DNA of 55,261 bases, from positions 1-55,261 of the forward strand of contig LVAT01000021.1 in the NCBI GenBank assembly GCA_001604135.1. Direction: 5' to 3'. Positions 1 through 55,261 of the stretch are shown piece after piece. Each line of letters begins with the position of its first letter. The stretch's first letter is position 1. The position numbers were made by a program, and so were the translations under genes. The notes beneath the pieces were generated by a model. That model saw only the letters and a list, made by a program, of their open reading frames with translations, was not told where the DNA came from and searched no databases. The DNA comes from Clostridiales bacterium Firm_14. Its GTDB lineage: Bacteria; Bacillota; Clostridia; Saccharofermentanales; Saccharofermentanaceae.

Positions 1-68
1 TTTATTGTCTCCCACGCTTCGTCCCTCGCGTACTCGACGGAGTCACGACTCCATAAATTAAAAAAATA

Positions 69-89
69 GGGGTTGCCGTTGGCAGCCCC
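69..89 (-). terminator. Intrinsic terminator ending the polysaccharide locus
   Basis: Arms at 69-77 and 81-89 pair with one imperfect position around a 3-nt loop. On the minus strand the hairpin is followed by TATTTTTTT. It lies directly behind the stop of the last licD gene, so it closes the long minus-strand gene series. A shorter T run on the other side may let it work on the plus strand too. Positions 1-60 beyond it hold no gene that I can support. Confidence 0.8.
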
Positions 90-91
90 TT

Positions 92-994
92 TTAGTTTGC
101 TTGATTTTTCAATGTCTTCAGGAATTCCTCATAAGGCACGTCGCAGGAATAATGAAGCGTTGAGTGCATCGATTTGATCTGCATCGGTGTGCGCCAGTCT
201 CCGAAGTCCTGCTCGAGGCGCTTCTCGTAGCCTGTCTGTGCAGGTATTGTACGGTCTTCGAAAGGCAGATCTACCGTGCCGTTGAACCATTCCCTGTCCC
301 AGATGAATCTCTTGTTGCCTGGGAAAACGGTTACATAGCCGAGGCGCTTTGTTTCCGGGCCGACTTTGGTTGCGGTCTTGATGAACTTTCTGCAGATCTT
401 GTCTGATGACGTGAAGATCTTGCAGACTTTCCAGATGGCCTGTGCAAGCCTGCGCTTGGATGTCTTCCTGGCACCGTATAAGGACAATGCCCTGTCTGTC
501 TGGTAGCACTCGAAAAGGAACTTCAGCCGCTTTAGTTTCCCCGTCTGCATCGCAAAAGCGAGCTTGCCGTCAGGTACGTTGTAGGCCGGGAAAATGTCGA
601 CAAAGATGCCGCGGTTGCCGCCCGGATTATTCTCGATCTCCCATTCGGTAAAGCATGCAGTGTCGCTCTTTCTTACCTTGAAAAGCCAGGGATAGAAGCC
701 TTCTTCGGTCTCCCAGGTCTGAAGGAAAAAAGGCGGTTTCAATTCATCTTTCGCGACATTGCAGAACTTCTCGAGATCGTCCCTGTACATCTGGACATCG
801 AGATCGTCATCCCACGGGATAAAGCCCTTGTGGCGCACAGCGCCAAGAAGAGTGCCGCCGTCGGCATAGTAAGTGATATTGTGCTTTTTGCAGACGCGGT
901 CGATCTCGTCCAGGATCTCCATCTGGACAGACCAAAGCTTTTTCATATCAGCTGATACTTTATAGCCGTCTCTAATCTCTTCTTCGAGGTTCAT
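92..994 (-). CDS. licD: LicD-family phosphotransferase (copy 1)
   Basis: This 300-residue protein carries the LicD signature at about residues 45-66: DGGTLLGAVRHKGF followed by WDDDLD, the acidic metal/nucleotide motif of this nucleotidyltransferase-fold family. LicD proteins move phosphocholine or related phospho-groups from a CDP carrier to surface glycans. No signal peptide is visible, so it should act at the inner face of the membrane. It is the last gene of the locus, 12 nt after a near-identical-length paralog (1007-1909), and is followed by a terminator. The phosphonate and cytidylyltransferase genes upstream suggest that its donor could be a CMP-phosphonate rather than CDP-choline; that is inference. 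Family assignment is firm, substrate unknown. Confidence 0.88.
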   Translation of the reverse strand: MNLEEEIRDGYKVSADMKKLWSVQMEILDEIDRVCKKHNITYYADGGTLLGAVRHKGFIPWDDDLDVQMYRDDLEKFCNVAKDELKPPFFLQTWETEEGFYPWLFKVRKSDTACFTEWEIENNPGGNRGIFVDIFPAYNVPDGKLAFAMQTGKLKRLKFLFECYQTDRALSLYGARKTSKRRLAQAIWKVCKIFTSSDKICRKFIKTATKVGPETKRLGYVTVFPGNKRFIWDREWFNGTVDLPFEDRTIPAQTGYEKRLEQDFGDWRTPMQIKSMHSTLHYSCDVPYEEFLKTLKNQAN

Positions 995-1006
995 TTCGCT
1001 TTTTCC

Positions 1007-1909
1007 TTATTTGTCAGCTGCCTTAAGGTTCTTGAGGTAATCGCGGTAATCGGTGTCGGTCGAGAACTGAAGTGACGAATGCAGAGACGTGCCCTTCACG
1101 AACTCGTGCCAGTCGCCGAACTGCGCCGTCAATATCTCTTCATACTTATGAGGAGCCGGGATCATGATATCTTCAAAAGGCAGATATACGGTCTTCTCGA
1201 TCCACTCACTCGGCCAGACGATCTTGCTGTAGCCGGGATTGAAAGAAATGAGGCCGACCCTCTTTGTCTTGTTCTTTTCTAAGTTGCAGAGGTCCATGTA
1301 CTGCCTGCAGAGCTTTTCGGGGCTCGTGAAGAACGAATGGAGCTTCCACAAAAACTGCTGCTTAGCCTTATACCTGGTCTTCTTTACGCCGAACTTCGTG
1401 ATGGCTCTGTCGATCTGATAGTAGCTGTAGATCTTCCTGATCTTCTGGAGCTTTTTGACCTGCTTCGCGTAGACTTTCTCGTCATCGGGAATGTTGTATA
1501 TCGGGAAGATATCGACAAATATTCCTCTGTGGCCTTCAGGACTCATCTCAAGTTCCCAGCCCGTAAAGCATGTCGTGCCGCTCTTTCTGATCTTCAAGTG
1601 GAAAGGCGGATAACCGGGTTCTGTCTCGCAAGTCTGCAGGAAATACGGTTCTTTTAGCTCGTCCTTCGCATACTCGATGAACTTCAGATAGTCATCGATG
1701 TACATATCGAGATCGAAATCATCGTCCCACGGGATAAAGCCCTTATGTCTTACGGCACCAAGGAGCGTGCCTCCGTCTGCGATTACTGTGAGATTGTGTC
1801 TTTTGCAGATCTGATCGATCTGATCGTATATATCCAGAAACTCCGCCCAGAGCTTCTTCATTTCGGTGGTGATAAGGTGATCGCATCTTACCTCTTCGTT
1901 AAGGTTCAT
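1007..1909 (-). CDS. licD: LicD-family phosphotransferase (copy 2)
   Basis: This is a 300-residue LicD protein with the motif at the same positions as copy 1 (DGGTLLGAVRHKGF then WDDDFD, about residues 45-66) and a clearly related sequence throughout, so the two are a tandem duplication that has since diverged. Its start overlaps the stop of the upstream epimerase gene by 4 nt, which implies translational coupling. The expected role is transfer of a phosphoryl-linked substituent from a CMP/CDP-activated donor to a sugar residue of the polymer. Two copies may decorate different acceptor positions or use different donors. The acceptor and donor cannot be read from sequence. Confidence 0.88.
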   Translation of the reverse strand: MNLNEEVRCDHLITTEMKKLWAEFLDIYDQIDQICKRHNLTVIADGGTLLGAVRHKGFIPWDDDFDLDMYIDDYLKFIEYAKDELKEPYFLQTCETEPGYPPFHLKIRKSGTTCFTGWELEMSPEGHRGIFVDIFPIYNIPDDEKVYAKQVKKLQKIRKIYSYYQIDRAITKFGVKKTRYKAKQQFLWKLHSFFTSPEKLCRQYMDLCNLEKNKTKRVGLISFNPGYSKIVWPSEWIEKTVYLPFEDIMIPAPHKYEEILTAQFGDWHEFVKGTSLHSSLQFSTDTDYRDYLKNLKAADK

Positions 1910-2964
1910 AAGCCGTATGTCTCCTTCAGGATCTGAACGGTATGAGTAAAGCCGGCTTCTGCGTCAAAGCATCCTCTCCAGCCAAGTCCGATAAGGCTCG
2001 TGCTCTCCAGCGAAGAGTTGCTCATCGGGTTAAAGCCCTTGCGCTCTTCGTCGGTGGGAAGCTCCATGCGGAGCTCAACGCCTGCACTCTTTACGAGGAT
2101 CTCTGCCATCTGCCTGATGCTGATGATGGAATCAGGATTCGAGATGTTATATGCGTGGCAGTTCTCGCCGCAGAGAAGCACCTTAAGCATTGCGGATGCG
2201 CAGTCTAAGCAATAGCAATAGCTCCTGATCTGTGAGCCGTCGCTCTTCATTACGATGTCTTCGCCCTTTGCTACGGCATAAGACCAGGCGGAAGCTACTC
2301 TGTTGTCATAAGGTGAAGCAGTAGGTCCGTAGATGTGGCCCGGACGTACGATAACAGATTCGACGCCGTATTCGTCCGCATAGGATGCGCACAGTGTCTC
2401 AGCGGCTCTCTTGCCGACGGAATAGGAATTTCTAGCCTTCAGAAGATCGATAAATCCGTACTGGCCTTCCTTGTAAGGCTCTGTGCCTTCCTTCTCACCG
2501 TAGACTTCGCTGGAGCTGATATAGAGGATCCTCTTTGTGCCCTGGTCTTTTGCGTAATCAAGAAGATACTTCATTCCGAGGAAATTGCTCATCATGGTCT
2601 CAACGGGCTCTTTTACGATCATGTTGGGAGACGCGTTGCTCGCGCCGTGAATGATGTAATCGGAATGAACGTTAATGACGTTATCTGTTTTCGAAGCATC
2701 GTAAACAACGAATGTGAAATCGTCACGGTTTACGAGATCGCCGAATCTGCCGGACATTTCCTCAGGCCATCTGCCTGCGGCAAGAACCCGGATCTTCTTA
2801 TCGTGCGTGTCGTTATAGCGGAAGATGATATCAACGACTGCAGAGCACACAAGGCCTGCAGCGCCTGTGATCATCAGTGACTTTCCTGCAAGTTCGTCCA
2901 ACTCGGGAACAACTTCAATGACCTTATCAATGTCAGCGATCCACTTCTGATTATCGTAAAGCAT
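1906..2964 (-). CDS. NAD-dependent epimerase/dehydratase (extended SDR)
   Basis: This 352-residue extended short-chain dehydrogenase has a Rossmann motif at about residues 33-40 (TGAAGLVC) and the catalytic YSVGK at about 181-185, preceded by a SSSEVYG strand typical of nucleotide-sugar epimerases and decarboxylases. The third glycine of the usual TGxxGxxG motif is replaced by cysteine here, which is uncommon. It lies between an IspD-like cytidylyltransferase and licD genes and overlaps the next licD by 4 nt. It may therefore work on a CDP- or nucleotide-linked sugar or alditol destined for LicD transfer. The substrate is not determined; UDP-sugar epimerization is an equally open possibility. 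Confidence 0.75.
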   Translation of the reverse strand: MLYDNQKWIADIDKVIEVVPELDELAGKSLMITGAAGLVCSAVVDIIFRYNDTHDKKIRVLAAGRWPEEMSGRFGDLVNRDDFTFVVYDASKTDNVINVHSDYIIHGASNASPNMIVKEPVETMMSNFLGMKYLLDYAKDQGTKRILYISSSEVYGEKEGTEPYKEGQYGFIDLLKARNSYSVGKRAAETLCASYADEYGVESVIVRPGHIYGPTASPYDNRVASAWSYAVAKGEDIVMKSDGSQIRSYCYCLDCASAMLKVLLCGENCHAYNISNPDSIISIRQMAEILVKSAGVELRMELPTDEERKGFNPMSNSSLESTSLIGLGWRGCFDAEAGFTHTVQILKETYGL

Positions 2965-2973
2965 CTTAAATCC

Positions 2974-3687
2974 TCACTTAAGCCAGTCTGAACGCTTTGC
3001 TGCGAGAAGCGCCTTGAAAATATCGATGTCCTCAACGGTCGTAAGCTTGATGTTCTTCTCTGAACCGCTCGAAAAATAGACCTGCTCGCCCATCTCGATC
3101 TTCAATGTGCAGGAAGCGACGGAATTTGTAATGCCAGCTTCTAAGGCTCTTCTGTGAAGGTCGCAGATGTCGCCGATGCGGAAAGCCTGAGGTGTCTGAG
3201 TTCTCTTAAGTCTGTCTCTCGGGTAGCTTCCTACGGAGACAAGGCCGTCTTCAGTCTGCATCATTGCCTCAGCGCACGGAATGACCGTAATTGCGTTGCC
3301 GTACTGCTGTGCGACTCTGATGTTGTCGGAAATGATCTCAGCGCTTACCATCGGACGGATCGCGTCGTGAATGAGAACGAGATCTGTGGGCTCGAAATGC
3401 TTTTCGAGCTCCATAACGCCGTTCCTTATTGAATCCTGGCCGTTCTTGCCGCCCGGGACAACATACTTGAGCTTGGTGATGTTGAACTGCTTTGCATAAG
3501 CCCAGAGGACCTGGTCCCAGCCCTCAATGCAGACGACTGCGATGCAGTCGATCTCAGGATGATTCTCGAAAGCTTCGAGTGTATAAACGATTACAGGTCT
3601 CTCGTTAACAGTGATGAACTGCTTCGGGATGTCCTGATGCATTCTGTTTCCGGAACCGCCGGCGATCAATAATGCTACGTTACTCAT
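2974..3687 (-). CDS. IspD/TarI-like cytidylyltransferase
   Basis: This 237-residue protein begins with the nucleotide-binding motif LIAGGSGNRM (about residues 7-16) and PKQF, and later has VLIHDAIRP and QTPQAF, all diagnostic of the IspD family. The start at 3687 is chosen because GAGG sits 6 nt upstream; a longer frame to 3720 has no such site and overlaps the upstream licD. IspD itself makes CDP-methylerythritol; relatives such as TarI make CDP-ribitol. Placement between an epimerase and three licD genes favours a TarI-like role, supplying a CDP-activated alditol or sugar for the polymer. A housekeeping isoprenoid role cannot be excluded. Confidence 0.8.
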   Translation of the reverse strand: MSNVALLIAGGSGNRMHQDIPKQFITVNERPVIVYTLEAFENHPEIDCIAVVCIEGWDQVLWAYAKQFNITKLKYVVPGGKNGQDSIRNGVMELEKHFEPTDLVLIHDAIRPMVSAEIISDNIRVAQQYGNAITVIPCAEAMMQTEDGLVSVGSYPRDRLKRTQTPQAFRIGDICDLHRRALEAGITNSVASCTLKIEMGEQVYFSSGSEKNIKLTTVEDIDIFKALLAAKRSDWLK

Positions 3688-3688
3688 T

Positions 3689-4585
3689 TTATTCCTCCGT
3701 ATTAATCTTAAACTCTGCACAACTGTGAATGACTCTGTCCTGCTCGGGCGGGAGCCTCATGTAGTCTTTATAAAGGTTCTTCAGGTACGCGTCGTAATCT
3801 GACGGTATCTTAAACATCTCACCGTTAAATTCTACCTCAATTAAGTCCGTAAACAGAGACTTCGAAAAGACTTCGCGGTTGTAACTGATAGCCGAAGGCA
3901 CAGCAACAACGCCGGTCTCTTTCTTACAGTGGTCAAGCTTGGAGCAGATCTTAAGATAGAATCTCATGCCGAAGAAGATATTAAGAAGTCCGCCCATGCG
4001 GCGTCTGGAAGCATAGTATTTACGGACTTCCTCGTCAGTCTCGCCCTTCTTGAGGATAATAGGCGACGGATATTTGTAGTCACCGATAAAGCTCGATGCG
4101 TGGAAAGCAAAGTCATAGAACTTGCCGATGAACTTTCTCTTAGAAGCTGATGCGGGAACGTCTTCGATGATGAACACATCAATAAACACGCGCCTGTATT
4201 CAGCCGGAAGACCTGCATAGACGACTTCGGTAAATACCGAATTCTTAAGGAACAGCTTCGGTTTCTTGTTGGTATATTTGCCGTCCAGAGGCTCAACGAG
4301 ATCGTACTTGTCAGTCATCTCGGATAAGACTGCCTCTCTGAACTTAACGTACTCTGATCTGAGCATCATGATATCAAGATCATCGTCCCACGGGATAAAG
4401 CCCTTGTGTCGTACAGCGCCGAGCATCGAACCGCCGGACAGAAGGAACGTGATACCGTGCTTGTCGCATACTCTCTTGATGTCCATGAGCATTCCAAAAA
4501 GCGTCTTATGGAGAAGTTCGATCTGCGAATCCGAGAATACGAATTCGTTAAAGACTCTGGAATAAATATCCTTCTGCTTCTTCAT
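3689..4585 (-). CDS. licD: LicD-family phosphotransferase (copy 3, divergent)
   Basis: This 298-residue protein shows a LicD motif at about residues 50-71 (SGGSMLGAVRHKGF then WDDDLD). It is clearly more distant from the two downstream copies: the N-terminus is longer and the middle differs. The stop is 1 nt from the IspD-like gene start, so both are translated from one message. It follows a GT2 gene by 11 nt. The expected activity is transfer of a phospho-substituent from a CDP/CMP donor onto a glycan. Having three LicD proteins in one locus points to more than one substituent or acceptor. Confidence 0.86.
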   Translation of the reverse strand: MKKQKDIYSRVFNEFVFSDSQIELLHKTLFGMLMDIKRVCDKHGITFLLSGGSMLGAVRHKGFIPWDDDLDIMMLRSEYVKFREAVLSEMTDKYDLVEPLDGKYTNKKPKLFLKNSVFTEVVYAGLPAEYRRVFIDVFIIEDVPASASKRKFIGKFYDFAFHASSFIGDYKYPSPIILKKGETDEEVRKYYASRRRMGGLLNIFFGMRFYLKICSKLDHCKKETGVVAVPSAISYNREVFSKSLFTDLIEVEFNGEMFKIPSDYDAYLKNLYKDYMRLPPEQDRVIHSCAEFKINTEE

Positions 4586-4596
4586 CTTCCCTCACC

Positions 4597-5415
4597 TTAT
4601 GATTTACGCAAAAGCGTCTTATACAAAAACTTACGGAGCCAGTTAGGCGCCAGAGCGCCTGCACACCTTACGGTCGTGCACTTGAAATACTGGCCCTTCG
4701 TGATAAAGCCTGAATCCCTCATGTATTTGAAGAGTTCCTTAACTGCCTCAGCATACTGCTTTCCGCCTCTTCTCTTATACATGTTCGCGCCTGCGCGCAT
4801 CCAGAGCAGTGATTCCTTGATGTTATATCCCCTGAAGCCGTGCTGCAGGACACGTACCCAGAGATAGTAATCTTCGAGCTTGAACGTGATATAACCGCCG
4901 GATTCTTCGATCGCGGTCTTCTTATACATTATGCAGGGATGGTTAAAAGGACACCTTGTCTTGCAGTATTCGTAGACTTCTTCGGGTTCCTGCGGAAGCT
5001 CACGCCTGGACTCGATGACGTCCTTTGATTCTATGAATTCTTCGATCGTGCCGGATACGAGATCAACATCGTCTCTTGATTCAAAGATCTTAAGCTGACG
5101 CTCGCAGCGGTCAGGATATGAGATATCGTCGGAATCCATTCTCGCAACAAGCTCGTTCTTGCACTGCTTGATGCCGATATTAAGCGCGTTTGCAAGGCCG
5201 CCGTTCTTTTCGAGCCTGATGATGTGGAGCACGTCCGGATGAGCTTTCAGATTCTCATCGATAACCTTGTCCAATTCTTCATTTAAGGGACCGTCGCAGA
5301 TAAGTACAAAATCATTAGTCTGAACCGTCTGGTTCCAGATGCTGTCAAATGCTTCGCGGAGAAATTCTGCTTTTTCTTTGTGATAAACACTCATCAGAAC
5401 AGAATAATTATCCAT
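4597..5415 (-). CDS. GT2 family glycosyltransferase
   Basis: This 272-residue inverting GT-A glycosyltransferase has the N-terminal SVLMSVYHKE strand, a DG motif at the nucleotide site (ICDGP), the KNGGLANALN stretch, and the metal-binding MDSDD at about residue 93-97. The C-terminal half has FNHPC and a LEDYYLWVR segment that commonly forms the acceptor site and catalytic base. No membrane segment is evident. It is the first gene after a 79-nt gap and a possible promoter, and heads the licD-containing end of the locus. It probably adds a sugar to the repeat unit before LicD decoration; the sugar is unknown. Confidence 0.85.
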   Translation of the reverse strand: MDNYSVLMSVYHKEKAEFLREAFDSIWNQTVQTNDFVLICDGPLNEELDKVIDENLKAHPDVLHIIRLEKNGGLANALNIGIKQCKNELVARMDSDDISYPDRCERQLKIFESRDDVDLVSGTIEEFIESKDVIESRRELPQEPEEVYEYCKTRCPFNHPCIMYKKTAIEESGGYITFKLEDYYLWVRVLQHGFRGYNIKESLLWMRAGANMYKRRGGKQYAEAVKELFKYMRDSGFITKGQYFKCTTVRCAGALAPNWLRKFLYKTLLRKS

Positions 5416-5449
5416 TGCTTGGGTTTCCTCTTTTACAATTTCTCACTAG

Positions 5450-5477
5450 ATAATAACAAATAATCTAATAAAGACAA
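5450..5477 (-). promoter_or_regulatory. Possible promoter for the GT2-licD end of the locus
   Basis: On the minus strand TTGTCT (5472-5477) is separated by 16 nt from TATTAT (5450-5455), within the 79-nt AT-rich gap before the GT2 gene. Both boxes are imperfect. No terminator is seen between this gap and the upstream gene, so read-through is also likely. Confidence 0.35.
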
Positions 5478-5494
5478 AATTATAAAGAGGCAAA

Positions 5495-5860
5495 TTAGAC
5501 GTTGCCTGCCGCCTTTGTCGCAACGATCGCTACTCCTGTGCCCGCGCAGTCTTCTATAAGGACGTCGCCGATCGCCACCGGAGCCTTGCAGGAAGCCTTG
5601 TTTATCGCTTCCATGACCTCGAAAATCTTATCCTTCGGCACCGGTTCTTTTGTCTTGCAGCTGACCCTGTCGACTTCACCGCCCGTGACCTTTATCGTCG
5701 TAGTCACGGTCCTTACGGGCATTCTTACCTCATTGCAGGCGTATAAATACCCCCTCTTACAGGTATTTCCCGTAACAGAGATAATGTTACCGTCCTCCAT
5801 CGTAACGGATATGCGGCAGCCCAACGGGCAATTGATACAAGTAAGTTCACGCGTTTCCAT
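5495..5860 (-). CDS. DUF1667 cysteine-rich protein
   Basis: This 121-residue small protein has Cys at positions 8, 11 and 15 (CINCPLGC) and further Cys at 34 and 42, the pattern of the DUF1667 family, which resembles an iron-sulfur or metal cluster site. Genes of this family usually follow a GlpA-like dehydrogenase and a pyridine-nucleotide oxidoreductase, exactly as here: its start is 1 nt after the stop of the upstream oxidoreductase. It is presumed to be an electron-transfer or assembly partner of that trio. The biochemical role has not been established to my knowledge. Family call firm, function not. Confidence 0.82.
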   Translation of the reverse strand: METRELTCINCPLGCRISVTMEDGNIISVTGNTCKRGYLYACNEVRMPVRTVTTTIKVTGGEVDRVSCKTKEPVPKDKIFEVMEAINKASCKAPVAIGDVLIEDCAGTGVAIVATKAAGNV

Positions 5861-5861
5861 A

Positions 5862-7115
5862 TCAGATCTCCGTAATCTCGATCAGGATCTCAGACGGGGG
5901 TGATGCTAAGTCTTCCTTCTTCAGGATCACCTGCTCCATCTCACCCGGCGTAATTACCGGCTTCCTTCTGTGAAGCTTAGTCTCGCCGTCCATAAGAACA
6001 TTTATGTAAGAATCCCTGTAAACATTTCCCGCTCTGAACCTGATAACCAGGTCATCCTCAAGTCCGTTTACGCGCACAAAGCTGGGAACCGTATATCTGA
6101 CGCCGTTTCCGTTCCTAATAGCGATAACAGGTCCTTCAGAAGACGCCTTTGCCTTAACGTATCTTGCGGCACTTCTGCCCGCCCTGCCCGATTCTTCAGA
6201 GACATAGTCAACAAGGTCATGTACGTGAAGTACGTTGCCGCATGCAAATACGCCGGGTATGGATGTCTCGAAAGATTCATTAACAACAGGTCCGTTTGTT
6301 GCAGGATTTATCTTAACGCCGCACGATCTCGAGAGCTCATTCTCGGGAATAAGGCCGCATGAAAGAAGCAATGTATCGCAGGCGATCTCCTGCTCAGTGC
6401 CCGAAATAGGCTTTGAACGCTCATCCACTTCGGCGATAACTACGGAAGTCAATCTCTCCTTGCCCTTGATATCAACGACTGTGTGGGACAGCAAAAGCGG
6501 AATATCAAAGTCATCAAGACACTGGACGATGTTACGCTTAAGGCCGCCCGAATAAGGCATCAGTTCACAGACAGCCTTTACTTTCGCGCCTTCCAAAGTC
6601 ATTCTGCGCGCCATGATGAGACCGATGTCACCGGAACCCAAGATAACCACTTCCTTGCCGGGCATATAGCCTTCGATGTTGACCAGACGCTGGGCAGTTC
6701 CTGCCGTAAAAACGCCTGCAGGACGGAGGCCCGGAATATTAAGCGCACCGCGGGGCCTCTCACGACACCCCATACAGAGAACAACTGCGCTGCAATCAAC
6801 CGTAAATACGCCTTCGGTGCTGTTTACGGCAGTAACGGAGGAGGAAGCGACATCAAGAACCATGGTATCTAACATATAACGGATGCCAAGGCCGTCTAGC
6901 TGCGCTTCAAACCTTGCCGCATATTCAGGTCCCGTGAGTTCTTCGTTAAAAGTGTGAAGGCCGAAGCCGTTATGAATGCACTGGTTTAAGATGCCACCAA
7001 GCTCACTATCGCGCTCGAGGATAAGGATGTCGAGAGAACAGTCTTCTTTTGCAGCTGCAACTGCTGCTGCAAGGCCGGCAGGACCGCCGCCGATGATTAC
7101 GATATCAGCCTTCAT
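5862..7115 (-). CDS. FAD/NAD(P)-dependent oxidoreductase of the GlpA-DUF1667 trio
   Basis: This 417-residue protein has an FAD-binding motif IIGGGPAGLAAA near residues 7-18 and a second dinucleotide fold, VILGSGDIGLIMARR, near the middle. A CMGCRERP segment and the C-terminal GVFACGNV strand are typical of the pyridine nucleotide-disulfide oxidoreductase family. It lacks a classic CxxxxC redox disulfide. GGGAGG sits 7 nt before the ATG, and its start overlaps the upstream GlpA-like gene by 11 nt. The likely role is passing electrons between the flavin dehydrogenase and NAD(P) or another acceptor. The physiological substrate of the trio is probably glycerol-3-phosphate by homology, but this is unproven here. 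Confidence 0.84.
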   Translation of the reverse strand: MKADIVIIGGGPAGLAAAVAAAKEDCSLDILILERDSELGGILNQCIHNGFGLHTFNEELTGPEYAARFEAQLDGLGIRYMLDTMVLDVASSSVTAVNSTEGVFTVDCSAVVLCMGCRERPRGALNIPGLRPAGVFTAGTAQRLVNIEGYMPGKEVVILGSGDIGLIMARRMTLEGAKVKAVCELMPYSGGLKRNIVQCLDDFDIPLLLSHTVVDIKGKERLTSVVIAEVDERSKPISGTEQEIACDTLLLSCGLIPENELSRSCGVKINPATNGPVVNESFETSIPGVFACGNVLHVHDLVDYVSEESGRAGRSAARYVKAKASSEGPVIAIRNGNGVRYTVPSFVRVNGLEDDLVIRFRAGNVYRDSYINVLMDGETKLHRRKPVITPGEMEQVILKKEDLASPPSEILIEITEI

Positions 7116-8550
7116 CTTTGGTCCTCCCTATAAGTATCTTTGAATCTCCGCCGTTCTTGGTTATCGAATCAAGCGGAACGCCCAATTCCCTGCTCAAGAT
7201 ATCCATTACGCGCGGCGAACAGAAACCGCCCTGGCATCTGCCCATTCCGACTCTGGTTCTCCTCTTAACGCCGTCCAATGATCTAGCGCCGAGCGGCCTT
7301 CTTATCGAATCTATGATCTCGCCTTCGGTAATGGTCTCACAACGGCAGATTATCCGGCCGTATTCGGGTTGTTCCTTAATAAGTTCAGCACGTTCTTCTG
7401 CGCTTAATTCAAAGGGCTTTACAACATCTTTGCAGATGCCGTTCCAGGTCTCCTTCAGCTTAAGACCAAGCTTTCCGGATACCATATTTGCCATGTATTC
7501 GCCGATCGCAGGACAAGCCGTAAGTCCGGGAGATTCGATTCCTACGCAGTCGAAGAAACCGTCGCAGCCGTCTGCTTCATTAAGGATGAATTCACCGCCG
7601 TCTTCGTGTGCGCGGAGGCCGGAAAAACCCGTGATCACCTGCTTTAGCGGAAGCCCCTTAACGTTTCTTGTTGCACCTTCGGACACTTTGGCAAGGCCTT
7701 CAGCAGTAACAGGAGCTTCATCCTTATTACCGGTATCGATGGCCGTAGGACCGACGATCGTATTGCCGTGAACTGTAGGAGTTACGAGTATTCCTTTTCC
7801 CATGGCCGTCGGCTGCGGGAAGATTATGTGATTTACAAAGCCGTCCAGAGAACGGTCAAGGAGCATGTAATCGCCCCTTCTTGCTGTTATGTGAAGTTTC
7901 CTGTCAGATACAAGATTATGGAGCTCGTCAGAGTGGCACCCTGCAGCATTAATGACAGCTGAGCATTCGTAGGTGTCCTCAGCGGTAACAACGATCCACT
8001 TGCCGCCTGATCTCCTGATATCAGCAACGGCAGAATCGAACTTAAACTCAACGCCATTTTGTTCAGCACATTCAGCGAGAGCGATATTAAGTCTGAACGG
8101 ACAGATAACGCCAGCTGTCGGCGCGTAAAGAGCGCATACAACATCGTCTGAGATGTTCGGCTCGATCTCACGGACCTCATCAGCGGACAATATCTTCATG
8201 TCGGGAACTTCGTTCGTGATTCCTCTCGCGTAGAGGTCGTCAATACCGTCGCGGTTAGCTTCATCAGTACAAACAACAAGAGACCCGATCCGCTTAAACG
8301 GGATATCGAGCTCTTCGCAAAGAGATGTCATCATCTCATTGCCTCTTATATTCATCTTAGCCTTGAGAGTGCCGGGTTTGGCATCGTAACCGGCGTGAAC
8401 TATACCGCTGTTGGCCTTGGAGGTGCCGCAGCAGACATCCTCATCTTTTTCGAGTACAAGGCACGAACAGTCGTAGCGCGAGAGTTCTCTTGCTACCGCA
8501 CATCCTATTACGCCTGCTCCGATGATGATCACGTCAAATGAATTGTCCAT
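7105..8550 (-). CDS. GlpA-like FAD-dependent dehydrogenase with [2Fe-2S] domain
   Basis: About 481 residues from the ATG at 8550 (AAAGG just upstream; a longer frame would begin with TTG at 8565). Residues 6-16 (DVIIIGAGVIG) form the FAD-binding motif of the DAO/glycerol-3-phosphate dehydrogenase family. The C-terminus carries four cysteines at about 402, 404, 439 and 444 (CRC and GRCQGGFC), the signature of a BFD-like [2Fe-2S] domain as found in anaerobic GlpA. It would oxidize glycerol-3-phosphate or a related hydroxy-acid in the cytoplasm. It heads a tightly overlapping trio with 5862-7115 and 5495-5860. Why such a module sits in a polysaccharide locus is unclear; a link to glycerol-phosphate metabolism of the polymer is speculative. 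Confidence 0.83.
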   Translation of the reverse strand: MDNSFDVIIIGAGVIGCAVARELSRYDCSCLVLEKDEDVCCGTSKANSGIVHAGYDAKPGTLKAKMNIRGNEMMTSLCEELDIPFKRIGSLVVCTDEANRDGIDDLYARGITNEVPDMKILSADEVREIEPNISDDVVCALYAPTAGVICPFRLNIALAECAEQNGVEFKFDSAVADIRRSGGKWIVVTAEDTYECSAVINAAGCHSDELHNLVSDRKLHITARRGDYMLLDRSLDGFVNHIIFPQPTAMGKGILVTPTVHGNTIVGPTAIDTGNKDEAPVTAEGLAKVSEGATRNVKGLPLKQVITGFSGLRAHEDGGEFILNEADGCDGFFDCVGIESPGLTACPAIGEYMANMVSGKLGLKLKETWNGICKDVVKPFELSAEERAELIKEQPEYGRIICRCETITEGEIIDSIRRPLGARSLDGVKRRTRVGMGRCQGGFCSPRVMDILSRELGVPLDSITKNGGDSKILIGRTKDEG

Positions 8551-8594
8551 AAGCCTTTGCACCAATTAATCAGGAAAGCCGTTACGTCAATTCA

Positions 8595-8600
8595 ATTATA
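8595..8600 (-). promoter_or_regulatory. Possible extended -10 promoter for the redox trio
   Basis: The minus strand reads TGATATAAT here, an extended -10 box (TGn plus a perfect TATAAT), just after the stop of the upstream sugar transferase and about 45 nt before the GlpA-like start. No convincing -35 box is seen. Confidence 0.4.
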
Positions 8601-8604
8601 TCAA

Positions 8605-10032
8605 TTATTTGCAGTCTGCGTCGTGCATTTCTTTCGCACGCTCGCTGTCAAAGCCCTCTGTGCTTTCTTTCTGGAACAAGATCTTGATGGTCTCGAAAAT
8701 GATCTGGAAATCAAGTAAGACGCTGTAGTTAGCAATATATGTGAGGTCGAGCTTCAGCTTATCAAGAGCTGAAGTATTGTACTTGCCGTAAACCTGGGCA
8801 TAGCCTGTAAGGCCGCCCTTGACCTTCTCTCTGAACTTGAATTCAGGGATGTCCTGGGTGTACTTGATAACGTGCTCATAGCGTTCCGGTCTGGGGCCGA
8901 CGATGCTCATGTCACCTGCGAATATATTAAAGAGCTGAGGGAGCTCGTCTACTCTGCATGCACGGATGATGTTGCCGACCTTAGTAATTCGGTCGTCCTT
9001 CTCGCCTGCCGGATGCGGACGTCCGTCCTTCTCGGCATCAACGATCATGGAACGGAACTTCAGGATCATGAAGTGCTTGCCGTCCTTGGTTACACGCTCC
9101 TGCTTGAAGAATACGGGGCCGTGGTCTTCGATCTTGATGGCAAGTGCCGTAATGAGGAAGATCGGGCTGAATACGATAAGCGCAAGGCCGGAAAGGATAA
9201 TATCCATTGCCCTCTTGGCGAACCTCTGGCCGAAGCTCATGCCGAAGTTGCGGCTCAAATACAAAGGTGTATCGATAACGTTGATACTGTCTGAGCACTT
9301 CAAGATAATATCAGCAATCTTCGGAACAACATAAGTCCTGACATCCTTGTCGAAGCACAGCTTGATGATCTTATTCTCGATCTGTGAAGGAACGTCGTTG
9401 ATAAGAACGCTGGAGCTCTCATTTATAACTGATTCGAGATCGACACCGGGATCGTCGAACTTAACTCTCTTTACGACCTGGTATTTGTGTGGCAGGCATG
9501 CGAGCTTATCCTCAATATTATTGGGATGGTCGCCGTAGATAAGTGTGATCTTCAAAGGCGGAATGATCTTCCTGTAGATGAAGTTCACTATGATGACGAT
9601 AATGCCGAGAACAACTGACTGGGCGAGTGCCAGGAGCAGATATCTCCAAGCAAAATCCAACATAAATCTGAAGTTGTTCTGAATCGTTGCAGATACCAAT
9701 ACCTCAGCAATATCTGTTACAAACAGTGCCATGGCAACGCTTACAACCTGCTTTGCAATTCTCTCGACACCTATGCTGAATGCGTGGAAAAACCTGCCGA
9801 AGATAATGAACATCATGATGTAGATGAGCGCTGACATCGCGATGTTACCCTTACCTAAAAGGAATTTGGTACGGTTCTCAACATTCTGAATGAAGTCGAT
9901 CCAAACCCAGAGAAAGCTTCCTGCAGCAAGCGCAGTAAGAATGAGCGAGCAAATGCCGCGGAAAACATATCTGGGGCCCTGACAGCTTGTCTTGGCCTTC
10001 TTAGCTGAAATGCTGTTATTATCTTTACTCAT
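8605..10032 (-). CDS. Polyprenyl-phosphate sugar-1-phosphate transferase (second copy)
   Basis: About 475 residues from the ATG at 10032, chosen because GGAG lies 5 nt upstream. The N-terminal half has four to five hydrophobic membrane segments and a CoA-binding-like middle. The C-terminal bacterial sugar transferase domain starts near FGQRFAKRAMDIILS and contains KFRSM, DELPQLFNIF and MSIVGPRPE, the conserved PHPT motifs of WbaP/WcaJ-type enzymes. It starts glycan assembly by moving a sugar-1-phosphate from a UDP-sugar to undecaprenyl phosphate at the membrane. A second enzyme of the same type lies at 33440-34882. It has its own -10 element and follows the terminator that closes the phosphonate cassette. 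Confidence 0.9.
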   Translation of the reverse strand: MSKDNNSISAKKAKTSCQGPRYVFRGICSLILTALAAGSFLWVWIDFIQNVENRTKFLLGKGNIAMSALIYIMMFIIFGRFFHAFSIGVERIAKQVVSVAMALFVTDIAEVLVSATIQNNFRFMLDFAWRYLLLALAQSVVLGIIVIIVNFIYRKIIPPLKITLIYGDHPNNIEDKLACLPHKYQVVKRVKFDDPGVDLESVINESSSVLINDVPSQIENKIIKLCFDKDVRTYVVPKIADIILKCSDSINVIDTPLYLSRNFGMSFGQRFAKRAMDIILSGLALIVFSPIFLITALAIKIEDHGPVFFKQERVTKDGKHFMILKFRSMIVDAEKDGRPHPAGEKDDRITKVGNIIRACRVDELPQLFNIFAGDMSIVGPRPERYEHVIKYTQDIPEFKFREKVKGGLTGYAQVYGKYNTSALDKLKLDLTYIANYSVLLDFQIIFETIKILFQKESTEGFDSERAKEMHDADCK

Positions 10033-10067
10033 CAGTTCTCCATAAAACAAACACAAATAACATCGCT

Positions 10068-10073
10068 ATTATA
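10068..10073 (-). promoter_or_regulatory. -10 element before the second sugar transferase
   Basis: A perfect TATAAT on the minus strand lies about 35 nt before the ATG at 10032 and downstream of a strong terminator. The nearest -35-like TTGATT is only 14 nt away, so spacing is poor. The need for a promoter after the terminator supports the call. Confidence 0.45.
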
Positions 10074-10101
10074 CACTAAATCTTTTTAATCAATAAAAAA
10101 T

Positions 10102-10124
10102 CGGTGCCCAATAATAGGGCACCG
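10102..10124 (-). terminator. Strong intrinsic terminator after the PEP mutase gene
   Basis: Perfect 8-bp stem CGGTGCCC/GGGCACCG (10102-10109 with 10117-10124) around a 7-nt loop. The minus-strand product is followed by ATTTTTTA, and a TTTT on the other side may make it bidirectional. It separates the phosphonate cassette from the downstream sugar transferase. Confidence 0.88.
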
Positions 10125-10155
10125 TTTTATCCTTATAATCAGTTATTTGCCAAAA

Positions 10156-11451
10156 TCAGATCTCGTCAATGAGAGTGATGATCTCCTTGATCGACATAAG
10201 TCTGTCGTCAACTTCTTTAGCTCTGTGATACTTGAGGATGTCCTCAGCAGTCTTCTGCATTGCAGGGAAAGCTGATCTCGTGAGCTGGTTAGCATAGATG
10301 ACGATGTTTACGCCGTGAGCCGCGAGCTCTTCTTCAGTGATCGTGTTGAAAGAAGAAGGAACGACAACGATAGGTGTCTCCTTATCGAATTCTCTGAACT
10401 TGTCGCAGAACTCAAGGATCTCTGCAGGATCTTTCTTACGGCTGTGGATCATGATGCCGTCAGCGCCGGCTGCGACGAATGCCTTTGCCCTGGCAAGAGC
10501 ATCTTCCATGCCCTGCTCAAGGATAAGGCTCTCGATACGTGCGATGATCATGAAATCATCAGTGAGCTGAGCTCTCTTGCCTGCTGCGATCTTGGCGCTC
10601 ATCTCTTCGATGGTTGCCTGTGTCTGCTTAACTTCTGTACCGAAGAGAGAGTTCTTCTTTAAGCCCTTCTTGTCTTCGATGATAACTGCCGAAACGCCCA
10701 TTCTCTCGAGCGAACGCACTGTGTATACGAAGTGCTCTGTAAGTCCGCCTGTATCACCGTCGAAGATGATCGGCTTAGTAGTAACTTCCATGATATCGTC
10801 GATAGTTCTGAATCTTGAAGTCATGTCAACGAGCTCGATATCGGGCTTGCCCTTAGCTGTGGAATCGCAAAGAGATGAGATCCACATTGCATCGAACTGC
10901 TCGAGCTTGCCGTCGTGCTCTACTACAGTCTTCTCAACGATGAGACCGGTAAGACCACTGTGAGCCTCCATCGTCTTAACGATAGGTGTCATCTTGATGA
11001 GCTGTCTTAAGCGCTTACGGCGGTATTCTGGCATTGCGAGCTTTTCTCTAAGCTGCATGTCGATCTTCTTAACTGTCTCGTTGTATGTATAAGGAACATC
11101 GATGAGCTCGCCGCCGTATTCCTTAAGAAGCTCTTCAACGTGATCGCGGATAGCCTTCTCCGGACCGTTCTTCCAGTTATCGCCATGGATGATATAGTCA
11201 GGCTTGATCGAAGCGATGACGTCGTTATACATAAAATCATTCTGGACAACGACTTCATCAACGCCCTCAAGTTCCTTATAGAGCTTGATCCTCTCTTCAA
11301 GGGAGATCGTGGGGAATCTGTTATATTTGATGAGCGCTTCATCAGTCAAGGCGCCTACTACAACGCGGCCGTTCTCTCTTGCCTTCTCGATGATGTTAAG
11401 GTGACCTTCGTGGATAACGTCAGTGCAGAAACAGGTATAAACAGTCTTCAT
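10156..11451 (-). CDS. aepX: Phosphoenolpyruvate mutase with N-terminal cytidylyltransferase domain
   Basis: This 431-residue two-domain protein starts with a TagD-like nucleotidyltransferase domain (residues about 1-135) containing HEGH at 14-17 and IIHGDNW near 87-93. Residues about 150-431 are an isocitrate-lyase-superfamily PEP mutase with DGDTGG at 231-236 and EDKKGLKKNS at 259-268, matching the EDKxxxxxNS hallmark that separates true mutases from lyases and hydrolases. It converts PEP to phosphonopyruvate, the entry step of nearly all C-P biosynthesis; the front domain may CMP-activate the final phosphonate. AAGGAG lies about 9 nt upstream of the ATG, and the gene is 3 nt behind the transaminase. 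A strong terminator follows. Confidence 0.93.
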   Translation of the reverse strand: MKTVYTCFCTDVIHEGHLNIIEKARENGRVVVGALTDEALIKYNRFPTISLEERIKLYKELEGVDEVVVQNDFMYNDVIASIKPDYIIHGDNWKNGPEKAIRDHVEELLKEYGGELIDVPYTYNETVKKIDMQLREKLAMPEYRRKRLRQLIKMTPIVKTMEAHSGLTGLIVEKTVVEHDGKLEQFDAMWISSLCDSTAKGKPDIELVDMTSRFRTIDDIMEVTTKPIIFDGDTGGLTEHFVYTVRSLERMGVSAVIIEDKKGLKKNSLFGTEVKQTQATIEEMSAKIAAGKRAQLTDDFMIIARIESLILEQGMEDALARAKAFVAAGADGIMIHSRKKDPAEILEFCDKFREFDKETPIVVVPSSFNTITEEELAAHGVNIVIYANQLTRSAFPAMQKTAEDILKYHRAKEVDDRLMSIKEIITLIDEI

Positions 11452-11454
11452 AAA

Positions 11455-12594
11455 TCAATTCTCCTTATATACAACGGGAATCTGAATGTTATTTGTTTTC
11501 AAGGCCTGCTCGAAAACCTCGAAAAAGTCTTCGATATCCTTTACATCGATAGCTCCAAGAGCGCAAAGCCTGAATGTGTTCGTGGAAGAGATCTTGCCGG
11601 GATAGATCGTAAATCCTCTCTCGTAGCAGTAATCGTGGACCTTCTCGAAGCTCCAGTTCGGATCATCGGGATAGATCGCGGTGCTTACAAGGCCGGCGCG
11701 TTCTTCAGGCTTGATGACCTGCTTAAAGCCGAGCTTATCAAGGCCTTCATTAATGGCATTGAATACTCTGGTGTGTCTTGCCCATTTGCCTTCCTCGCCT
11801 TCAGCCCAGTATTCCTTAATGCCCTGAAGAGTTGCGTATATTGTCTGTACCGGAGGCGTAAAGTGCATCTCGCCTGTCTTCTCGAAGCAGTCGTACTGGA
11901 GGAAGAGATTGCAGTAATAGCTTCTCTTGGGATAGTCTTTGGACTTCTCGATGATGGCTCTGTTGCCAACAACGAATGAGAGTCCTGTCATGGCCATGAG
12001 ACCCTTCTGAGCGGAAGCCATGCAGAAATCGATATTGTCTTCCTCGATGTTGATGGGACGCATAGCGTATGTGCTTGTCGTATCAACTGTAAGGATAGCG
12101 CCGTACTTATGAGCAAGAGCGCCGATCTCTCTTATAGGATTCAAAATGCCTGTACCTGTCTCGTTGTGAGTCGTGTGAACGAGCTTGATGTCAGGATTAT
12201 TCTTCAATGCTTCCTCGACCAGACCCAAATCAGGACGCTGGTCTACGGGGAACTTAAGATCGATGTGAGGAAGTCCGTAGTACTCGCAGATCTCAACTGC
12301 TCTCGTGCTGTATGCGCCGTTATTTACGACGAGCACCTTGCCGCCTTCAGGAAGCAGCGAATTGATGCAGACATCGATATTGATCGTGCCTGAACCGCAG
12401 AAAAGAACTGAAGTATATTTCTCAAGATCACCGTGAACGATCCTTACGAGATCTTCACGAAGGCCCTTCATCAGTGATGCGAATTCTTTCTCTCTCGGAC
12501 AGATATCCGGAACTACCTGTGCCATCTTAACCGTATCAGTCGTTGTGGACGGACCGGGATTCAAGAGGACATTGCGCTTAACTATCGGCTCCAT
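11455..12594 (-). CDS. phnW: PhnW-like 2-aminoethylphosphonate transaminase
   Basis: This 379-residue fold-type I PLP aminotransferase is read from the ATG at 12594, which has GGGGAGG 6 nt upstream; a TTG 21 nt earlier opens the same frame but lacks a site. It opens with VLLNPGPSTT, as in the PhnW/AGXT class V group, and has the PLP lysine at about K197 in SAQKGL and the cofactor aspartate at about D171. In phosphonate synthesis such enzymes aminate phosphonoacetaldehyde to 2-aminoethylphosphonate. Its place directly before the PEP mutase gene supports that role. Because no phosphonopyruvate decarboxylase is seen here, amination of phosphonopyruvate to phosphonoalanine is an alternative. Confidence 0.87.
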   Translation of the reverse strand: MEPIVKRNVLLNPGPSTTTDTVKMAQVVPDICPREKEFASLMKGLREDLVRIVHGDLEKYTSVLFCGSGTINIDVCINSLLPEGGKVLVVNNGAYSTRAVEICEYYGLPHIDLKFPVDQRPDLGLVEEALKNNPDIKLVHTTHNETGTGILNPIREIGALAHKYGAILTVDTTSTYAMRPINIEEDNIDFCMASAQKGLMAMTGLSFVVGNRAIIEKSKDYPKRSYYCNLFLQYDCFEKTGEMHFTPPVQTIYATLQGIKEYWAEGEEGKWARHTRVFNAINEGLDKLGFKQVIKPEERAGLVSTAIYPDDPNWSFEKVHDYCYERGFTIYPGKISSTNTFRLCALGAIDVKDIEDFFEVFEQALKTNNIQIPVVYKEN

Positions 12595-12636
12595 AAACAG
12601 CCTCCCCATGTTCAATTTACAAGTAAACCGAACACA

Positions 12637-12664
12637 ATATTAGCACAATGAATAATAAAAACAA
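12637..12664 (-). promoter_or_regulatory. Possible promoter before the transaminase gene
   Basis: On the minus strand TTGTTT (12659-12664) and TAATAT (12637-12642) are 16 nt apart, with TGC directly before the -10 box (extended -10). It lies in the 137-nt gap before phnW and just downstream of a 10-11 bp dyad (12685-12719). Confidence 0.35.
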
Positions 12665-12684
12665 TAATATATTAAGGCACAAGC

Positions 12685-12719
12685 GTTCATTTTTGCTCAA
12701 AAATCGTCAAAAAATGAAC
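12685..12719. promoter_or_regulatory. Dyad symmetry upstream of the transaminase gene
   Basis: GTTCATTTTTG (12685-12695) is mirrored by CAAAAAATGAAC (12708-12719), giving about 11 paired bases with one bulged base around a 12-nt centre. There is no T run on the minus strand, so it does not look like a terminator for the upstream gene. It could be an operator or an RNA hairpin. The neighbouring gene encodes a winged-helix domain, so autoregulation is conceivable but unproven. Confidence 0.45.
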
Positions 12720-12731
12720 TTTTGACACAAA

Positions 12732-13625
12732 TTATACGTCGTAACTCTTGTCTATGGCCTTCAATTCCTTGAAAGAATCGATCTCGACGATGTCCTCATC
12801 AAAGCATTCCTTGACCGCAACTTTATAGTTGTCCTTGCGGTAAACAAGGGGAACCTGCTCCCAGTATCTCTCACGTCCTCCGGGTGTCTGGAATACGTCA
12901 TCGATATCCTGTGAGAGCTTGTGGCCGTCAGCTTCGTTCCAGTAGGAGATTCCTACCATCTGCCAGCAGTCAAGGCCTCCCACCTTCTCTTCAGTGATGA
13001 TGCCGTCCTTAACGGTAAAGCACCAGTCATCCGTGCGTTCCTTCTTGATAGCAAGGAAGTCGGAAGAATAGTGATATTTCTTGATTATCTCCGGATTGCT
13101 GCAGACAAGGTCAGCTTCCAGAACATATGCATTCGAGAGCAGATATCTTGCTACAAGAGCACTCGAGATGTTATTTGCATCGTTATACGAAGGATTCTCT
13201 AAGAACTTTATCATCGGATACTTATAAAGGAGCTGGTCGAACTGCTCTGCCAAGTATCCTCTTACGATATAGATCTCTTCAATACCTGCAGAAAGACATG
13301 CATCGATCAGAGTATCGATGATGCGCTTGCCGTTGACTCTAACCAGCGGCTTAGGTGTGTTCAATGTGATCGGAACCATTCTTGAACCGAAGCCTGCAGC
13401 AATAAATACAGCTCTCTTTGCCCTGTAAGGCTCTAACGCTTCTATGCCCTTATCGGTGATCTTGCTCTTCTCGATAAAGCCCAGATCCGCTAATTCCTTT
13501 ATGACTTTATTTACCGTTCCGAGAGAGTAGCCGGTGTGCTTTTCGAGATCTCTTTGAGAGAGAGTCTTATCTGCAGTTGCGAGCGCCTCAAGAACATCAA
13601 ATTGCTTTTTTGTAAGTTCAGCCAT
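12732..13625 (-). CDS. Winged-helix/LicC-like phosphonate or phosphocholine cytidylyltransferase
   Basis: This 297-residue fusion has a MarR/LexA-like winged helix-turn-helix at about residues 8-62. The nucleotidyltransferase domain has AAGFGSRM at 76-83 and PKPL at 91-94, then the LEADLV metal strand, matching LicC-type CTP:phosphocholine cytidylyltransferases. The related PntC enzymes activate 2-aminoethylphosphonate as CMP-AEP, which fits this cassette better than choline: no choline uptake or kinase gene is present. GGAGG precedes the ATG. It lies 12 nt after the large fusion gene and before phnW. The DNA-binding-like front may regulate the cassette or be a vestigial fusion. The enzyme family is clear; the substrate is inferred. 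Confidence 0.83.
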   Translation of the reverse strand: MAELTKKQFDVLEALATADKTLSQRDLEKHTGYSLGTVNKVIKELADLGFIEKSKITDKGIEALEPYRAKRAVFIAAGFGSRMVPITLNTPKPLVRVNGKRIIDTLIDACLSAGIEEIYIVRGYLAEQFDQLLYKYPMIKFLENPSYNDANNISSALVARYLLSNAYVLEADLVCSNPEIIKKYHYSSDFLAIKKERTDDWCFTVKDGIITEEKVGGLDCWQMVGISYWNEADGHKLSQDIDDVFQTPGGRERYWEQVPLVYRKDNYKVAVKECFDEDIVEIDSFKELKAIDKSYDV

Positions 13626-13637
13626 AATATCCTCCGT

Positions 13638-15923
13638 TTATGTGTTTCCCAGCATCTTATGATACAGTAAATCGATCGAATTTCTATCAAGTGCTATAGG
13701 ATGGTTCTTTAACCTGTCTACATTAACAGAAGACGCGAGCAATATAAACTCCTCTTCCGTAGCTTCAGGCGTCGACATGTTAAGTCCGGAATACAAATCT
13801 TCAAGATATTCGCAGACCTTATGAGGATCACTGTAGCCGAATGTCTCAGCTATATAATCCATGACAGACTTTAAATAGTCCTCTCCTCTGGGGTCGATGC
13901 ATTTGTCCATGTTTTCGAGCATCCACGGGAACAATGACTTAACGCAGAGCATCGCAGAATGTCCGTGAGCAAGACCATAAAGAGACGTAAGCTTATAGCA
14001 CATCGCATGTCCTGCAGTAGTCTGCGTGATATTGATCGCTTTGCCGGCCTTATAAGCTGCCATGAGCATCTCAAGATTTGCCTCATCGTCGTTAGCAAGA
14101 TATCCGTCCATGTTATCAAGGATCAGATGAATTGCTTCACTCGCATAAGCCTTGCTCTCACCGGTGCTGTTAACAGACCATATCGATTCAACAGAATGGC
14201 ACAGGCTGTCTAACATCGTGCACTTTCTCTGATAAAGCGGCAGCGTCTTAAGAAGGCTGCTGTCCATGAGAACCGTCTTAGGAATAATGCTCTCGTGAGT
14301 GACCGACTGCTTTGCGCCGTTATAGTAAATTACAGCATATCTTGTAGCTTCAGAACCGGAACCTGCAGTCGTAGGAACAGCAAGGAACGGAATATCGTTG
14401 GGCTTTATCTCCTGCTTAAGGAAATTTATAGATTGATCCATGTTCGAAAAGAGCTTAATGCACTTTGCAACGTCCATTGAAGAACCGCCGCCTATCGCAA
14501 TAAGCGCTTCGCAGGATTCCTTGTTAAATAGCGAGACGCCTTCTACAACGAAATCGTAAACCGGGTTAGGCGTGAAATCGCTGAACCTTACGATCTTTAC
14601 GCCGAGTCTCGCCTCAACACTGTCGAAATAGCTCTTGATCGGCATAGCATCCAGAGCGGCACCACATACGAGCATTATCGATCTTGCACCTGTTGAAGCT
14701 ATCCACTTATCGAGCTTTTCATAGTTGTTCTCAGCAGTGATTATCCCGTCTATTGCCTTCCAGGCATTTAATTCATTGACTCTGTTTTCAGGATCCGTGA
14801 TCTCGCCGCTGAAAGTGTTTTCGATGGACTTATACTTGGCATCTGCAGAATAAGGGAATTCGACAAGCTTTCCGCCGTATTCAGTAAGGAGCTTAATTAC
14901 CTCTTCCCTTATGGGTTTCTGGTAACCAGTAACCCAGTTATCGCCATGGACTACGATGTCAGGCTTATATTTCCTGATGTTGTCAGCATAAGAGAGCGTA
15001 TCCTGGTCGACTACCCTGTAAACGCCTGCGATATTTGCCACAAGGGCTTTTCGCTCGGATCTCGGTACAATCGGAGCACGCTTATAGCTTGCAACAACTT
15101 CATCGGAAAGAACGCCGACCGTGAGCTTACCGAGCATTGCGGCCTTCTTGATTATAGAGATGTGTCCGCCGTGGATAACGTTCGTTGACAAGGACATATA
15201 AACGGATCTGTTCTCTACTTCCTTAAGCCTTGCCGACACGACAGCAAGATCATCAGGATTATCGATCTCTGAGCACAGTCTGTCCTTAACATCCAGAGCT
15301 GCAATATTGCATGCACCATCCAGTTCATTAAGAGCGTTCTCGGCATAGCACTTGCGGTTATCGCTTTCGCAGAATTCGATTATCTTATCAAGCCAGATCT
15401 TCCAGTCATCTTTCTTGAGCTTATATAGCGCCTGGGCTTCCATCGCGTTTTCAAAAAAGTTAATGCCAACCTTTTGGACGAAGCCGTCCTTGATCACGGC
15501 CTTAAAGTCCTTTTCGGGCAGCGGGATCGTAGAGGAAACTTTCATGCAGCTGGTCTCACATTCGATGATGTCTGATAAGACTGACCATTCGAAAACGAGG
15601 TCGCCGTGCATCAGTATGATGTCATCATCCAAGTATCCCCTTGCACAATAGATACTGTAGATATAGTTGGTTTCAGCATACAAAGGGTTGTTAACGAACG
15701 TGAAGTTCATGGGGAGCCCTAAGAAGTTACAGTAATCGATAAGGACCTGGTCGAAATATCCGGTCGTCATTACGACATCGGTTATGCCAAGGCTCAAAAG
15801 AAGTTTTAATTGTCTTGATAGGATAGTCTCTGTGGCAGATACTTCCGTCATGCACTTAGGGTGTTCAGATGTCAGAACGCCCATTCTGTGGCCCAGACCG
15901 GAATTAAGAATTAATGCCTTCAC
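13638..15923 (-). CDS. Three-domain fusion: NTP-transferase, TagD-like cytidylyltransferase, iron-type alcohol dehydrogenase
   Basis: This 761-residue protein starts at a GTG with GAGG upstream. Residues 1-235 are a MobA/LicC-like nucleotidyltransferase (ILNSGLGHRMG near 5-15, HPKCM at 21-25). Residues about 241-370 are a TagD-like cytidylyltransferase with HGGH at 251-254 and VVHGDNW near 324-330. Residues about 385-761 are an iron-containing alcohol dehydrogenase with GGGSSMD at 478-484 and the metal ligand set D572, H576, H639, H653. Such dehydrogenases reduce phosphonoacetaldehyde to 2-hydroxyethylphosphonate in known phosphonate pathways. One chain may therefore make a phosphonate alcohol and activate it with CMP. 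This arrangement is the most unusual protein in the window. Confidence 0.88.
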   Translation of the reverse strand: MKALILNSGLGHRMGVLTSEHPKCMTEVSATETILSRQLKLLLSLGITDVVMTTGYFDQVLIDYCNFLGLPMNFTFVNNPLYAETNYIYSIYCARGYLDDDIILMHGDLVFEWSVLSDIIECETSCMKVSSTIPLPEKDFKAVIKDGFVQKVGINFFENAMEAQALYKLKKDDWKIWLDKIIEFCESDNRKCYAENALNELDGACNIAALDVKDRLCSEIDNPDDLAVVSARLKEVENRSVYMSLSTNVIHGGHISIIKKAAMLGKLTVGVLSDEVVASYKRAPIVPRSERKALVANIAGVYRVVDQDTLSYADNIRKYKPDIVVHGDNWVTGYQKPIREEVIKLLTEYGGKLVEFPYSADAKYKSIENTFSGEITDPENRVNELNAWKAIDGIITAENNYEKLDKWIASTGARSIMLVCGAALDAMPIKSYFDSVEARLGVKIVRFSDFTPNPVYDFVVEGVSLFNKESCEALIAIGGGSSMDVAKCIKLFSNMDQSINFLKQEIKPNDIPFLAVPTTAGSGSEATRYAVIYYNGAKQSVTHESIIPKTVLMDSSLLKTLPLYQRKCTMLDSLCHSVESIWSVNSTGESKAYASEAIHLILDNMDGYLANDDEANLEMLMAAYKAGKAINITQTTAGHAMCYKLTSLYGLAHGHSAMLCVKSLFPWMLENMDKCIDPRGEDYLKSVMDYIAETFGYSDPHKVCEYLEDLYSGLNMSTPEATEEEFILLASSVNVDRLKNHPIALDRNSIDLLYHKMLGNT

Positions 15924-15945
15924 GCTAATGCCTCAAATCTTTTTT

Positions 15946-15987
15946 ATGCTTGTTGAATTATAGCATAAGTAAGACTTAAGCAAGCAT
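15946..15987. promoter_or_regulatory. Promoter and flanking dyad of the phosphonate cassette
   Basis: The minus strand has a perfect TATAAT (15957-15962) preceded by TGC, an extended -10 element, with a weak TTGCTT 15 nt further upstream. A perfect 7-bp inverted repeat ATGCTTG/CAAGCAT (15946-15952 and 15981-15987) brackets the -10 region, as an operator might. Transcription would start about 25 nt before the GTG start of the fusion gene. Confidence 0.6.
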
Positions 15988-16033
15988 CTTCCTCTATCCG
16001 GGATTACGGATGACGGTTACAGTTCAGATTATC

Positions 16034-18391
16034 TTATTCCTTGAACTTGACCCTGATGTAATTCAGGACACAGGACTTACCGGATTTATTTGTAACCTTG
16101 AACTCACAATCATTAAGCGTCTCGGTTACCGTAAACTCATATTCAATCCTGTTATCAGTATACGTAACTGCCTTACCCTCTACAGGCTTCATTTCTCCGT
16201 CCTGTTTATAGGTAACGCCAAATTCCGTCCCTTCAAGGCCGGTTCCTTCAATTTCCATAATATAAGTGCCGGGAACCAGGGTCATGTATGGTCCGAAGGA
16301 GACGCCGTCAGCATCAAGTTCACGCGTTCCTTTATTGTCAGATGCGCCGGATACAAACTGGGAACTGAAGAAGTCACTGTGATAAACGTATTTCTTGGTT
16401 ATCAGTAAACTGTCGATATGGCAGTAAGAAGAACCGTTGTTATGTGCGGTTATCTTCAATGTCTTCGTTTGCTCACCGAGTTTGAACTTCAAGACCACAT
16501 GATCACCGCTTCTTGATACGACAGTACCAGAGATCTCCTGAGGTCTGTTCCAAGTAGTCTTTTTATAATCCTTTACGATCACGGGATTATACTCAACACC
16601 AAAATCGCCCTGATCAAGATCTGATCCTTGTACCGTCACATAGTACCAATCCGGATAAAGCTCAACATTTCTGGTCTTATATTCCTTACCGGGAGCGATA
16701 GTATAATTGTCGGAAATAGTAATATTTCCTATCAGGCCGTAGAGTTCATCGTAACTGCTGAACCCGTAAACATAGTACCTCTTTACGAGTTTTTCACTGT
16801 CAAAGACATCCCAGTTCACTTCTTCAGGTGTCTCATAGATAATGTGCTGGTCAGGAACATTCTTTATCAGTCTGCTGTCACGTCTTTGAGCTTCAGATAA
16901 TACCCAGAAAACTTTTCCTTCGGGATGCTCACAGACATGGGATTTTTTCTGAAGCCATTCAAATGTGCGGTCGTTGTTTTCGCCTTCATTTAATTCATCG
17001 CTGCTTATCCAGACATCAAGATATCCGTTTGAAAGCTCGGTTAAGACATTGCCGTTCCAGAAAGTGGCATAGCCATCCCTGTAACCGTTCTCTGTGAGGA
17101 ATACTGCGATCTTCTTAAGCTCAGCAAGGTCATCCCTCTCGGATAGAGTCTTATACCTGCAAGCACCAGTAATCAACATCAATCCGCAAAACATGATCAC
17201 GGGTAAATATCTCATATTGATCTTGTTCCTGATCTCTTCAAACAAAAAGAAAATACAAGGGAGAGTCATCCATATAAGGACAAGGCTGTGCCGGTCTTTG
17301 AAGATGATATCCGAAAAGATGAAAACAAGAACATATACCAGATATGAAGCAAGTGTCAGCAATGAGAATCTGAAATAAAGATCTTTCTTTTTTCTCTTTA
17401 ATCCCACGATAAGTGAGACAACGAAAAGCGCAAACCATACAAAGCAGACGATGTTATGAACGAGATTTTCGGAAAAGACCTTACCTTCCGTATATCCGAA
17501 ATTCTGGAAATAAAACGCTATAACATCTTTTAACCTGTTAATGTTGAACGATTTGAAATTGATATCATAGCTAAAGTAATCATAGTAAAGATGAAGTACG
17601 GTCGAGTTGATAATAAATCCGGCAAGGCCAAAGACGAAGGCCAAAACAGAACCCAATAAAGGTGATGAGTCTGCTTTTATTGATGCTTTAACACATTTTC
17701 CGATGCTCTTTTCACCATTCTTATAGTTTTCGATACTATCCAAAACAAGAAGAATAACAGCCGTAACAAGAACAGGAAGATAAACGATAAGTATCTGCCT
17801 CGGGCCCCCAAGGCCTGACAGAAAAGCCAATAAACAAAGGACTATAAGAAGAATGAAGGATAAAAGCTTCTTCCCTTTTAGATTCCTTAGGCTCTCAAGT
17901 ATCGCAACCGTCAGGATCGAGATCACGATGTGAGGATAGTAATATGCGCCCTTTAGCACGATCTCGAAATAATGAACTGAGGTCGGAATGAGCAACATTG
18001 CAAGTCCCAACCAGGCATATTTCTTCAGTTTGAAAACTCTGAAAAGCCAATATGCGGATACGAGCATAGTTAAGGTCAGCAGTATATCGGATACGATTCT
18101 GATATTATGCCAGTTATTGAAGAACTTAAAAAAGAAAGCATAAACGATCTGCGTATTAAAGACTCTGAGTTCTGTCGAATAGAACCAGTTCGGTGTAATG
18201 AGGCGGTTCTCTTCTGCGAGCATTTTGGAAAGGATTAACTCACTCGTATCGTCAGAATTTAAAAACCTTTCGATATTAACGTTCAGAAACCAGAACAGAA
18301 AACAAAAGCACAGACAGAACAGGATAAAGGATACGACTGTAAATATCCTTTCGTTTCTGTCGTTGCTTTTGAGACTGTTAATAGGTGTCAT
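16034..18391 (-). CDS. Polytopic GT-C-like membrane protein with soluble C-terminal domain
   Basis: In this 785-residue protein, residues about 15-420 hold ten or more hydrophobic segments. The first outside loop has an acidic NSDDTSELI motif (D47, D48), as in GT-C glycosyltransferases that use polyprenyl-linked sugars. Residues about 430-785 are predicted soluble and beta-rich, with repeated short domains near the end, perhaps glycan-binding. It lies 5 nt after the sugar-phosphate mutase gene and before the phosphonate cassette promoter. It may add a side sugar or other group on the outer face of the membrane. It is not a Wzx-type flippase by pattern. The exact family is unrecognised; the GT-C call is moderate. 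Confidence 0.6.
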   Translation of the reverse strand: MTPINSLKSNDRNERIFTVVSFILFCLCFCFLFWFLNVNIERFLNSDDTSELILSKMLAEENRLITPNWFYSTELRVFNTQIVYAFFFKFFNNWHNIRIVSDILLTLTMLVSAYWLFRVFKLKKYAWLGLAMLLIPTSVHYFEIVLKGAYYYPHIVISILTVAILESLRNLKGKKLLSFILLIVLCLLAFLSGLGGPRQILIVYLPVLVTAVILLVLDSIENYKNGEKSIGKCVKASIKADSSPLLGSVLAFVFGLAGFIINSTVLHLYYDYFSYDINFKSFNINRLKDVIAFYFQNFGYTEGKVFSENLVHNIVCFVWFALFVVSLIVGLKRKKKDLYFRFSLLTLASYLVYVLVFIFSDIIFKDRHSLVLIWMTLPCIFFLFEEIRNKINMRYLPVIMFCGLMLITGACRYKTLSERDDLAELKKIAVFLTENGYRDGYATFWNGNVLTELSNGYLDVWISSDELNEGENNDRTFEWLQKKSHVCEHPEGKVFWVLSEAQRRDSRLIKNVPDQHIIYETPEEVNWDVFDSEKLVKRYYVYGFSSYDELYGLIGNITISDNYTIAPGKEYKTRNVELYPDWYYVTVQGSDLDQGDFGVEYNPVIVKDYKKTTWNRPQEISGTVVSRSGDHVVLKFKLGEQTKTLKITAHNNGSSYCHIDSLLITKKYVYHSDFFSSQFVSGASDNKGTRELDADGVSFGPYMTLVPGTYIMEIEGTGLEGTEFGVTYKQDGEMKPVEGKAVTYTDNRIEYEFTVTETLNDCEFKVTNKSGKSCVLNYIRVKFKE

Positions 18392-18396
18392 AAGAT

Positions 18397-20067
18397 TTAG
18401 CTGAGCTTTCCTGATAATTCAGCCATAATCTCTGATTCAACAGCCGTGGCGTTTTCCCTGTTATCTGCTACAACGCTTACGTAAGTCTTGAGCTTAGGCT
18501 CAGTACCTGAAGGCCTTACAACAACGGAAATATCCTTTGTGTAGAACTTAAGCACATCAGACTTCGGAAGGCCGTTCAAGCCCTTGCTGTAATCTTCTGT
18601 CTTAACGACTTCCTGGCCGGCAATAGAATCAAGACCCTGATGGAAAGCTTCCATAATGGATCCCATCTTCTCCATGCCTGCAGAACCGGGGAATTCAAAT
18701 GAATGCAGTGTATTCAGGCAATATCCGTACTCCTTATAGAGCTCGTTTAATTTATCGATAAGGCTGATGCCTCTTGTCTTATAGAAAGCGAACATCTCGG
18801 CAATGATGAATGCGGCATTTACGGCATCCTTATCCCTTACATAAGAGCCAGTAAGATAACCGTAGGACTCTTCAAATCCGCAGATATAATCAGATTCCCT
18901 GCCCTGTGCTTCCATCTTTCCTATGACTTCACCGATAAACTTAAAGCCGGTAAGAACATTTACAGTCTCAACGCCATAGTGAGCTGCGATCTTCTCGGCG
19001 AGGTCCATCGTAACGATGGTCTTAATGAATACAGGATGCTCAGGCATCTTGTTGTGCTTGGTTCTCTGGCTGCAGATATAGTCGAGAAGCAGTATTCCGA
19101 CTTCATTGCCTGACAGCAGCTGATATTCGCCGCTCTCAGTCTTTACGGCAATACCGCATCTGTCAGCGTCAGGATCGGTCGCGAAAAGAAGATCCGCACC
19201 TGTCTTCTCACAGTACTGTAATCCAAGTTCCATTGCTTCCCTGATCTCAGGATTCGGATAAGGGCAAGTCGGGAAATTGCCGTCAGGGTTTCTCTGCTCT
19301 TCAACTACGATGATGTTAGTAAAACCGGACTCAGCCAAAGCTCTGGTAACAGGCTTAAGACCGGTACCGTTCAAAGGTGAATAAACGATGGTGACGTTCT
19401 TGTCGATCTCATCTCCGAAGAGCACTGACTGGCTCTTAACGGCTTCAATGAAGCCGTCCATGACTGAATCAGGAATATATTCTATCTTGCCGTCTTCTAC
19501 TGTCTTTTTGAAGTCTGCATTCTTAACGTCAGCGAAAATATCGAGCTTCTCGATCTCAGAAAGGATCGTTGCTGCAGCTTCAGTCGTGATCTGGCAGCCG
19601 TCGCTACCATAGACCTTATAGCCGTTATATTTAGCGGGGTTGTGGGAAGCGGTGATCATAATGCCCTGTGAAGCCTTAAGATCTCTGATTGCAAAGCTTA
19701 CTGTCGGAACGGGATTTAATGTGGGCCAGATCCATACCTTAAGGCCGTTTGCTGCAAATACGGATGCAGCTACCTTAGCAAAAAGGTCAGACTTGATGCG
19801 GCTGTCGTATCCGACAACAACGCTCGGCTGCCCGTCAACTGTCTTAAGAAGATAATCGGATAAACCCTGGCTCGCCTTAGCTACAACATAGATATTCATT
19901 CTGTTTGTGCCGGCACCGATCGTGCCTCTTAATCCGCCCGTACCAAATGCGAGGTTCCTGTAGAAAGCATCTTCTACGGCAACATCATCCATGCCCTTTA
20001 ACTCGGCATTTATCTCTTCATCTGTCGCGAACTTTAACCAGCGCTCATATTCAGCTTTGTAATCCAT
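18397..20067 (-). CDS. Phosphomannomutase/phosphoglucomutase
   Basis: This 556-residue alpha-D-phosphohexomutase has the active-site phosphoserine in TASHNPAKYNGYK (Ser at about 141), the metal loop DPDADRCG, the sugar-specificity loop GFEESYG and the phosphate-binding SGTEPK near the C-terminus. Length matches the PgcA/ManB-type mutases of Firmicutes. It interconverts mannose-6-phosphate and mannose-1-phosphate (or the glucose equivalents). Position beside manA, manC, gmd and fcl shows that it supplies mannose-1-phosphate for GDP-mannose and GDP-fucose. The start is the ATG 30 nt after manA. Confidence 0.92.
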   Translation of the reverse strand: MDYKAEYERWLKFATDEEINAELKGMDDVAVEDAFYRNLAFGTGGLRGTIGAGTNRMNIYVVAKASQGLSDYLLKTVDGQPSVVVGYDSRIKSDLFAKVAASVFAANGLKVWIWPTLNPVPTVSFAIRDLKASQGIMITASHNPAKYNGYKVYGSDGCQITTEAAATILSEIEKLDIFADVKNADFKKTVEDGKIEYIPDSVMDGFIEAVKSQSVLFGDEIDKNVTIVYSPLNGTGLKPVTRALAESGFTNIIVVEEQRNPDGNFPTCPYPNPEIREAMELGLQYCEKTGADLLFATDPDADRCGIAVKTESGEYQLLSGNEVGILLLDYICSQRTKHNKMPEHPVFIKTIVTMDLAEKIAAHYGVETVNVLTGFKFIGEVIGKMEAQGRESDYICGFEESYGYLTGSYVRDKDAVNAAFIIAEMFAFYKTRGISLIDKLNELYKEYGYCLNTLHSFEFPGSAGMEKMGSIMEAFHQGLDSIAGQEVVKTEDYSKGLNGLPKSDVLKFYTKDISVVVRPSGTEPKLKTYVSVVADNRENATAVESEIMAELSGKLS

Positions 20068-20097
20068 CTTATGTCTCCTGTTATGTTTATCTTGTTA

Positions 20098-21072
20098 TCA
20101 GCAGCTTACATCAAGTATCTGCGCCTGGCCGTGGAGCTTCATCTCGATGCTGTTTGCAGGCACGAAGATGCAGTCGCCCTTAAAGAAATTGAGCATGAAT
20201 CCTTCTGCTGCGATCACACCGCAGCCGTCAACGCAAAGAAGCGCGTGGAAAGAATTCTCTTCGGTTTTAAATGAAGCAAGCTCCCTGTTGACTTCAGTAT
20301 TAAGAAGGAGCCTTTCGACCTGGAAATACTTGCAGCGGCACAAAAGCTCGCTGGCACAGCCATTTCGATATCTCAAGACTCTCATGGGCTGGCGTGGTGC
20401 TGCAGAAGCCTTAAGCTTTGCAACTTCCAGACCCTTATCAATGTTTAATTCACGTTTGTCGCCGTTCTTATCGACACGGTCGTAGTCGTACAGACGGTAT
20501 GTGACGTTGGAATTCTCCTGAATCTCTGCAACAAGGCAGCCTGCGCCTATGGCGTGTACCGTTCCGGATTCGATAAAGAATAAGTCGTTCTTCTTTACCG
20601 GCACGTGATTTAAGAGATTCTCAACTGTATCGTCGTCAATAGCCTTCTTTACCTCATCAGCCAAAACATCGCGGTTAAATCCATAGACAAGTGTCGAATC
20701 CTTCTTCGAATCAAGAACATACCAGAACTCGGTCTTGCCTAGCTGCGCTTCGTTCTTAAGGCTGTAATCGTCATCAGGATGAACCTGGACAGACAGATCC
20801 TTATTGGCATCGATGAGTTTAATGAGGATCGGGAAATGTCCGTTTGCCACAGTCGAAGCGTGTGTTCCGATGTATTCGGGGTGCGCCTTAAGTACTTCCC
20901 TTAAGGTCTCCCCAGTCGTGAGGTTCGAACATCCGTCAGGGTGAGTCGAACAAACCCATGCTTCGGCAAAGGGTTCGCAATCCATGCCGAACTTGAAGTC
21001 ATCATTAAGCCTCGAACCACCCCAGAGGTAGTCCTTAGCAGCTGGCTTTAACAAGAACGGCTTATTGTTCAT
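20098..21072 (-). CDS. manA: Mannose-6-phosphate isomerase, class I
   Basis: This 324-residue cupin-type isomerase has VQVHPDDDY and EFWYVLD, which include the zinc ligands of the class I family, and the ESGTVHAIGAG segment. The length fits the short bacillus-type ManA. It converts fructose-6-phosphate to mannose-6-phosphate in the cytoplasm, the first step of GDP-mannose synthesis. It sits between manC (13 nt upstream) and the mutase gene. The dedicated copy in the locus suggests a high demand for mannose-derived sugars. Confidence 0.93.
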   Translation of the reverse strand: MNNKPFLLKPAAKDYLWGGSRLNDDFKFGMDCEPFAEAWVCSTHPDGCSNLTTGETLREVLKAHPEYIGTHASTVANGHFPILIKLIDANKDLSVQVHPDDDYSLKNEAQLGKTEFWYVLDSKKDSTLVYGFNRDVLADEVKKAIDDDTVENLLNHVPVKKNDLFFIESGTVHAIGAGCLVAEIQENSNVTYRLYDYDRVDKNGDKRELNIDKGLEVAKLKASAAPRQPMRVLRYRNGCASELLCRCKYFQVERLLLNTEVNRELASFKTEENSFHALLCVDGCGVIAAEGFMLNFFKGDCIFVPANSIEMKLHGQAQILDVSC

Positions 21073-21085
21073 CGGTCTCTCCTGA

Positions 21086-22399
21086 TCACAGTTCGTACTT
21101 ATGCTTGTCTGCTACGTTAATGTCTTCGCCGAGCTGTACTTCGATGAGCTGGATTCCCTCATCGCCTGCAAATACAGTATGTTTGCAGCCTGCAGCCATC
21201 GTTATGACGTCACCCGGCCTTACGAGCTGCTCCATGCCGTCAACGATCGTGCGGCCGGAACCGGAGATTACGGTCCAGACTTCGTCACGCTTGTCGTGGC
21301 TGTGATAGTTCATCTTATTTCCGGGATTAAGGGTTACCTTAACAGTCATGGAAGCCTCTTCGATATCAAGGACTCTGTATGAACCCCAGCTCTTTTCCGC
21401 GAACATTACGCGCTGGTTGATCTCATCTACAAAAGGCTTGATGTAAGAGCTCTGTTCCTTGTCTGATACGAGGATTCCTTCAGGGCTTGCAGAGATGACC
21501 ATGTCCTTTAAGCCCATGCCGATGATCGGAATGCCGAGTTCATTTATGATATGGACATTGTCGCACTTCTCGTTAAGAGCGCCGTCACCGATGATAGGAT
21601 CGACCATGGCTTCGGTAAGTGTATTCCAAGTGCCCAGATCCTTCCATTCGCCGTTATAACGGAGAACGTCGATAGAGGTCTCTGACTCAACTACGGCGTA
21701 GTCGAAGGAGATCTTCTTGAGATTCGAATAATTCGAGAAGAGCTCGTCGTAATTGTCTGTACCGAGCAATTCCTTGCTCTTATCAAGAACGTAGGAGAGC
21801 TTATAAGCAAAGACACCGCCGTTCCAGAGAGCGCCGCCGTCAATATATTCCTGAGCCTTCTCGGCAGTAGGCTTTTCCGTAAAGCCCCAGCCGTCAGTTC
21901 CGTCTTCGTTCTTAATTGGCTTGATATAGCCGTATTTCTCAGAAGGATAAGTGGGTTCGATACCCATGAGTGTCAGATTTTTCGCGCCCGTGGAAGCAGC
22001 TTCATAGAGCCTGTTTACGCACTCGAAATATGAATCCTCAACAAAAGGATCTACAGGGCATACAACGACTGCCTCGTCCCTCGGTACGTTCATTACGCAG
22101 TGAAGATAAGCTGTTGCAAGTGCGATCGCTGCGAAAGTATCCCTTCTGCAAGGCTCAACAGATACACCGACATCAAGACCCAACTGGTTATGAATGGCGG
22201 ATACCTGGGATTTGGATGTGGCGATCGTTACGACAGCATCAGGATCAACTGCCTTAATCTGGCCGTAGATCCTCTGGACCATTGATTCGTATTCGCCGTT
22301 ATCTTTCTTGAAGATCTTGATGAACTGCTTAGAGCGGATATCGTTTGACAAAGGCCAGAGGCGCTTTCCCGAACCGCCTGAAAGAAGGATTATATTCAT
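21086..22399 (-). CDS. manC: Mannose-1-phosphate guanylyltransferase with C-terminal cupin
   Basis: This 437-residue protein has the GGSGKRLWPLS nucleotide-binding motif at residues 8-18, and FTEKPT and WNGGVF later in the catalytic domain. The C-terminal 110 residues form a cupin (MNYHSHDKRDEVWTVISG), as in bifunctional ManC/AlgA-like enzymes; whether that half isomerizes mannose-6-phosphate is uncertain, since a separate manA follows. It makes GDP-mannose from GTP and mannose-1-phosphate. It follows fcl by 3 nt in a compact GDP-fucose operon. Confidence 0.93.
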   Translation of the reverse strand: MNIILLSGGSGKRLWPLSNDIRSKQFIKIFKKDNGEYESMVQRIYGQIKAVDPDAVVTIATSKSQVSAIHNQLGLDVGVSVEPCRRDTFAAIALATAYLHCVMNVPRDEAVVVCPVDPFVEDSYFECVNRLYEAASTGAKNLTLMGIEPTYPSEKYGYIKPIKNEDGTDGWGFTEKPTAEKAQEYIDGGALWNGGVFAYKLSYVLDKSKELLGTDNYDELFSNYSNLKKISFDYAVVESETSIDVLRYNGEWKDLGTWNTLTEAMVDPIIGDGALNEKCDNVHIINELGIPIIGMGLKDMVISASPEGILVSDKEQSSYIKPFVDEINQRVMFAEKSWGSYRVLDIEEASMTVKVTLNPGNKMNYHSHDKRDEVWTVISGSGRTIVDGMEQLVRPGDVITMAAGCKHTVFAGDEGIQLIEVQLGEDINVADKHKYEL

Positions 22400-22402
22400 A
22401 AA

Positions 22403-23347
22403 TTACCTTTCTGCCCTCATGGGGTTTTCCAAGAAATCCTTATACGCAAGTCTTATACCGTCTTCTAATTCCGTCTTGTATGTCCAGCCGAGCTTTGTAG
22501 CCTTCGATACATCAAGAAGCTTTCTCGGAGTACCGTTGGGCTTAGTCGTATCCCACTCGATCTTTCCTTCGTAGCCTACGACCTTTGCGACAAGCTCTGT
22601 AAGTTCCTTAATGGTAAGCTCCTTGCCTGTTCCTGCATTAACAGTCTCATCACCGCTGTAGTTATTCATGAGGAATACGCAGAGGTTAGCGAGGTCATCA
22701 ACATATAAGAATTCGCGAAGCGGAGAACCGTCGCCCCAGCATGTTACGGATTCCTTGCCTTCGACCTTTGCTTCGTGGAAGCGGCGGATCAGAGCCGGAA
22801 GAACGTGGCTGTGCTCCGGATGATAGTTATCGTTAGGTCCGTAAAGGTTTGTAGGCATTACGGAAATATAGTCTGTGCCGTACTGGCCGTTTAAGTATTC
22901 GCAGTACTTAAGGCCTGAGATCTTAGCAAGAGCATAAGCTTCGTTCGTCTGCTCGAGAGAAGATGTAAGAAGGCATGACTCAGGCATCGGCTGGGGAGCC
23001 ATTCTGGGATAGATGCATGAGCTTCCCAAGAACTCTAACTTCTTGCAGCCGTTCTTCCATGCGCTGTGGATGACGTTCATCTCAAGGATCATGTTATCGT
23101 ACATGAAATCAGCCTTTGCCTTTGCATTTCCCATGATGCCGCCTACTTTAGCTGCAGCAAGGAAAACATACTCGGGCTTTTCTTCTTCGAAGAACTTCTC
23201 GACCTGATCCTGTCTTGTAAGGTCAAGTTCCTTATGTGTTCTTAAAACGAGATTGTGATATCCCTGACGCTCAAGTTCTCTTACGATAGCTGAGCCTACC
23301 ATGCCCTTATGGCCGGCAACGTAGATCTTTGCATTTTTGTCCATCAT
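22403..23347 (-). CDS. fcl: GDP-L-fucose synthase
   Basis: This 314-residue extended SDR has the NADP-binding GHKGMVGSA motif at about residues 12-20, LGSSCIYP, and catalytic Tyr/Lys in YALAKISG. PTNLYGPNDNYHPEHSHV is the typical substrate region of GDP-4-keto-6-deoxymannose epimerase/reductases. It turns the Gmd product into GDP-L-fucose. The gene begins 1 nt after the gmd stop, so the two are coupled. GDP-L-fucose is a likely building block of the polymer. Confidence 0.95.
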   Translation of the reverse strand: MMDKNAKIYVAGHKGMVGSAIVRELERQGYHNLVLRTHKELDLTRQDQVEKFFEEEKPEYVFLAAAKVGGIMGNAKAKADFMYDNMILEMNVIHSAWKNGCKKLEFLGSSCIYPRMAPQPMPESCLLTSSLEQTNEAYALAKISGLKYCEYLNGQYGTDYISVMPTNLYGPNDNYHPEHSHVLPALIRRFHEAKVEGKESVTCWGDGSPLREFLYVDDLANLCVFLMNNYSGDETVNAGTGKELTIKELTELVAKVVGYEGKIEWDTTKPNGTPRKLLDVSKATKLGWTYKTELEDGIRLAYKDFLENPMRAER

Positions 23348-23348
23348 A

Positions 23349-24392
23349 TCAGAGCGCCTCTTTCATTGCTTTCTGCTGCTTTGCGAGCATTCTGTCATGC
23401 TTTGCCATGATCTCGATAAGCTCTTCGTATGTTGTCTTCTGGGGATTCCAGCCGAGAACAGTCTTTGCCTTTGTAGGATCGCCCCAGAGGTTGTCAACGT
23501 CTGTAGGTCTGAACCATGCAGGATTTACGCATACGAGCATCTTGCCTGTCTTTACGTCGTAGCCCTTCTCGTCTACTCCCTCGCCTTCCCAGCGGATCTC
23601 AATGCCGTTAGCCTTGAAAGCCTTCTCAGTGAAGTCACGTACTGTGTGCTGCTCACCTGTTGCGATAACGAAATCATCAGGTGTCTCCTGCTGCATGATG
23701 AGCCACATGCACTCAACATAATCCTTTGCATAGCCCCAGTCACGGAGTGAATCCATGTTGCCGAGCTCCAGGTGATCCTGAAGTCCTTCAGCGATCCTTC
23801 CAGCTGCAAGTGTGATCTTTCTTGTTACGAAGTTCTCGCCTCTTCTTTCGGACTCATGGTTAAAGAGGATGCCGTTTACTGCGAACATGCCGTAAGCTTC
23901 ACGGTATTCTTTGATCATCCAGAAGCCGTACTGCTTAGCAACAGCATAAGGGCTGTAAGGATGGAAAGGCGTAGTCTCTCTCTGGGGAACTTCCTCTACC
24001 TTGCCGAAGAGCTCAGATGTGGAAGCCTGATAGATCTTGCATGTCTTCTCAAGGCCTAACATTCTCATGGCTTCAAGAAGTCTTAATACGCCGATGGCAT
24101 CGACATCGCCGGAATACTCGGGAACATCAAAGCTAACCTGAACGTGGCTCTGAGCTGCGAGGTTATATATCTCATCAGGCATTACTTCCTTGATGATACG
24201 GATAAGTGAAGTCGAATCGGTAAGGTCGCCGTCATGGAGCTTGATCTTGTCCATGATATGCTCGATGCGGCCTGTGTTTGCGATACTTGCTCTTCTTGTA
24301 ATGCCGTGGACCTCATAGCCCTTCTCCAAAAGGAACTCTGCAAGGTATGAGCCGTCCTGGCCTGTAATGCCTGTGATCAATGCTTTTTTCAT
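23349..24392 (-). CDS. gmd: GDP-mannose 4,6-dehydratase
   Basis: Starting at the ATG at 24392 (GGAGG 10 nt upstream) the protein has 347 residues; a longer frame to 24425 is less likely. The NADP motif [10 protein letters not shown] is at residues 8-17, and [24 protein letters not shown] and [16 protein letters not shown] are signature Gmd sequences. It dehydrates GDP-mannose to GDP-4-keto-6-deoxy-D-mannose. It leads the run gmd-fcl-manC-manA-mutase, which together provide GDP-L-fucose from fructose-6-phosphate. A promoter lies in the 165-nt gap upstream. Confidence 0.96.
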
Positions 24393-24501
24393 GTAAGTAT
24401 ATCCTCCAAAACAATGTGTTAGCACAATATGGTTTTACGTATGGCCACATTATTATAAAGACGAACCCGTTTTCGAATTCATCTTTTGGCAGATAACTTA
24501 C

Positions 24502-24529
24502 ATTATATAGCTTTTATTTGTGATGTCTT
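24502..24529 (-). promoter_or_regulatory. Putative gmd promoter
   Basis: A perfect TATAAT (24502-24507, minus strand) with AAGACA (24524-24529) 16 nt upstream lies in the gap between the GT2 gene and gmd. A second TATAAT-like element occurs nearer the gene. No terminator is clear in the gap, so this may be an internal promoter for the GDP-fucose genes. Confidence 0.5.
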
Positions 24530-24557
24530 AAAAGCAAGATTGCTTCGATAAATGATC

Positions 24558-25310
24558 TTACCATTCATTATTCAAAGAGTGCTTTATGCTCCAGATAAAG
24601 GCCTTTATCTTTATCAGAGGGCTCTTTTTTGTAATGCCGTTCTTGATCCTGACGTTATAGTTATCAAGGATCGTGTTGTAATAGCCCTTGTTGGATCTGC
24701 CTTCTGCAGAATAAATACAGACCACCCTGTTCTCATGACGGAACTTGTAACCCTTAAGATATGCCCTAAGGAAGAAATCGTAATCGGCACAGATATTAAA
24801 CTGTGTATCAAACCGGATCTCATCGAAGATCCGTCTTCTCGTAAAAGTCGCCTGATGGCAGAAGAACTTAAAATCCTTAAGGCCTTTAATATCTTTGTCT
24901 GCAATATCAAGTTTTTTCTCATTGCCCCTGACGCGGCAGCTGTCACCATAGATGACATCAATACCGTCATAGTCTTTATCTGCGAAAATATCTTCCAATA
25001 CATCAGGATCTGCAAATGTATCATCTGCATTCATATAGATGAGCCACCCGCCATTACAGTATCTTACTGCCTTATTCATTGCATCGTAGATGCCGTTATC
25101 TTTTTCTGAAATTACTTTAAAAGGTATGCCCTTTTCTTCAAAACCTGACTTAAAACTGTCAATGATCTGAAGCGTACTGTCTTTCGATGCACCGTCAACG
25201 ATCACATATTCAAGATCTTTATATGTCTGCTCAAGAACTGACTTCAATGTATTTCCGATCGAAGCTTCAGCATTATAGCAGACCGTTATCACGCTAACCT
25301 TTGTGCCCAT
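24558..25310 (-). CDS. GT2 family glycosyltransferase (WcaE/WfgS-like)
   Basis: This 250-residue GT-A glycosyltransferase has SVITVCYNAEASIGNTLKSV at the N-terminus, VDGASKDST, SEKDNGIYDAMNKA and the metal-binding MNADD near residue 98. These are typical for the family that includes WcaE and WfgS. No membrane segment. It is a paralog of 27432-28220, sharing length and motif order. It follows the AraC gene by 6 nt and probably transfers one sugar to the lipid-linked repeat unit. The acceptor is unknown. Confidence 0.87.
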   Translation of the reverse strand: MGTKVSVITVCYNAEASIGNTLKSVLEQTYKDLEYVIVDGASKDSTLQIIDSFKSGFEEKGIPFKVISEKDNGIYDAMNKAVRYCNGGWLIYMNADDTFADPDVLEDIFADKDYDGIDVIYGDSCRVRGNEKKLDIADKDIKGLKDFKFFCHQATFTRRRIFDEIRFDTQFNICADYDFFLRAYLKGYKFRHENRVVCIYSAEGRSNKGYYNTILDNYNVRIKNGITKKSPLIKIKAFIWSIKHSLNNEW

Positions 25311-25316
25311 AAAGAT

Positions 25317-26189
25317 CTACCACTGGTGTCTGTACTGGACAGGAGATAAACCTTCCACGTCTTTGAAGACCCTGGAAAAATAATGCGGGGCGCCTATCCC
25401 GACTTCATAACCTATTTCTTCAACGCTTTTGTTGGTAAATCTCAAGAGCTGTTTTGCATGAGTGATCCTTACAGAAAGAAGATACGATGTTATGGACATG
25501 CCAAACTGCTCTTTGAATGAATGCGTTAGATAGTGTTTGGATATAAAAAACTTCGCGCACAATAGATCTAACGTGATCTTGTCCTTATAGTTCTCATCGA
25601 GGAAAGCCTTGACCTCAAGGACACTCGCCTTCTTGACCGGCAGCGCCTTATCTTCCGGATGCCAGGATTCGGACATTATGAGCCTTAAAAGCGTGGAAAG
25701 CTTCTCATTTATAAGCATGTCTCTCATATATTCACTGCTCTTGGCATACTTTATGAGTTCATCTAACACGGCTGTGAAAGCCTCTTTTTCGGAAGGCTCG
25801 AAAACAGGTCTTCCGCCTCTTTCACAATACTTGTTATAGATCGAAGACATCGAAGGCCCGTAAAAATGGCACCAGGTCAAAGACCAGAGATCTTTGCTGT
25901 CCGGATGATGTGAATAAGGCTTTTTGCAGTCGATAAATACGCAATCGCCCTGCTTCAGTTCATATTCCCTGCCGGAATATTCCAAAAATCCGCTTCCGCT
26001 GTTAACGATAAAGAACAGATAAGACTGAAGATTTTTTCTGGAAGATACGTGAGGCTTTAACGCTCTTAATCTTCCTATCTCCTGAAGATGGAAAAGTGAT
26101 GACCTTGCAAAAGTCGATGCCGTATAAAGGACACGGTCAGAATCTACGATCTTGGACTTACTGTTAGTAAAGTAGTTTTCCATCGGCAT
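25317..26189 (-). CDS. AraC-family transcriptional regulator
   Basis: This 290-residue protein has an N-terminal cupin-like sensing domain (LKQGDCVFIDCKKPYSHHP near residues 75-95) and a C-terminal double helix-turn-helix (about 190-290), including FFISKHYLTHSFKEQFG and the EIGYEVGIGAPHYFSRVFK signature. This layout normally binds a sugar or small metabolite and activates nearby promoters. Unusually it lies in the middle of the biosynthetic run, between the polymerase gene (7 nt) and a GT2 gene (6 nt), so it would be made along with the enzymes. It could sense a pathway sugar and feed back on the locus. Confidence 0.88.
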   Translation of the reverse strand: MPMENYFTNSKSKIVDSDRVLYTASTFARSSLFHLQEIGRLRALKPHVSSRKNLQSYLFFIVNSGSGFLEYSGREYELKQGDCVFIDCKKPYSHHPDSKDLWSLTWCHFYGPSMSSIYNKYCERGGRPVFEPSEKEAFTAVLDELIKYAKSSEYMRDMLINEKLSTLLRLIMSESWHPEDKALPVKKASVLEVKAFLDENYKDKITLDLLCAKFFISKHYLTHSFKEQFGMSITSYLLSVRITHAKQLLRFTNKSVEEIGYEVGIGAPHYFSRVFKDVEGLSPVQYRHQW

Positions 26190-26196
26190 GGTCCTT

Positions 26197-27435
26197 CTAG
26201 CTTTCCAGTTTTTTGAGAATAGTCTTCACGTTACCGGTTTTACTATAATCGCAGAAAAGGAAAATGTATATGACCGCAGAAGTATAAACAGGCTGGGCGA
26301 GCAAAGTAGTTATCAGGAAAGAAGCGTTGCACAGTATGAATTTGCGCTTATCTTCTGCCCTGAGCAAAGCCTGCAGATAAATGTTAATAAACAAAATGAA
26401 GCCTATAAGTCCGACTGAACCTACAGATGACAGGAATGCTATGCCCGCCTGTACATCCGTCGAAGAATACTCCTTCATGAAGCCTGAACCGAACAAAGGA
26501 TTTTTAATGAACTCCTGATAAGCAAAATCGAACGCCTTTGATCTCTCGCTATAAGAGATGTCCATTCTCGTGGCAAGACTTAAATTACCGCCGCGCATGA
26601 GAAGGAAAACCGCAAAGACAACTATCAAGACAGGAAGGATATAGAAAACCAGATCCTTGGGCCTGATTTTATCCGATACTTTCTTAAATCCTGTGATCTT
26701 CTCAAATACGAGCAAAGCAACGAAGATAACAAGTCCCGTTGCAGACAGGCAGCAGAATACACCGATAGCCAAAAATAGCTTTACAATTCTGGTCTTCTTA
26801 AAGAAATCGCCTGCCCTGAAATATGCCCAGATATAGAACATCTGGCTTATTCCTACTTCTCTTCCTATGGACAGCATCCTCGGGATCTTGAACGAAGAAA
26901 AAGTGATATCACCGTAAGTCGGGGTAAACGGCAGATATACCGGCGAGATATACTCGTATTTATAGTCGAGCATAAAGAGCTTTATCCTGTCCCACCCGAT
27001 CGTCATGCCGAGAGCAAATGAAATAAGATACGAGATAGTACAAGCAATAAGAACTACTGTCAAAAGCCTGCCGAATGACTTCTCAACATTCTTTCTGCCA
27101 AGGACACAAGCCGCGGCAAACGTGAACAGGACCCAGTAGATAAAGATCTGAACGATCAGTTTTGTGCGGTCACCCGGATCATTGATAATTCCGCTGATAA
27201 GGCAGTATGTGAAGAATGCAAAACACGATACCAAAAGGACGATACTCTTCCGGCCGATCCTAAGATCAAGATTCAAGACAAGACATGCCAGTCCGAACAC
27301 AATTCCAATGATCTGGGAGATATTTCCCAGAAGCATCGCCCTTGTAAACAGGACCATAAGAAGGAATAATGCTCCAACGGTCACATAATATAGTTTTCGT
27401 TCTTTCCAGATCTTAATTTCCATTTGCCAATTCAC
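26197..27435 (-). CDS. Wzy-like O-antigen/capsule polymerase
   Basis: This 412-residue protein has about ten to twelve hydrophobic segments spread over its length, a large central extracellular loop (about residues 160-200) and the FIKNPLFGSGF motif typical of O-antigen ligase/polymerase proteins. Wzy links lipid-bound repeat units into a chain on the outer face of the membrane. The start overlaps the upstream GT2 stop by 4 nt. Sequence conservation in this family is low, so topology and context carry the call. Its presence implies a Wzx/Wzy pathway, although no flippase is seen in the window. Confidence 0.78.
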   Translation of the reverse strand: MNWQMEIKIWKERKLYYVTVGALFLLMVLFTRAMLLGNISQIIGIVFGLACLVLNLDLRIGRKSIVLLVSCFAFFTYCLISGIINDPGDRTKLIVQIFIYWVLFTFAAACVLGRKNVEKSFGRLLTVVLIACTISYLISFALGMTIGWDRIKLFMLDYKYEYISPVYLPFTPTYGDITFSSFKIPRMLSIGREVGISQMFYIWAYFRAGDFFKKTRIVKLFLAIGVFCCLSATGLVIFVALLVFEKITGFKKVSDKIRPKDLVFYILPVLIVVFAVFLLMRGGNLSLATRMDISYSERSKAFDFAYQEFIKNPLFGSGFMKEYSSTDVQAGIAFLSSVGSVGLIGFILFINIYLQALLRAEDKRKFILCNASFLITTLLAQPVYTSAVIYIFLFCDYSKTGNVKTILKKLES

Positions 27436-28220
27436 TTATCGAGCTTTCTTTTTTCCGTGAGCTTCGCGTTATGTTTAGAAGCCAGCTTATGTCCGGGCGC
27501 ATTCTCATCCAACAGGATCTTGTGATATACATCCTTGATCTTCTGCTTCAATGAATTCTGCTTAACAAGGCCATACTCAGCCTTAACAGCCACAGTATCC
27601 TGATATGTCCTTAAACTGTTCTGGTTGGAATAACCTTCCATCGAGAATTTCGCGAACGTGATATCCGTCTGCTTAAACTTCTTTCCGTCAAGATAAAGGC
27701 CTAAAAAGAGCTTATAATCAGCCGTTATATATTTCGGATCGAAAGATACGAGTTCACGTCTTGTGATGCTGGACTGATGGCAGAAAGGCATCGTCAGAGT
27801 AATATTCTTAACAGGTGATGCCTTATCTAAATACTGTTTATCTTCACCTATTCTGTATACATTTCCGTAGATAACATCATATCCGCTTACGTCATCCCTG
27901 AAAATGTCAGACAAGACGGTGCTGTTATACAAAGCATCGTCGGCATTTATGAATATGACCCACACACCTGAAGCGATCTTACAGGCTTTATTCATTGCAT
28001 CGTAGATACCTTTGTCAGATTCGGAAACATGTCTGTAAGTAATGCCTTTGGCTTTGAATTCATCATCGTAGCTGCATACGATCTCGTATGTCGTGTCTGT
28101 AGACTTACCGTCTACGACAAGATATTCAAAATCATTAAAATCCTGAGACAGAACTGACTCTATCGCATTCCTTATTGATTCTTCAGCATTTCTGCAAACT
28201 GTAATTACCGTTACTAACAT
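27432..28220 (-). CDS. GT2 family glycosyltransferase (paralog)
   Basis: This 262-residue GT-A enzyme begins VTVITVCRNAEESIRNAI and has VDGKSTDTTYEI, SESDKGIYDAMNKA and INADD near residue 98. It closely follows the pattern of 24558-25310, so the two probably arose by duplication and add different residues. The C-terminal tail is rich in lysine, suggesting membrane association through charge. The gene starts immediately behind the Stealth-family gene with no spacer and overlaps the polymerase gene by 4 nt. Confidence 0.87.
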   Translation of the reverse strand: MLVTVITVCRNAEESIRNAIESVLSQDFNDFEYLVVDGKSTDTTYEIVCSYDDEFKAKGITYRHVSESDKGIYDAMNKACKIASGVWVIFINADDALYNSTVLSDIFRDDVSGYDVIYGNVYRIGEDKQYLDKASPVKNITLTMPFCHQSSITRRELVSFDPKYITADYKLFLGLYLDGKKFKQTDITFAKFSMEGYSNQNSLRTYQDTVAVKAEYGLVKQNSLKQKIKDVYHKILLDENAPGHKLASKHNAKLTEKRKLDK

Positions 28221-29219
28221 TTAAACCTCAAATGAACTCTTCTCAGGCAGGATCTTTTCAAAAGCTGCCGCTATCTTCTTTTGGGTATTCTCAAAATCAG
28301 TTCCCTTGTATTCATCATTTACGCATGTAACTTTCTTCTTCTGAGAGCTGATGATATCGCATATACAGGATACGTCATCGTCATTTATCTGCGTATATCC
28401 GAAGCACTGCTGGGACTTAACGTTGAAGCGGCCCTCCATAAGTCTCCAGTATCTGACAAGCCATACAGTAACATCTTCCCTGGATCTGAACTTGTGCTTC
28501 TGAGTAGAAGACAAGAGTTCAGGTACTTCTTTCCAGACCACATCAAAATCATGCTTATCAAAAGCAAGCGGCACGTGATAATCCCTGATCGCGGAGAAAG
28601 AAGTCCATGGCTTTAACAGTTTTAACGTGCGGTATAAGGACTTTGGATCTTTTAAGCTGTACCATTTTGCCCTATTCTCAGAAAGGACGCGTCTCATATC
28701 AAAGTGCTTATTGATAACAAGCATATTGTTCATTCTCATGTATTCAAAATCATTCCCGGGTGTAAGTATATCCAGAGCCGCATAATCACAGGGAATACCG
28801 TTAACAAAGAAATCTTCGGGCTTCATCGGTGAAGTCGGGAAAAAGTCATCATTAAATACAACAAAATGATCACTTAATCCGGGTATCTTATGAAGAGACA
28901 TCTCAATTGCACAGGAATTAAAAGTCGGAAGGGCCTCTTGCGGCATATAGTCTTTATGGTCTACCAAAACGAGCTTTTCGTATTTTTCATTGAGCCACTC
29001 CGGCTTCTGGCCGCAAGTAACGAAATAGACCTTATTTACCCAGGGGGCGAACTTTTCGACACCTCTGAACCAGTAACGCATAAGATCCCAGTCGCGGTAT
29101 CTTTGAACACCGGCATTATCCTCGGAAGTCTTGATGCCGAGATATTCATTTCTGGTCTTCTGCCATTCCGGATCGTTACCGTCGACCCACTCAACTATGA
29201 AATCAATCTTATCGCTCAT
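28221..29219 (-). CDS. Stealth-family sugar-phosphate transferase
   Basis: This 332-residue protein shows the Stealth conserved regions: KIDFIVEWVDGNDPEWQ at the N-terminus (CR1), RDWDLMRYWFRGVEKFAPWV (CR2), FNDDFFPTSP (about residue 125) and a later conserved region with FGYTQINDDD. Stealth proteins transfer hexose-1-phosphate from a nucleotide sugar to form phosphodiester-linked capsule, related to the GlcNAc-1-phosphotransferase of eukaryotes. The start overlaps the upstream GT4 gene by 4 nt. Its presence suggests a phosphodiester within the repeat unit in addition to any LicD-added groups. Confidence 0.88.
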   Translation of the reverse strand: MSDKIDFIVEWVDGNDPEWQKTRNEYLGIKTSEDNAGVQRYRDWDLMRYWFRGVEKFAPWVNKVYFVTCGQKPEWLNEKYEKLVLVDHKDYMPQEALPTFNSCAIEMSLHKIPGLSDHFVVFNDDFFPTSPMKPEDFFVNGIPCDYAALDILTPGNDFEYMRMNNMLVINKHFDMRRVLSENRAKWYSLKDPKSLYRTLKLLKPWTSFSAIRDYHVPLAFDKHDFDVVWKEVPELLSSTQKHKFRSREDVTVWLVRYWRLMEGRFNVKSQQCFGYTQINDDDVSCICDIISSQKKKVTCVNDEYKGTDFENTQKKIAAAFEKILPEKSSFEV

Positions 29220-30358
29220 ATCCCTGCCGCCTTCATATAGAACTTCTCCAAAACTTTTATCTGCGCACTTATATCATAACCTTTATCTGTAAATAAAGAC
29301 TTCCTGTCGCTTCTTGTCTTAAATGCATCAAGAGAATCTTCGATCTTGTCAGACCACGTCTTTGCATCTTTATCAAGACCAAGGCTCACCACCTTTTCCG
29401 TAACAAACGAAGAAGGAGAAACCGTGTCCGAAACAATGCATATAAGATCAGATGCCTGAGCCTCAAGCAAAGCGATGCTTAATCCCTCATAAAGCGACGG
29501 GAAAAGGAATACGTCAGCTGCCTGAAGCAAGCGGTCTACATCATTCCTGTTTCCGAGGAACCGAACTTTGCCTGATAAACCCATCGTACTGACCTTATCT
29601 CTTATCCTGTATTCTTCCTCTCCCTTACCGACCAAAACAAGCCTGTATGCTTCATCACGTGAACAAAGCTCACTGAAGATATCGATGACCTTGTCGTGAT
29701 TCTTTTGTGTCCGGAACTGTCCGACGTGAATTATTACCTTCTTCCCTTCAAAGCCTAATTCCTTACGGACTTCGGCGCGGGTCTCTTCGTCATAACTGTA
29801 TCTTGATGATTCGATAGCATTTGTAAGGAGCAGGTAATTATCACCTTTGCAGCTCTTCTTTCCGAAGAGCCATTTGCCGGCTTCAGGAGAACAAGCGACA
29901 TAATATTCCGCATAGCTTCTTAACAGGTGCTTCTCATACTTGAGATAAGCCCTGTGCAGATGATCTTTAAGCCCCTTGGGGTTATCTAACTGGTCAGTGT
30001 TGTGGCTGTGAGCGATCCTTGCCTTTACGCCATACTTCTTTGCGGCTCTGAGCGCTTCTTCCCCTATTGCATCCATATGGGTATGCACTATGTCATACTT
30101 ATGCTCTCTGAAGAACTCATCAAGCTCTTTGTTATGGAGCTTTCTGTCGATGCCCCTTGCCGTAATCTGATAGAACTTACAGCCCAATGATTCCAGATAT
30201 TTCTTATCATCGGAAGTATCAGTTGTCTTATCGAAAATGAGAAAATCGATATGGAACATCTCACGATCGATATTCTTTACGATATTGATCATGACATTCT
30301 CTGTGCCGCCCTTTTTCAAAGGACATCCGAAAACAAACAGTATCCTTAAAGGGTTCAT
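29216..30358 (-). CDS. GT4 family glycosyltransferase
   Basis: This 380-residue GT-B glycosyltransferase has an N-terminal GGTENVMINIV motif near residue 17, VHTHMDAIG, and the C-terminal donor site FLFPSLYEGLSIALLEAQAS, whose E-x7-E pattern marks GT4 enzymes. HVGQFRTQKNH starts the second Rossmann domain. It uses a nucleotide sugar with retention. It overlaps both neighbours by 4 nt, so translation is coupled through this stretch. Sugar specificity unknown. Confidence 0.9.
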   Translation of the reverse strand: MNPLRILFVFGCPLKKGGTENVMINIVKNIDREMFHIDFLIFDKTTDTSDDKKYLESLGCKFYQITARGIDRKLHNKELDEFFREHKYDIVHTHMDAIGEEALRAAKKYGVKARIAHSHNTDQLDNPKGLKDHLHRAYLKYEKHLLRSYAEYYVACSPEAGKWLFGKKSCKGDNYLLLTNAIESSRYSYDEETRAEVRKELGFEGKKVIIHVGQFRTQKNHDKVIDIFSELCSRDEAYRLVLVGKGEEEYRIRDKVSTMGLSGKVRFLGNRNDVDRLLQAADVFLFPSLYEGLSIALLEAQASDLICIVSDTVSPSSFVTEKVVSLGLDKDAKTWSDKIEDSLDAFKTRSDRKSLFTDKGYDISAQIKVLEKFYMKAAGI

Positions 30359-31539
30359 ATCAATTCCTCGTAAAGCTTCATATATGCCTCGTAAGTCTTA
30401 TCCTTCGGGAACCTGAATGAGCCTGTATCAAGTCTTTTCCCGGCATCACAGATAAGGCCGATCTTCTCAGCAGCGCTCTTAAGATCATGAGGTTCAACGA
30501 TATATCCGTCATTATCAGTCATGGTCTCAGGTATTCCGGTGCAGTTATATGCGACAACAGGCGTTCCGCAGGCGATCGCTTCCACATTCGGCAAACCGAA
30601 AGTCTCTTCTACGCTCGCATTGAAAAGCACGTTGGCCGCACTGTAAATCTCTGCTAATTCCTTAGGGCCGTCTGTCCTTCCGATACCTGTCATGTTATCA
30701 GGCAGCAGCCTTTTCTCTTTGTCATTGAGACCGACCAGAACTATTCTGTATCTGTCGTCTAATATCTTGGATAATTCAATAAAATCAGAAAGTCCTTTTC
30801 TGGTATCCCAAGTGCTCGCAACGCCTAATACGATGCGCTTGTCACCTATATTGTATTTGATCCTGAAATTGCCCGAAGAAGGCTTAAAGACATTTGTATC
30901 TATGCCGTTGTAGATGACCCTGGACGGGATGTCTTTGAGGAACGAATACTTAAGTTCGCCTGCGAGCCAGTTAGAAACGCATACGAGATTAAGGTTCTTA
31001 ACAGAGTGGAACATCTTATTCTTCTCTGCGAAATTCTTTGCTGAATTATCGCAGATCAGACTTGCAGGATAAGCTTTCTTCTGAGGACAGCTCCTGCATC
31101 CCGAAGCTTTCCATTTATCACATCCGGCCATGCTGTAATAACAGCAGTGACCTGTATATGACCAGCAGTCGTGGAGTGTCCAGACAACGGGCTTATCTGC
31201 TTCTGCGAGATACTCAAAGAGCATCGAAACATTTATATAGTATCCGTGAAGATTATGGAGATGAATGATATCCGGATCGTACTCTTTTATCTGCTTTATG
31301 AGTTTTGCCGTAGCTCCTTTGGAATAGTGACCTGCCTTATCAGTAAACCTCGTGAAGACGCCGTCAGCATAAACAGAAAAGGAATTTCCGATCCTGAACG
31401 ACGGAACATCACCGGGAACATCATTTCTCGCAAATGCGACGACACCTTCAGACCCGCGCGATTTTAACGTGCGGTAGATATCGACGGCGATCTTGCCGGT
31501 GCTCAAATTTCCGAATGTGTTTATCTGAAGTACTTTCAC
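30355..31539 (-). CDS. GT4 family glycosyltransferase with cysteine-rich insert
   Basis: This 394-residue GT-B enzyme begins MKVLQINTFGNLSTGKIA. A cysteine-rich stretch about residues 125-158 (CWSYTGHCCYYSMAGCDKW, then GCRSCPQKK) resembles the metal- or disulfide-bearing insert of WcaC-like colanic acid transferases. The C-terminal donor site is NASVEETFGLPNVEAIACG. It follows the WbuB-like gene by 18 nt. It probably adds a hexose to the growing repeat unit on the cytoplasmic face. Confidence 0.89.
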   Translation of the reverse strand: MKVLQINTFGNLSTGKIAVDIYRTLKSRGSEGVVAFARNDVPGDVPSFRIGNSFSVYADGVFTRFTDKAGHYSKGATAKLIKQIKEYDPDIIHLHNLHGYYINVSMLFEYLAEADKPVVWTLHDCWSYTGHCCYYSMAGCDKWKASGCRSCPQKKAYPASLICDNSAKNFAEKNKMFHSVKNLNLVCVSNWLAGELKYSFLKDIPSRVIYNGIDTNVFKPSSGNFRIKYNIGDKRIVLGVASTWDTRKGLSDFIELSKILDDRYRIVLVGLNDKEKRLLPDNMTGIGRTDGPKELAEIYSAANVLFNASVEETFGLPNVEAIACGTPVVAYNCTGIPETMTDNDGYIVEPHDLKSAAEKIGLICDAGKRLDTGSFRFPKDKTYEAYMKLYEELI

Positions 31540-31557
31540 GTTTTAGTCACCGGTCTG

Positions 31558-32835
31558 TCAGAGCTTAGAGATCACATCAATGTATTTCTCAATACTAATG
31601 TCTTTTGTAAGATTCTTAACAAGATAATCGTGGCCTTTGGTTCCCATATCGGAAAGTTCTTTGCTGTCAGCATTATCAATGAACCATCTGATGTTATCTT
31701 CGACAGCCTTGTAATCGCCCGGTTCGGACACTTTACCGCAGCCGATCTCAGAGATCAGCATCTCGATCTCGGAACCTTTTTCGAGCACGGCAATAACAGG
31801 CTTTGCAACGCCCGCGATACCATAGAACTTGCTGGGGCAAGAGACACCCTTGATGCCCTTGGCATTGACGCACCAATGGACATCTGCGGCGTTGAGGCTG
31901 TAAATAAGCTTGTCCTTGTCCTGGTAAGGGATGAACTTAACTGAATCCATCTTATGCCCGTTAGCATATGATGTGAGCTTATCAAGAACAGATCCGGCGC
32001 CGACGAACGCGAAAACAACTTTCCTTCCGTCAGGCGTCTTACATCCGTTAAACTTCTCGATAACCTTGATAAGGCCTTCGAGATCATAGTAAAGGCCGAT
32101 ATTGCCCGAATACATGATGATGAACTTATCTTCAAGGCCGTACTTTGCCTTGAATTCATTGACACCCGGATTGTCCGCTTCAAGAGGATATATCTGCTTC
32201 TCGTCGATCCAGTTGTTGATCATCGTAAACTTCGGAACTTCTTCACCCTTAAACCTGTTCTTCAATGTCTCAACAAGATCTCTTCCGACTGTGATAACAA
32301 GGTCGGACTTCCTGCAGGACTTCTTATCAAGGCTCATCGCGATCTTCATTGCAGGCTTCATCTTCACATATCCTGTGGCTTCGATCTGCTCAGGATTAAA
32401 GTCCTGAATGCAGTATATGAATTTAGGATGCCCGCCATTAGCGGTCTTTATCTTTTTCTTGCCGTAAAGGCCGAGCATGCCGCCCATTACAGGAGGCTGG
32501 GATATCGTAAAGATATAGTCCTGGGTGCCGGCTTTCTTAGTCGCTTTCTTTGCCTGTGTATAGTAAGCGAGGAGATTCTTGAGCCTGCTCTTCTTGCTTG
32601 ATTTAGAGAACTCCGGAACCGGAACTCTTAATATCCTTACTCCGTTTAATTCTTCTTCGTAGATCTTCTTCTCTTTATATTCAGCGGATATCACGCCTGT
32701 ATATGAAGGAACCGTACAGATAACGGTTACGTCAAAATCATCCTTCATGCCCTCAGCCATATCCTGAAGGATCTGGCCGGTCGAAGCAGCGTCAGGTGCA
32801 TAGTAATGTGCGTAGATCAGGAGCTTTTTCTTCAT
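31558..32835 (-). CDS. WbuB/WcaI-like GT4 glycosyltransferase
   Basis: About 425 residues from the ATG at 32835 (GGAG 7 nt upstream), which shares one base with the stop of the acyltransferase gene (TGATG). It starts KKKLLIYAHYYAPDAASTGQ, the hallmark opening of WcaI/WbuB-type GT4 enzymes, and continues with YSGNIGLYYDLEGL and a donor-site region with SCPSKFYG and AVLEKGSE. WbuB adds N-acetyl-L-fucosamine in E. coli O-antigen, so a fucose-type donor from the gmd/fcl pathway is an attractive but unproven match. Confidence 0.87.
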   Translation of the reverse strand: MKKKLLIYAHYYAPDAASTGQILQDMAEGMKDDFDVTVICTVPSYTGVISAEYKEKKIYEEELNGVRILRVPVPEFSKSSKKSRLKNLLAYYTQAKKATKKAGTQDYIFTISQPPVMGGMLGLYGKKKIKTANGGHPKFIYCIQDFNPEQIEATGYVKMKPAMKIAMSLDKKSCRKSDLVITVGRDLVETLKNRFKGEEVPKFTMINNWIDEKQIYPLEADNPGVNEFKAKYGLEDKFIIMYSGNIGLYYDLEGLIKVIEKFNGCKTPDGRKVVFAFVGAGSVLDKLTSYANGHKMDSVKFIPYQDKDKLIYSLNAADVHWCVNAKGIKGVSCPSKFYGIAGVAKPVIAVLEKGSEIEMLISEIGCGKVSEPGDYKAVEDNIRWFIDNADSKELSDMGTKGHDYLVKNLTKDISIEKYIDVISKL

Positions 32836-33416
32836 CAGGATTCTCCGACTTTTCTGATGCATCTTGCGGGATTGCCGACAATGACGGAACCTGCTTCGAA
32901 CTTTCCTGATACGACAGCACCTGCGCCTACTACGCAGCCGTCGCCTAATTCAGTGCCTTTGAGGATAATCGCATTGCAGCCGATAAAGCAGTTTTTGCCG
33001 ATCTTAATTGGCTTTGCGGGAATCAGATCGCTGTCTCCGCCGTTCTTATCCATGAGGAGCTTATTTCTTGTCTCAGCCTCGATCGGATGGAAATCATTAT
33101 CAAGGATCTTCGTGTTGCCGCCGATCGCTGTATTCTCACCGATCTCAATGCCTTTTCTGGCATAGATCGTAACACCGCTCATGCCGACATTGTCGCCGAT
33201 CCTGATATATGCTCCGGGAGCGCGCGTAACTATTATCGTTCTGCTGTATAGTCCGACGAGATTTGAGAGAAATGACGATTTGACGGTAACGTTATTTCCG
33301 ATGGTGAGCTCAGCGCCCTTTTTATTGAAGATAAAGGGAACACCCTTCAATAGAAGGCCCTTGCCGTACTTAACTTTAGTAGCTTTCATAACAAGCTTAT
33401 ACCAGTTGCTGCTCAT
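32835..33416 (-). CDS. Hexapeptide-repeat acyltransferase
   Basis: This 193-residue protein consists largely of left-handed beta-helix hexapeptide repeats (for example IEIGENTAIGGNT and IGKNCFIGCNAIILKGTELG) with the DNDFHP segment common to sugar O-acetyltransferases; the histidine there is the usual catalytic base. It would add an acetyl group from acetyl-CoA to a polymer sugar. It lies 23 nt after the initiating transferase gene and is coupled to the next GT4 gene. The acceptor sugar is unknown. Confidence 0.88.
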   Translation of the reverse strand: MSSNWYKLVMKATKVKYGKGLLLKGVPFIFNKKGAELTIGNNVTVKSSFLSNLVGLYSRTIIVTRAPGAYIRIGDNVGMSGVTIYARKGIEIGENTAIGGNTKILDNDFHPIEAETRNKLLMDKNGGDSDLIPAKPIKIGKNCFIGCNAIILKGTELGDGCVVGAGAVVSGKFEAGSVIVGNPARCIRKVGES

Positions 33417-33439
33417 GTCCCCTCCTGACAGTCCCCAAC

Positions 33440-34882
33440 TTACATCGCGCCTTTGCCGGTAAATACGACTCCGATGGTCTTTAAAAGTATCTTAAGATCA
33501 AGGCCGAGACTCCAGTTAGAGATATACTCCGTATCGAGTCTTACCACTTCTTCGAAATCAGTGATCTCGGATCTTCCTGATACCTGCCACATACCGGTGA
33601 TGCCTGGCTTAACAGCCATTCTCGCGCGGTGGTGGAAATGGTATTTCTCATATTCATCAATCGTAGGAGGTCTCGTTCCCACTGTAGACATAGAACCCGT
33701 AAGGACATTGAAGAACTGCGGGAATTCATCAAGGCTCGTCCTTCTTATGAATTCGCCGATACCGGTCTTCCTGGTTCCGTCAGGAAGGATCTTGTTGCCG
33801 ATGATCCTCGGATCGAAATCCATCTTAAACATCATGCCGTCCTTGACGAGATTGTCCTCCATAAGTTCCTGCTTCATTTCCTCTGCATCCATACGCATGG
33901 AACGGAGCTTATAGATCGTGATGTGCTTGCCGTTCTTACCAATCCTCTTCTGCTTGAAAAGGATGGGACCCGGTGACTGGATCTTGATGACAGGTCCGAT
34001 GATGGCCATGATCAGGAGCGCGATGATGCTTCCTATGACGCCTGCGAAAATGTCGAAAATACGCTTGATCAAGATCTGTACAGGTGTTGCATAGTTGATC
34101 GCGGTTGTAAGAACCGATGTGCCGCCGATCTTCTCAGAAAATCTCTTAACGCCTGTTCTGCCCATGTAAGGAACATGGTAATGTGTGGGAACAGCCATTA
34201 CGGCGCATGCGTCCATGAGCTTGATTACCATTCTGTCATTGATCGGAGCATCGATATAAACTGAATCGATCCATTCCTTGGCGATGTACTGGGATGCTTT
34301 CTTTATGTCAGATACGACAGGAATTCCGTGAACGCTTGCAAGGTTGGATGTCTCGAGCAAAACGATGCCGACGATGTCATATCCGGCACGGTTGTCGCTT
34401 AAGAGCTGTGTGATGATCTGGTCGGCATTCTTCTCGGAAACGACAACGAGCATGTTGTTTCTCTCTCTTCTGAACTTGCCGCGTCTTAAGATCTCCTTGA
34501 AAAGGATCCTGATGCAGTAGCCTGCCACTGCATAAAGGACAATGGTTCCGGCAAGGACGAATCTCGAATAATAGATATCCTGCTGCGTGGAGAACAGATA
34601 GAAAATGATGACAGCAAAAACATATACACAGTGCTTGCTGTGTTCAATAAGCTCTCTTGTATATGAACGCTTGATAACGTCATGGAGCGAGTTATTGAGT
34701 ACGATAACAAGGAGATCCGCAAGAAGCATAACAATGCCGAGATTTCTGTATACGCGTGTATAATATGCCCATTCCTCAAAACGGAAATAATAAACGAGCA
34801 TATATGAGAGCTGAAGGATTATGAGATCCAGCAACATAAAGTCTATGTGCTTTGACCATCCCTGGGCATTTCTCTTGTACAC
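33440..34882 (-). CDS. Initiating polyprenyl-phosphate sugar-1-phosphate transferase
   Basis: This 480-residue protein has four to five N-terminal membrane segments, a Rossmann-like middle, and a C-terminal bacterial sugar transferase domain from about residue 275. KRIFDIFAG, YKLRSM, DEFPQFFNVL, MSTVGTRPP and PGITGMWQVSGRSE are conserved motifs of this family. It loads the first sugar-1-phosphate on undecaprenyl phosphate. It comes directly after loaP (22 nt) and heads the assembly block, so it is the best candidate for the initiating enzyme of the repeat unit. A second enzyme of the same type is at 8605-10032. Confidence 0.92.
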   Translation of the reverse strand: MYKRNAQGWSKHIDFMLLDLIILQLSYMLVYYFRFEEWAYYTRVYRNLGIVMLLADLLVIVLNNSLHDVIKRSYTRELIEHSKHCVYVFAVIIFYLFSTQQDIYYSRFVLAGTIVLYAVAGYCIRILFKEILRRGKFRRERNNMLVVVSEKNADQIITQLLSDNRAGYDIVGIVLLETSNLASVHGIPVVSDIKKASQYIAKEWIDSVYIDAPINDRMVIKLMDACAVMAVPTHYHVPYMGRTGVKRFSEKIGGTSVLTTAINYATPVQILIKRIFDIFAGVIGSIIALLIMAIIGPVIKIQSPGPILFKQKRIGKNGKHITIYKLRSMRMDAEEMKQELMEDNLVKDGMMFKMDFDPRIIGNKILPDGTRKTGIGEFIRRTSLDEFPQFFNVLTGSMSTVGTRPPTIDEYEKYHFHHRARMAVKPGITGMWQVSGRSEITDFEEVVRLDTEYISNWSLGLDLKILLKTIGVVFTGKGAM

Positions 34883-34904
34883 TTAACTTGTTCCTCTGTT
34901 TATA

Positions 34905-35420
34905 TCATGATTGGGAAGGAATCTTCTCGATGATCTCAAGTCCTACCTTGATCTCTCTCGGGCCTCCCATAAAATCGGCCTTTACGATCGCGATCCTCTT
35001 ATGACGGTTTACCTTCAGAATGCTTCCTTCCAAGCCGTGCAAAGGACCGTATTTGACAGTGATCTTATCCCCTTCGATCACACCTACAGATTCATGGGCA
35101 ATAAAGTCATCCCCGATAAGAATCCTTAAGAACCTCTCCTCATCTGACGATATCGGGCTGTAACCGCTCTCGGTTCCAAGTATCTTCGTGAACGCATTAA
35201 TCTTCTTCAAGCGAAGATAAAAGCCTTCTACATCATTTGTCTGGAAGAAAATGTAACCCGGGAAAAGCGGCGTAGTCACCTTGGTCCATTCGCCCTTGAT
35301 ACATTTTCTCCGTTCAAACAAAGGAACGAAGATCTCCTCATCATCAGCTTTGACTTCGAGCTTAAGCCTGTCAGCTAATTTACGCTCGTCGCCAGTGCGC
35401 ACTTGAACTACGTACCACAT
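34905..35420 (-). CDS. loaP: LoaP-type NusG paralog, transcription antiterminator
   Basis: This 171-residue protein has an N-terminal NGN domain (MWYVVQVRTGDERKLADRL; TPLFPGYIFFQT) and a C-terminal KOW motif (VKYGPLHGLEGSILKVN). The length and location at the head of a long polysaccharide locus match LoaP, the Firmicutes specialised NusG paralog that keeps RNA polymerase going through terminators in large gene clusters. A housekeeping NusG would sit with secE and rplK instead. The gene lies just behind a strong terminator and its own -10 element. It should promote read-through of the 35 kb downstream. Confidence 0.88.
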   Translation of the reverse strand: MWYVVQVRTGDERKLADRLKLEVKADDEEIFVPLFERRKCIKGEWTKVTTPLFPGYIFFQTNDVEGFYLRLKKINAFTKILGTESGYSPISSDEERFLRILIGDDFIAHESVGVIEGDKITVKYGPLHGLEGSILKVNRHKRIAIVKADFMGGPREIKVGLEIIEKIPSQS

Positions 35421-35449
35421 GCAGATATTTTATCATTAAAGCCAAAAGT

Positions 35450-35455
35450 ATTATA
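35450..35455 (-). promoter_or_regulatory. -10 element of loaP
   Basis: A perfect TATAAT on the minus strand lies 30 nt before the loaP ATG. A weak TTCAAA at 35475-35480 gives 19-nt spacing. It sits between the terminator at 35511-35550 and loaP, so loaP can be transcribed independently of the upstream gene. Confidence 0.5.
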
Positions 35456-35510
35456 AATAAGAAAAAAGGGCTAATTTGAATGGGTTTTGGTGATATTGTG
35501 TAAGAAAAAT

Positions 35511-35550
35511 GAATTAATCCCCTGCAAATTGCCTTGCGGGGGATTAATTC
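35511..35550 (-). terminator. Long-stem terminator between wzz-like gene and loaP
   Basis: Arms 35511-35527 and 35534-35550 form a 17-bp stem with a single mismatch around a 6-nt loop. The minus-strand sequence after the stem is ATTTTTCTT. It should stop most transcripts from the chain-length gene before loaP. It might also be a control point for LoaP, which is inference. Confidence 0.85.
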
Positions 35551-35579
35551 TTAAAAAGCGTTTACTATTTTGATTCTGA

Positions 35580-37109
35580 TCAGATTATGATCGCACCGAT
35601 GATCCTGGTGCCTGCATTACCGATAAGTTCGATCTCATTTGCCACATTCTTGTAGAGTGAGACTTTTCGCTGTTCGAGAAGAACAACGCCGTCATAATCG
35701 GAAATCTCCTTAAGGACATCAGGATTATTGAACAGGTCAGGCTTAAAATCGCCCTTAAGGCCAAGCTCTTTAACTGCATCGCCCATGGCCTTCAGATCGC
35801 CCGTACCCGTGATGAGCACCTTGTTAAGGCCCTTGGTAATGTTGCCGTAGTTATATGAAATGAGCTTGATGTTGTTCTCTTTGCTCATCTTGGAATCGTC
35901 TTCTGACTTGATATCTATAAACTCGGTATACTTGCATCTGTTGCCGGAAGGCTTCAGGACACCGATCTTCTTAACAGATTTGAACTTGCCGAAGAACTGT
36001 GCCTGAGTATCGATCTTCCTGCCGAATACATAAACGAGAATAAGGATAACTGCAACGACAAAGGCGCCTGCGATAAAGCCTATGGCACCATACTTGACAC
36101 CGGGCTTAACAGTTCCCCAGAAGCTTACTTCCTCTTCAGCAATACCCATGGGAACACCTGATTCCTCAGCCGCCTTCTCAGCCGCGAAATAATCAAGGAT
36201 ATCTTCCTTGCCTGAAACGCCGAGATCTTTTGCGATCTGGTCAAGAGCATCGTTATAGCCTACGATCTGCTTCTGCAGTGTCTCGATCTTCGTTGTCTGA
36301 TTTGCCTGATTATCTCTGATCTGGGCATCGACCTTAACATTTTCCTGGACGGCTACAAGAGTTATCTTATGGTCACCGATACTTGTCTTAAGCTGATCGT
36401 ACGAGAAAAGGATCTTCTCCTGCACAAGATCTGCCACATCGCATACGAATTCTTCTGAAGGTCCGACGATCTTAACCGTAAAAGAAGCTGCCTTGCTGAT
36501 TCCAGACTCAGTAGAAAAGATCGAAGAATCAGAAACCGCGCTCTCAAAGGAAATGACCTCTTTGACGTAATCTGCTCTAAGATTATGTTCTTCGGCATAC
36601 CCATCGAGATAAGTACCGCTGATAACAGCGTTCTGGTAAGCGTTAACCAGTGCACGGTCCATGCCGGCAGTAGCATTATCCTTAAGAGTGATAACATACT
36701 GTGCTCTTGCTTCTTGAACATTCTCAGCATCGATCTGCATATATACGGAATCTGAAAGATAACGTCTCTGATGATCGATCTGGGAAGTAACCTTTGTTAT
36801 GGTATTTGCCAGATCCTTTGCTCTCTCGACCTTCTGGGCGCGGAGCTGAAATTGAACATCAGACTCGCCTTCGTTCTGAATATTTATATCGAGCACATTG
36901 GTATTGCTTCCGCTGCTCCTTATGATCTTATACGCGAAAAGCGCACCGCCAAGCAGAACCGCTGCAATAAGTACGATACCGAGATTCCTTAAGATCGAAT
37001 ACAGCAGATCCTTTAAGCTCAGCATGGAATCATTCTCACCTGGATCCAGCATAAGAACGACATTGCTGTTAGCTGTCATATCAGACTGCTCTTTTCTGTT
37101 TGCGTCCAT
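35580..37109 (-). CDS. Wzz/Wzc-like chain-length protein with degenerate kinase domain
   Basis: This 509-residue protein has membrane segments at about 43-60 and 330-355 flanking a large extracellular, partly coiled-coil domain, the layout of Wzz/CapA-type co-polymerases. The cytoplasmic C-terminal 120 residues resemble the BY-kinase fold (KVLITGTGDLKAM, YDGVVLLEQRKVS), but the Walker A GxxGxGKS(T/S) is absent and there is no tyrosine-rich tail. It probably regulates chain length without kinase activity, perhaps with a partner kinase elsewhere. It is the first gene of the locus, with a good promoter and a terminator behind it. Confidence 0.82.
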   Translation of the reverse strand: MDANRKEQSDMTANSNVVLMLDPGENDSMLSLKDLLYSILRNLGIVLIAAVLLGGALFAYKIIRSSGSNTNVLDINIQNEGESDVQFQLRAQKVERAKDLANTITKVTSQIDHQRRYLSDSVYMQIDAENVQEARAQYVITLKDNATAGMDRALVNAYQNAVISGTYLDGYAEEHNLRADYVKEVISFESAVSDSSIFSTESGISKAASFTVKIVGPSEEFVCDVADLVQEKILFSYDQLKTSIGDHKITLVAVQENVKVDAQIRDNQANQTTKIETLQKQIVGYNDALDQIAKDLGVSGKEDILDYFAAEKAAEESGVPMGIAEEEVSFWGTVKPGVKYGAIGFIAGAFVVAVILILVYVFGRKIDTQAQFFGKFKSVKKIGVLKPSGNRCKYTEFIDIKSEDDSKMSKENNIKLISYNYGNITKGLNKVLITGTGDLKAMGDAVKELGLKGDFKPDLFNNPDVLKEISDYDGVVLLEQRKVSLYKNVANEIELIGNAGTRIIGAIII

Positions 37110-37137
37110 CTATTATCTCCTTTTAACTAATGTATTA

Positions 37138-37166
37138 ATTATAGACTGAACGGCATGTCATAACAA
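37138..37166 (-). promoter_or_regulatory. Promoter of the chain-length gene
   Basis: TTGTTA (37161-37166) and a perfect TATAAT (37138-37143) on the minus strand are 17 nt apart, about 30 nt before the ATG, with AAGGAG as the ribosome binding site. It is the likely main entry promoter of the polysaccharide locus. Confidence 0.7.
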
Positions 37167-37246
37167 ACAAGCAACCTATCCTATACTGCCGCCCGTCATC
37201 AGACATCCTATCGGCAAAATGCCAAAAAGGAACGTCTCAAGACTTC

Positions 37247-37270
37247 ACACAACCTTAATTGTGTTATGAT
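37247..37270 (+). promoter_or_regulatory. -10 element and small dyad before the dipeptidase gene
   Basis: TATGAT (37265-37270) lies 30 nt before the plus-strand dipeptidase start. Immediately upstream is a perfect 6-bp inverted repeat ACACAA/TTGTGT (37247-37252 and 37259-37264) covering the -10 to -35 spacer, so it could be an operator. No clear -35 box. Confidence 0.4.
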
Positions 37271-37300
37271 TCAAAATAGCAAAATCATAGGAGGCATTAG

Positions 37301-38617
37301 ATGGATAATTCCTCATTAACAGAATCAGAATTCAGCTTTCTCGAAAAGCTCATTTCTATAGACAGCACGGGCTCAAAGCCTGAGACAAACGACAATTACG
37401 GCGAACTTCCATATGGCATAAAGCCCTTTTCGGCACTGAAGTTTTTGCTTGATACCGCAGCCAAGGACGGCATGCGCACGGGAACTATAGAGAACCGCGT
37501 GGGCTGGTGCGAGATCGGCCCCGAGAATGCCGATCTCATCGGCATCGTATGTCACTTAGACGTTGTGCCTGCCGGCGACGGATGGGATACTCCCCCGTTC
37601 AAGTTAACTCTTAAGGACGGCATCCTCTACGGCCGCGGTATCGTAGACGACAAGGGTCCTGCTGCAGCAAGCTATATCGCAATGAAGAGGCTCTTGGAAA
37701 GCGGCTACGGTCTTAACAAGAGGATCCGTCTCATCCTCGGAACAGACGAAGAAAGAACATGTTCCTGCGTGGAAACGTATGCCGCAAAGGGCGAAGTTCC
37801 TTCATTCTCCATCACACCCGATGCAGAATTCCCTGTCATCTATGCCGAGAAAGGCATTATGAACATCAAGATCTCAGACGATGCTCCTTCTACAGTTACC
37901 GCATCTGCAGGCTCAGCAGCAAACATGGTCCCTGCCAAGAGCACATGCATGGTAAACGGCAAGGAATATACTGCTATGGGCAAGACCGCCCATGCATCCA
38001 AGCCTGATCTCGGAATAAATGCTATTTTCGAGATGATAAAGAAGCTCGATAATGACTCCGCCGATTACTCAGGATCACCCATTTTGAGCTTTATTGCCAA
38101 CGAATTGGTTAATAAGACTTCAGCTGAATATACCGGCTGCGACATAACCGACGAATCAGGTTCAGTTACGGCAAATCCTTCGATCCTTAAGTGCGGCGAA
38201 GACGGCGAATCCTTGATCATCGATATCAGATGTCCTGTCAGCTACCAGATGGATTCGATCACATCATTCATCGCAATGAAGGCAGCAAATTACGGTCTCT
38301 CAGTCGAAGTCACGAATCAGATGGAACACCTTTATAAGGCAAAAGATCTTCCCGAGATCGCGCTTCTTACCGATATCTGGAAAGAGAACATGCCTCTTTA
38401 CAGCGGCTATAAGCCTGAATACCTTGAGACCTACACAGAGCCTATTGCGATCGGCGGCGGCACATATGCAAGGCACATGCCGAACACAATAGCATTCGGC
38501 ATCCAGACACCCTGGCAGGAAGACCAGTGCCATCAGGCTAACGAATGCCGCGCGCTGAAAGATCTTGAGACTGACGTAAAAGTCATGACCGAAGCGATCA
38601 AAGCACTCGCGAAATAA
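37301..38617 (+). CDS. PepV-type M20 dipeptidase
   Basis: This 438-residue M20 metallopeptidase has the metal motif HLDVVPAGDGWDTPPF (about residues 87-102), the bridging aspartate in GIVDDKGPAAA (about 113-123) and GTDEERTC with the catalytic glutamate pair (about 148-155). Length and motifs match PepV/Sapep dipeptidases that split small peptides in the cytoplasm. AGGAGG sits 9 nt before the ATG. It is a single gene divergent from the chain-length gene and ends at a bidirectional terminator. No link to the polysaccharide locus is evident. Confidence 0.9.
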   Translation: MDNSSLTESEFSFLEKLISIDSTGSKPETNDNYGELPYGIKPFSALKFLLDTAAKDGMRTGTIENRVGWCEIGPENADLIGIVCHLDVVPAGDGWDTPPFKLTLKDGILYGRGIVDDKGPAAASYIAMKRLLESGYGLNKRIRLILGTDEERTCSCVETYAAKGEVPSFSITPDAEFPVIYAEKGIMNIKISDDAPSTVTASAGSAANMVPAKSTCMVNGKEYTAMGKTAHASKPDLGINAIFEMIKKLDNDSADYSGSPILSFIANELVNKTSAEYTGCDITDESGSVTANPSILKCGEDGESLIIDIRCPVSYQMDSITSFIAMKAANYGLSVEVTNQMEHLYKAKDLPEIALLTDIWKENMPLYSGYKPEYLETYTEPIAIGGGTYARHMPNTIAFGIQTPWQEDQCHQANECRALKDLETDVKVMTEAIKALAK

Positions 38618-38638
38618 CATCAATATCAACTCAAACAA

Positions 38639-38667
38639 AAAGCGCTGACCGTTAAGATCAGCGCTTT
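38639..38667. terminator. Bidirectional terminator between convergent genes
   Basis: A perfect 10-bp stem AAAGCGCTGA/TCAGCGCTTT (38639-38648 and 38658-38667) with a 9-nt loop lies between the convergent dipeptidase and NlpC/P60 genes, with A/T runs on both sides. Confidence 0.9.
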
Positions 38668-38686
38668 ATTATTGCATTAGGTTTTA

Positions 38687-39976
38687 CTATATGACTCGTC
38701 TGATGTGTGCGATATTCTTGGCACTTGAGAAATTATCTTCTACTACGCCATAAGCTTTACCCTTGGCATGTACGTATTTACCGCCGCCGATATAGATAGC
38801 TGAGTGCTCCATCGTTCCGTCGCCATTACGGTCGAAGCAGATGATATCGCCGCACTGGATGTCGTCCTTGGAAACCTCTTTGCCCTTCTTGGACTGCGAT
38901 GTAGCGCCGTGAGGCAACGAGACGTTGTAGTAATTCTTGAAGCAGTACATAACGAATCCTGAGCAGTCGAATCCCTTTGAAGGAGAAGAACCGCCGGCAA
39001 CATACTTGCATCCGATAAAGCTTCTTACATACTTTGCGAAATCTCCGGACTTATCGCCAACCTTTGAAGAAGATCCGCCACCGCCGCCGCTACTCGAAGA
39101 CGAAGAGGACGAAGAACTGCTTCCGCCGCCACCGCCGCCTCCCGAAGGAGCTGACGAAGAAGTAAGGCTTGCCTTAACATAATATCCTGAACTGGATTTT
39201 AACCAGCCGTTATCAGTCTCAGCAACTACGGATATCTTGGCACCTGACTTAAGTGTCGAGAGCAATGAATAAGAGATACCCGGACCGGATCTTGTATTGA
39301 GAGCACAGGTTGCATAAACAGTCTTGGAAACCTTTTTCTCTTTAACATTATTGTTTGCCTTGGTTGATGAAGATGAAGAACTTGCCTTTTTCTTGGGCTT
39401 AGGTGTCGGCTTAGGCGTAGGAGTATTCGTAGGAACAGGCGTGATGAGCGTCGCAGACAGATCACTGTTCTTAAGATATCCTGTCGTACCGTCAGCCAGC
39501 TTTACAAGTGACCATTCCTTCGTATAAGAGATCCTTCTGAAAGAATCACCTATCTTAAGCTTTATCTCAGGAACCGGCTCATTCTTCTTTGTCTTGGCAT
39601 CAGATGATCCGGGAAGCATGGGCGATACAAGAGAAGTATCAACCTTAAGCCAATAAACCGCACCGTCATAAGTAACGGGATCCGTAGGATCGTTACCATA
39701 GTCGATCTTTACGTCTGCGAAAGACGTCGTAGCTACGAATGTATAATCCTTAATGCTGACATTGGGATTGCCGAGGCTTACGGTAACAACGCCTGTCTCA
39801 AGAGGCTCGTCATCCATAAACTGTCTCTCAAAAAAGTCGACAGTACCCGGACCCAAAAGCGAAGGGCTCTGAAGGCGCGTATCGTTAGCAGAACCGCATT
39901 CATAAATGCAGATCGAACCGACGGCAATGACTGCCGCCAGCGAAGCTGATAAGATGTTAAACAGCCTGTAATTCAA
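38687..39976 (-). CDS. NlpC/P60 cell-wall hydrolase with SH3 domain
   Basis: This 429-residue exported protein starts at a TTG with GAAGGA 6 nt upstream; no ATG is near. Residues about 5-25 form a signal anchor. An SH3b domain (ATCALNTRSGPGISYSLLS) at about 222-275 is preceded by a Pro/Lys linker with VPTNTPTPKPTPKPKKK and followed by a Gly/Ser linker. The C-terminal NlpC/P60 domain has catalytic Cys at about 338 (DCSGF) and His at about 391 and 403. It should cut peptide stems in peptidoglycan. A Ser/Gly-rich linker of this length is typical of secreted wall enzymes. Confidence 0.9.
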   Translation of the reverse strand: MNYRLFNILSASLAAVIAVGSICIYECGSANDTRLQSPSLLGPGTVDFFERQFMDDEPLETGVVTVSLGNPNVSIKDYTFVATTSFADVKIDYGNDPTDPVTYDGAVYWLKVDTSLVSPMLPGSSDAKTKKNEPVPEIKLKIGDSFRRISYTKEWSLVKLADGTTGYLKNSDLSATLITPVPTNTPTPKPTPKPKKKASSSSSSTKANNNVKEKKVSKTVYATCALNTRSGPGISYSLLSTLKSGAKISVVAETDNGWLKSSSGYYVKASLTSSSAPSGGGGGGGSSSSSSSSSSSGGGGGSSSKVGDKSGDFAKYVRSFIGCKYVAGGSSPSKGFDCSGFVMYCFKNYYNVSLPHGATSQSKKGKEVSKDDIQCGDIICFDRNGDGTMEHSAIYIGGGKYVHAKGKAYGVVEDNFSSAKNIAHIRRVI

Positions 39977-40187
39977 TTATGTCCTTCTCCCTTGGTATGC
40001 CCAATCTTCAATGTACTGTAATTTTACCATCTATGTCCCTGATAATTCCTGTATTTTTAAGCAAAATCAAGGCAGATGACTGAAAATGCCACAAATTTGT
40101 AACATAAAGAGGGCTTTTTCGATGTTTTCGAGCGTTCTCGAAAAATAATTGCATGGAATCCATACTTCGTGCGGCTAGGAGAAAAAT

Positions 40188-40295
40188 GCCGGCTAAAAGT
40201 GCGGCTATAGCCGTTCAAATTACCGCCCAAACAGGCCAAAACAGCATAAAAGCCGGCTAAAAGTGCGGCTATAGCCGTTCAAATTACCGCCCAAA
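40188..40295. repeat. Two exact 44-bp direct repeats with internal palindrome
   Basis: Copies at 40188-40231 and 40252-40295 appear identical and are separated by 20 unrelated bases (period 64). Each contains the 12-bp palindrome CGGCTATAGCCG and a GCCG/CGGC arm pair, so each can fold. A partial match (GTGCGGCTA) occurs just upstream near 40169. Too few and too close for CRISPR; no cas genes are near. Confidence 0.9.
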
Positions 40296-40311
40296 AAGGA
40301 GACAAATATAA

Positions 40312-40335
40312 GCTCCGGCCGCATAGGACCGGAGC
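40312..40335 (-). terminator. Terminator after the small peptide gene
   Basis: GCTCCGG/CCGGAGC arms (40312-40318 and 40329-40335), 7 bp with a 10-nt loop, then TTATATTTG on the minus strand. The stem is strong, the U run weak. It lies 28 nt after the stop of the peptide gene. Confidence 0.6.
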
Positions 40336-40362
40336 CAGAGTACAAAGTGATCAAATCGGACT

Positions 40363-40461
40363 TTAAGGAGCGTCCATATAAGTATCATCGCTGGTAACTA
40401 TAACATCTGTATTCTCGAACGCGATCATTTCCAGTTCAAGATCATCATATTTATCTTTCAT
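40363..40461 (-). CDS. Small acidic peptide gene downstream of the LRR gene
   Basis: A 32-residue open frame starts at an ATG with a strong GGGGAGGG site 4-5 nt upstream, 16 nt after the LRR protein stop, and ends before a terminator. The peptide begins MKDKYDDLELEMIAFENTDV and continues with IVTSDDTYMDAP. The pattern of an N-terminal E-x-I-x-F-E segment followed by D-V-I-x-T-S recalls short hypothetical peptides annotated in many Clostridia, but I recognise no function. It has no signal peptide, no cysteine and no modification-enzyme neighbour. Ribosome binding site, position and terminator argue that it is translated. Confidence 0.6.
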   Translation of the reverse strand: MKDKYDDLELEMIAFENTDVIVTSDDTYMDAP

Positions 40462-40477
40462 TCTTCCCTCCCCAAGA

Positions 40478-42694
40478 TCAGAACTTTTTATATTCTTTTG
40501 CAGCTTCATTATATCTGTACATGGCCTTCATGAGATTCTTAAGGGCCTGGTTACGTTCAGCCGTTTCCTCACGTGTGATTATGTTGTACGCATAAGTCAT
40601 AGGGCTGTAAACAACGAAGTAATTAGCTCCAAATTGATCTTCCACAACAGATATTCTGATGCGGAAATCCTCATCTAACTTATCAGCAGGAATGCCAGTG
40701 ATCCTGACAGTAACATTATCACCGGAAACCTCATAAGGAAGAACTGTCTCCGTACCGTTCCTTTCAAGTCTGAAGATATATGTCAGATCCATAGGCACAT
40801 TTTTGGTAAACTGAAGTTTCAGGACTGTATCGGATTCAAGCGTCAGGCTGACTCCTGTAAAAGCCAGATAATCCGGAAGGTTTGATTTCGTAGGATCGTA
40901 CGGTTTTGAGAAAGTTACGTTATTAATTGAGTATCCGGAATTATTGATTCCTGCATTTGCCAGATCATCAGTCTTGAAGTTGAAATACTCCTGAGCATAA
41001 GCTCCGTAGTTCAGCATGGCACGTACAAGAGGCCATGCGTTAATGTACATTCTCGGATTTGCAATGATCTGATCAGCATAACGTCTTACGGAATAATCCG
41101 TAGTTGCTACCTTCGATCCTCCGATATAAAGATCAGCTATGATCTTTGATGTCATATTCTTAGCAGGAACACGGCACGAAAAGACATCGTATTTCTTGCC
41201 TTCAGCAGTTAAAGTCTGAGCGTCAGCAACCTTTATCTTCTGCACACCAATACCCTCAACGGTAAAAAGAATGTAGTCTGTCTTCTTAGCTTCATCGGGC
41301 AGGATCGTATAGAAATTAACGCCGATCTGACCGCCAAGGGTAATTGTGTAGCCCTTAAACACCTGGCTGCCGAGATCCTGGGCCCATCCTGCATAAAGGA
41401 TAAGCGTATCAGTTACAGTATTGTCAAAGTCATAGAGTTTTGTGCAGGCGCGGTCAGTATACCAGCCTGTGAAAGCAAAACCATCCTTGGCAGGATCTTC
41501 AGGTCTCGCAAACTTCTCGCCCTTCAAGACAGTATACTTTTTGAGTGTGCCATCAAGATAAAGACCAACGTCCCACTCCGTGTAATAGAATTTGGCATTC
41601 GGATAGAAACCGCCCAATATCTCATCAGCTTGTCTCTCGGGGTCCTGACCGATCGAACCGATAAAGTATCTTTCCAAGATTTTTTCACGCGGGAAATTGC
41701 GATCAGGCTCAAAATTAACCGAGACAGTAATATACTTTAATGATGTGTCTTTGAAGGCAGACTCACCAATAGATTCTACACATCGAAGGTCTACAGTCTC
41801 CAAAGAGGTGCAAGCAGCGAAAGCACTATCTCCAACTGTCTTAACATGACTAAGATCAATCTTCGAAAGCCACCCACAACATGAAAATGCATTTTTGCCC
41901 ACAAAAACTATCTTGTCTCCGGTTACAGTCTTAAGCATAGAGCAATTATCGAAAGCACCTGCATCGATTGTAACGTCATGTTCAGAACTTACGATAACTT
42001 CTTCAATTACAGAACAAGCGAACGCAGACAATGGTATTTTCCTGACACCACTCAGATCAATTGTACCCTCCAGACTAGAGCAACAATAAAAGGCTTCATC
42101 ACCCAAATTAGTAACATTAGCCAATGACGTAACACTATATAAGTCAGAACAGCCGCAAAAAGCCCTCGCACCAATTTCAGTTACATTGCTCAAATCAACC
42201 TTAAGCAAACTTTCACAATTATAAAATGCAGCTTCAGAAATCATATGCACATTAGACAGTTCTATTGTTTTCAAACTCTCACAATATGAAAAAGCATATT
42301 CTTTAATCTCAGTTAATTCGCCCGCTTCTACACTGGATAACTTCTTACAGTTTTCGAAACAATTTGAATTAATTATATTTACTTTTGTCATTTTGACTGT
42401 AGTCAGTTCTGTGCAATTCGAAAAAGCATCACCCGGCAACTCGTAAACCTCGCCGCTGATTATGACCGTTTTAACTTTGTCGACGACATCTTCAGCCTTC
42501 CAGCCGAATTCGTCACCACTGAACGCAACGTTATCTGTAATAGTAAGCACGCCTTCATCAGTAAGCGTCCAGCCGTCACCGCTTTCATCAGCTTTTACCG
42601 TTCTTCCAAACATCAGGATTCCGGCAAATGCAACAACCAATGAGATCAAAAGGACAAGAACAAGCTTCCTTGTGAGTTTCAGACCCTGTGCCAT
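40478..42694 (-). CDS. BspA-like leucine-rich-repeat surface protein
   Basis: About 738 residues from the ATG at 42694 (AAGGAG 6 nt upstream). A signal peptide lies at about residues 1-30 (LVLVLLISLVVAFAGILMFG). Residues about 45-330 form some ten to twelve BspA/TpLRR repeats of about 23 residues (I..YAFSYCESLKTIELSNV type). Residues about 375-440 form an InlB/Listeria-Bacteroides repeat domain (FAFTGWYTDRACTKLYDFDN). The C-terminal 280 residues are unrecognised. No sortase motif is visible. It probably acts at the cell surface in adhesion. Codon use in the LRR block is more AT-rich than its surroundings. Confidence 0.87.
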   Translation of the reverse strand: MAQGLKLTRKLVLVLLISLVVAFAGILMFGRTVKADESGDGWTLTDEGVLTITDNVAFSGDEFGWKAEDVVDKVKTVIISGEVYELPGDAFSNCTELTTVKMTKVNIINSNCFENCKKLSSVEAGELTEIKEYAFSYCESLKTIELSNVHMISEAAFYNCESLLKVDLSNVTEIGARAFCGCSDLYSVTSLANVTNLGDEAFYCCSSLEGTIDLSGVRKIPLSAFACSVIEEVIVSSEHDVTIDAGAFDNCSMLKTVTGDKIVFVGKNAFSCCGWLSKIDLSHVKTVGDSAFAACTSLETVDLRCVESIGESAFKDTSLKYITVSVNFEPDRNFPREKILERYFIGSIGQDPERQADEILGGFYPNAKFYYTEWDVGLYLDGTLKKYTVLKGEKFARPEDPAKDGFAFTGWYTDRACTKLYDFDNTVTDTLILYAGWAQDLGSQVFKGYTITLGGQIGVNFYTILPDEAKKTDYILFTVEGIGVQKIKVADAQTLTAEGKKYDVFSCRVPAKNMTSKIIADLYIGGSKVATTDYSVRRYADQIIANPRMYINAWPLVRAMLNYGAYAQEYFNFKTDDLANAGINNSGYSINNVTFSKPYDPTKSNLPDYLAFTGVSLTLESDTVLKLQFTKNVPMDLTYIFRLERNGTETVLPYEVSGDNVTVRITGIPADKLDEDFRIRISVVEDQFGANYFVVYSPMTYAYNIITREETAERNQALKNLMKAMYRYNEAAKEYKKF

Positions 42695-42737
42695 ATACAG
42701 CTCCTTTACCAATAATTCTTTAATCTATCATTTAACA

Positions 42738-42767
42738 ATTATATACATTTTTTGTTTGAAAGCTCAA
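42738..42767 (-). promoter_or_regulatory. Promoter of the LRR-peptide operon
   Basis: TTGAGC (42762-42767) and a perfect TATAAT (42738-42743) on the minus strand with an 18-nt spacer, about 45 nt before the LRR ATG. Confidence 0.6.
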
Positions 42768-42844
42768 TGAATTTGATATTTTTATCGGAAAACAAACAAA
42801 AATGTCAAAAGAGTCGTGTCGTTCACTTTTCGAGCAATAAAAAA

Positions 42845-42870
42845 CCTCCGTCACTTACAAAGTGCGGAGG
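42845..42870 (-). terminator. Terminator of the tRNA operon
   Basis: CCTCCG/CGGAGG (42845-42850 and 42865-42870) with an inner ACTT/AAGT pair, then TTTTTT on the minus strand, 15 nt after the tRNA-Lys 3' end. Confidence 0.88.
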
Positions 42871-42885
42871 CAGTTATCATCAAGT

Positions 42886-42961
42886 TGGTGGCTCACTGGA
42901 GGTTCGAACTCCAGACCCCTTGATTAAAAGTCAAGTGCTCTACCGGCTGAGCTAGTGAACC
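42886..42961 (-). tRNA. tRNA-Lys (anticodon TTT)
   Basis: A full cloverleaf can be read on the minus strand: acceptor GGTTCAC/GTGAGCC, anticodon loop CTTTTAA (TTT), T arm with GGTTCGA on the other strand pattern, discriminator A and encoded CCA. Third gene of the His-Gln-Lys operon. Confidence 0.96.
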
Positions 42962-42964
42962 ATT

Positions 42965-43039
42965 TGGCTGGGGTGGCAGGATTTGAACCTACGAATGCGG
43001 GAGTCAAAGACCCGTGCCTTACCCCTTGGCTACACCCCA
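42965..43039 (-). tRNA. tRNA-Gln (anticodon TTG)
   Basis: Acceptor TGGGGTG/CACCCCA, anticodon loop CTTTGAC (TTG), discriminator G and encoded CCA on the minus strand. The loop-closing pair of the anticodon stem is a T-T mismatch, a minor oddity. It starts 3 nt from tRNA-Lys. Confidence 0.95.
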
Positions 43040-43062
43040 GTGATAAGAGGCAATTAAAAAAT

Positions 43063-43140
43063 TGGGGTGGGATATGGGATTCGAACCCATGATATCTAGT
43101 GCCACAAACTAGCGCTCTAACCAACTGAACTAATCCCACC
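43063..43140 (-). tRNA. tRNA-His (anticodon GTG)
   Basis: Acceptor GTGGGAT/ATCCCAC with the extra G at position -1 opposite C73, anticodon loop TTGTGGC (GTG), and encoded CCA. First gene of the tRNA operon. Confidence 0.96.
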
Positions 43141-43161
43141 ATGACAGCCAATTGCCTAAAA

Positions 43162-43190
43162 AGTATAATGTTAACTATGTTTTAAGTCAA
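43162..43190 (-). promoter_or_regulatory. Promoter of the tRNA-His-Gln-Lys operon
   Basis: TTGACT (43185-43190), 17-nt spacer, TATACT (43162-43167) on the minus strand; near-consensus, as usual for stable RNA genes. Confidence 0.85.
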
Positions 43191-43251
43191 GCAGATATTT
43201 GCACCTTAAAATAAAGATGTGTAATATACATTCGTTTATTATTATAATCAG

Positions 43252-43280
43252 TTGACTGATAACATATGCAAGTGTATTAT
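43252..43280 (+). promoter_or_regulatory. Promoter of argJ
   Basis: TTGACT (43252-43257), 17-nt spacer, TATTAT (43275-43280). The predicted start leaves a leader of about 65 nt before the argJ ATG. No ARG-box-like repeat is obvious. Confidence 0.75.
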
Positions 43281-43351
43281 ATGCGGAATTATACAGTCTT
43301 TTGCATAAATATTCATTTGTGTATCTGACTACTAAATAAGAGGTTATTACT

Positions 43352-44605
43352 ATGGAAGAAGAATTAACCAAATCCTATATAACAATGCCTAAGGGCTTTA
43401 AAGCCAACGGTGTTTCCGCCGGCATGAAGTGCTCAGATCCTGCCAACATCAACGAGAACGACCCTAAGTCTTCTTACCTCGATGTCGGAATGGTCTATTC
43501 AGATACCTTATGCAACGTTGCCGGCGTCTATACGTCCAACCTCGTTAAAGGTCACTCCCTCGTAAGATCCATCGGCATCATCGAAAACACCGGCAAAGCG
43601 CGAGGCATTATTGTTAACAGCAAAGTCGCTAACGCAGGCGTCGGCGCCATCGGAGTTGAAGATGCTGCAAAAGTAGCAGAATGTGCTTCTTCCCTTCTCG
43701 GCTGCGAGACTTCAGAGATCCTTACAGCTTCTACCGGCGTAATCGGATCCCGTCTCCCGCTGGACAAGATGCTTCCTGTAATTCCTTCTCTGGTCAGCGG
43801 TCTTTCTTCTGACGAAGAAACAGCTCACAACGCCGAATATGCAATGATGACAACTGATACCGTTCCGAAGGAAGTTTCCGCTCAGATCGAGCTTACAGAC
43901 GGCAAGACAGTTACCATCTCCGGCATGGCTAAGGGTTCCGGCATGATCCACCCTAACCTCGCTACAATGATCAGCATCTTCACAACAGACTGCGGCATCG
44001 ATTCCGCTTCACTTAAAAAGATGCTCCAGAAGGCCGTTAAATATACTTTCAACCGCGTTTCAGTAGACGGCGACACATCCGTCTGCGATATGGTCGTAAT
44101 CTTCTCTAACGGCGCCTCAGGCGTTACGATCGAAGAAGGCACTGAAGATTACCAGCTTTTCGAGGAAGCCCTCTGCAAGCTCGCTGAGGACATTGCCAGG
44201 ATGTTAGCAAGTGACGGCGAAGGCGCAACCAAGTTCGTCGAGATCGAAGTTCACGGCGCCAAGGACGAGAAGGACGCCAAGCTCATCGTTACATCCGTCG
44301 CCAGATCCCCTCTCTGCAAGACAGCTTTCTTCGGCGAGGACGCCAACATCGGCCGTATCCTTACGGCAGTAGGCTACTCCGGTGCTATGTTCGATCCCGA
44401 GAAGGTCGACATTCACTTAAACGGATTGCTCATGTACAAGGACGGCGCTGCCGTTGCTTTTGATGAAGATGAAGCATCCCGCTTGCTCTCCGAGCACGAC
44501 CTCAAGGTCGACATCACCCTCTACGAAGGCGACGCTTATGACAGAATGTTCACCTGCGACTTCTCTTATGATTATGTAAAGATCAACGGAAGCTACAGAA
44601 CTTAA
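43352..44605 (+). CDS. argJ: Bifunctional ornithine acetyltransferase/N-acetylglutamate synthase
   Basis: This 417-residue ArgJ is a self-cleaving N-terminal nucleophile enzyme: KGSGMIHPNLATMI contains the cleavage-site nucleophile Thr at about residue 205, which becomes the first residue of the beta chain. FTTDCGID and SRSPLCKTA-like (ARSPLCKTAFFGED) segments match the family. It moves the acetyl group from N-acetylornithine to glutamate in arginine synthesis. AGAGG lies 9 nt upstream of the ATG. It is monocistronic here, without argC or argB neighbours. Whether it can also start the cycle with acetyl-CoA is not visible from sequence. Confidence 0.95.
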   Translation: MEEELTKSYITMPKGFKANGVSAGMKCSDPANINENDPKSSYLDVGMVYSDTLCNVAGVYTSNLVKGHSLVRSIGIIENTGKARGIIVNSKVANAGVGAIGVEDAAKVAECASSLLGCETSEILTASTGVIGSRLPLDKMLPVIPSLVSGLSSDEETAHNAEYAMMTTDTVPKEVSAQIELTDGKTVTISGMAKGSGMIHPNLATMISIFTTDCGIDSASLKKMLQKAVKYTFNRVSVDGDTSVCDMVVIFSNGASGVTIEEGTEDYQLFEEALCKLAEDIARMLASDGEGATKFVEIEVHGAKDEKDAKLIVTSVARSPLCKTAFFGEDANIGRILTAVGYSGAMFDPEKVDIHLNGLLMYKDGAAVAFDEDEASRLLSEHDLKVDITLYEGDAYDRMFTCDFSYDYVKINGSYRT

Positions 44606-44627
44606 GGATCATTGTTCTGAAATCATC

Positions 44628-44670
44628 AAAGCCCACTTAGATGCTGATTTGGGGTCATCAAGTGGGCTTT
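44628..44670 (+). terminator. argJ terminator
   Basis: A perfect 11-bp stem AAAGCCCACTT/AAGTGGGCTTT (44628-44638 and 44660-44670) with an inner GATG/CATC pair and a terminal T run on the plus strand, 23 nt after the argJ stop. It is also the first unit of the hairpin array. Confidence 0.88.
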
Positions 44671-44963
44671 TCACATACAACGTTTAACAAAGGCACACTA
44701 AATACCTACTTCGAACACGATTTTGCCTTTCAGGTAGGTTTTCCTTCTTAAGCAATAAATCGAAGAAGCACTAAAATACCTACTTAGATTAAGTTTTTTG
44801 ACTATAAGTAGGTTGTCTTCAATTCTTGTTCAACATATGCGGCTTCAAAAATACCTACCTAAACCCCATTTTTCTTATCTAAGTATGTAATTTATCACTC
44901 TAGAGCGATAAAACGACCTCAGAAGAACCTACCCAAACTCCATTTTTGTCCTCCAGGCAGGTA
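44631..44963. repeat. Five tandem diverged hairpin units, period 73-75 bp
   Basis: Left arms of the type (A/G)CCYACYY begin at 44631, 44704, 44778, 44853 and 44927. Each is followed 28-30 bases later by a matching right arm (for example ACCTACTTA 44778-44786 with TAAGTAGGT 44805-44813, perfect). Loops are T-rich. Unit 3 and unit 4 stems have mismatches. The spacers between units are not clearly alike. The spacing and arm similarity indicate duplication of one hairpin element. Confidence 0.75.
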
Positions 44964-44986
44964 TTTTGCCCAAACCACAAACAAAA

Positions 44987-45008
44987 GGCTGCACCATGCG
45001 GTACAGCC
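44987..45008 (-). terminator. Trigger factor terminator
   Basis: GGCTGCACC/GGTACAGCC arms (44987-44995 and 45000-45008), 9 bp with one wobble and a 4-nt loop, followed on the minus strand by TTTTGTTTG. It lies 29 nt after the tig stop. Confidence 0.88.
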
Positions 45009-45036
45009 TCTAAAAGTTAACTTAAAGTTTTAAGGA

Positions 45037-46365
45037 TCACTCCTCAGTCTTAGCCTCTTCAGCGGGTGCCTCGGGCTCCTTGGGCTCAACCTTGACTGCC
45101 TTGGATGCGAGATACTCAACAGTCTTGCGAGCGCGGATGGAATCCTTGATGAATGCGGAATCTTCGCCGATGGACTTCTTAACTTCCTCAACGTCGATCT
45201 TGTACGTGTTAGCGATCTGAGCGAGCTCTTCGTTGTAATCCTCGTCTGTAACCTCAGGATCGATCTTCTCTGTGATCTTCTCGATAACGAGTGAAGACTT
45301 AACTCTTACGCGTGCCATGGGCTCAAGAGATTTCTTGAACTCGTCCATGCTCTGGCCTACATACTGGAGGTACATGTCAAGAGCGATGCCCTGGTTGGAC
45401 ATACGGGCTGCCTGATCGTCAGCCATCTGCTCTACTTCGTTCTGAACCATTGACTCAGGGATGTCGATCTCGCAGTTGTCGCATACGGCGCGGACTGTCT
45501 CGTTCTCGAAAGCAGCCTTGTTGTCCTTGTCAGCTCTCTCCTGCTGCTTAGCTCTTACGTCAGCCTTAAGCTCGTCAAGTGTATCGAACTCCGAAACGTC
45601 CTTAGCGAACTCGTCGTCAAGCTCAGGAACGATCTCTGTCTTGATTGCGTGGATCTTTACGTTGAATGTAGCGTCAGCGCCCTTGAGGTCTTCTGCGTGA
45701 TAGTCTTCAGGGAACTTAACTTCGATAGTGAATTCCTCATCAACGTTGTGGCCTGCAACCTGCTCCTCGAAGCCGGGGATGAAGGACTTGGAACCGAGCT
45801 TTAAGTTATAGCCCTCGCCCTTGCCGCCTTCGAAAGCAACGCCGTCCTTGAAGCCTTCGTAGTCGATGGTAACTGTGTCGCCTTCCTGTGCTGCACGGTC
45901 AGTAACTTCCTCGAGAGAAGCATTTCTCTTTCTCATGCGCTCGATCTCAGCGTCAACGTCCTCGTCTGTTACAACCTGATCCTTGAAAGGAACTTCAACG
46001 CCCTCATACTGACCAAGCTCGAACTCAGGCTTTACGTAAACTGTGATAGTGTACTTGATGCCGTTCTCGTTGATGTCAGTAACATCCATCTCAGGTCTGG
46101 ATACAACCTTAAGGTCGTGCTCCTTAACTGCTTCAGGATACTGAGTATTTGCGATCTCGTTCATAGCGTCCTCATAAAGTACGCCCTCACCGTAATACTG
46201 GCAGACAAGCTGATAAGGAACCTTGCCCTTACGGAAGCCGGGAACCTGGAAACGGTTCTTGTTCTTGTTGTAAGCCTTCTTTAAGGCTTCGTTCCACTCT
46301 TCCTTGCTTGACTCAAGGCTGATTACTACCTGAGAGTGTTCTTTCTTCTCAATTGTGGATGCCAT
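45037..46365 (-). CDS. tig: Trigger factor
   Basis: This 442-residue ribosome-associated chaperone and peptidyl-prolyl isomerase has an N-terminal ribosome-binding loop GFRKGKVP at 43-50, a FKBP-like domain around residues 150-245 (DTVTIDYEGFKDGVAFEGG, FIPGFEEQVAGH) and a helical C-terminal domain, ending in an acidic tail of Glu/Pro/Ala. The length is normal for the family. It stands alone with its own promoter and terminator; clpP and clpX, often neighbours, are not in the window. GGAGG precedes the ATG. Confidence 0.96.
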   Translation of the reverse strand: MASTIEKKEHSQVVISLESSKEEWNEALKKAYNKNKNRFQVPGFRKGKVPYQLVCQYYGEGVLYEDAMNEIANTQYPEAVKEHDLKVVSRPEMDVTDINENGIKYTITVYVKPEFELGQYEGVEVPFKDQVVTDEDVDAEIERMRKRNASLEEVTDRAAQEGDTVTIDYEGFKDGVAFEGGKGEGYNLKLGSKSFIPGFEEQVAGHNVDEEFTIEVKFPEDYHAEDLKGADATFNVKIHAIKTEIVPELDDEFAKDVSEFDTLDELKADVRAKQQERADKDNKAAFENETVRAVCDNCEIDIPESMVQNEVEQMADDQAARMSNQGIALDMYLQYVGQSMDEFKKSLEPMARVRVKSSLVIEKITEKIDPEVTDEDYNEELAQIANTYKIDVEEVKKSIGEDSAFIKDSIRARKTVEYLASKAVKVEPKEPEAPAEEAKTEE

Positions 46366-46414
46366 GTTATATATTCCTCCAAAATAATTATTATTAATTT
46401 ATAGCCGAGTATGA

Positions 46415-46444
46415 ATTGTATCACAGCACGGCGAAAGATTGCAA
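46415..46444 (-). promoter_or_regulatory. Promoter of tig
   Basis: TTGCAA (46439-46444), 18-nt spacer and TACAAT (46415-46420) preceded by TGA, an extended -10, on the minus strand. The leader is about 45 nt. Confidence 0.65.
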
Positions 46445-46446
46445 TA

Positions 46447-46971
46447 TTATAATACGGTTACTTGTATTCCCTTTAAGACATCGAGGGTTGCCTGATGAAG
46501 ATCGGGAGCAAAAGATGCAGTAAGAGAAGAATCTACGATTACCTCTGCCTCAGGTGCGGCAGCCTTAGCGATAACCGCATTGGATACCACGCAGATGTTG
46601 GATACAAGGCCGCAGACTTCAATAGCAGAAATCTCAGAAGCGTTCTCTTTAAGGTATTCTCCAAGCTCAACGCTGCCGAATGTGAGCTTCTCGAAGCACT
46701 TTTTGCCCTCTAACAGGGGCTTAAGCTCATCGCAGAGGTCCCAGCCGTCAGAGCCCTTGATGCAGTGAGGTACAGGAAGGTTCTTTCCTTCCTGTGTCTG
46801 CATGTAGTTCTCGAAATGAGTATCAAGCGTATAGACAATCTCGTCGCCTGATTTCTCGAATTCCCTGATCTTCGAAATGATTCCGGGAATGATCTTGTCA
46901 GCACCTTCAAAACCGAGTGCTCCGTCGATAAAATCCTTCTGCATGTCTACGACAACAAGAATCTTACGCAT
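46447..46971 (-). CDS. Nicotinamidase/isochorismatase-family cysteine hydrolase
   Basis: 174 residues from the ATG at 46971, which has a strong AGGAGGT site 6 nt upstream. The frame stays open another 87 nt, but that part lies in the tRNA-Arg and its terminator and is not coding. VVDMQKDFIDGALG at the N-terminus carries the catalytic Asp, and GLVSNICVVSNA the nucleophile Cys; DTHF and HCIKGSDGWDL match the metal and substrate site of nicotinamidases. It probably deamidates nicotinamide to nicotinic acid in NAD salvage. It follows the tRNA gene but has its own translation start; no separate promoter is clear. Confidence 0.87.
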   Translation of the reverse strand: MRKILVVVDMQKDFIDGALGFEGADKIIPGIISKIREFEKSGDEIVYTLDTHFENYMQTQEGKNLPVPHCIKGSDGWDLCDELKPLLEGKKCFEKLTFGSVELGEYLKENASEISAIEVCGLVSNICVVSNAVIAKAAAPEAEVIVDSSLTASFAPDLHQATLDVLKGIQVTVL

Positions 46972-46996
46972 GTGATTACCTCCTTCGGGTATTAAA

Positions 46997-47023
46997 AAAG
47001 CTGCCGCGTACTGCAACAGCTTT
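46997..47023 (-). terminator. Terminator after tRNA-Arg
   Basis: 11-bp stem with two wobble pairs (46997-47007 and 47013-47023), followed by TTTTTT on the minus strand, directly after the tRNA-Arg CCA and before the hydrolase start. Leaky read-through may feed the hydrolase gene. Confidence 0.8.
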
Positions 47024-47028
47024 GTTTC

Positions 47029-47105
<77 letters not shown>

Positions 47106-47137
47106 GTATAAAGCATTGGTTTCCCAATAGCCTAATA

Positions 47138-47166
47138 ATGATATTACTTGAAGCCTTGAATGTCAA
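47138..47166 (-). promoter_or_regulatory. Promoter of tRNA-Arg
   Basis: Perfect TTGACA (47161-47166), 17-nt spacer, TATCAT (47138-47143) on the minus strand. Confidence 0.85.
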
Positions 47167-47184
47167 TCACGATTTAGTTAGAAT
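47156..47184 (+). promoter_or_regulatory. Promoter of the phosphatase gene, overlapping the tRNA-Arg promoter
   Basis: TTGAAT (47156-47161), 17-nt spacer, TAGAAT (47179-47184) on the plus strand. Its -35 box overlaps that of the divergent tRNA-Arg promoter by one base, so the two may compete for polymerase. Confidence 0.6.
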
Positions 47185-47214
47185 ACTTTCGATTAAATCA
47201 TATGGGGACAAAAT

Positions 47215-47961
47215 ATGAGCAATTATAATCCTGATACACAGCTGGTCAAGGAACTTGCGCTTATTAATTGCAGAGAACTTGGCGGCATGCCTCTTGCCGG
47301 CGGAAACACTTTCAGAAGCGGCATTTTCATAAGATCCGGATCACCGCACTACCTTAAGCCTGATGAGGTTCAGGAAGTTAAGGACTACGGCATTAAGACC
47401 GTTATTGATCTTCGCGGCGTCGAAGAGATCGCCCAGGCAGGAAACCCTTTTATCGGAGATCCTGACGTTGATTACTACAACGTTCCTCTTCTTAACGGAA
47501 ATCCAAACGATACCAAGGACCAGACAATGGAATATTTAAGGACACACGTTCTTGGCGATTACTACATAATTATCGCGGAAGAGATGGGAGACCGGTTGGC
47601 CGAGATCATGAGAGTGCTTTTGAATTGCAATGGCACTGCCCTTTTCCACTGCCATCACGGCAAGGACAGGACCGGTGTAGTAGCCGCGATCCTTTACCTT
47701 ATCAGCGGAGCTTCCAGAGAAGACATCATCACTAACTACAAGATCTCATACGAATATCTTAAGGAGTTCCTCGCGCCTTATATCGCGAGAATGCCTGACG
47801 ACCTTAAGCATGCTTTAAGGTCAGACGAACAGAATATGGTAATGTTCCTGGATTATCTTGATAAGAAATGGGACGGCGACGTATGTAAGCTCCTTATGGC
47901 AAACGGTCTTACTTCACAGGAGATCGAAAAGCTTAAGGCTAAATGCGTTAAAAAGGCTTAA
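47215..47961 (+). CDS. Tyrosine/dual-specificity protein phosphatase
   Basis: This 248-residue cytoplasmic phosphatase of the Tyr_phosphatase3 type has the P-loop HCHHGKDRTG with nucleophile Cys at about 146 and Arg at about 152, and the NCRELGG motif near residue 20. This family splits phospho-tyrosine, phosphoinositide or small phospho-esters. GGGGA lies about 7 nt upstream of the ATG. It ends 4 nt inside the 3' end of the convergent lipoprotein gene. A role in capsule tyrosine-phosphate control is not supported by location. Confidence 0.88.
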   Translation: MSNYNPDTQLVKELALINCRELGGMPLAGGNTFRSGIFIRSGSPHYLKPDEVQEVKDYGIKTVIDLRGVEEIAQAGNPFIGDPDVDYYNVPLLNGNPNDTKDQTMEYLRTHVLGDYYIIIAEEMGDRLAEIMRVLLNCNGTALFHCHHGKDRTGVVAAILYLISGASREDIITNYKISYEYLKEFLAPYIARMPDDLKHALRSDEQNMVMFLDYLDKKWDGDVCKLLMANGLTSQEIEKLKAKCVKKA

Positions 47962-49241
47962 CCTACGCTCTCACCAAGATCGATACGTGTTACGTTTCCG
48001 AAAGCGTCGAACTGGAAAGCCAAAGTAAACTCGCCGTCGACGTTCTTAAACGAGCTCTGATAATTGCTCTCATCGAACATCGGATATACAAGGAGAAGCT
48101 CGGAAACATTCATTCCGACATAGATGTCGTCGCCAAGAGAGAAGTCTCCCTGGTTACGTACAACTATCGAAAAGAGCCTTCCCGCAGACCACTTGCCGTC
48201 TTTGACTTCCGCAGAGAATCTGAGCGTTACGCCCTTATATGCGAGCGCGACCACGCCGTTAGATACGGTTGACAATTTGGGCTCTCCAAGGAGTCTGTAG
48301 ATCTCGCTCTGGCTGTAAGTGGATCCCATTCTGAGCTTGCTCACGCCATTTCTGTAGAGACTTATCTCGCCTATTGAAGACGGGATGTGGTCAAGGATAC
48401 AGAAGCTGCCGTTCTTATTGACTCTGAGTGATATGTTTTTCGATACGATCGAATCATTATAATCGGAAACGACCTCAGGGATCCTGTAAGAGATACGGGT
48501 CGGAGACAGGATCTTCAGCTCAAAATCCTTGGTGCTCGTCCTGACCTTCAGTTTGTAATAGTCAGCGATATAACCGGCCTTCGCCTTAATGACGGAGTTC
48601 AGGTAGATGTCGGAATCGTAGGATGACTTAATGATAGCTTCCAGTCCGTCGACATTACCGTCGTCGATCATGTCGAAATAACGCCTGATGTAAGAATAAG
48701 CAAACATCGAATCTGTTACATAATCGCCGCCGATGGAGTAAGTACCTTCGTTGTCAGCCAAAATAAATCTGACAGGAGCAGCCTTTGAATCCCTGTCCTT
48801 GGAATAGCAGAGCTCGACTACTTCCATTTCGCCGTATTCAGAAATGGACTTATATGTATCACCTGCATCAGAATCAATGGTGCGGAAGTATTCTTCCTTT
48901 TCCGTACCGCTTAAGAATCTGAACGAATCAGCTGTACCGTGCACCTGCGAATTCTTGCGCAGGATCGAACAGTATTCGGCAAACACGGAATACGAGATGC
49001 TGTCCAACTGGCTCTCAGGGATCTTCGAATAAGCATCTGAGACACTTTTCTCATCCGAGATCGCAACAACTAAGATCCTTGCAAGCTCGGCTTTGGAAAG
49101 GTCCTTTTGAGAAGCCTTAAAGCCCTTTGAAAGGCCGGTAAAGAAATCGCAGCCCGTAAGGCACAATGTCATAGCGGACAGCATCGAAACGCACATGATA
49201 ACAGCAAGGACCTTTCTTACCGATCCCGTGAACTTCTTCAT
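47958..49241 (-). CDS. Putative lipoprotein of unknown function
   Basis: About 427 residues from the ATG at 49241 (GGTGA just upstream; an ATG at 49256 or TTG at 49262 are possible longer starts). The N-terminus has a lipoprotein signal peptide with lipobox LTGC near residue 31. The rest is a soluble extracytoplasmic domain with no family I recognise. A middle part (about residues 60-230) looks like a helical accumulator domain with MFAYSYIRRYFDMIDDG, and the C-terminus has SmpA-like MGSTYSQSEIYRLLG and GMNVSELLLVYP segments. It is the last gene of cysS-mrnC-rlmB and lacks a visible terminator. Confidence 0.72.
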   Translation of the reverse strand: MKKFTGSVRKVLAVIMCVSMLSAMTLCLTGCDFFTGLSKGFKASQKDLSKAELARILVVAISDEKSVSDAYSKIPESQLDSISYSVFAEYCSILRKNSQVHGTADSFRFLSGTEKEEYFRTIDSDAGDTYKSISEYGEMEVVELCYSKDRDSKAAPVRFILADNEGTYSIGGDYVTDSMFAYSYIRRYFDMIDDGNVDGLEAIIKSSYDSDIYLNSVIKAKAGYIADYYKLKVRTSTKDFELKILSPTRISYRIPEVVSDYNDSIVSKNISLRVNKNGSFCILDHIPSSIGEISLYRNGVSKLRMGSTYSQSEIYRLLGEPKLSTVSNGVVALAYKGVTLRFSAEVKDGKWSAGRLFSIVVRNQGDFSLGDDIYVGMNVSELLLVYPMFDESNYQSSFKNVDGEFTLAFQFDAFGNVTRIDLGESVG

Positions 49242-49265
49242 GCTGTCACCATGCATCTCCAAGTC

Positions 49266-50135
49266 TTAATCCTCTTTATGTCTCTTTGCCTGTGCCTCGA
49301 AAAGCACGACACCTGCCGCAACGGCGGCATTTAAGCTGTTTACGTGTCCTGTCATCGGAATGGAAACTGTAAAGTCACAACACTTTCTTACGCCGTCTCT
49401 CATTCCGTCACCTTCGCTGCCAATGACCACCACGAGATTACCGGAGTAATCGGCATCGTGATACTCATAGTCTGCATTCATATCGGTACCGCAGACCCAG
49501 AAGTTTTCTTTCTCCTTAAGTCTTGTGAGCGTCTGGGCAAGGTTCGTGACTCTTGCCACGGGTACATATTCTATGGCTCCGGCTGAAGCTTTTGCCACCA
49601 TTGAATCCAGCGATACCGAACGTCTCTCGGGAATGATGACGCCGTCAACACCGCAGCAGTCGGAGATCCTTAAGATAGAGCCCAGATTATAAGCATCCTT
49701 GATCTCATCTAATGCAACGAGCAAAGCCGGTCTTCCCTCATCCCTGCACTTTCCGATTATCTCATCAAGATCGGCATATTTATGCGGTGCAACTGAGGCA
49801 ATAACGCCCTGATGATTATGCGTGCTGCTCATCTTATCAAGGATCTGTCTCGTAGCCCTTGTGACTATTATTCCGCGCTTATTTGCTTCGTCCAGGATCC
49901 TGATGAGACCGTGGTCTAAGGGCTTGTCACCCTCTGGCTTTAAGATCCAGATCTTATTGAAGTCACGGCCTGCCTGCAAAGCTTCGGTTACGGCATTTCT
50001 GCCTTCGAGCTTATCCGTGGAGCCTGCTTCAGCAAATGCGTCATCCTCACGGTCACGCTTGAATTCGGGCCTGCCCTGTCTTACGGGCTTGCCGGGCTTT
50101 CTGTCCTGATTAAAACGTCTCTTACCTTTGTCCAA
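49266..50135 (-). CDS. rlmB: 23S rRNA (guanosine-2'-O-)-methyltransferase RlmB-like
   Basis: This 289-residue SPOUT-class methyltransferase (TrmH family) has the C-terminal knot motifs VVVIGSEGDGMRDGV, FTVSIPMTGHVNSLNAAVA typical of RlmB/TrmH. Before them is the substrate-binding domain with EGRNAVTEAL. The first 45 residues are a basic, Arg/Lys-rich extension that probably binds RNA. It methylates the ribose of a guanosine in 23S rRNA. It is 3 nt after mrnC, in the classic Firmicutes order cysS-mrnC-rlmB. Confidence 0.93.
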   Translation of the reverse strand: MDKGKRRFNQDRKPGKPVRQGRPEFKRDREDDAFAEAGSTDKLEGRNAVTEALQAGRDFNKIWILKPEGDKPLDHGLIRILDEANKRGIIVTRATRQILDKMSSTHNHQGVIASVAPHKYADLDEIIGKCRDEGRPALLVALDEIKDAYNLGSILRISDCCGVDGVIIPERRSVSLDSMVAKASAGAIEYVPVARVTNLAQTLTRLKEKENFWVCGTDMNADYEYHDADYSGNLVVVIGSEGDGMRDGVRKCCDFTVSIPMTGHVNSLNAAVAAGVVLFEAQAKRHKED

Positions 50136-50138
50136 AGC

Positions 50139-50582
50139 TTATTCCTTCTCTTCTTCTGTTTCTGCTGCAGGTGCCTTCTTTATGACTCCGTCGCAGATGT
50201 CAAAACTCTTATAGATCAGATATTCCATCCTGGGCTCTTCGTTATTTAGGAAGAGATAGCCCAGCAGTGCTTCAAATCCCGTTGCGTACATGTAATCGGC
50301 ATGGGTTGCATTTTTCGAGACCGCATGAGGATTGGAATTCTTACCTCTTCTGAAGTAATCCGATTCCTTCTCAGTCAGCTCGTCCTGCAATATCCTCGCA
50401 CAGTTTGCCTGTGCCTCTGCCGACACATATCGCACGGTGTTATTATGCATCTTGTTATTGCTGCCGGCTCCGAGCGACGCCGATTTGCAGCGTGCATAGA
50501 GCTCGTAGATCGAATCGCCGATATAAGCCAGCACGAGCGGCGATACTTCGCGAAGATCCTGTGCAATAAAAGGCTTGATCAT
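50139..50582 (-). CDS. mrnC: Mini-ribonuclease III
   Basis: This 147-residue protein is an RNase III catalytic domain without the dsRNA-binding domain. LAYIGDSIYELYAR holds the metal-binding signature and ATGFEALLGYLFL the second catalytic acidic residue. It trims the ends of 23S rRNA precursor. Its ATG shares the stop of cysS (one base overlap). Normal length for MrnC. Confidence 0.94.
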   Translation of the reverse strand: MIKPFIAQDLREVSPLVLAYIGDSIYELYARCKSASLGAGSNNKMHNNTVRYVSAEAQANCARILQDELTEKESDYFRRGKNSNPHAVSKNATHADYMYATGFEALLGYLFLNNEEPRMEYLIYKSFDICDGVIKKAPAAETEEEKE

Positions 50583-51991
50583 TAATTAGCCTTCTCGATC
50601 TTAAAGCCGCCGGGAACGTCCTTAACGGCGTAGCCCTTAGCCTGGATCTCGTCTCTGATCTGGTCAGCCAGAGCGTAATCCTTTGCCTTCTTAGCTTCAG
50701 CTCTCTTATTGGCAAGTTCTGTGATCTCTTCAGGAATTGCTTCCTCAAGATCCAACAAGATTCCGAGAACTCCCGTAAGCTCTAAAATCTTATCTCTTGC
50801 TGCAGTAAGCATTGCAGCTGATACCTTGGCTTCCTGAGCGCTCGAATTAACCTGACGTACGAGATTGAAGATATCAGTGATGGCATCGGCACTGTTGAGG
50901 TCATCGTCCATGTGGGCGATGAAGCTGTCGCCTGCAGCCTTGATCGCGTCTTCCAATACATTATCAGCTTCGGCATCTCCTGCGAGATTGCCGTTACTTA
51001 ATACGAAGTTAGCATTTCTTACGCAGTTGGAGATCCTTCCGAGGCTCGTCTGTGCAGCTGCGAGAAGCTCATCTGAGAAATTGATGGGGCTTCTGTAGTG
51101 GCCGAGCAGGATGAAGAATCTTATTACGTTGTAAGGGTACTTCTTAACGATGTCCCTGATAGTGAAGAAGTTGCCTAATGACTTACTCATCTTCTCGCCG
51201 TCGATATTGACGAAAGCGTTGTGAACAAAGTAGTTGCAGAATGTGCAGCCGTTAGCAGCTTCGCTCTGAGCGATCTCATTCTCGTGGTGCGGGAAGATAA
51301 GATCCTGTCCGCCGCCGTGAATATCGATCGTATCGCCAAGATACTGCTTGATCATGGCAGAGCACTCAATGTGCCAGCCCGGTCTTCCTTCGCCCCAAGG
51401 CGAACCCCATGAAGGCTCGCCTTCTTTCTTGAATTTCCAGACAGCGAAATCGCCCGGATTCTTCTTGCCTTCGTAAGAAGCCTTGCGCTCACCGCCGCCT
51501 GCTTCGAGCTCGTCAAGCTTATAGTGTGAGAGCTTGCCGTAGTCAGCCTTCTTGGAAACGTCATAATAAACGCCGTCACCTTCAATGATGTAGGTGTAGC
51601 CGTTAGCTTCCATAGCCTTGATGAGGCCGATTATTGCCTTCATAGACTGAGTTGCTCTGGGCTGGAATGTCTGGCGCTTGATGTTAAGGCCGTCTGCATC
51701 AACGTAGTATTCCTTGATGAAGCGGTCAGCGAGCTGTTCAACAGTGATGCCCTCTTCGTTGGCACGGTTGATCATCTTATCGTCGATGTCCGTAAAGTTC
51801 TGAACGAAAGTTACGTCATAGCCTCTGTATTCCAGATATCTTGCGAGCGTATCGAAAGTAACGAACGGTCTTGCATTGCCAAGATGGAAATAGTTATAGA
51901 CCGTAGGGCCGCAGGCATACATCTTGACCTTGCCTTCTTCAATAGGCTTGAAATCTTCCTTATATCTTGTGAGCGTGTTGTAAAGTTTCAT
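50582..51991 (-). CDS. cysS: Cysteinyl-tRNA synthetase
   Basis: This 469-residue class I synthetase has the zinc ligand in ACGPTVYN (Cys at about 27), HLGNAR at 36-41 as the variant HIGH motif, and GEKMSKSLGN as KMSKS. GGQDLIFPHHENE carries further zinc ligands. It charges tRNA-Cys with cysteine. AAGGAG is about 10 nt upstream. A leader of more than 300 nt with a terminator-like hairpin and a short peptide frame ending Cys-Arg-Cys precedes it, so expression is probably attenuated. Confidence 0.96.
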   Translation of the reverse strand: MKLYNTLTRYKEDFKPIEEGKVKMYACGPTVYNYFHLGNARPFVTFDTLARYLEYRGYDVTFVQNFTDIDDKMINRANEEGITVEQLADRFIKEYYVDADGLNIKRQTFQPRATQSMKAIIGLIKAMEANGYTYIIEGDGVYYDVSKKADYGKLSHYKLDELEAGGGERKASYEGKKNPGDFAVWKFKKEGEPSWGSPWGEGRPGWHIECSAMIKQYLGDTIDIHGGGQDLIFPHHENEIAQSEAANGCTFCNYFVHNAFVNIDGEKMSKSLGNFFTIRDIVKKYPYNVIRFFILLGHYRSPINFSDELLAAAQTSLGRISNCVRNANFVLSNGNLAGDAEADNVLEDAIKAAGDSFIAHMDDDLNSADAITDIFNLVRQVNSSAQEAKVSAAMLTAARDKILELTGVLGILLDLEEAIPEEITELANKRAEAKKAKDYALADQIRDEIQAKGYAVKDVPGGFKIEKAN

Positions 51992-52042
51992 ATGTAAAAA
52001 TCTCCTTTTCGTGTTAAATCATTAAGCCGGTCAGTTCAAGAT

Positions 52043-52159
52043 TCAACATCGGCAGGATCTTATGTTAATTAATTTTTGGTATAAAAAAACAGCACCAGCC
52101 ACACTTAGAGCGGCCGGGCCGGAAGATGCTGAATTATAGGCATCGATATATTGTTCCAT
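52043..52159 (-). CDS. Short leader-peptide frame ending Cys-Arg-Cys
   Basis: A 38-residue frame starts at an ATG with AAGGAG 6 nt upstream and stops 52 nt before cysS. The last residues are RSCRC, that is, two cysteine codons (TGC and TGT) around an arginine codon just before the stop, directly ahead of the cysteinyl-tRNA synthetase gene. This hints at a cysteine-sensing leader peptide. The attenuator hairpin (52083-52131) lies inside the frame, before the Cys codons, which differs from a classic attenuation layout. Translation is unproven; the frame could be a coincidence. Confidence 0.4.
   Translation of the reverse strand: MEQYIDAYNSASSGPAALSVAGAVFLYQKLINIRSCRC
52083..52131 (-). terminator. 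Attenuator-like intrinsic terminator upstream of cysS
   Basis: Minus-strand CAGCA and CCGGCC (separated by a 4-nt bulge) pair with GGCTGG and TGCTG (52117-52131 with 52090-52100), followed by seven T. It lies in the cysS leader, 90 nt before the gene, where termination would control cysS expression. Confidence 0.7.
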
Positions 52160-52191
52160 CATAATCTCCTTAAAAACCCCCGAAACACAGC

Positions 52192-52251
52192 GGACTCTGA
52201 TTGACACCCGGAAATCCAGGGCGGTGCTCAGGTATCAGATCTCAATAGTCC
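52192..52251 (-). ncRNA. Structured 5' leader of cysS, class unrecognised
   Basis: The transcript from the promoter at 52345-52373 has a leader of about 200 nt before the attenuator. One clear stem pairs GGACTATTGA (52242-52251) with TCAAT and AGTCC (52192-52204, 3-nt bulge), enclosing a smaller hairpin CCTGG/CCGGG. I find no canonical T-box sequence and no known riboswitch core. It may be a diverged T-box or another sensor RNA. Confidence 0.4.
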
Positions 52252-52344
52252 AACTTACAAGGCTTTACATCAAAAAGACAGGCCCAAGCTCCTTATTATG
52301 TCATGTAGGTCCAATTTAGAGGCCACCATGCTCGAGTTAACTAT

Positions 52345-52373
52345 ATTTTAATATAAAAAGCGGGATATGCCAA
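52345..52373 (-). promoter_or_regulatory. Promoter of the cysS leader
   Basis: TTGGCA (52368-52373), 17-nt spacer, TAAAAT (52345-52350) on the minus strand. The -35 box lies at the edge of the purB terminator hairpin loop and the spacer consists of its closing arm and T run, so terminator and promoter share DNA. Confidence 0.7.
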
Positions 52374-52403
52374 ACTGCAATAACGCAAGTCGGAATATCC
52401 CGC
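52360..52403 (-). terminator. purB terminator
   Basis: Perfect 9-bp stem GCGGGATAT/ATATCCCGC (52360-52368 and 52395-52403) with a long 26-nt loop, then TTTTTATATT on the minus strand, 29 nt after the purB stop. Confidence 0.82.
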
Positions 52404-52432
52404 ATAAGTTGCTTTTGTTCTGCTTACTTGTT

Positions 52433-53875
52433 TTATACTTTCAGCTCGACTTCACTTACCTCAAGGTCATCCTTGTGCGCTTCGATCAACGGCCTGACAC
52501 ACTCTGTCAAGAATGTGTCGACCTGCTCGGGACATCGGCCGATGTAAAGCTTAGGATCTCTGAGCTTCAAGAGTTCATCCATAGTCATGCCGAACTTAGG
52601 GTCAGCAGCAATCCTCTCAAGAAGATCATTGGGCTTGCCCTCGTTCTTAACAACGGAACCTGCCTGCATGGAAAGCTGGCGGATCTCCTCGTGGAGCTCC
52701 TGACGGTTTCCGCCCTTCTTTGTTGCTTCCATCATGATGTTCTCTGTCATCATGAAAGGCAGCTCATCATTAATGTGCTTCTCGATCATCTTGGGATATA
52801 CGACAAGACCGGAAACAACGTTTGTATAGATGCCGAGGATCGCATCAACTGCGAGGAATGCCTCAGGTACTGAGATTCTCTTGTTTGCAGAATCATCCAA
52901 TGTTCTCTCGAACCACTGCTCAGATGATGTCATTGCAGGATTTAATACGTCAGCGATAACGTATCTGGAAAGAGATGCGATTCTCTCTGATCTCATCGGA
53001 TTTCTCTTATAAGCCATAGCGGAAGATCCGATCTGGTTCTTTTCGAAAGGCTCCTCAATCTCCTTCAAATGCTGGAGAAGTCTGATATCGTTGGAGAACT
53101 TGTGAGCACTCTGAGCGATTGCAGCAAGAGCTGAAAGAACAGTATAGTCGATCTTTCTGGAATATGTCTGGCCGGATACATAGTAAGACTGCTCGAAGCC
53201 CATCTTCTCGCATATCTTCTTATCAAGAGCAACGCACTTCTCGTGATCACCGTCGAAAAGATCATAGAATGAAGCCTGAGTACCAGTAGTACCCTTGCAT
53301 CCGAGAAGCTTTAAGGATGCGATTGCATTCTCTACTGTCTCAATGTCGAAAACAAGATCCTGGAGCCAGAGTGTTGCCCTCTTACCTACCGTTACGAGCT
53401 GTGCAGGTTGGAAATGTGTAAATCCCAAAGTCGGCATAGCCTTGTATTCGTCAGCAAAATCAGCAAGCTTTGCGATAACTACTACAAGTCTCTTCTTAAT
53501 GAGCTCTAATGCTTCCCTCATTATGATGATGTCTGTATTGTCACCTACATAGCAAGATGTTGCGCCAAGATGGATGATACGGTCAGCACCGGAACCCGCT
53601 ACCTGCTTGCCATATGAATGAACATGAGCCATTACGTCATGACGGCGGATCTTCTCCTCAGCAGCGGCATCCTCATAGTCGATGTCGTCCTTGTGAGCCT
53701 TAAGATCAGCGATCTGCTCATCAGTAATATCAAGACCTAATTCCTTCTCTGCTTCTGCCAATGCGATCCAAAGAAGTCTCCATGTTTTGAACTTCTTATC
53801 GGGCGAGAAGATGTACTGCATCTCCTTACTGGCATAGCGTGAGTTAAGCGGGCTCTCGTATGTATCTTTGCTCAT
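52433..53875 (-). CDS. purB: Adenylosuccinate lyase
   Basis: This 480-residue fumarase/aspartase-superfamily lyase has the signature GSSAMAYKRNP (about residues 280-290), the HLGATS-type first conserved region and TTGTQASFYDLF, matching the eukaryote-like long PurB group. It cleaves SAICAR and adenylosuccinate in purine synthesis. It follows the aminotransferase gene by 2 nt, so both are one operon, with the pair plausibly linked through aspartate, the nitrogen donor for both PurB substrates. A terminator follows. Confidence 0.95.
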   Translation of the reverse strand: MSKDTYESPLNSRYASKEMQYIFSPDKKFKTWRLLWIALAEAEKELGLDITDEQIADLKAHKDDIDYEDAAAEEKIRRHDVMAHVHSYGKQVAGSGADRIIHLGATSCYVGDNTDIIIMREALELIKKRLVVVIAKLADFADEYKAMPTLGFTHFQPAQLVTVGKRATLWLQDLVFDIETVENAIASLKLLGCKGTTGTQASFYDLFDGDHEKCVALDKKICEKMGFEQSYYVSGQTYSRKIDYTVLSALAAIAQSAHKFSNDIRLLQHLKEIEEPFEKNQIGSSAMAYKRNPMRSERIASLSRYVIADVLNPAMTSSEQWFERTLDDSANKRISVPEAFLAVDAILGIYTNVVSGLVVYPKMIEKHINDELPFMMTENIMMEATKKGGNRQELHEEIRQLSMQAGSVVKNEGKPNDLLERIAADPKFGMTMDELLKLRDPKLYIGRCPEQVDTFLTECVRPLIEAHKDDLEVSEVELKV

Positions 53876-53877
53876 TA

Positions 53878-55164
53878 TTAAAGATCCTCCAACAATTTAT
53901 CCACTGCTGTGATTTTAGCACAGATCGTGAGGATTCTGACGGCCTTCTCGATATCTTCTATTCCGGGGAATGAAGGAGCGAGTCTGATATTCGAATCAGA
54001 AGGATCCTTACCATAAGGATAGCTTGCGCCTGCAGGAGTAAGAGCAACGCCTGCCTCCTTGCACATAGCCACAACCTTTGCAGCTGTACCGGGCATAGCG
54101 TAGAAGCTTACGAAATAACCGCCGTTGGGCTTTGTCCAATGCCAGAGAGTATCGAAGCCGAGTTCTTCGTCAAGAACGTTCTGGCAAGCTTCAAACTTGG
54201 GACGGAGGATAGAAGCATGCTTCATCATGTGAGCATAAACTGCTTCTGCGTCAGGAAGGAATCTGGCATGAGCAAGCTGGTTTACCTTGTTTGTGCAGAT
54301 AGCCTGTGCGTTCAAGAATCTCTTTGCCCATGTCATGTTGTCCTTGTTAGCTGCAAAGCAGGAAATACCGCCGCCTGCAAATGTGATCTTGGATGAAGAA
54401 GCGAACTCGTAAACTCTGTTAGCGTGGCCGTAGCTCTCGCAAAGAGAAAGCATGTCAGGAAGCTTGCCCCATGTGTTTCTGTCCTCATAGAGATGGTGGC
54501 ATACATAAGCGTTATCCCAGAAGATCCTGAAATCAGGTGCTGCTGTCTCCATTTTCGCGAGTCTCTCGCAAACTTCCGAGGAATAAACAACGCCGTCAGG
54601 GTTGCTGTAGCAGGGAACGCACCAGATACCCTTAACGTTCTCATCCTTAACGAGTTCTTCAACAACGTCCATGTCAGGACCGTTCTCAGTCATGGGAACA
54701 GCGATGAGTTCAAAGCCCATTGTCTCAGTAACTCTGAAGTGTCTGTCATAACCGGGCGCCGGGCAGAGCCACTTTCTTCCCTCTGCCTGTGACCAGGGCT
54801 TGGGTGAATCGACTTCGCCGAAGACCATGGAACGCATGAGTGCATCGTACATCTGGTTCAGAGATGAGGAATTGCCCATGAAGATGTTGTCCTTGTCTGT
54901 GCCGAGAAGATCAGCAAAGACAGCTCTTATCTCTTCGATACCGGGAGCGATACCGTAGTTTCTCGTATCTTCATTCTTGAGTGTCTTGAAGCCGTCCTTG
55001 AGCGTATCGTATATATCGTTGGAAAGATCCAGCTGGATCGGCGAAGGCTTTCCGCGGGTCATATCGAGCGTAAGATTCAGTGCCTTGCACTTCTCATAGC
55101 GTTCGTTCAGCTCTTCTCTGACTTTGAGGAGCTCTTCTTTAGTCATCTCACGGTAACCCTTCAT
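53878..55164 (-). CDS. Aspartate aminotransferase, subgroup Ic-like
   Basis: 428 residues from the ATG at 55164 (AGGAAGG 9 nt upstream; the frame also opens at a TTG at 55173). The protein has the PLP lysine in FASSSKITFAGGG (about residue 240), the NPDG cofactor motif and a KPNGGYFVSF segment, with MTRGKP near the N-terminus. This set matches the Aminotran_MocR-type (PF12897) aspartate aminotransferases of Gram-positive bacteria. No N-terminal DNA-binding domain is present, so it is an enzyme, not a regulator. It interconverts aspartate and oxaloacetate and is co-transcribed with purB. Confidence 0.87.
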   Translation of the reverse strand: MKGYREMTKEELLKVREELNERYEKCKALNLTLDMTRGKPSPIQLDLSNDIYDTLKDGFKTLKNEDTRNYGIAPGIEEIRAVFADLLGTDKDNIFMGNSSSLNQMYDALMRSMVFGEVDSPKPWSQAEGRKWLCPAPGYDRHFRVTETMGFELIAVPMTENGPDMDVVEELVKDENVKGIWCVPCYSNPDGVVYSSEVCERLAKMETAAPDFRIFWDNAYVCHHLYEDRNTWGKLPDMLSLCESYGHANRVYEFASSSKITFAGGGISCFAANKDNMTWAKRFLNAQAICTNKVNQLAHARFLPDAEAVYAHMMKHASILRPKFEACQNVLDEELGFDTLWHWTKPNGGYFVSFYAMPGTAAKVVAMCKEAGVALTPAGASYPYGKDPSDSNIRLAPSFPGIEDIEKAVRILTICAKITAVDKLLEDL

Positions 55165-55246
55165 GATAGCCAACCTTCCTAAAATGAAATTTTCGATTTA
55201 AAATCTTGCATTTTTGGCATGGGCCACCCCGCCCAAAGCCTCAACA

Positions 55247-55252
55247 ATTATA
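55247..55252 (-). promoter_or_regulatory. -10 element of the aminotransferase-purB operon
   Basis: A perfect TATAAT on the minus strand at the very end of the window, about 83 nt before the ATG. The -35 region lies outside the window. A GC-rich GGGC/GCCC hairpin is possible in the leader. Confidence 0.5.
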
Positions 55253-55261
55253 GTCTATTAG

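Follow-up and report, generated by a model that had tools for sequence, protein, structure and literature searches.

A palindrome array between argJ and tig and its helically spaced counterparts in related rumen bacteria

The palindromic units between argJ and tig

The window analysed here, a 55,261-nt stretch of DNA from Clostridiales bacterium Firm_14, carries five intergenic palindromic units at 44631-44962, with the convergent genes argJ and tig (trigger factor) on either side (Table 1). The closest named tig is that of Saccharofermentans sp. Tb.RUG.504 (98%), and three clustered tRNA genes (Lys, Gln, His) lie on the minus strand at 42886-43139. Unit 1 begins 25 nt past the end of argJ, and the start-to-start distances along the array are 73, 74, 75 and 74 bp. 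This bears out an earlier note on this DNA, which had described five hairpins with a 73-75 bp period 3' of argJ and had remarked, again correctly, that the spacers between them differ. The stem of unit 1 is unlike those of units 2-5.

Table 1. Features at the argJ-tig locus (window coordinates; arms of the array units are 8 nt long)
Feature	Coordinates	Strand	Description
argJ, upstream neighbour	43352..44605	+	ORF; PF01960, E 8e-134
Unit 1	44631..44667	no strand	stem GCCCACTT/AAGTGGGC; 21 nt between arms; 3' flank TTTTCACA
Unit 2	44704..44739	no strand	ACCTACTT/AGGTAGGT; 20 nt between arms; 3' flank TTTCCTTC
Unit 3	44778..44813	no strand	ACCTACTT/AAGTAGGT; 20 nt between arms
Unit 4	44853..44888	no strand	ACCTACCT/AAGTATGT; imperfect; 20 nt between arms
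Unit 5	44927..44962	no strand	ACCTACCC/AGGCAGGT; imperfect; 20 nt between arms
Terminator-like hairpin of tig, outside array	44984..45011	-	terminator scan
tig (trigger factor), convergent neighbour	45037..46365	-	ORF; PF05697 and PF05698

When the 406-nt region was folded, none of 100 shuffles matched it on either strand (z of -3.73 on the plus and -6.95 on the minus strand). The minus strand folds more strongly than the plus strand; unit 4 does not fold on the plus strand (0.0 kcal/mol) and reaches -5.2 kcal/mol on the minus strand, and the corresponding energies of unit 5 are -4.0 and -13.6 kcal/mol. When the region was used as a blastn query on its own genome, other copies turned up on contigs C5 (E 4e-9), C10 (E 7e-6 and 1e-5), C13 and C16. 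Since no shuffle folds as well as the region and copies of it occur elsewhere in the genome, the five-unit palindrome array is beyond chance.

A terminator scan of window positions 44560-45080 made a single call, the tig hairpin. An intrinsic terminator is marked by a G+C-rich stem, a loop of 3-8 nt and a U-tract; the loop limit, which the scan applies, excludes the array units, which have ~20 nt between their arms. The 3' flanks of units 1 and 2 are T-rich (4/8 and 5/8 T, respectively), and unit 1 is possibly the argJ terminator. Known structured RNAs were rejected as candidates, as the four Rfam matches in 44400-45200 all fell below the gathering score.

Related arrays in the same genome and across the genus

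We built a covariance model from 27 units, to which it fits by construction, and searched the window's own genome (G000) with it. Eight clear arrays of 2-7 units each were found, on contigs C5, C7, C10 (at 63, 70 and 150 kb), C13, C16 and C21, the window contig; weaker places lie on C10 at 206 kb and on C12 at 120 kb. Two other repeats were seen on C13 of this genome, one of them a short array that resembles CRISPR and has the same arms and a period of 66 (L228 3319-3500, at ~343.3 kb), the other a palindromic tandem repeat with a period of 36 (L212 15693-15765, at ~35.7 kb). The covariance search in relatives, a check proposed in the earlier note, matched 10 of 59 genus genomes, own genome included, at E 1e-4 or better. 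Stems around the matches in relatives read ACGTAC, ACTTAC, ACCGAC, ACCCAC, ACCTAC or GCATAC, and the units there are 34-37 nt long with a central run of A or T. A motif-based scan of 32 loci yielded 106 units in 23 chains of at least two units, after 25 lone matches had been dropped and with ~5 degenerate units, visible in the sequences, missed; these loci represent one word class because they were brought in by the covariance model. Words are grouped in blocks inside single arrays, and the arm-to-arm distance belonging to a word is nearly constant within a genome. Over 400 kb of G005, roughly 10 different words were counted, and a mirror-repeat control there gave 5 links.

Of the 59 listed tig matches, 30 loci were examined; argJ adjoins tig in 14 of them, and arrays occupy the site in 7 of these 14 (G000, G005, G008, G032, G020, G025 and G033), those of G020, G025 and G033 being recognised by eye. 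The words at this site are TTGTATCGAAAAC in G005, TACTTGA in G008, GTGTCGG in G032, TACGGACTAA/TTAGTACGTA in G020 and GAACGGC-type in both G025 and G033, amounting to about six different words over seven species. Best self-match lags lie near the helical lattice described below in G005 (104, twice 52), G032 (53), G020 (73), G025 (62) and G033 (64); the best lag of the G008 repeat is 44 bp, which does not fall on the lattice, and its 10.5-bp power is 1.8. At the remaining 7 of the 14 sites, which are 85-196 bp long, no array was seen by eye. Arrays with different words were also found on the 3' side of metF in G027, G059 and G079, with metF assigned through PF02219 on the first 60 residues. Two of the tig matches (G019:C7:6892-8199 and G037:C1:447875-449173) contain one internal TGA each.

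The arrays mostly adjoin gene 3' ends. Using a crude ORF finder, we called both neighbours for 19 arrays. Nine of these have convergent neighbours (one neighbour doubtful), nine have tandem neighbours and one has divergent neighbours; 3 more arrays are without one neighbour. In the G005 sample, 12 arrays fall into 7 tandem, 3 convergent and 1 divergent regions and 1 ORF call, against a background of 75 tandem, 17 convergent and 28 divergent intergenic regions. The orientation of the A-run relative to the neighbouring genes is mixed, and no rule was found.

We then consider whether paired RNA is what the arms preserve. Arm wobbles oriented by the A-run number 18 GU and 25 AC, and those oriented by the genes of nine tandem-gene contigs number 14 GU and 9 AC. 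Within 28 blocks, right halves shuffled among units pair about equally well, and the blocks hold 28 compensatory versus 242 one-sided changes. Four zones compared with shuffles in these blocks gave p values of 0.25, 0.07, 0.98 and 0.73, none of them significant, although the zone tests are low in power because arm variants are under-sampled. Alignment A1 (27 units) has 45 double-change cells versus 24.8 in shuffles (0/500), a signal that sits between stem families, whose stems change in a paired way from one family to another; two other covariation measures on A1 are no better than shuffles (229/500 and 307/500). With this signal lying between families and no significant departure from shuffles within blocks, we rejected covariation as proof of pairing. 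Because the wobbles have no clear strand preference and within-array compensation is not significant, these data lend no support to an RNA structure. The inverted symmetry of the arms is real, but there is no sign that selection acts on a single RNA hairpin. The idea of a multi-hairpin RNA 3' end is not supported on these same two points.

That the arrays are bidirectional terminators in tandem, or 3' structures of RNAs that end between transcription units, is in our estimate quite improbable. Such elements would agree with the 3'-end position of the arrays, with the place of unit 1 just past the argJ stop, with the T-rich tails of units 1 and 2, and with mean hairpin energies that are better than those of shuffles in 11 of 11 family-genome groups. 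Against them stand the ~20 nt between arms, the lack of a clear G-U preference, a 10.5-bp linker lattice that RNA does not need, and the few units with at least 5/8 T in several groups. Such units make up at most 40% (plus strand) or 56% (minus strand) in any of the 11 groups; in G027 and G070, the ACGTAC and ACTTAC groups have 0 to 8% of them on the plus strand and 0 to 17% on the minus strand. The suggestion of expanded terminators keeps the T-rich 3' flanks at units 1 and 2 on its side, but 4 of the 11 groups are nearly without such flanks.

Unit spacing, linker phasing and predicted curvature

The 106 units of the 23 model-found arrays give 83 distances from centre to centre, of which 81 depart from a whole multiple of 10.5 bp by no more than 1.5 bp, where 29% would be expected. 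The distances cluster at ~52, 63, 74 and 84 bp; the two that miss the lattice measure 40.0 and 60.5. As the spacing is near a whole number of 10.5-bp turns, the units would lie on the same helical face.

We also used a word-free detector that requires only similar inverted arms of any sequence. In 1.96 Mb from 23 genomes it placed 40 of 49 links on the lattice, or 35 of 43 when one previously known array is removed; counted among the 49 links are those of a CRISPR-like array and of several other simple repeats. The stretches ran sequentially along contigs, several of which were chosen because they were already in hand, and one included the known array. Over the same 1.96 Mb a mirror-repeat control gave 19 links, 15 of them in two genomes, with 5 on the lattice. 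The word-free links come from 9 of the 23 genomes, the other 14 having none in 40-80 kb each. As a check of breadth, 479 kb from 72 other Clostridia-wide tig loci (L066-L137) yielded 3 inverted links versus 1 mirror link, and 400 kb from G037, G040 and G049 yielded 6 versus 3 mirror links, a single tandem repeat accounting for 5 of the 6 inverted links. The E. coli sucB-sucC BIME, the one BIME taken as an intended positive control, was negative for the lattice (10.5-bp power 0.08).

Two phrases of the earlier note, that the hairpins look selected or duplicated as units and that they may form a protein-binding array, fit whole-turn spacing. Such spacing could serve cooperative binding in a sequence-specific operator array, with a dimeric protein for each word family, an account that we regard as unlikely. 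In its favour, arm letters 1-6 are constant within blocks (pairwise identity 0.99) while loops and flanks vary (0.40-0.48), each word keeps its near-constant arm-to-arm distance within a genome, and unit-level compensation is not significant. The 0.99 identity is partly there by construction, because four arm letters decided which units were grouped as a block and detection itself required motif and pairing, and the ten or so words in 400 kb of G005 would need many proteins. Substitution rates by zone in three related arrays were 0.11 and 0.06 for arms, 0.17 for loops and 0.22 for linkers; the alignment fails at one end and these rates were left unused.

In relatives the lattice extends into the DNA between units. 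Across 79 linkers, each trimmed by 5 nt on both sides, A+T density has a 10.5-bp oscillation that is in phase with the unit centres (0/2000 shuffles), the phase relative to the flanking centres being +0.03 and -0.20 bp. The same oscillation is seen in 71 non-redundant linkers (0/1000) and, by genome, in G027 and G070 together, G059 and G079 (0/1000 each) and G032 (1/1000); it is borderline in linkers that are not 36-40 nt long (54/1000). No phasing was detected in the 21 linkers of the window's own genome (602/1000 shuffles as high) or in the window's four linkers (404/1000). The window copy may therefore be weakened, since its own genome shows the unit lattice only and no linker phasing.

Mean 10.5-bp power over 28 arrays (17 model-found and 11 hand-picked) is 11.6, versus 1.07 in their flanks, and drops to 1.29 at 10.0 bp and 1.27 at 11.0 bp. 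The window array has a power of 5.35, equalled or exceeded by 12 of 1467 non-overlapping window segments, and three G005 arrays are low (1.0, 0.5 and 2.3). In 13 of 13 model-found arrays of at least 4 units the best period within the 9.5-11.6 range is 10.45-10.60. The signal is carried by AA/TT (19.4) and not by TA (1.1). Harmonics of a tandem repeat could fake a peak at 10.5 bp; this is countered by the flatness of other periods and by the linker-only test, which was made on mostly unlike sequences.

Because the A+T-rich positions of their linkers share the 10.5-bp lattice, the arrays of relatives are predicted to be curved, and a wedge model predicts more bending than in flanks and shuffles for 28 of 28 arrays. 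Phased AA/TT segments are not special to arrays: those with at least 2 palindromes number 22 of 41 in the G005 sample and 4 of 22 on C13 of G000 and, in other families, 0 of 17 in G037, 0 of 5 in G040 and 2 of 15 in G049. Two G005 segments (C1 129780-130010 and 277395-277615) have strong 10.5-bp AA/TT phasing and recurring CCGACAA-like words, with no palindromes counted.

Known repeat families and a proposed DNA-level reading

The nearest known kind is the REP/BIME class. According to PMC2817692 and PMC3733652, these are palindromes of 20-40 bp outside genes that in some cases form clusters with regular spacing; they are species-specific and prefer sites between unidirectional or convergent genes. 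The arrays here resemble them as extragenic palindromic units of 34-37 nt, with 106 units in 23 arrays over the genus. They differ in that the GT(A/G)G head beside the palindrome was not seen on inspection, GTAG occurring within the right arm of ACCTAC-type words and GTACG, GTAAG or GTCGG standing there in other words, and in the 10.5-bp lattice, which is absent from the one E. coli BIME tested. The Y1 (RAYT) transposase domain PF01797 had no match in the array-bearing genomes G000, G005, G008, G020, G032, G070 and G079; it matched in array-bearing G059 (E 7e-41) and G002 and as two short fragments in G027, and in 16 of 59 genomes overall. We rejected RAYT/REP membership on the seven array-bearing genomes without a match, though the other three have one.

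The scattered Y1 matches in G059, G002 and G027 (fragments), together with words that are uniform in blocks and different between arrays and species, would suit a neutral or selfish palindrome minisatellite, in which slippage and template-switch correction copy the arms and curvature is a by-product. We find this account very doubtful, as template switching leaves unexplained both the A/T phasing of unlike linkers and the 10.5-bp spacing across unrelated words.

A TIGR-Tas array has a 36-nt unit and a Tas protein with a Nop domain; it was rejected, with the Nop domain PF01798 in 0 of 21 genomes. CRISPR arrays are defined by near-identical direct repeats, unrelated spacers and cas genes; in the arrays here the arms repeat and the 20-nt middle varies. 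For DNA gyrase, PMC6379681 reports an E. coli motif of phased ~10-bp G/C variation, attraction of the enzyme downstream of transcribed genes, and gyrase cleavage sites in BIME-2 elements. Strong gyrase sites are marked by phased ~10-bp composition extending over about 130 bp; compared by description, the arrays may have such phasing in common with them (mean power 11.6 over the 28 arrays, the window linkers being unphased); the arrays differ in consisting of palindromic words in tandem. They are also like helical-period A-tracts in their AA/TT periodicity near the helical repeat (PMC516772 and PMC3940949). In E. coli that periodicity is mainly intergenic (PMC516772), with a period of 11.3 +/- 0.4, unlike the arrays, which are sharp at 10.5 bp over up to 600 bp and tied to palindromic units. 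No known family tested fits the arrays. Among open-licence papers we found none on Saccharofermentans arrays of this kind or on helically phased palindrome arrays; the main text of PMC12306157, which tabulates REPs for three Bacillota, does not contain 'clostridi', 'tandem' or 'spacing'.

Set beside the computed geometry and lattice, their presence in many arrays, the turnover of words at orthologous sites and the mostly 3'-end position, our best reading is a BIME-like, fast-turning intergenic DNA element, in which palindromes on the same face would form a platform for bending or wrapping DNA at the 3' ends of genes. Related rumen bacteria have other palindrome sequences but for the most part share this kind of spacing, a sign that DNA shape, rather than RNA, may be what is kept. 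Each unit consists of a short word and its inverted copy on either side of a central run of A or T, and successive units, about a whole number of 10.5-bp turns apart, are exposed on one side of the helix. In relatives the linkers add A+T-rich positions on the lattice, giving a predicted long, intrinsically curved stretch with dyads at regular places. An architectural protein or DNA gyrase may wrap or bridge this phased curved DNA, the array may act as a topological or nucleoid anchor that separates transcription units, and an end unit may sometimes double as a terminator. The wrapping platform is preferred because of the phased motif of gyrase and the gyrase sites in BIME-2. As a whole, a DNA-level element of phased curved DNA, wrapped or bridged by a putative protein and serving as an anchor between transcription units, stands in our judgement just short of an even prospect.

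More tentatively, and at well under even prospects, the arrays might be a bacterial counterpart of satellite DNA: shape-selected intergenic arrays in which words turn over between species but dyads and A-tracts stay on their 10.5-bp lattice, and which would organise supercoiling at 3' ends through same-face nucleoprotein platforms. Helical-period A-tract signals have been argued (PMC3940949) to reflect nucleoid architecture, largely from genome-wide statistics. The arrays described here are discrete and countable and offer natural experiments, in which the same site in close species has different words or no array. Whether DNA shape itself is under selection at gene 3' ends thus becomes directly testable.
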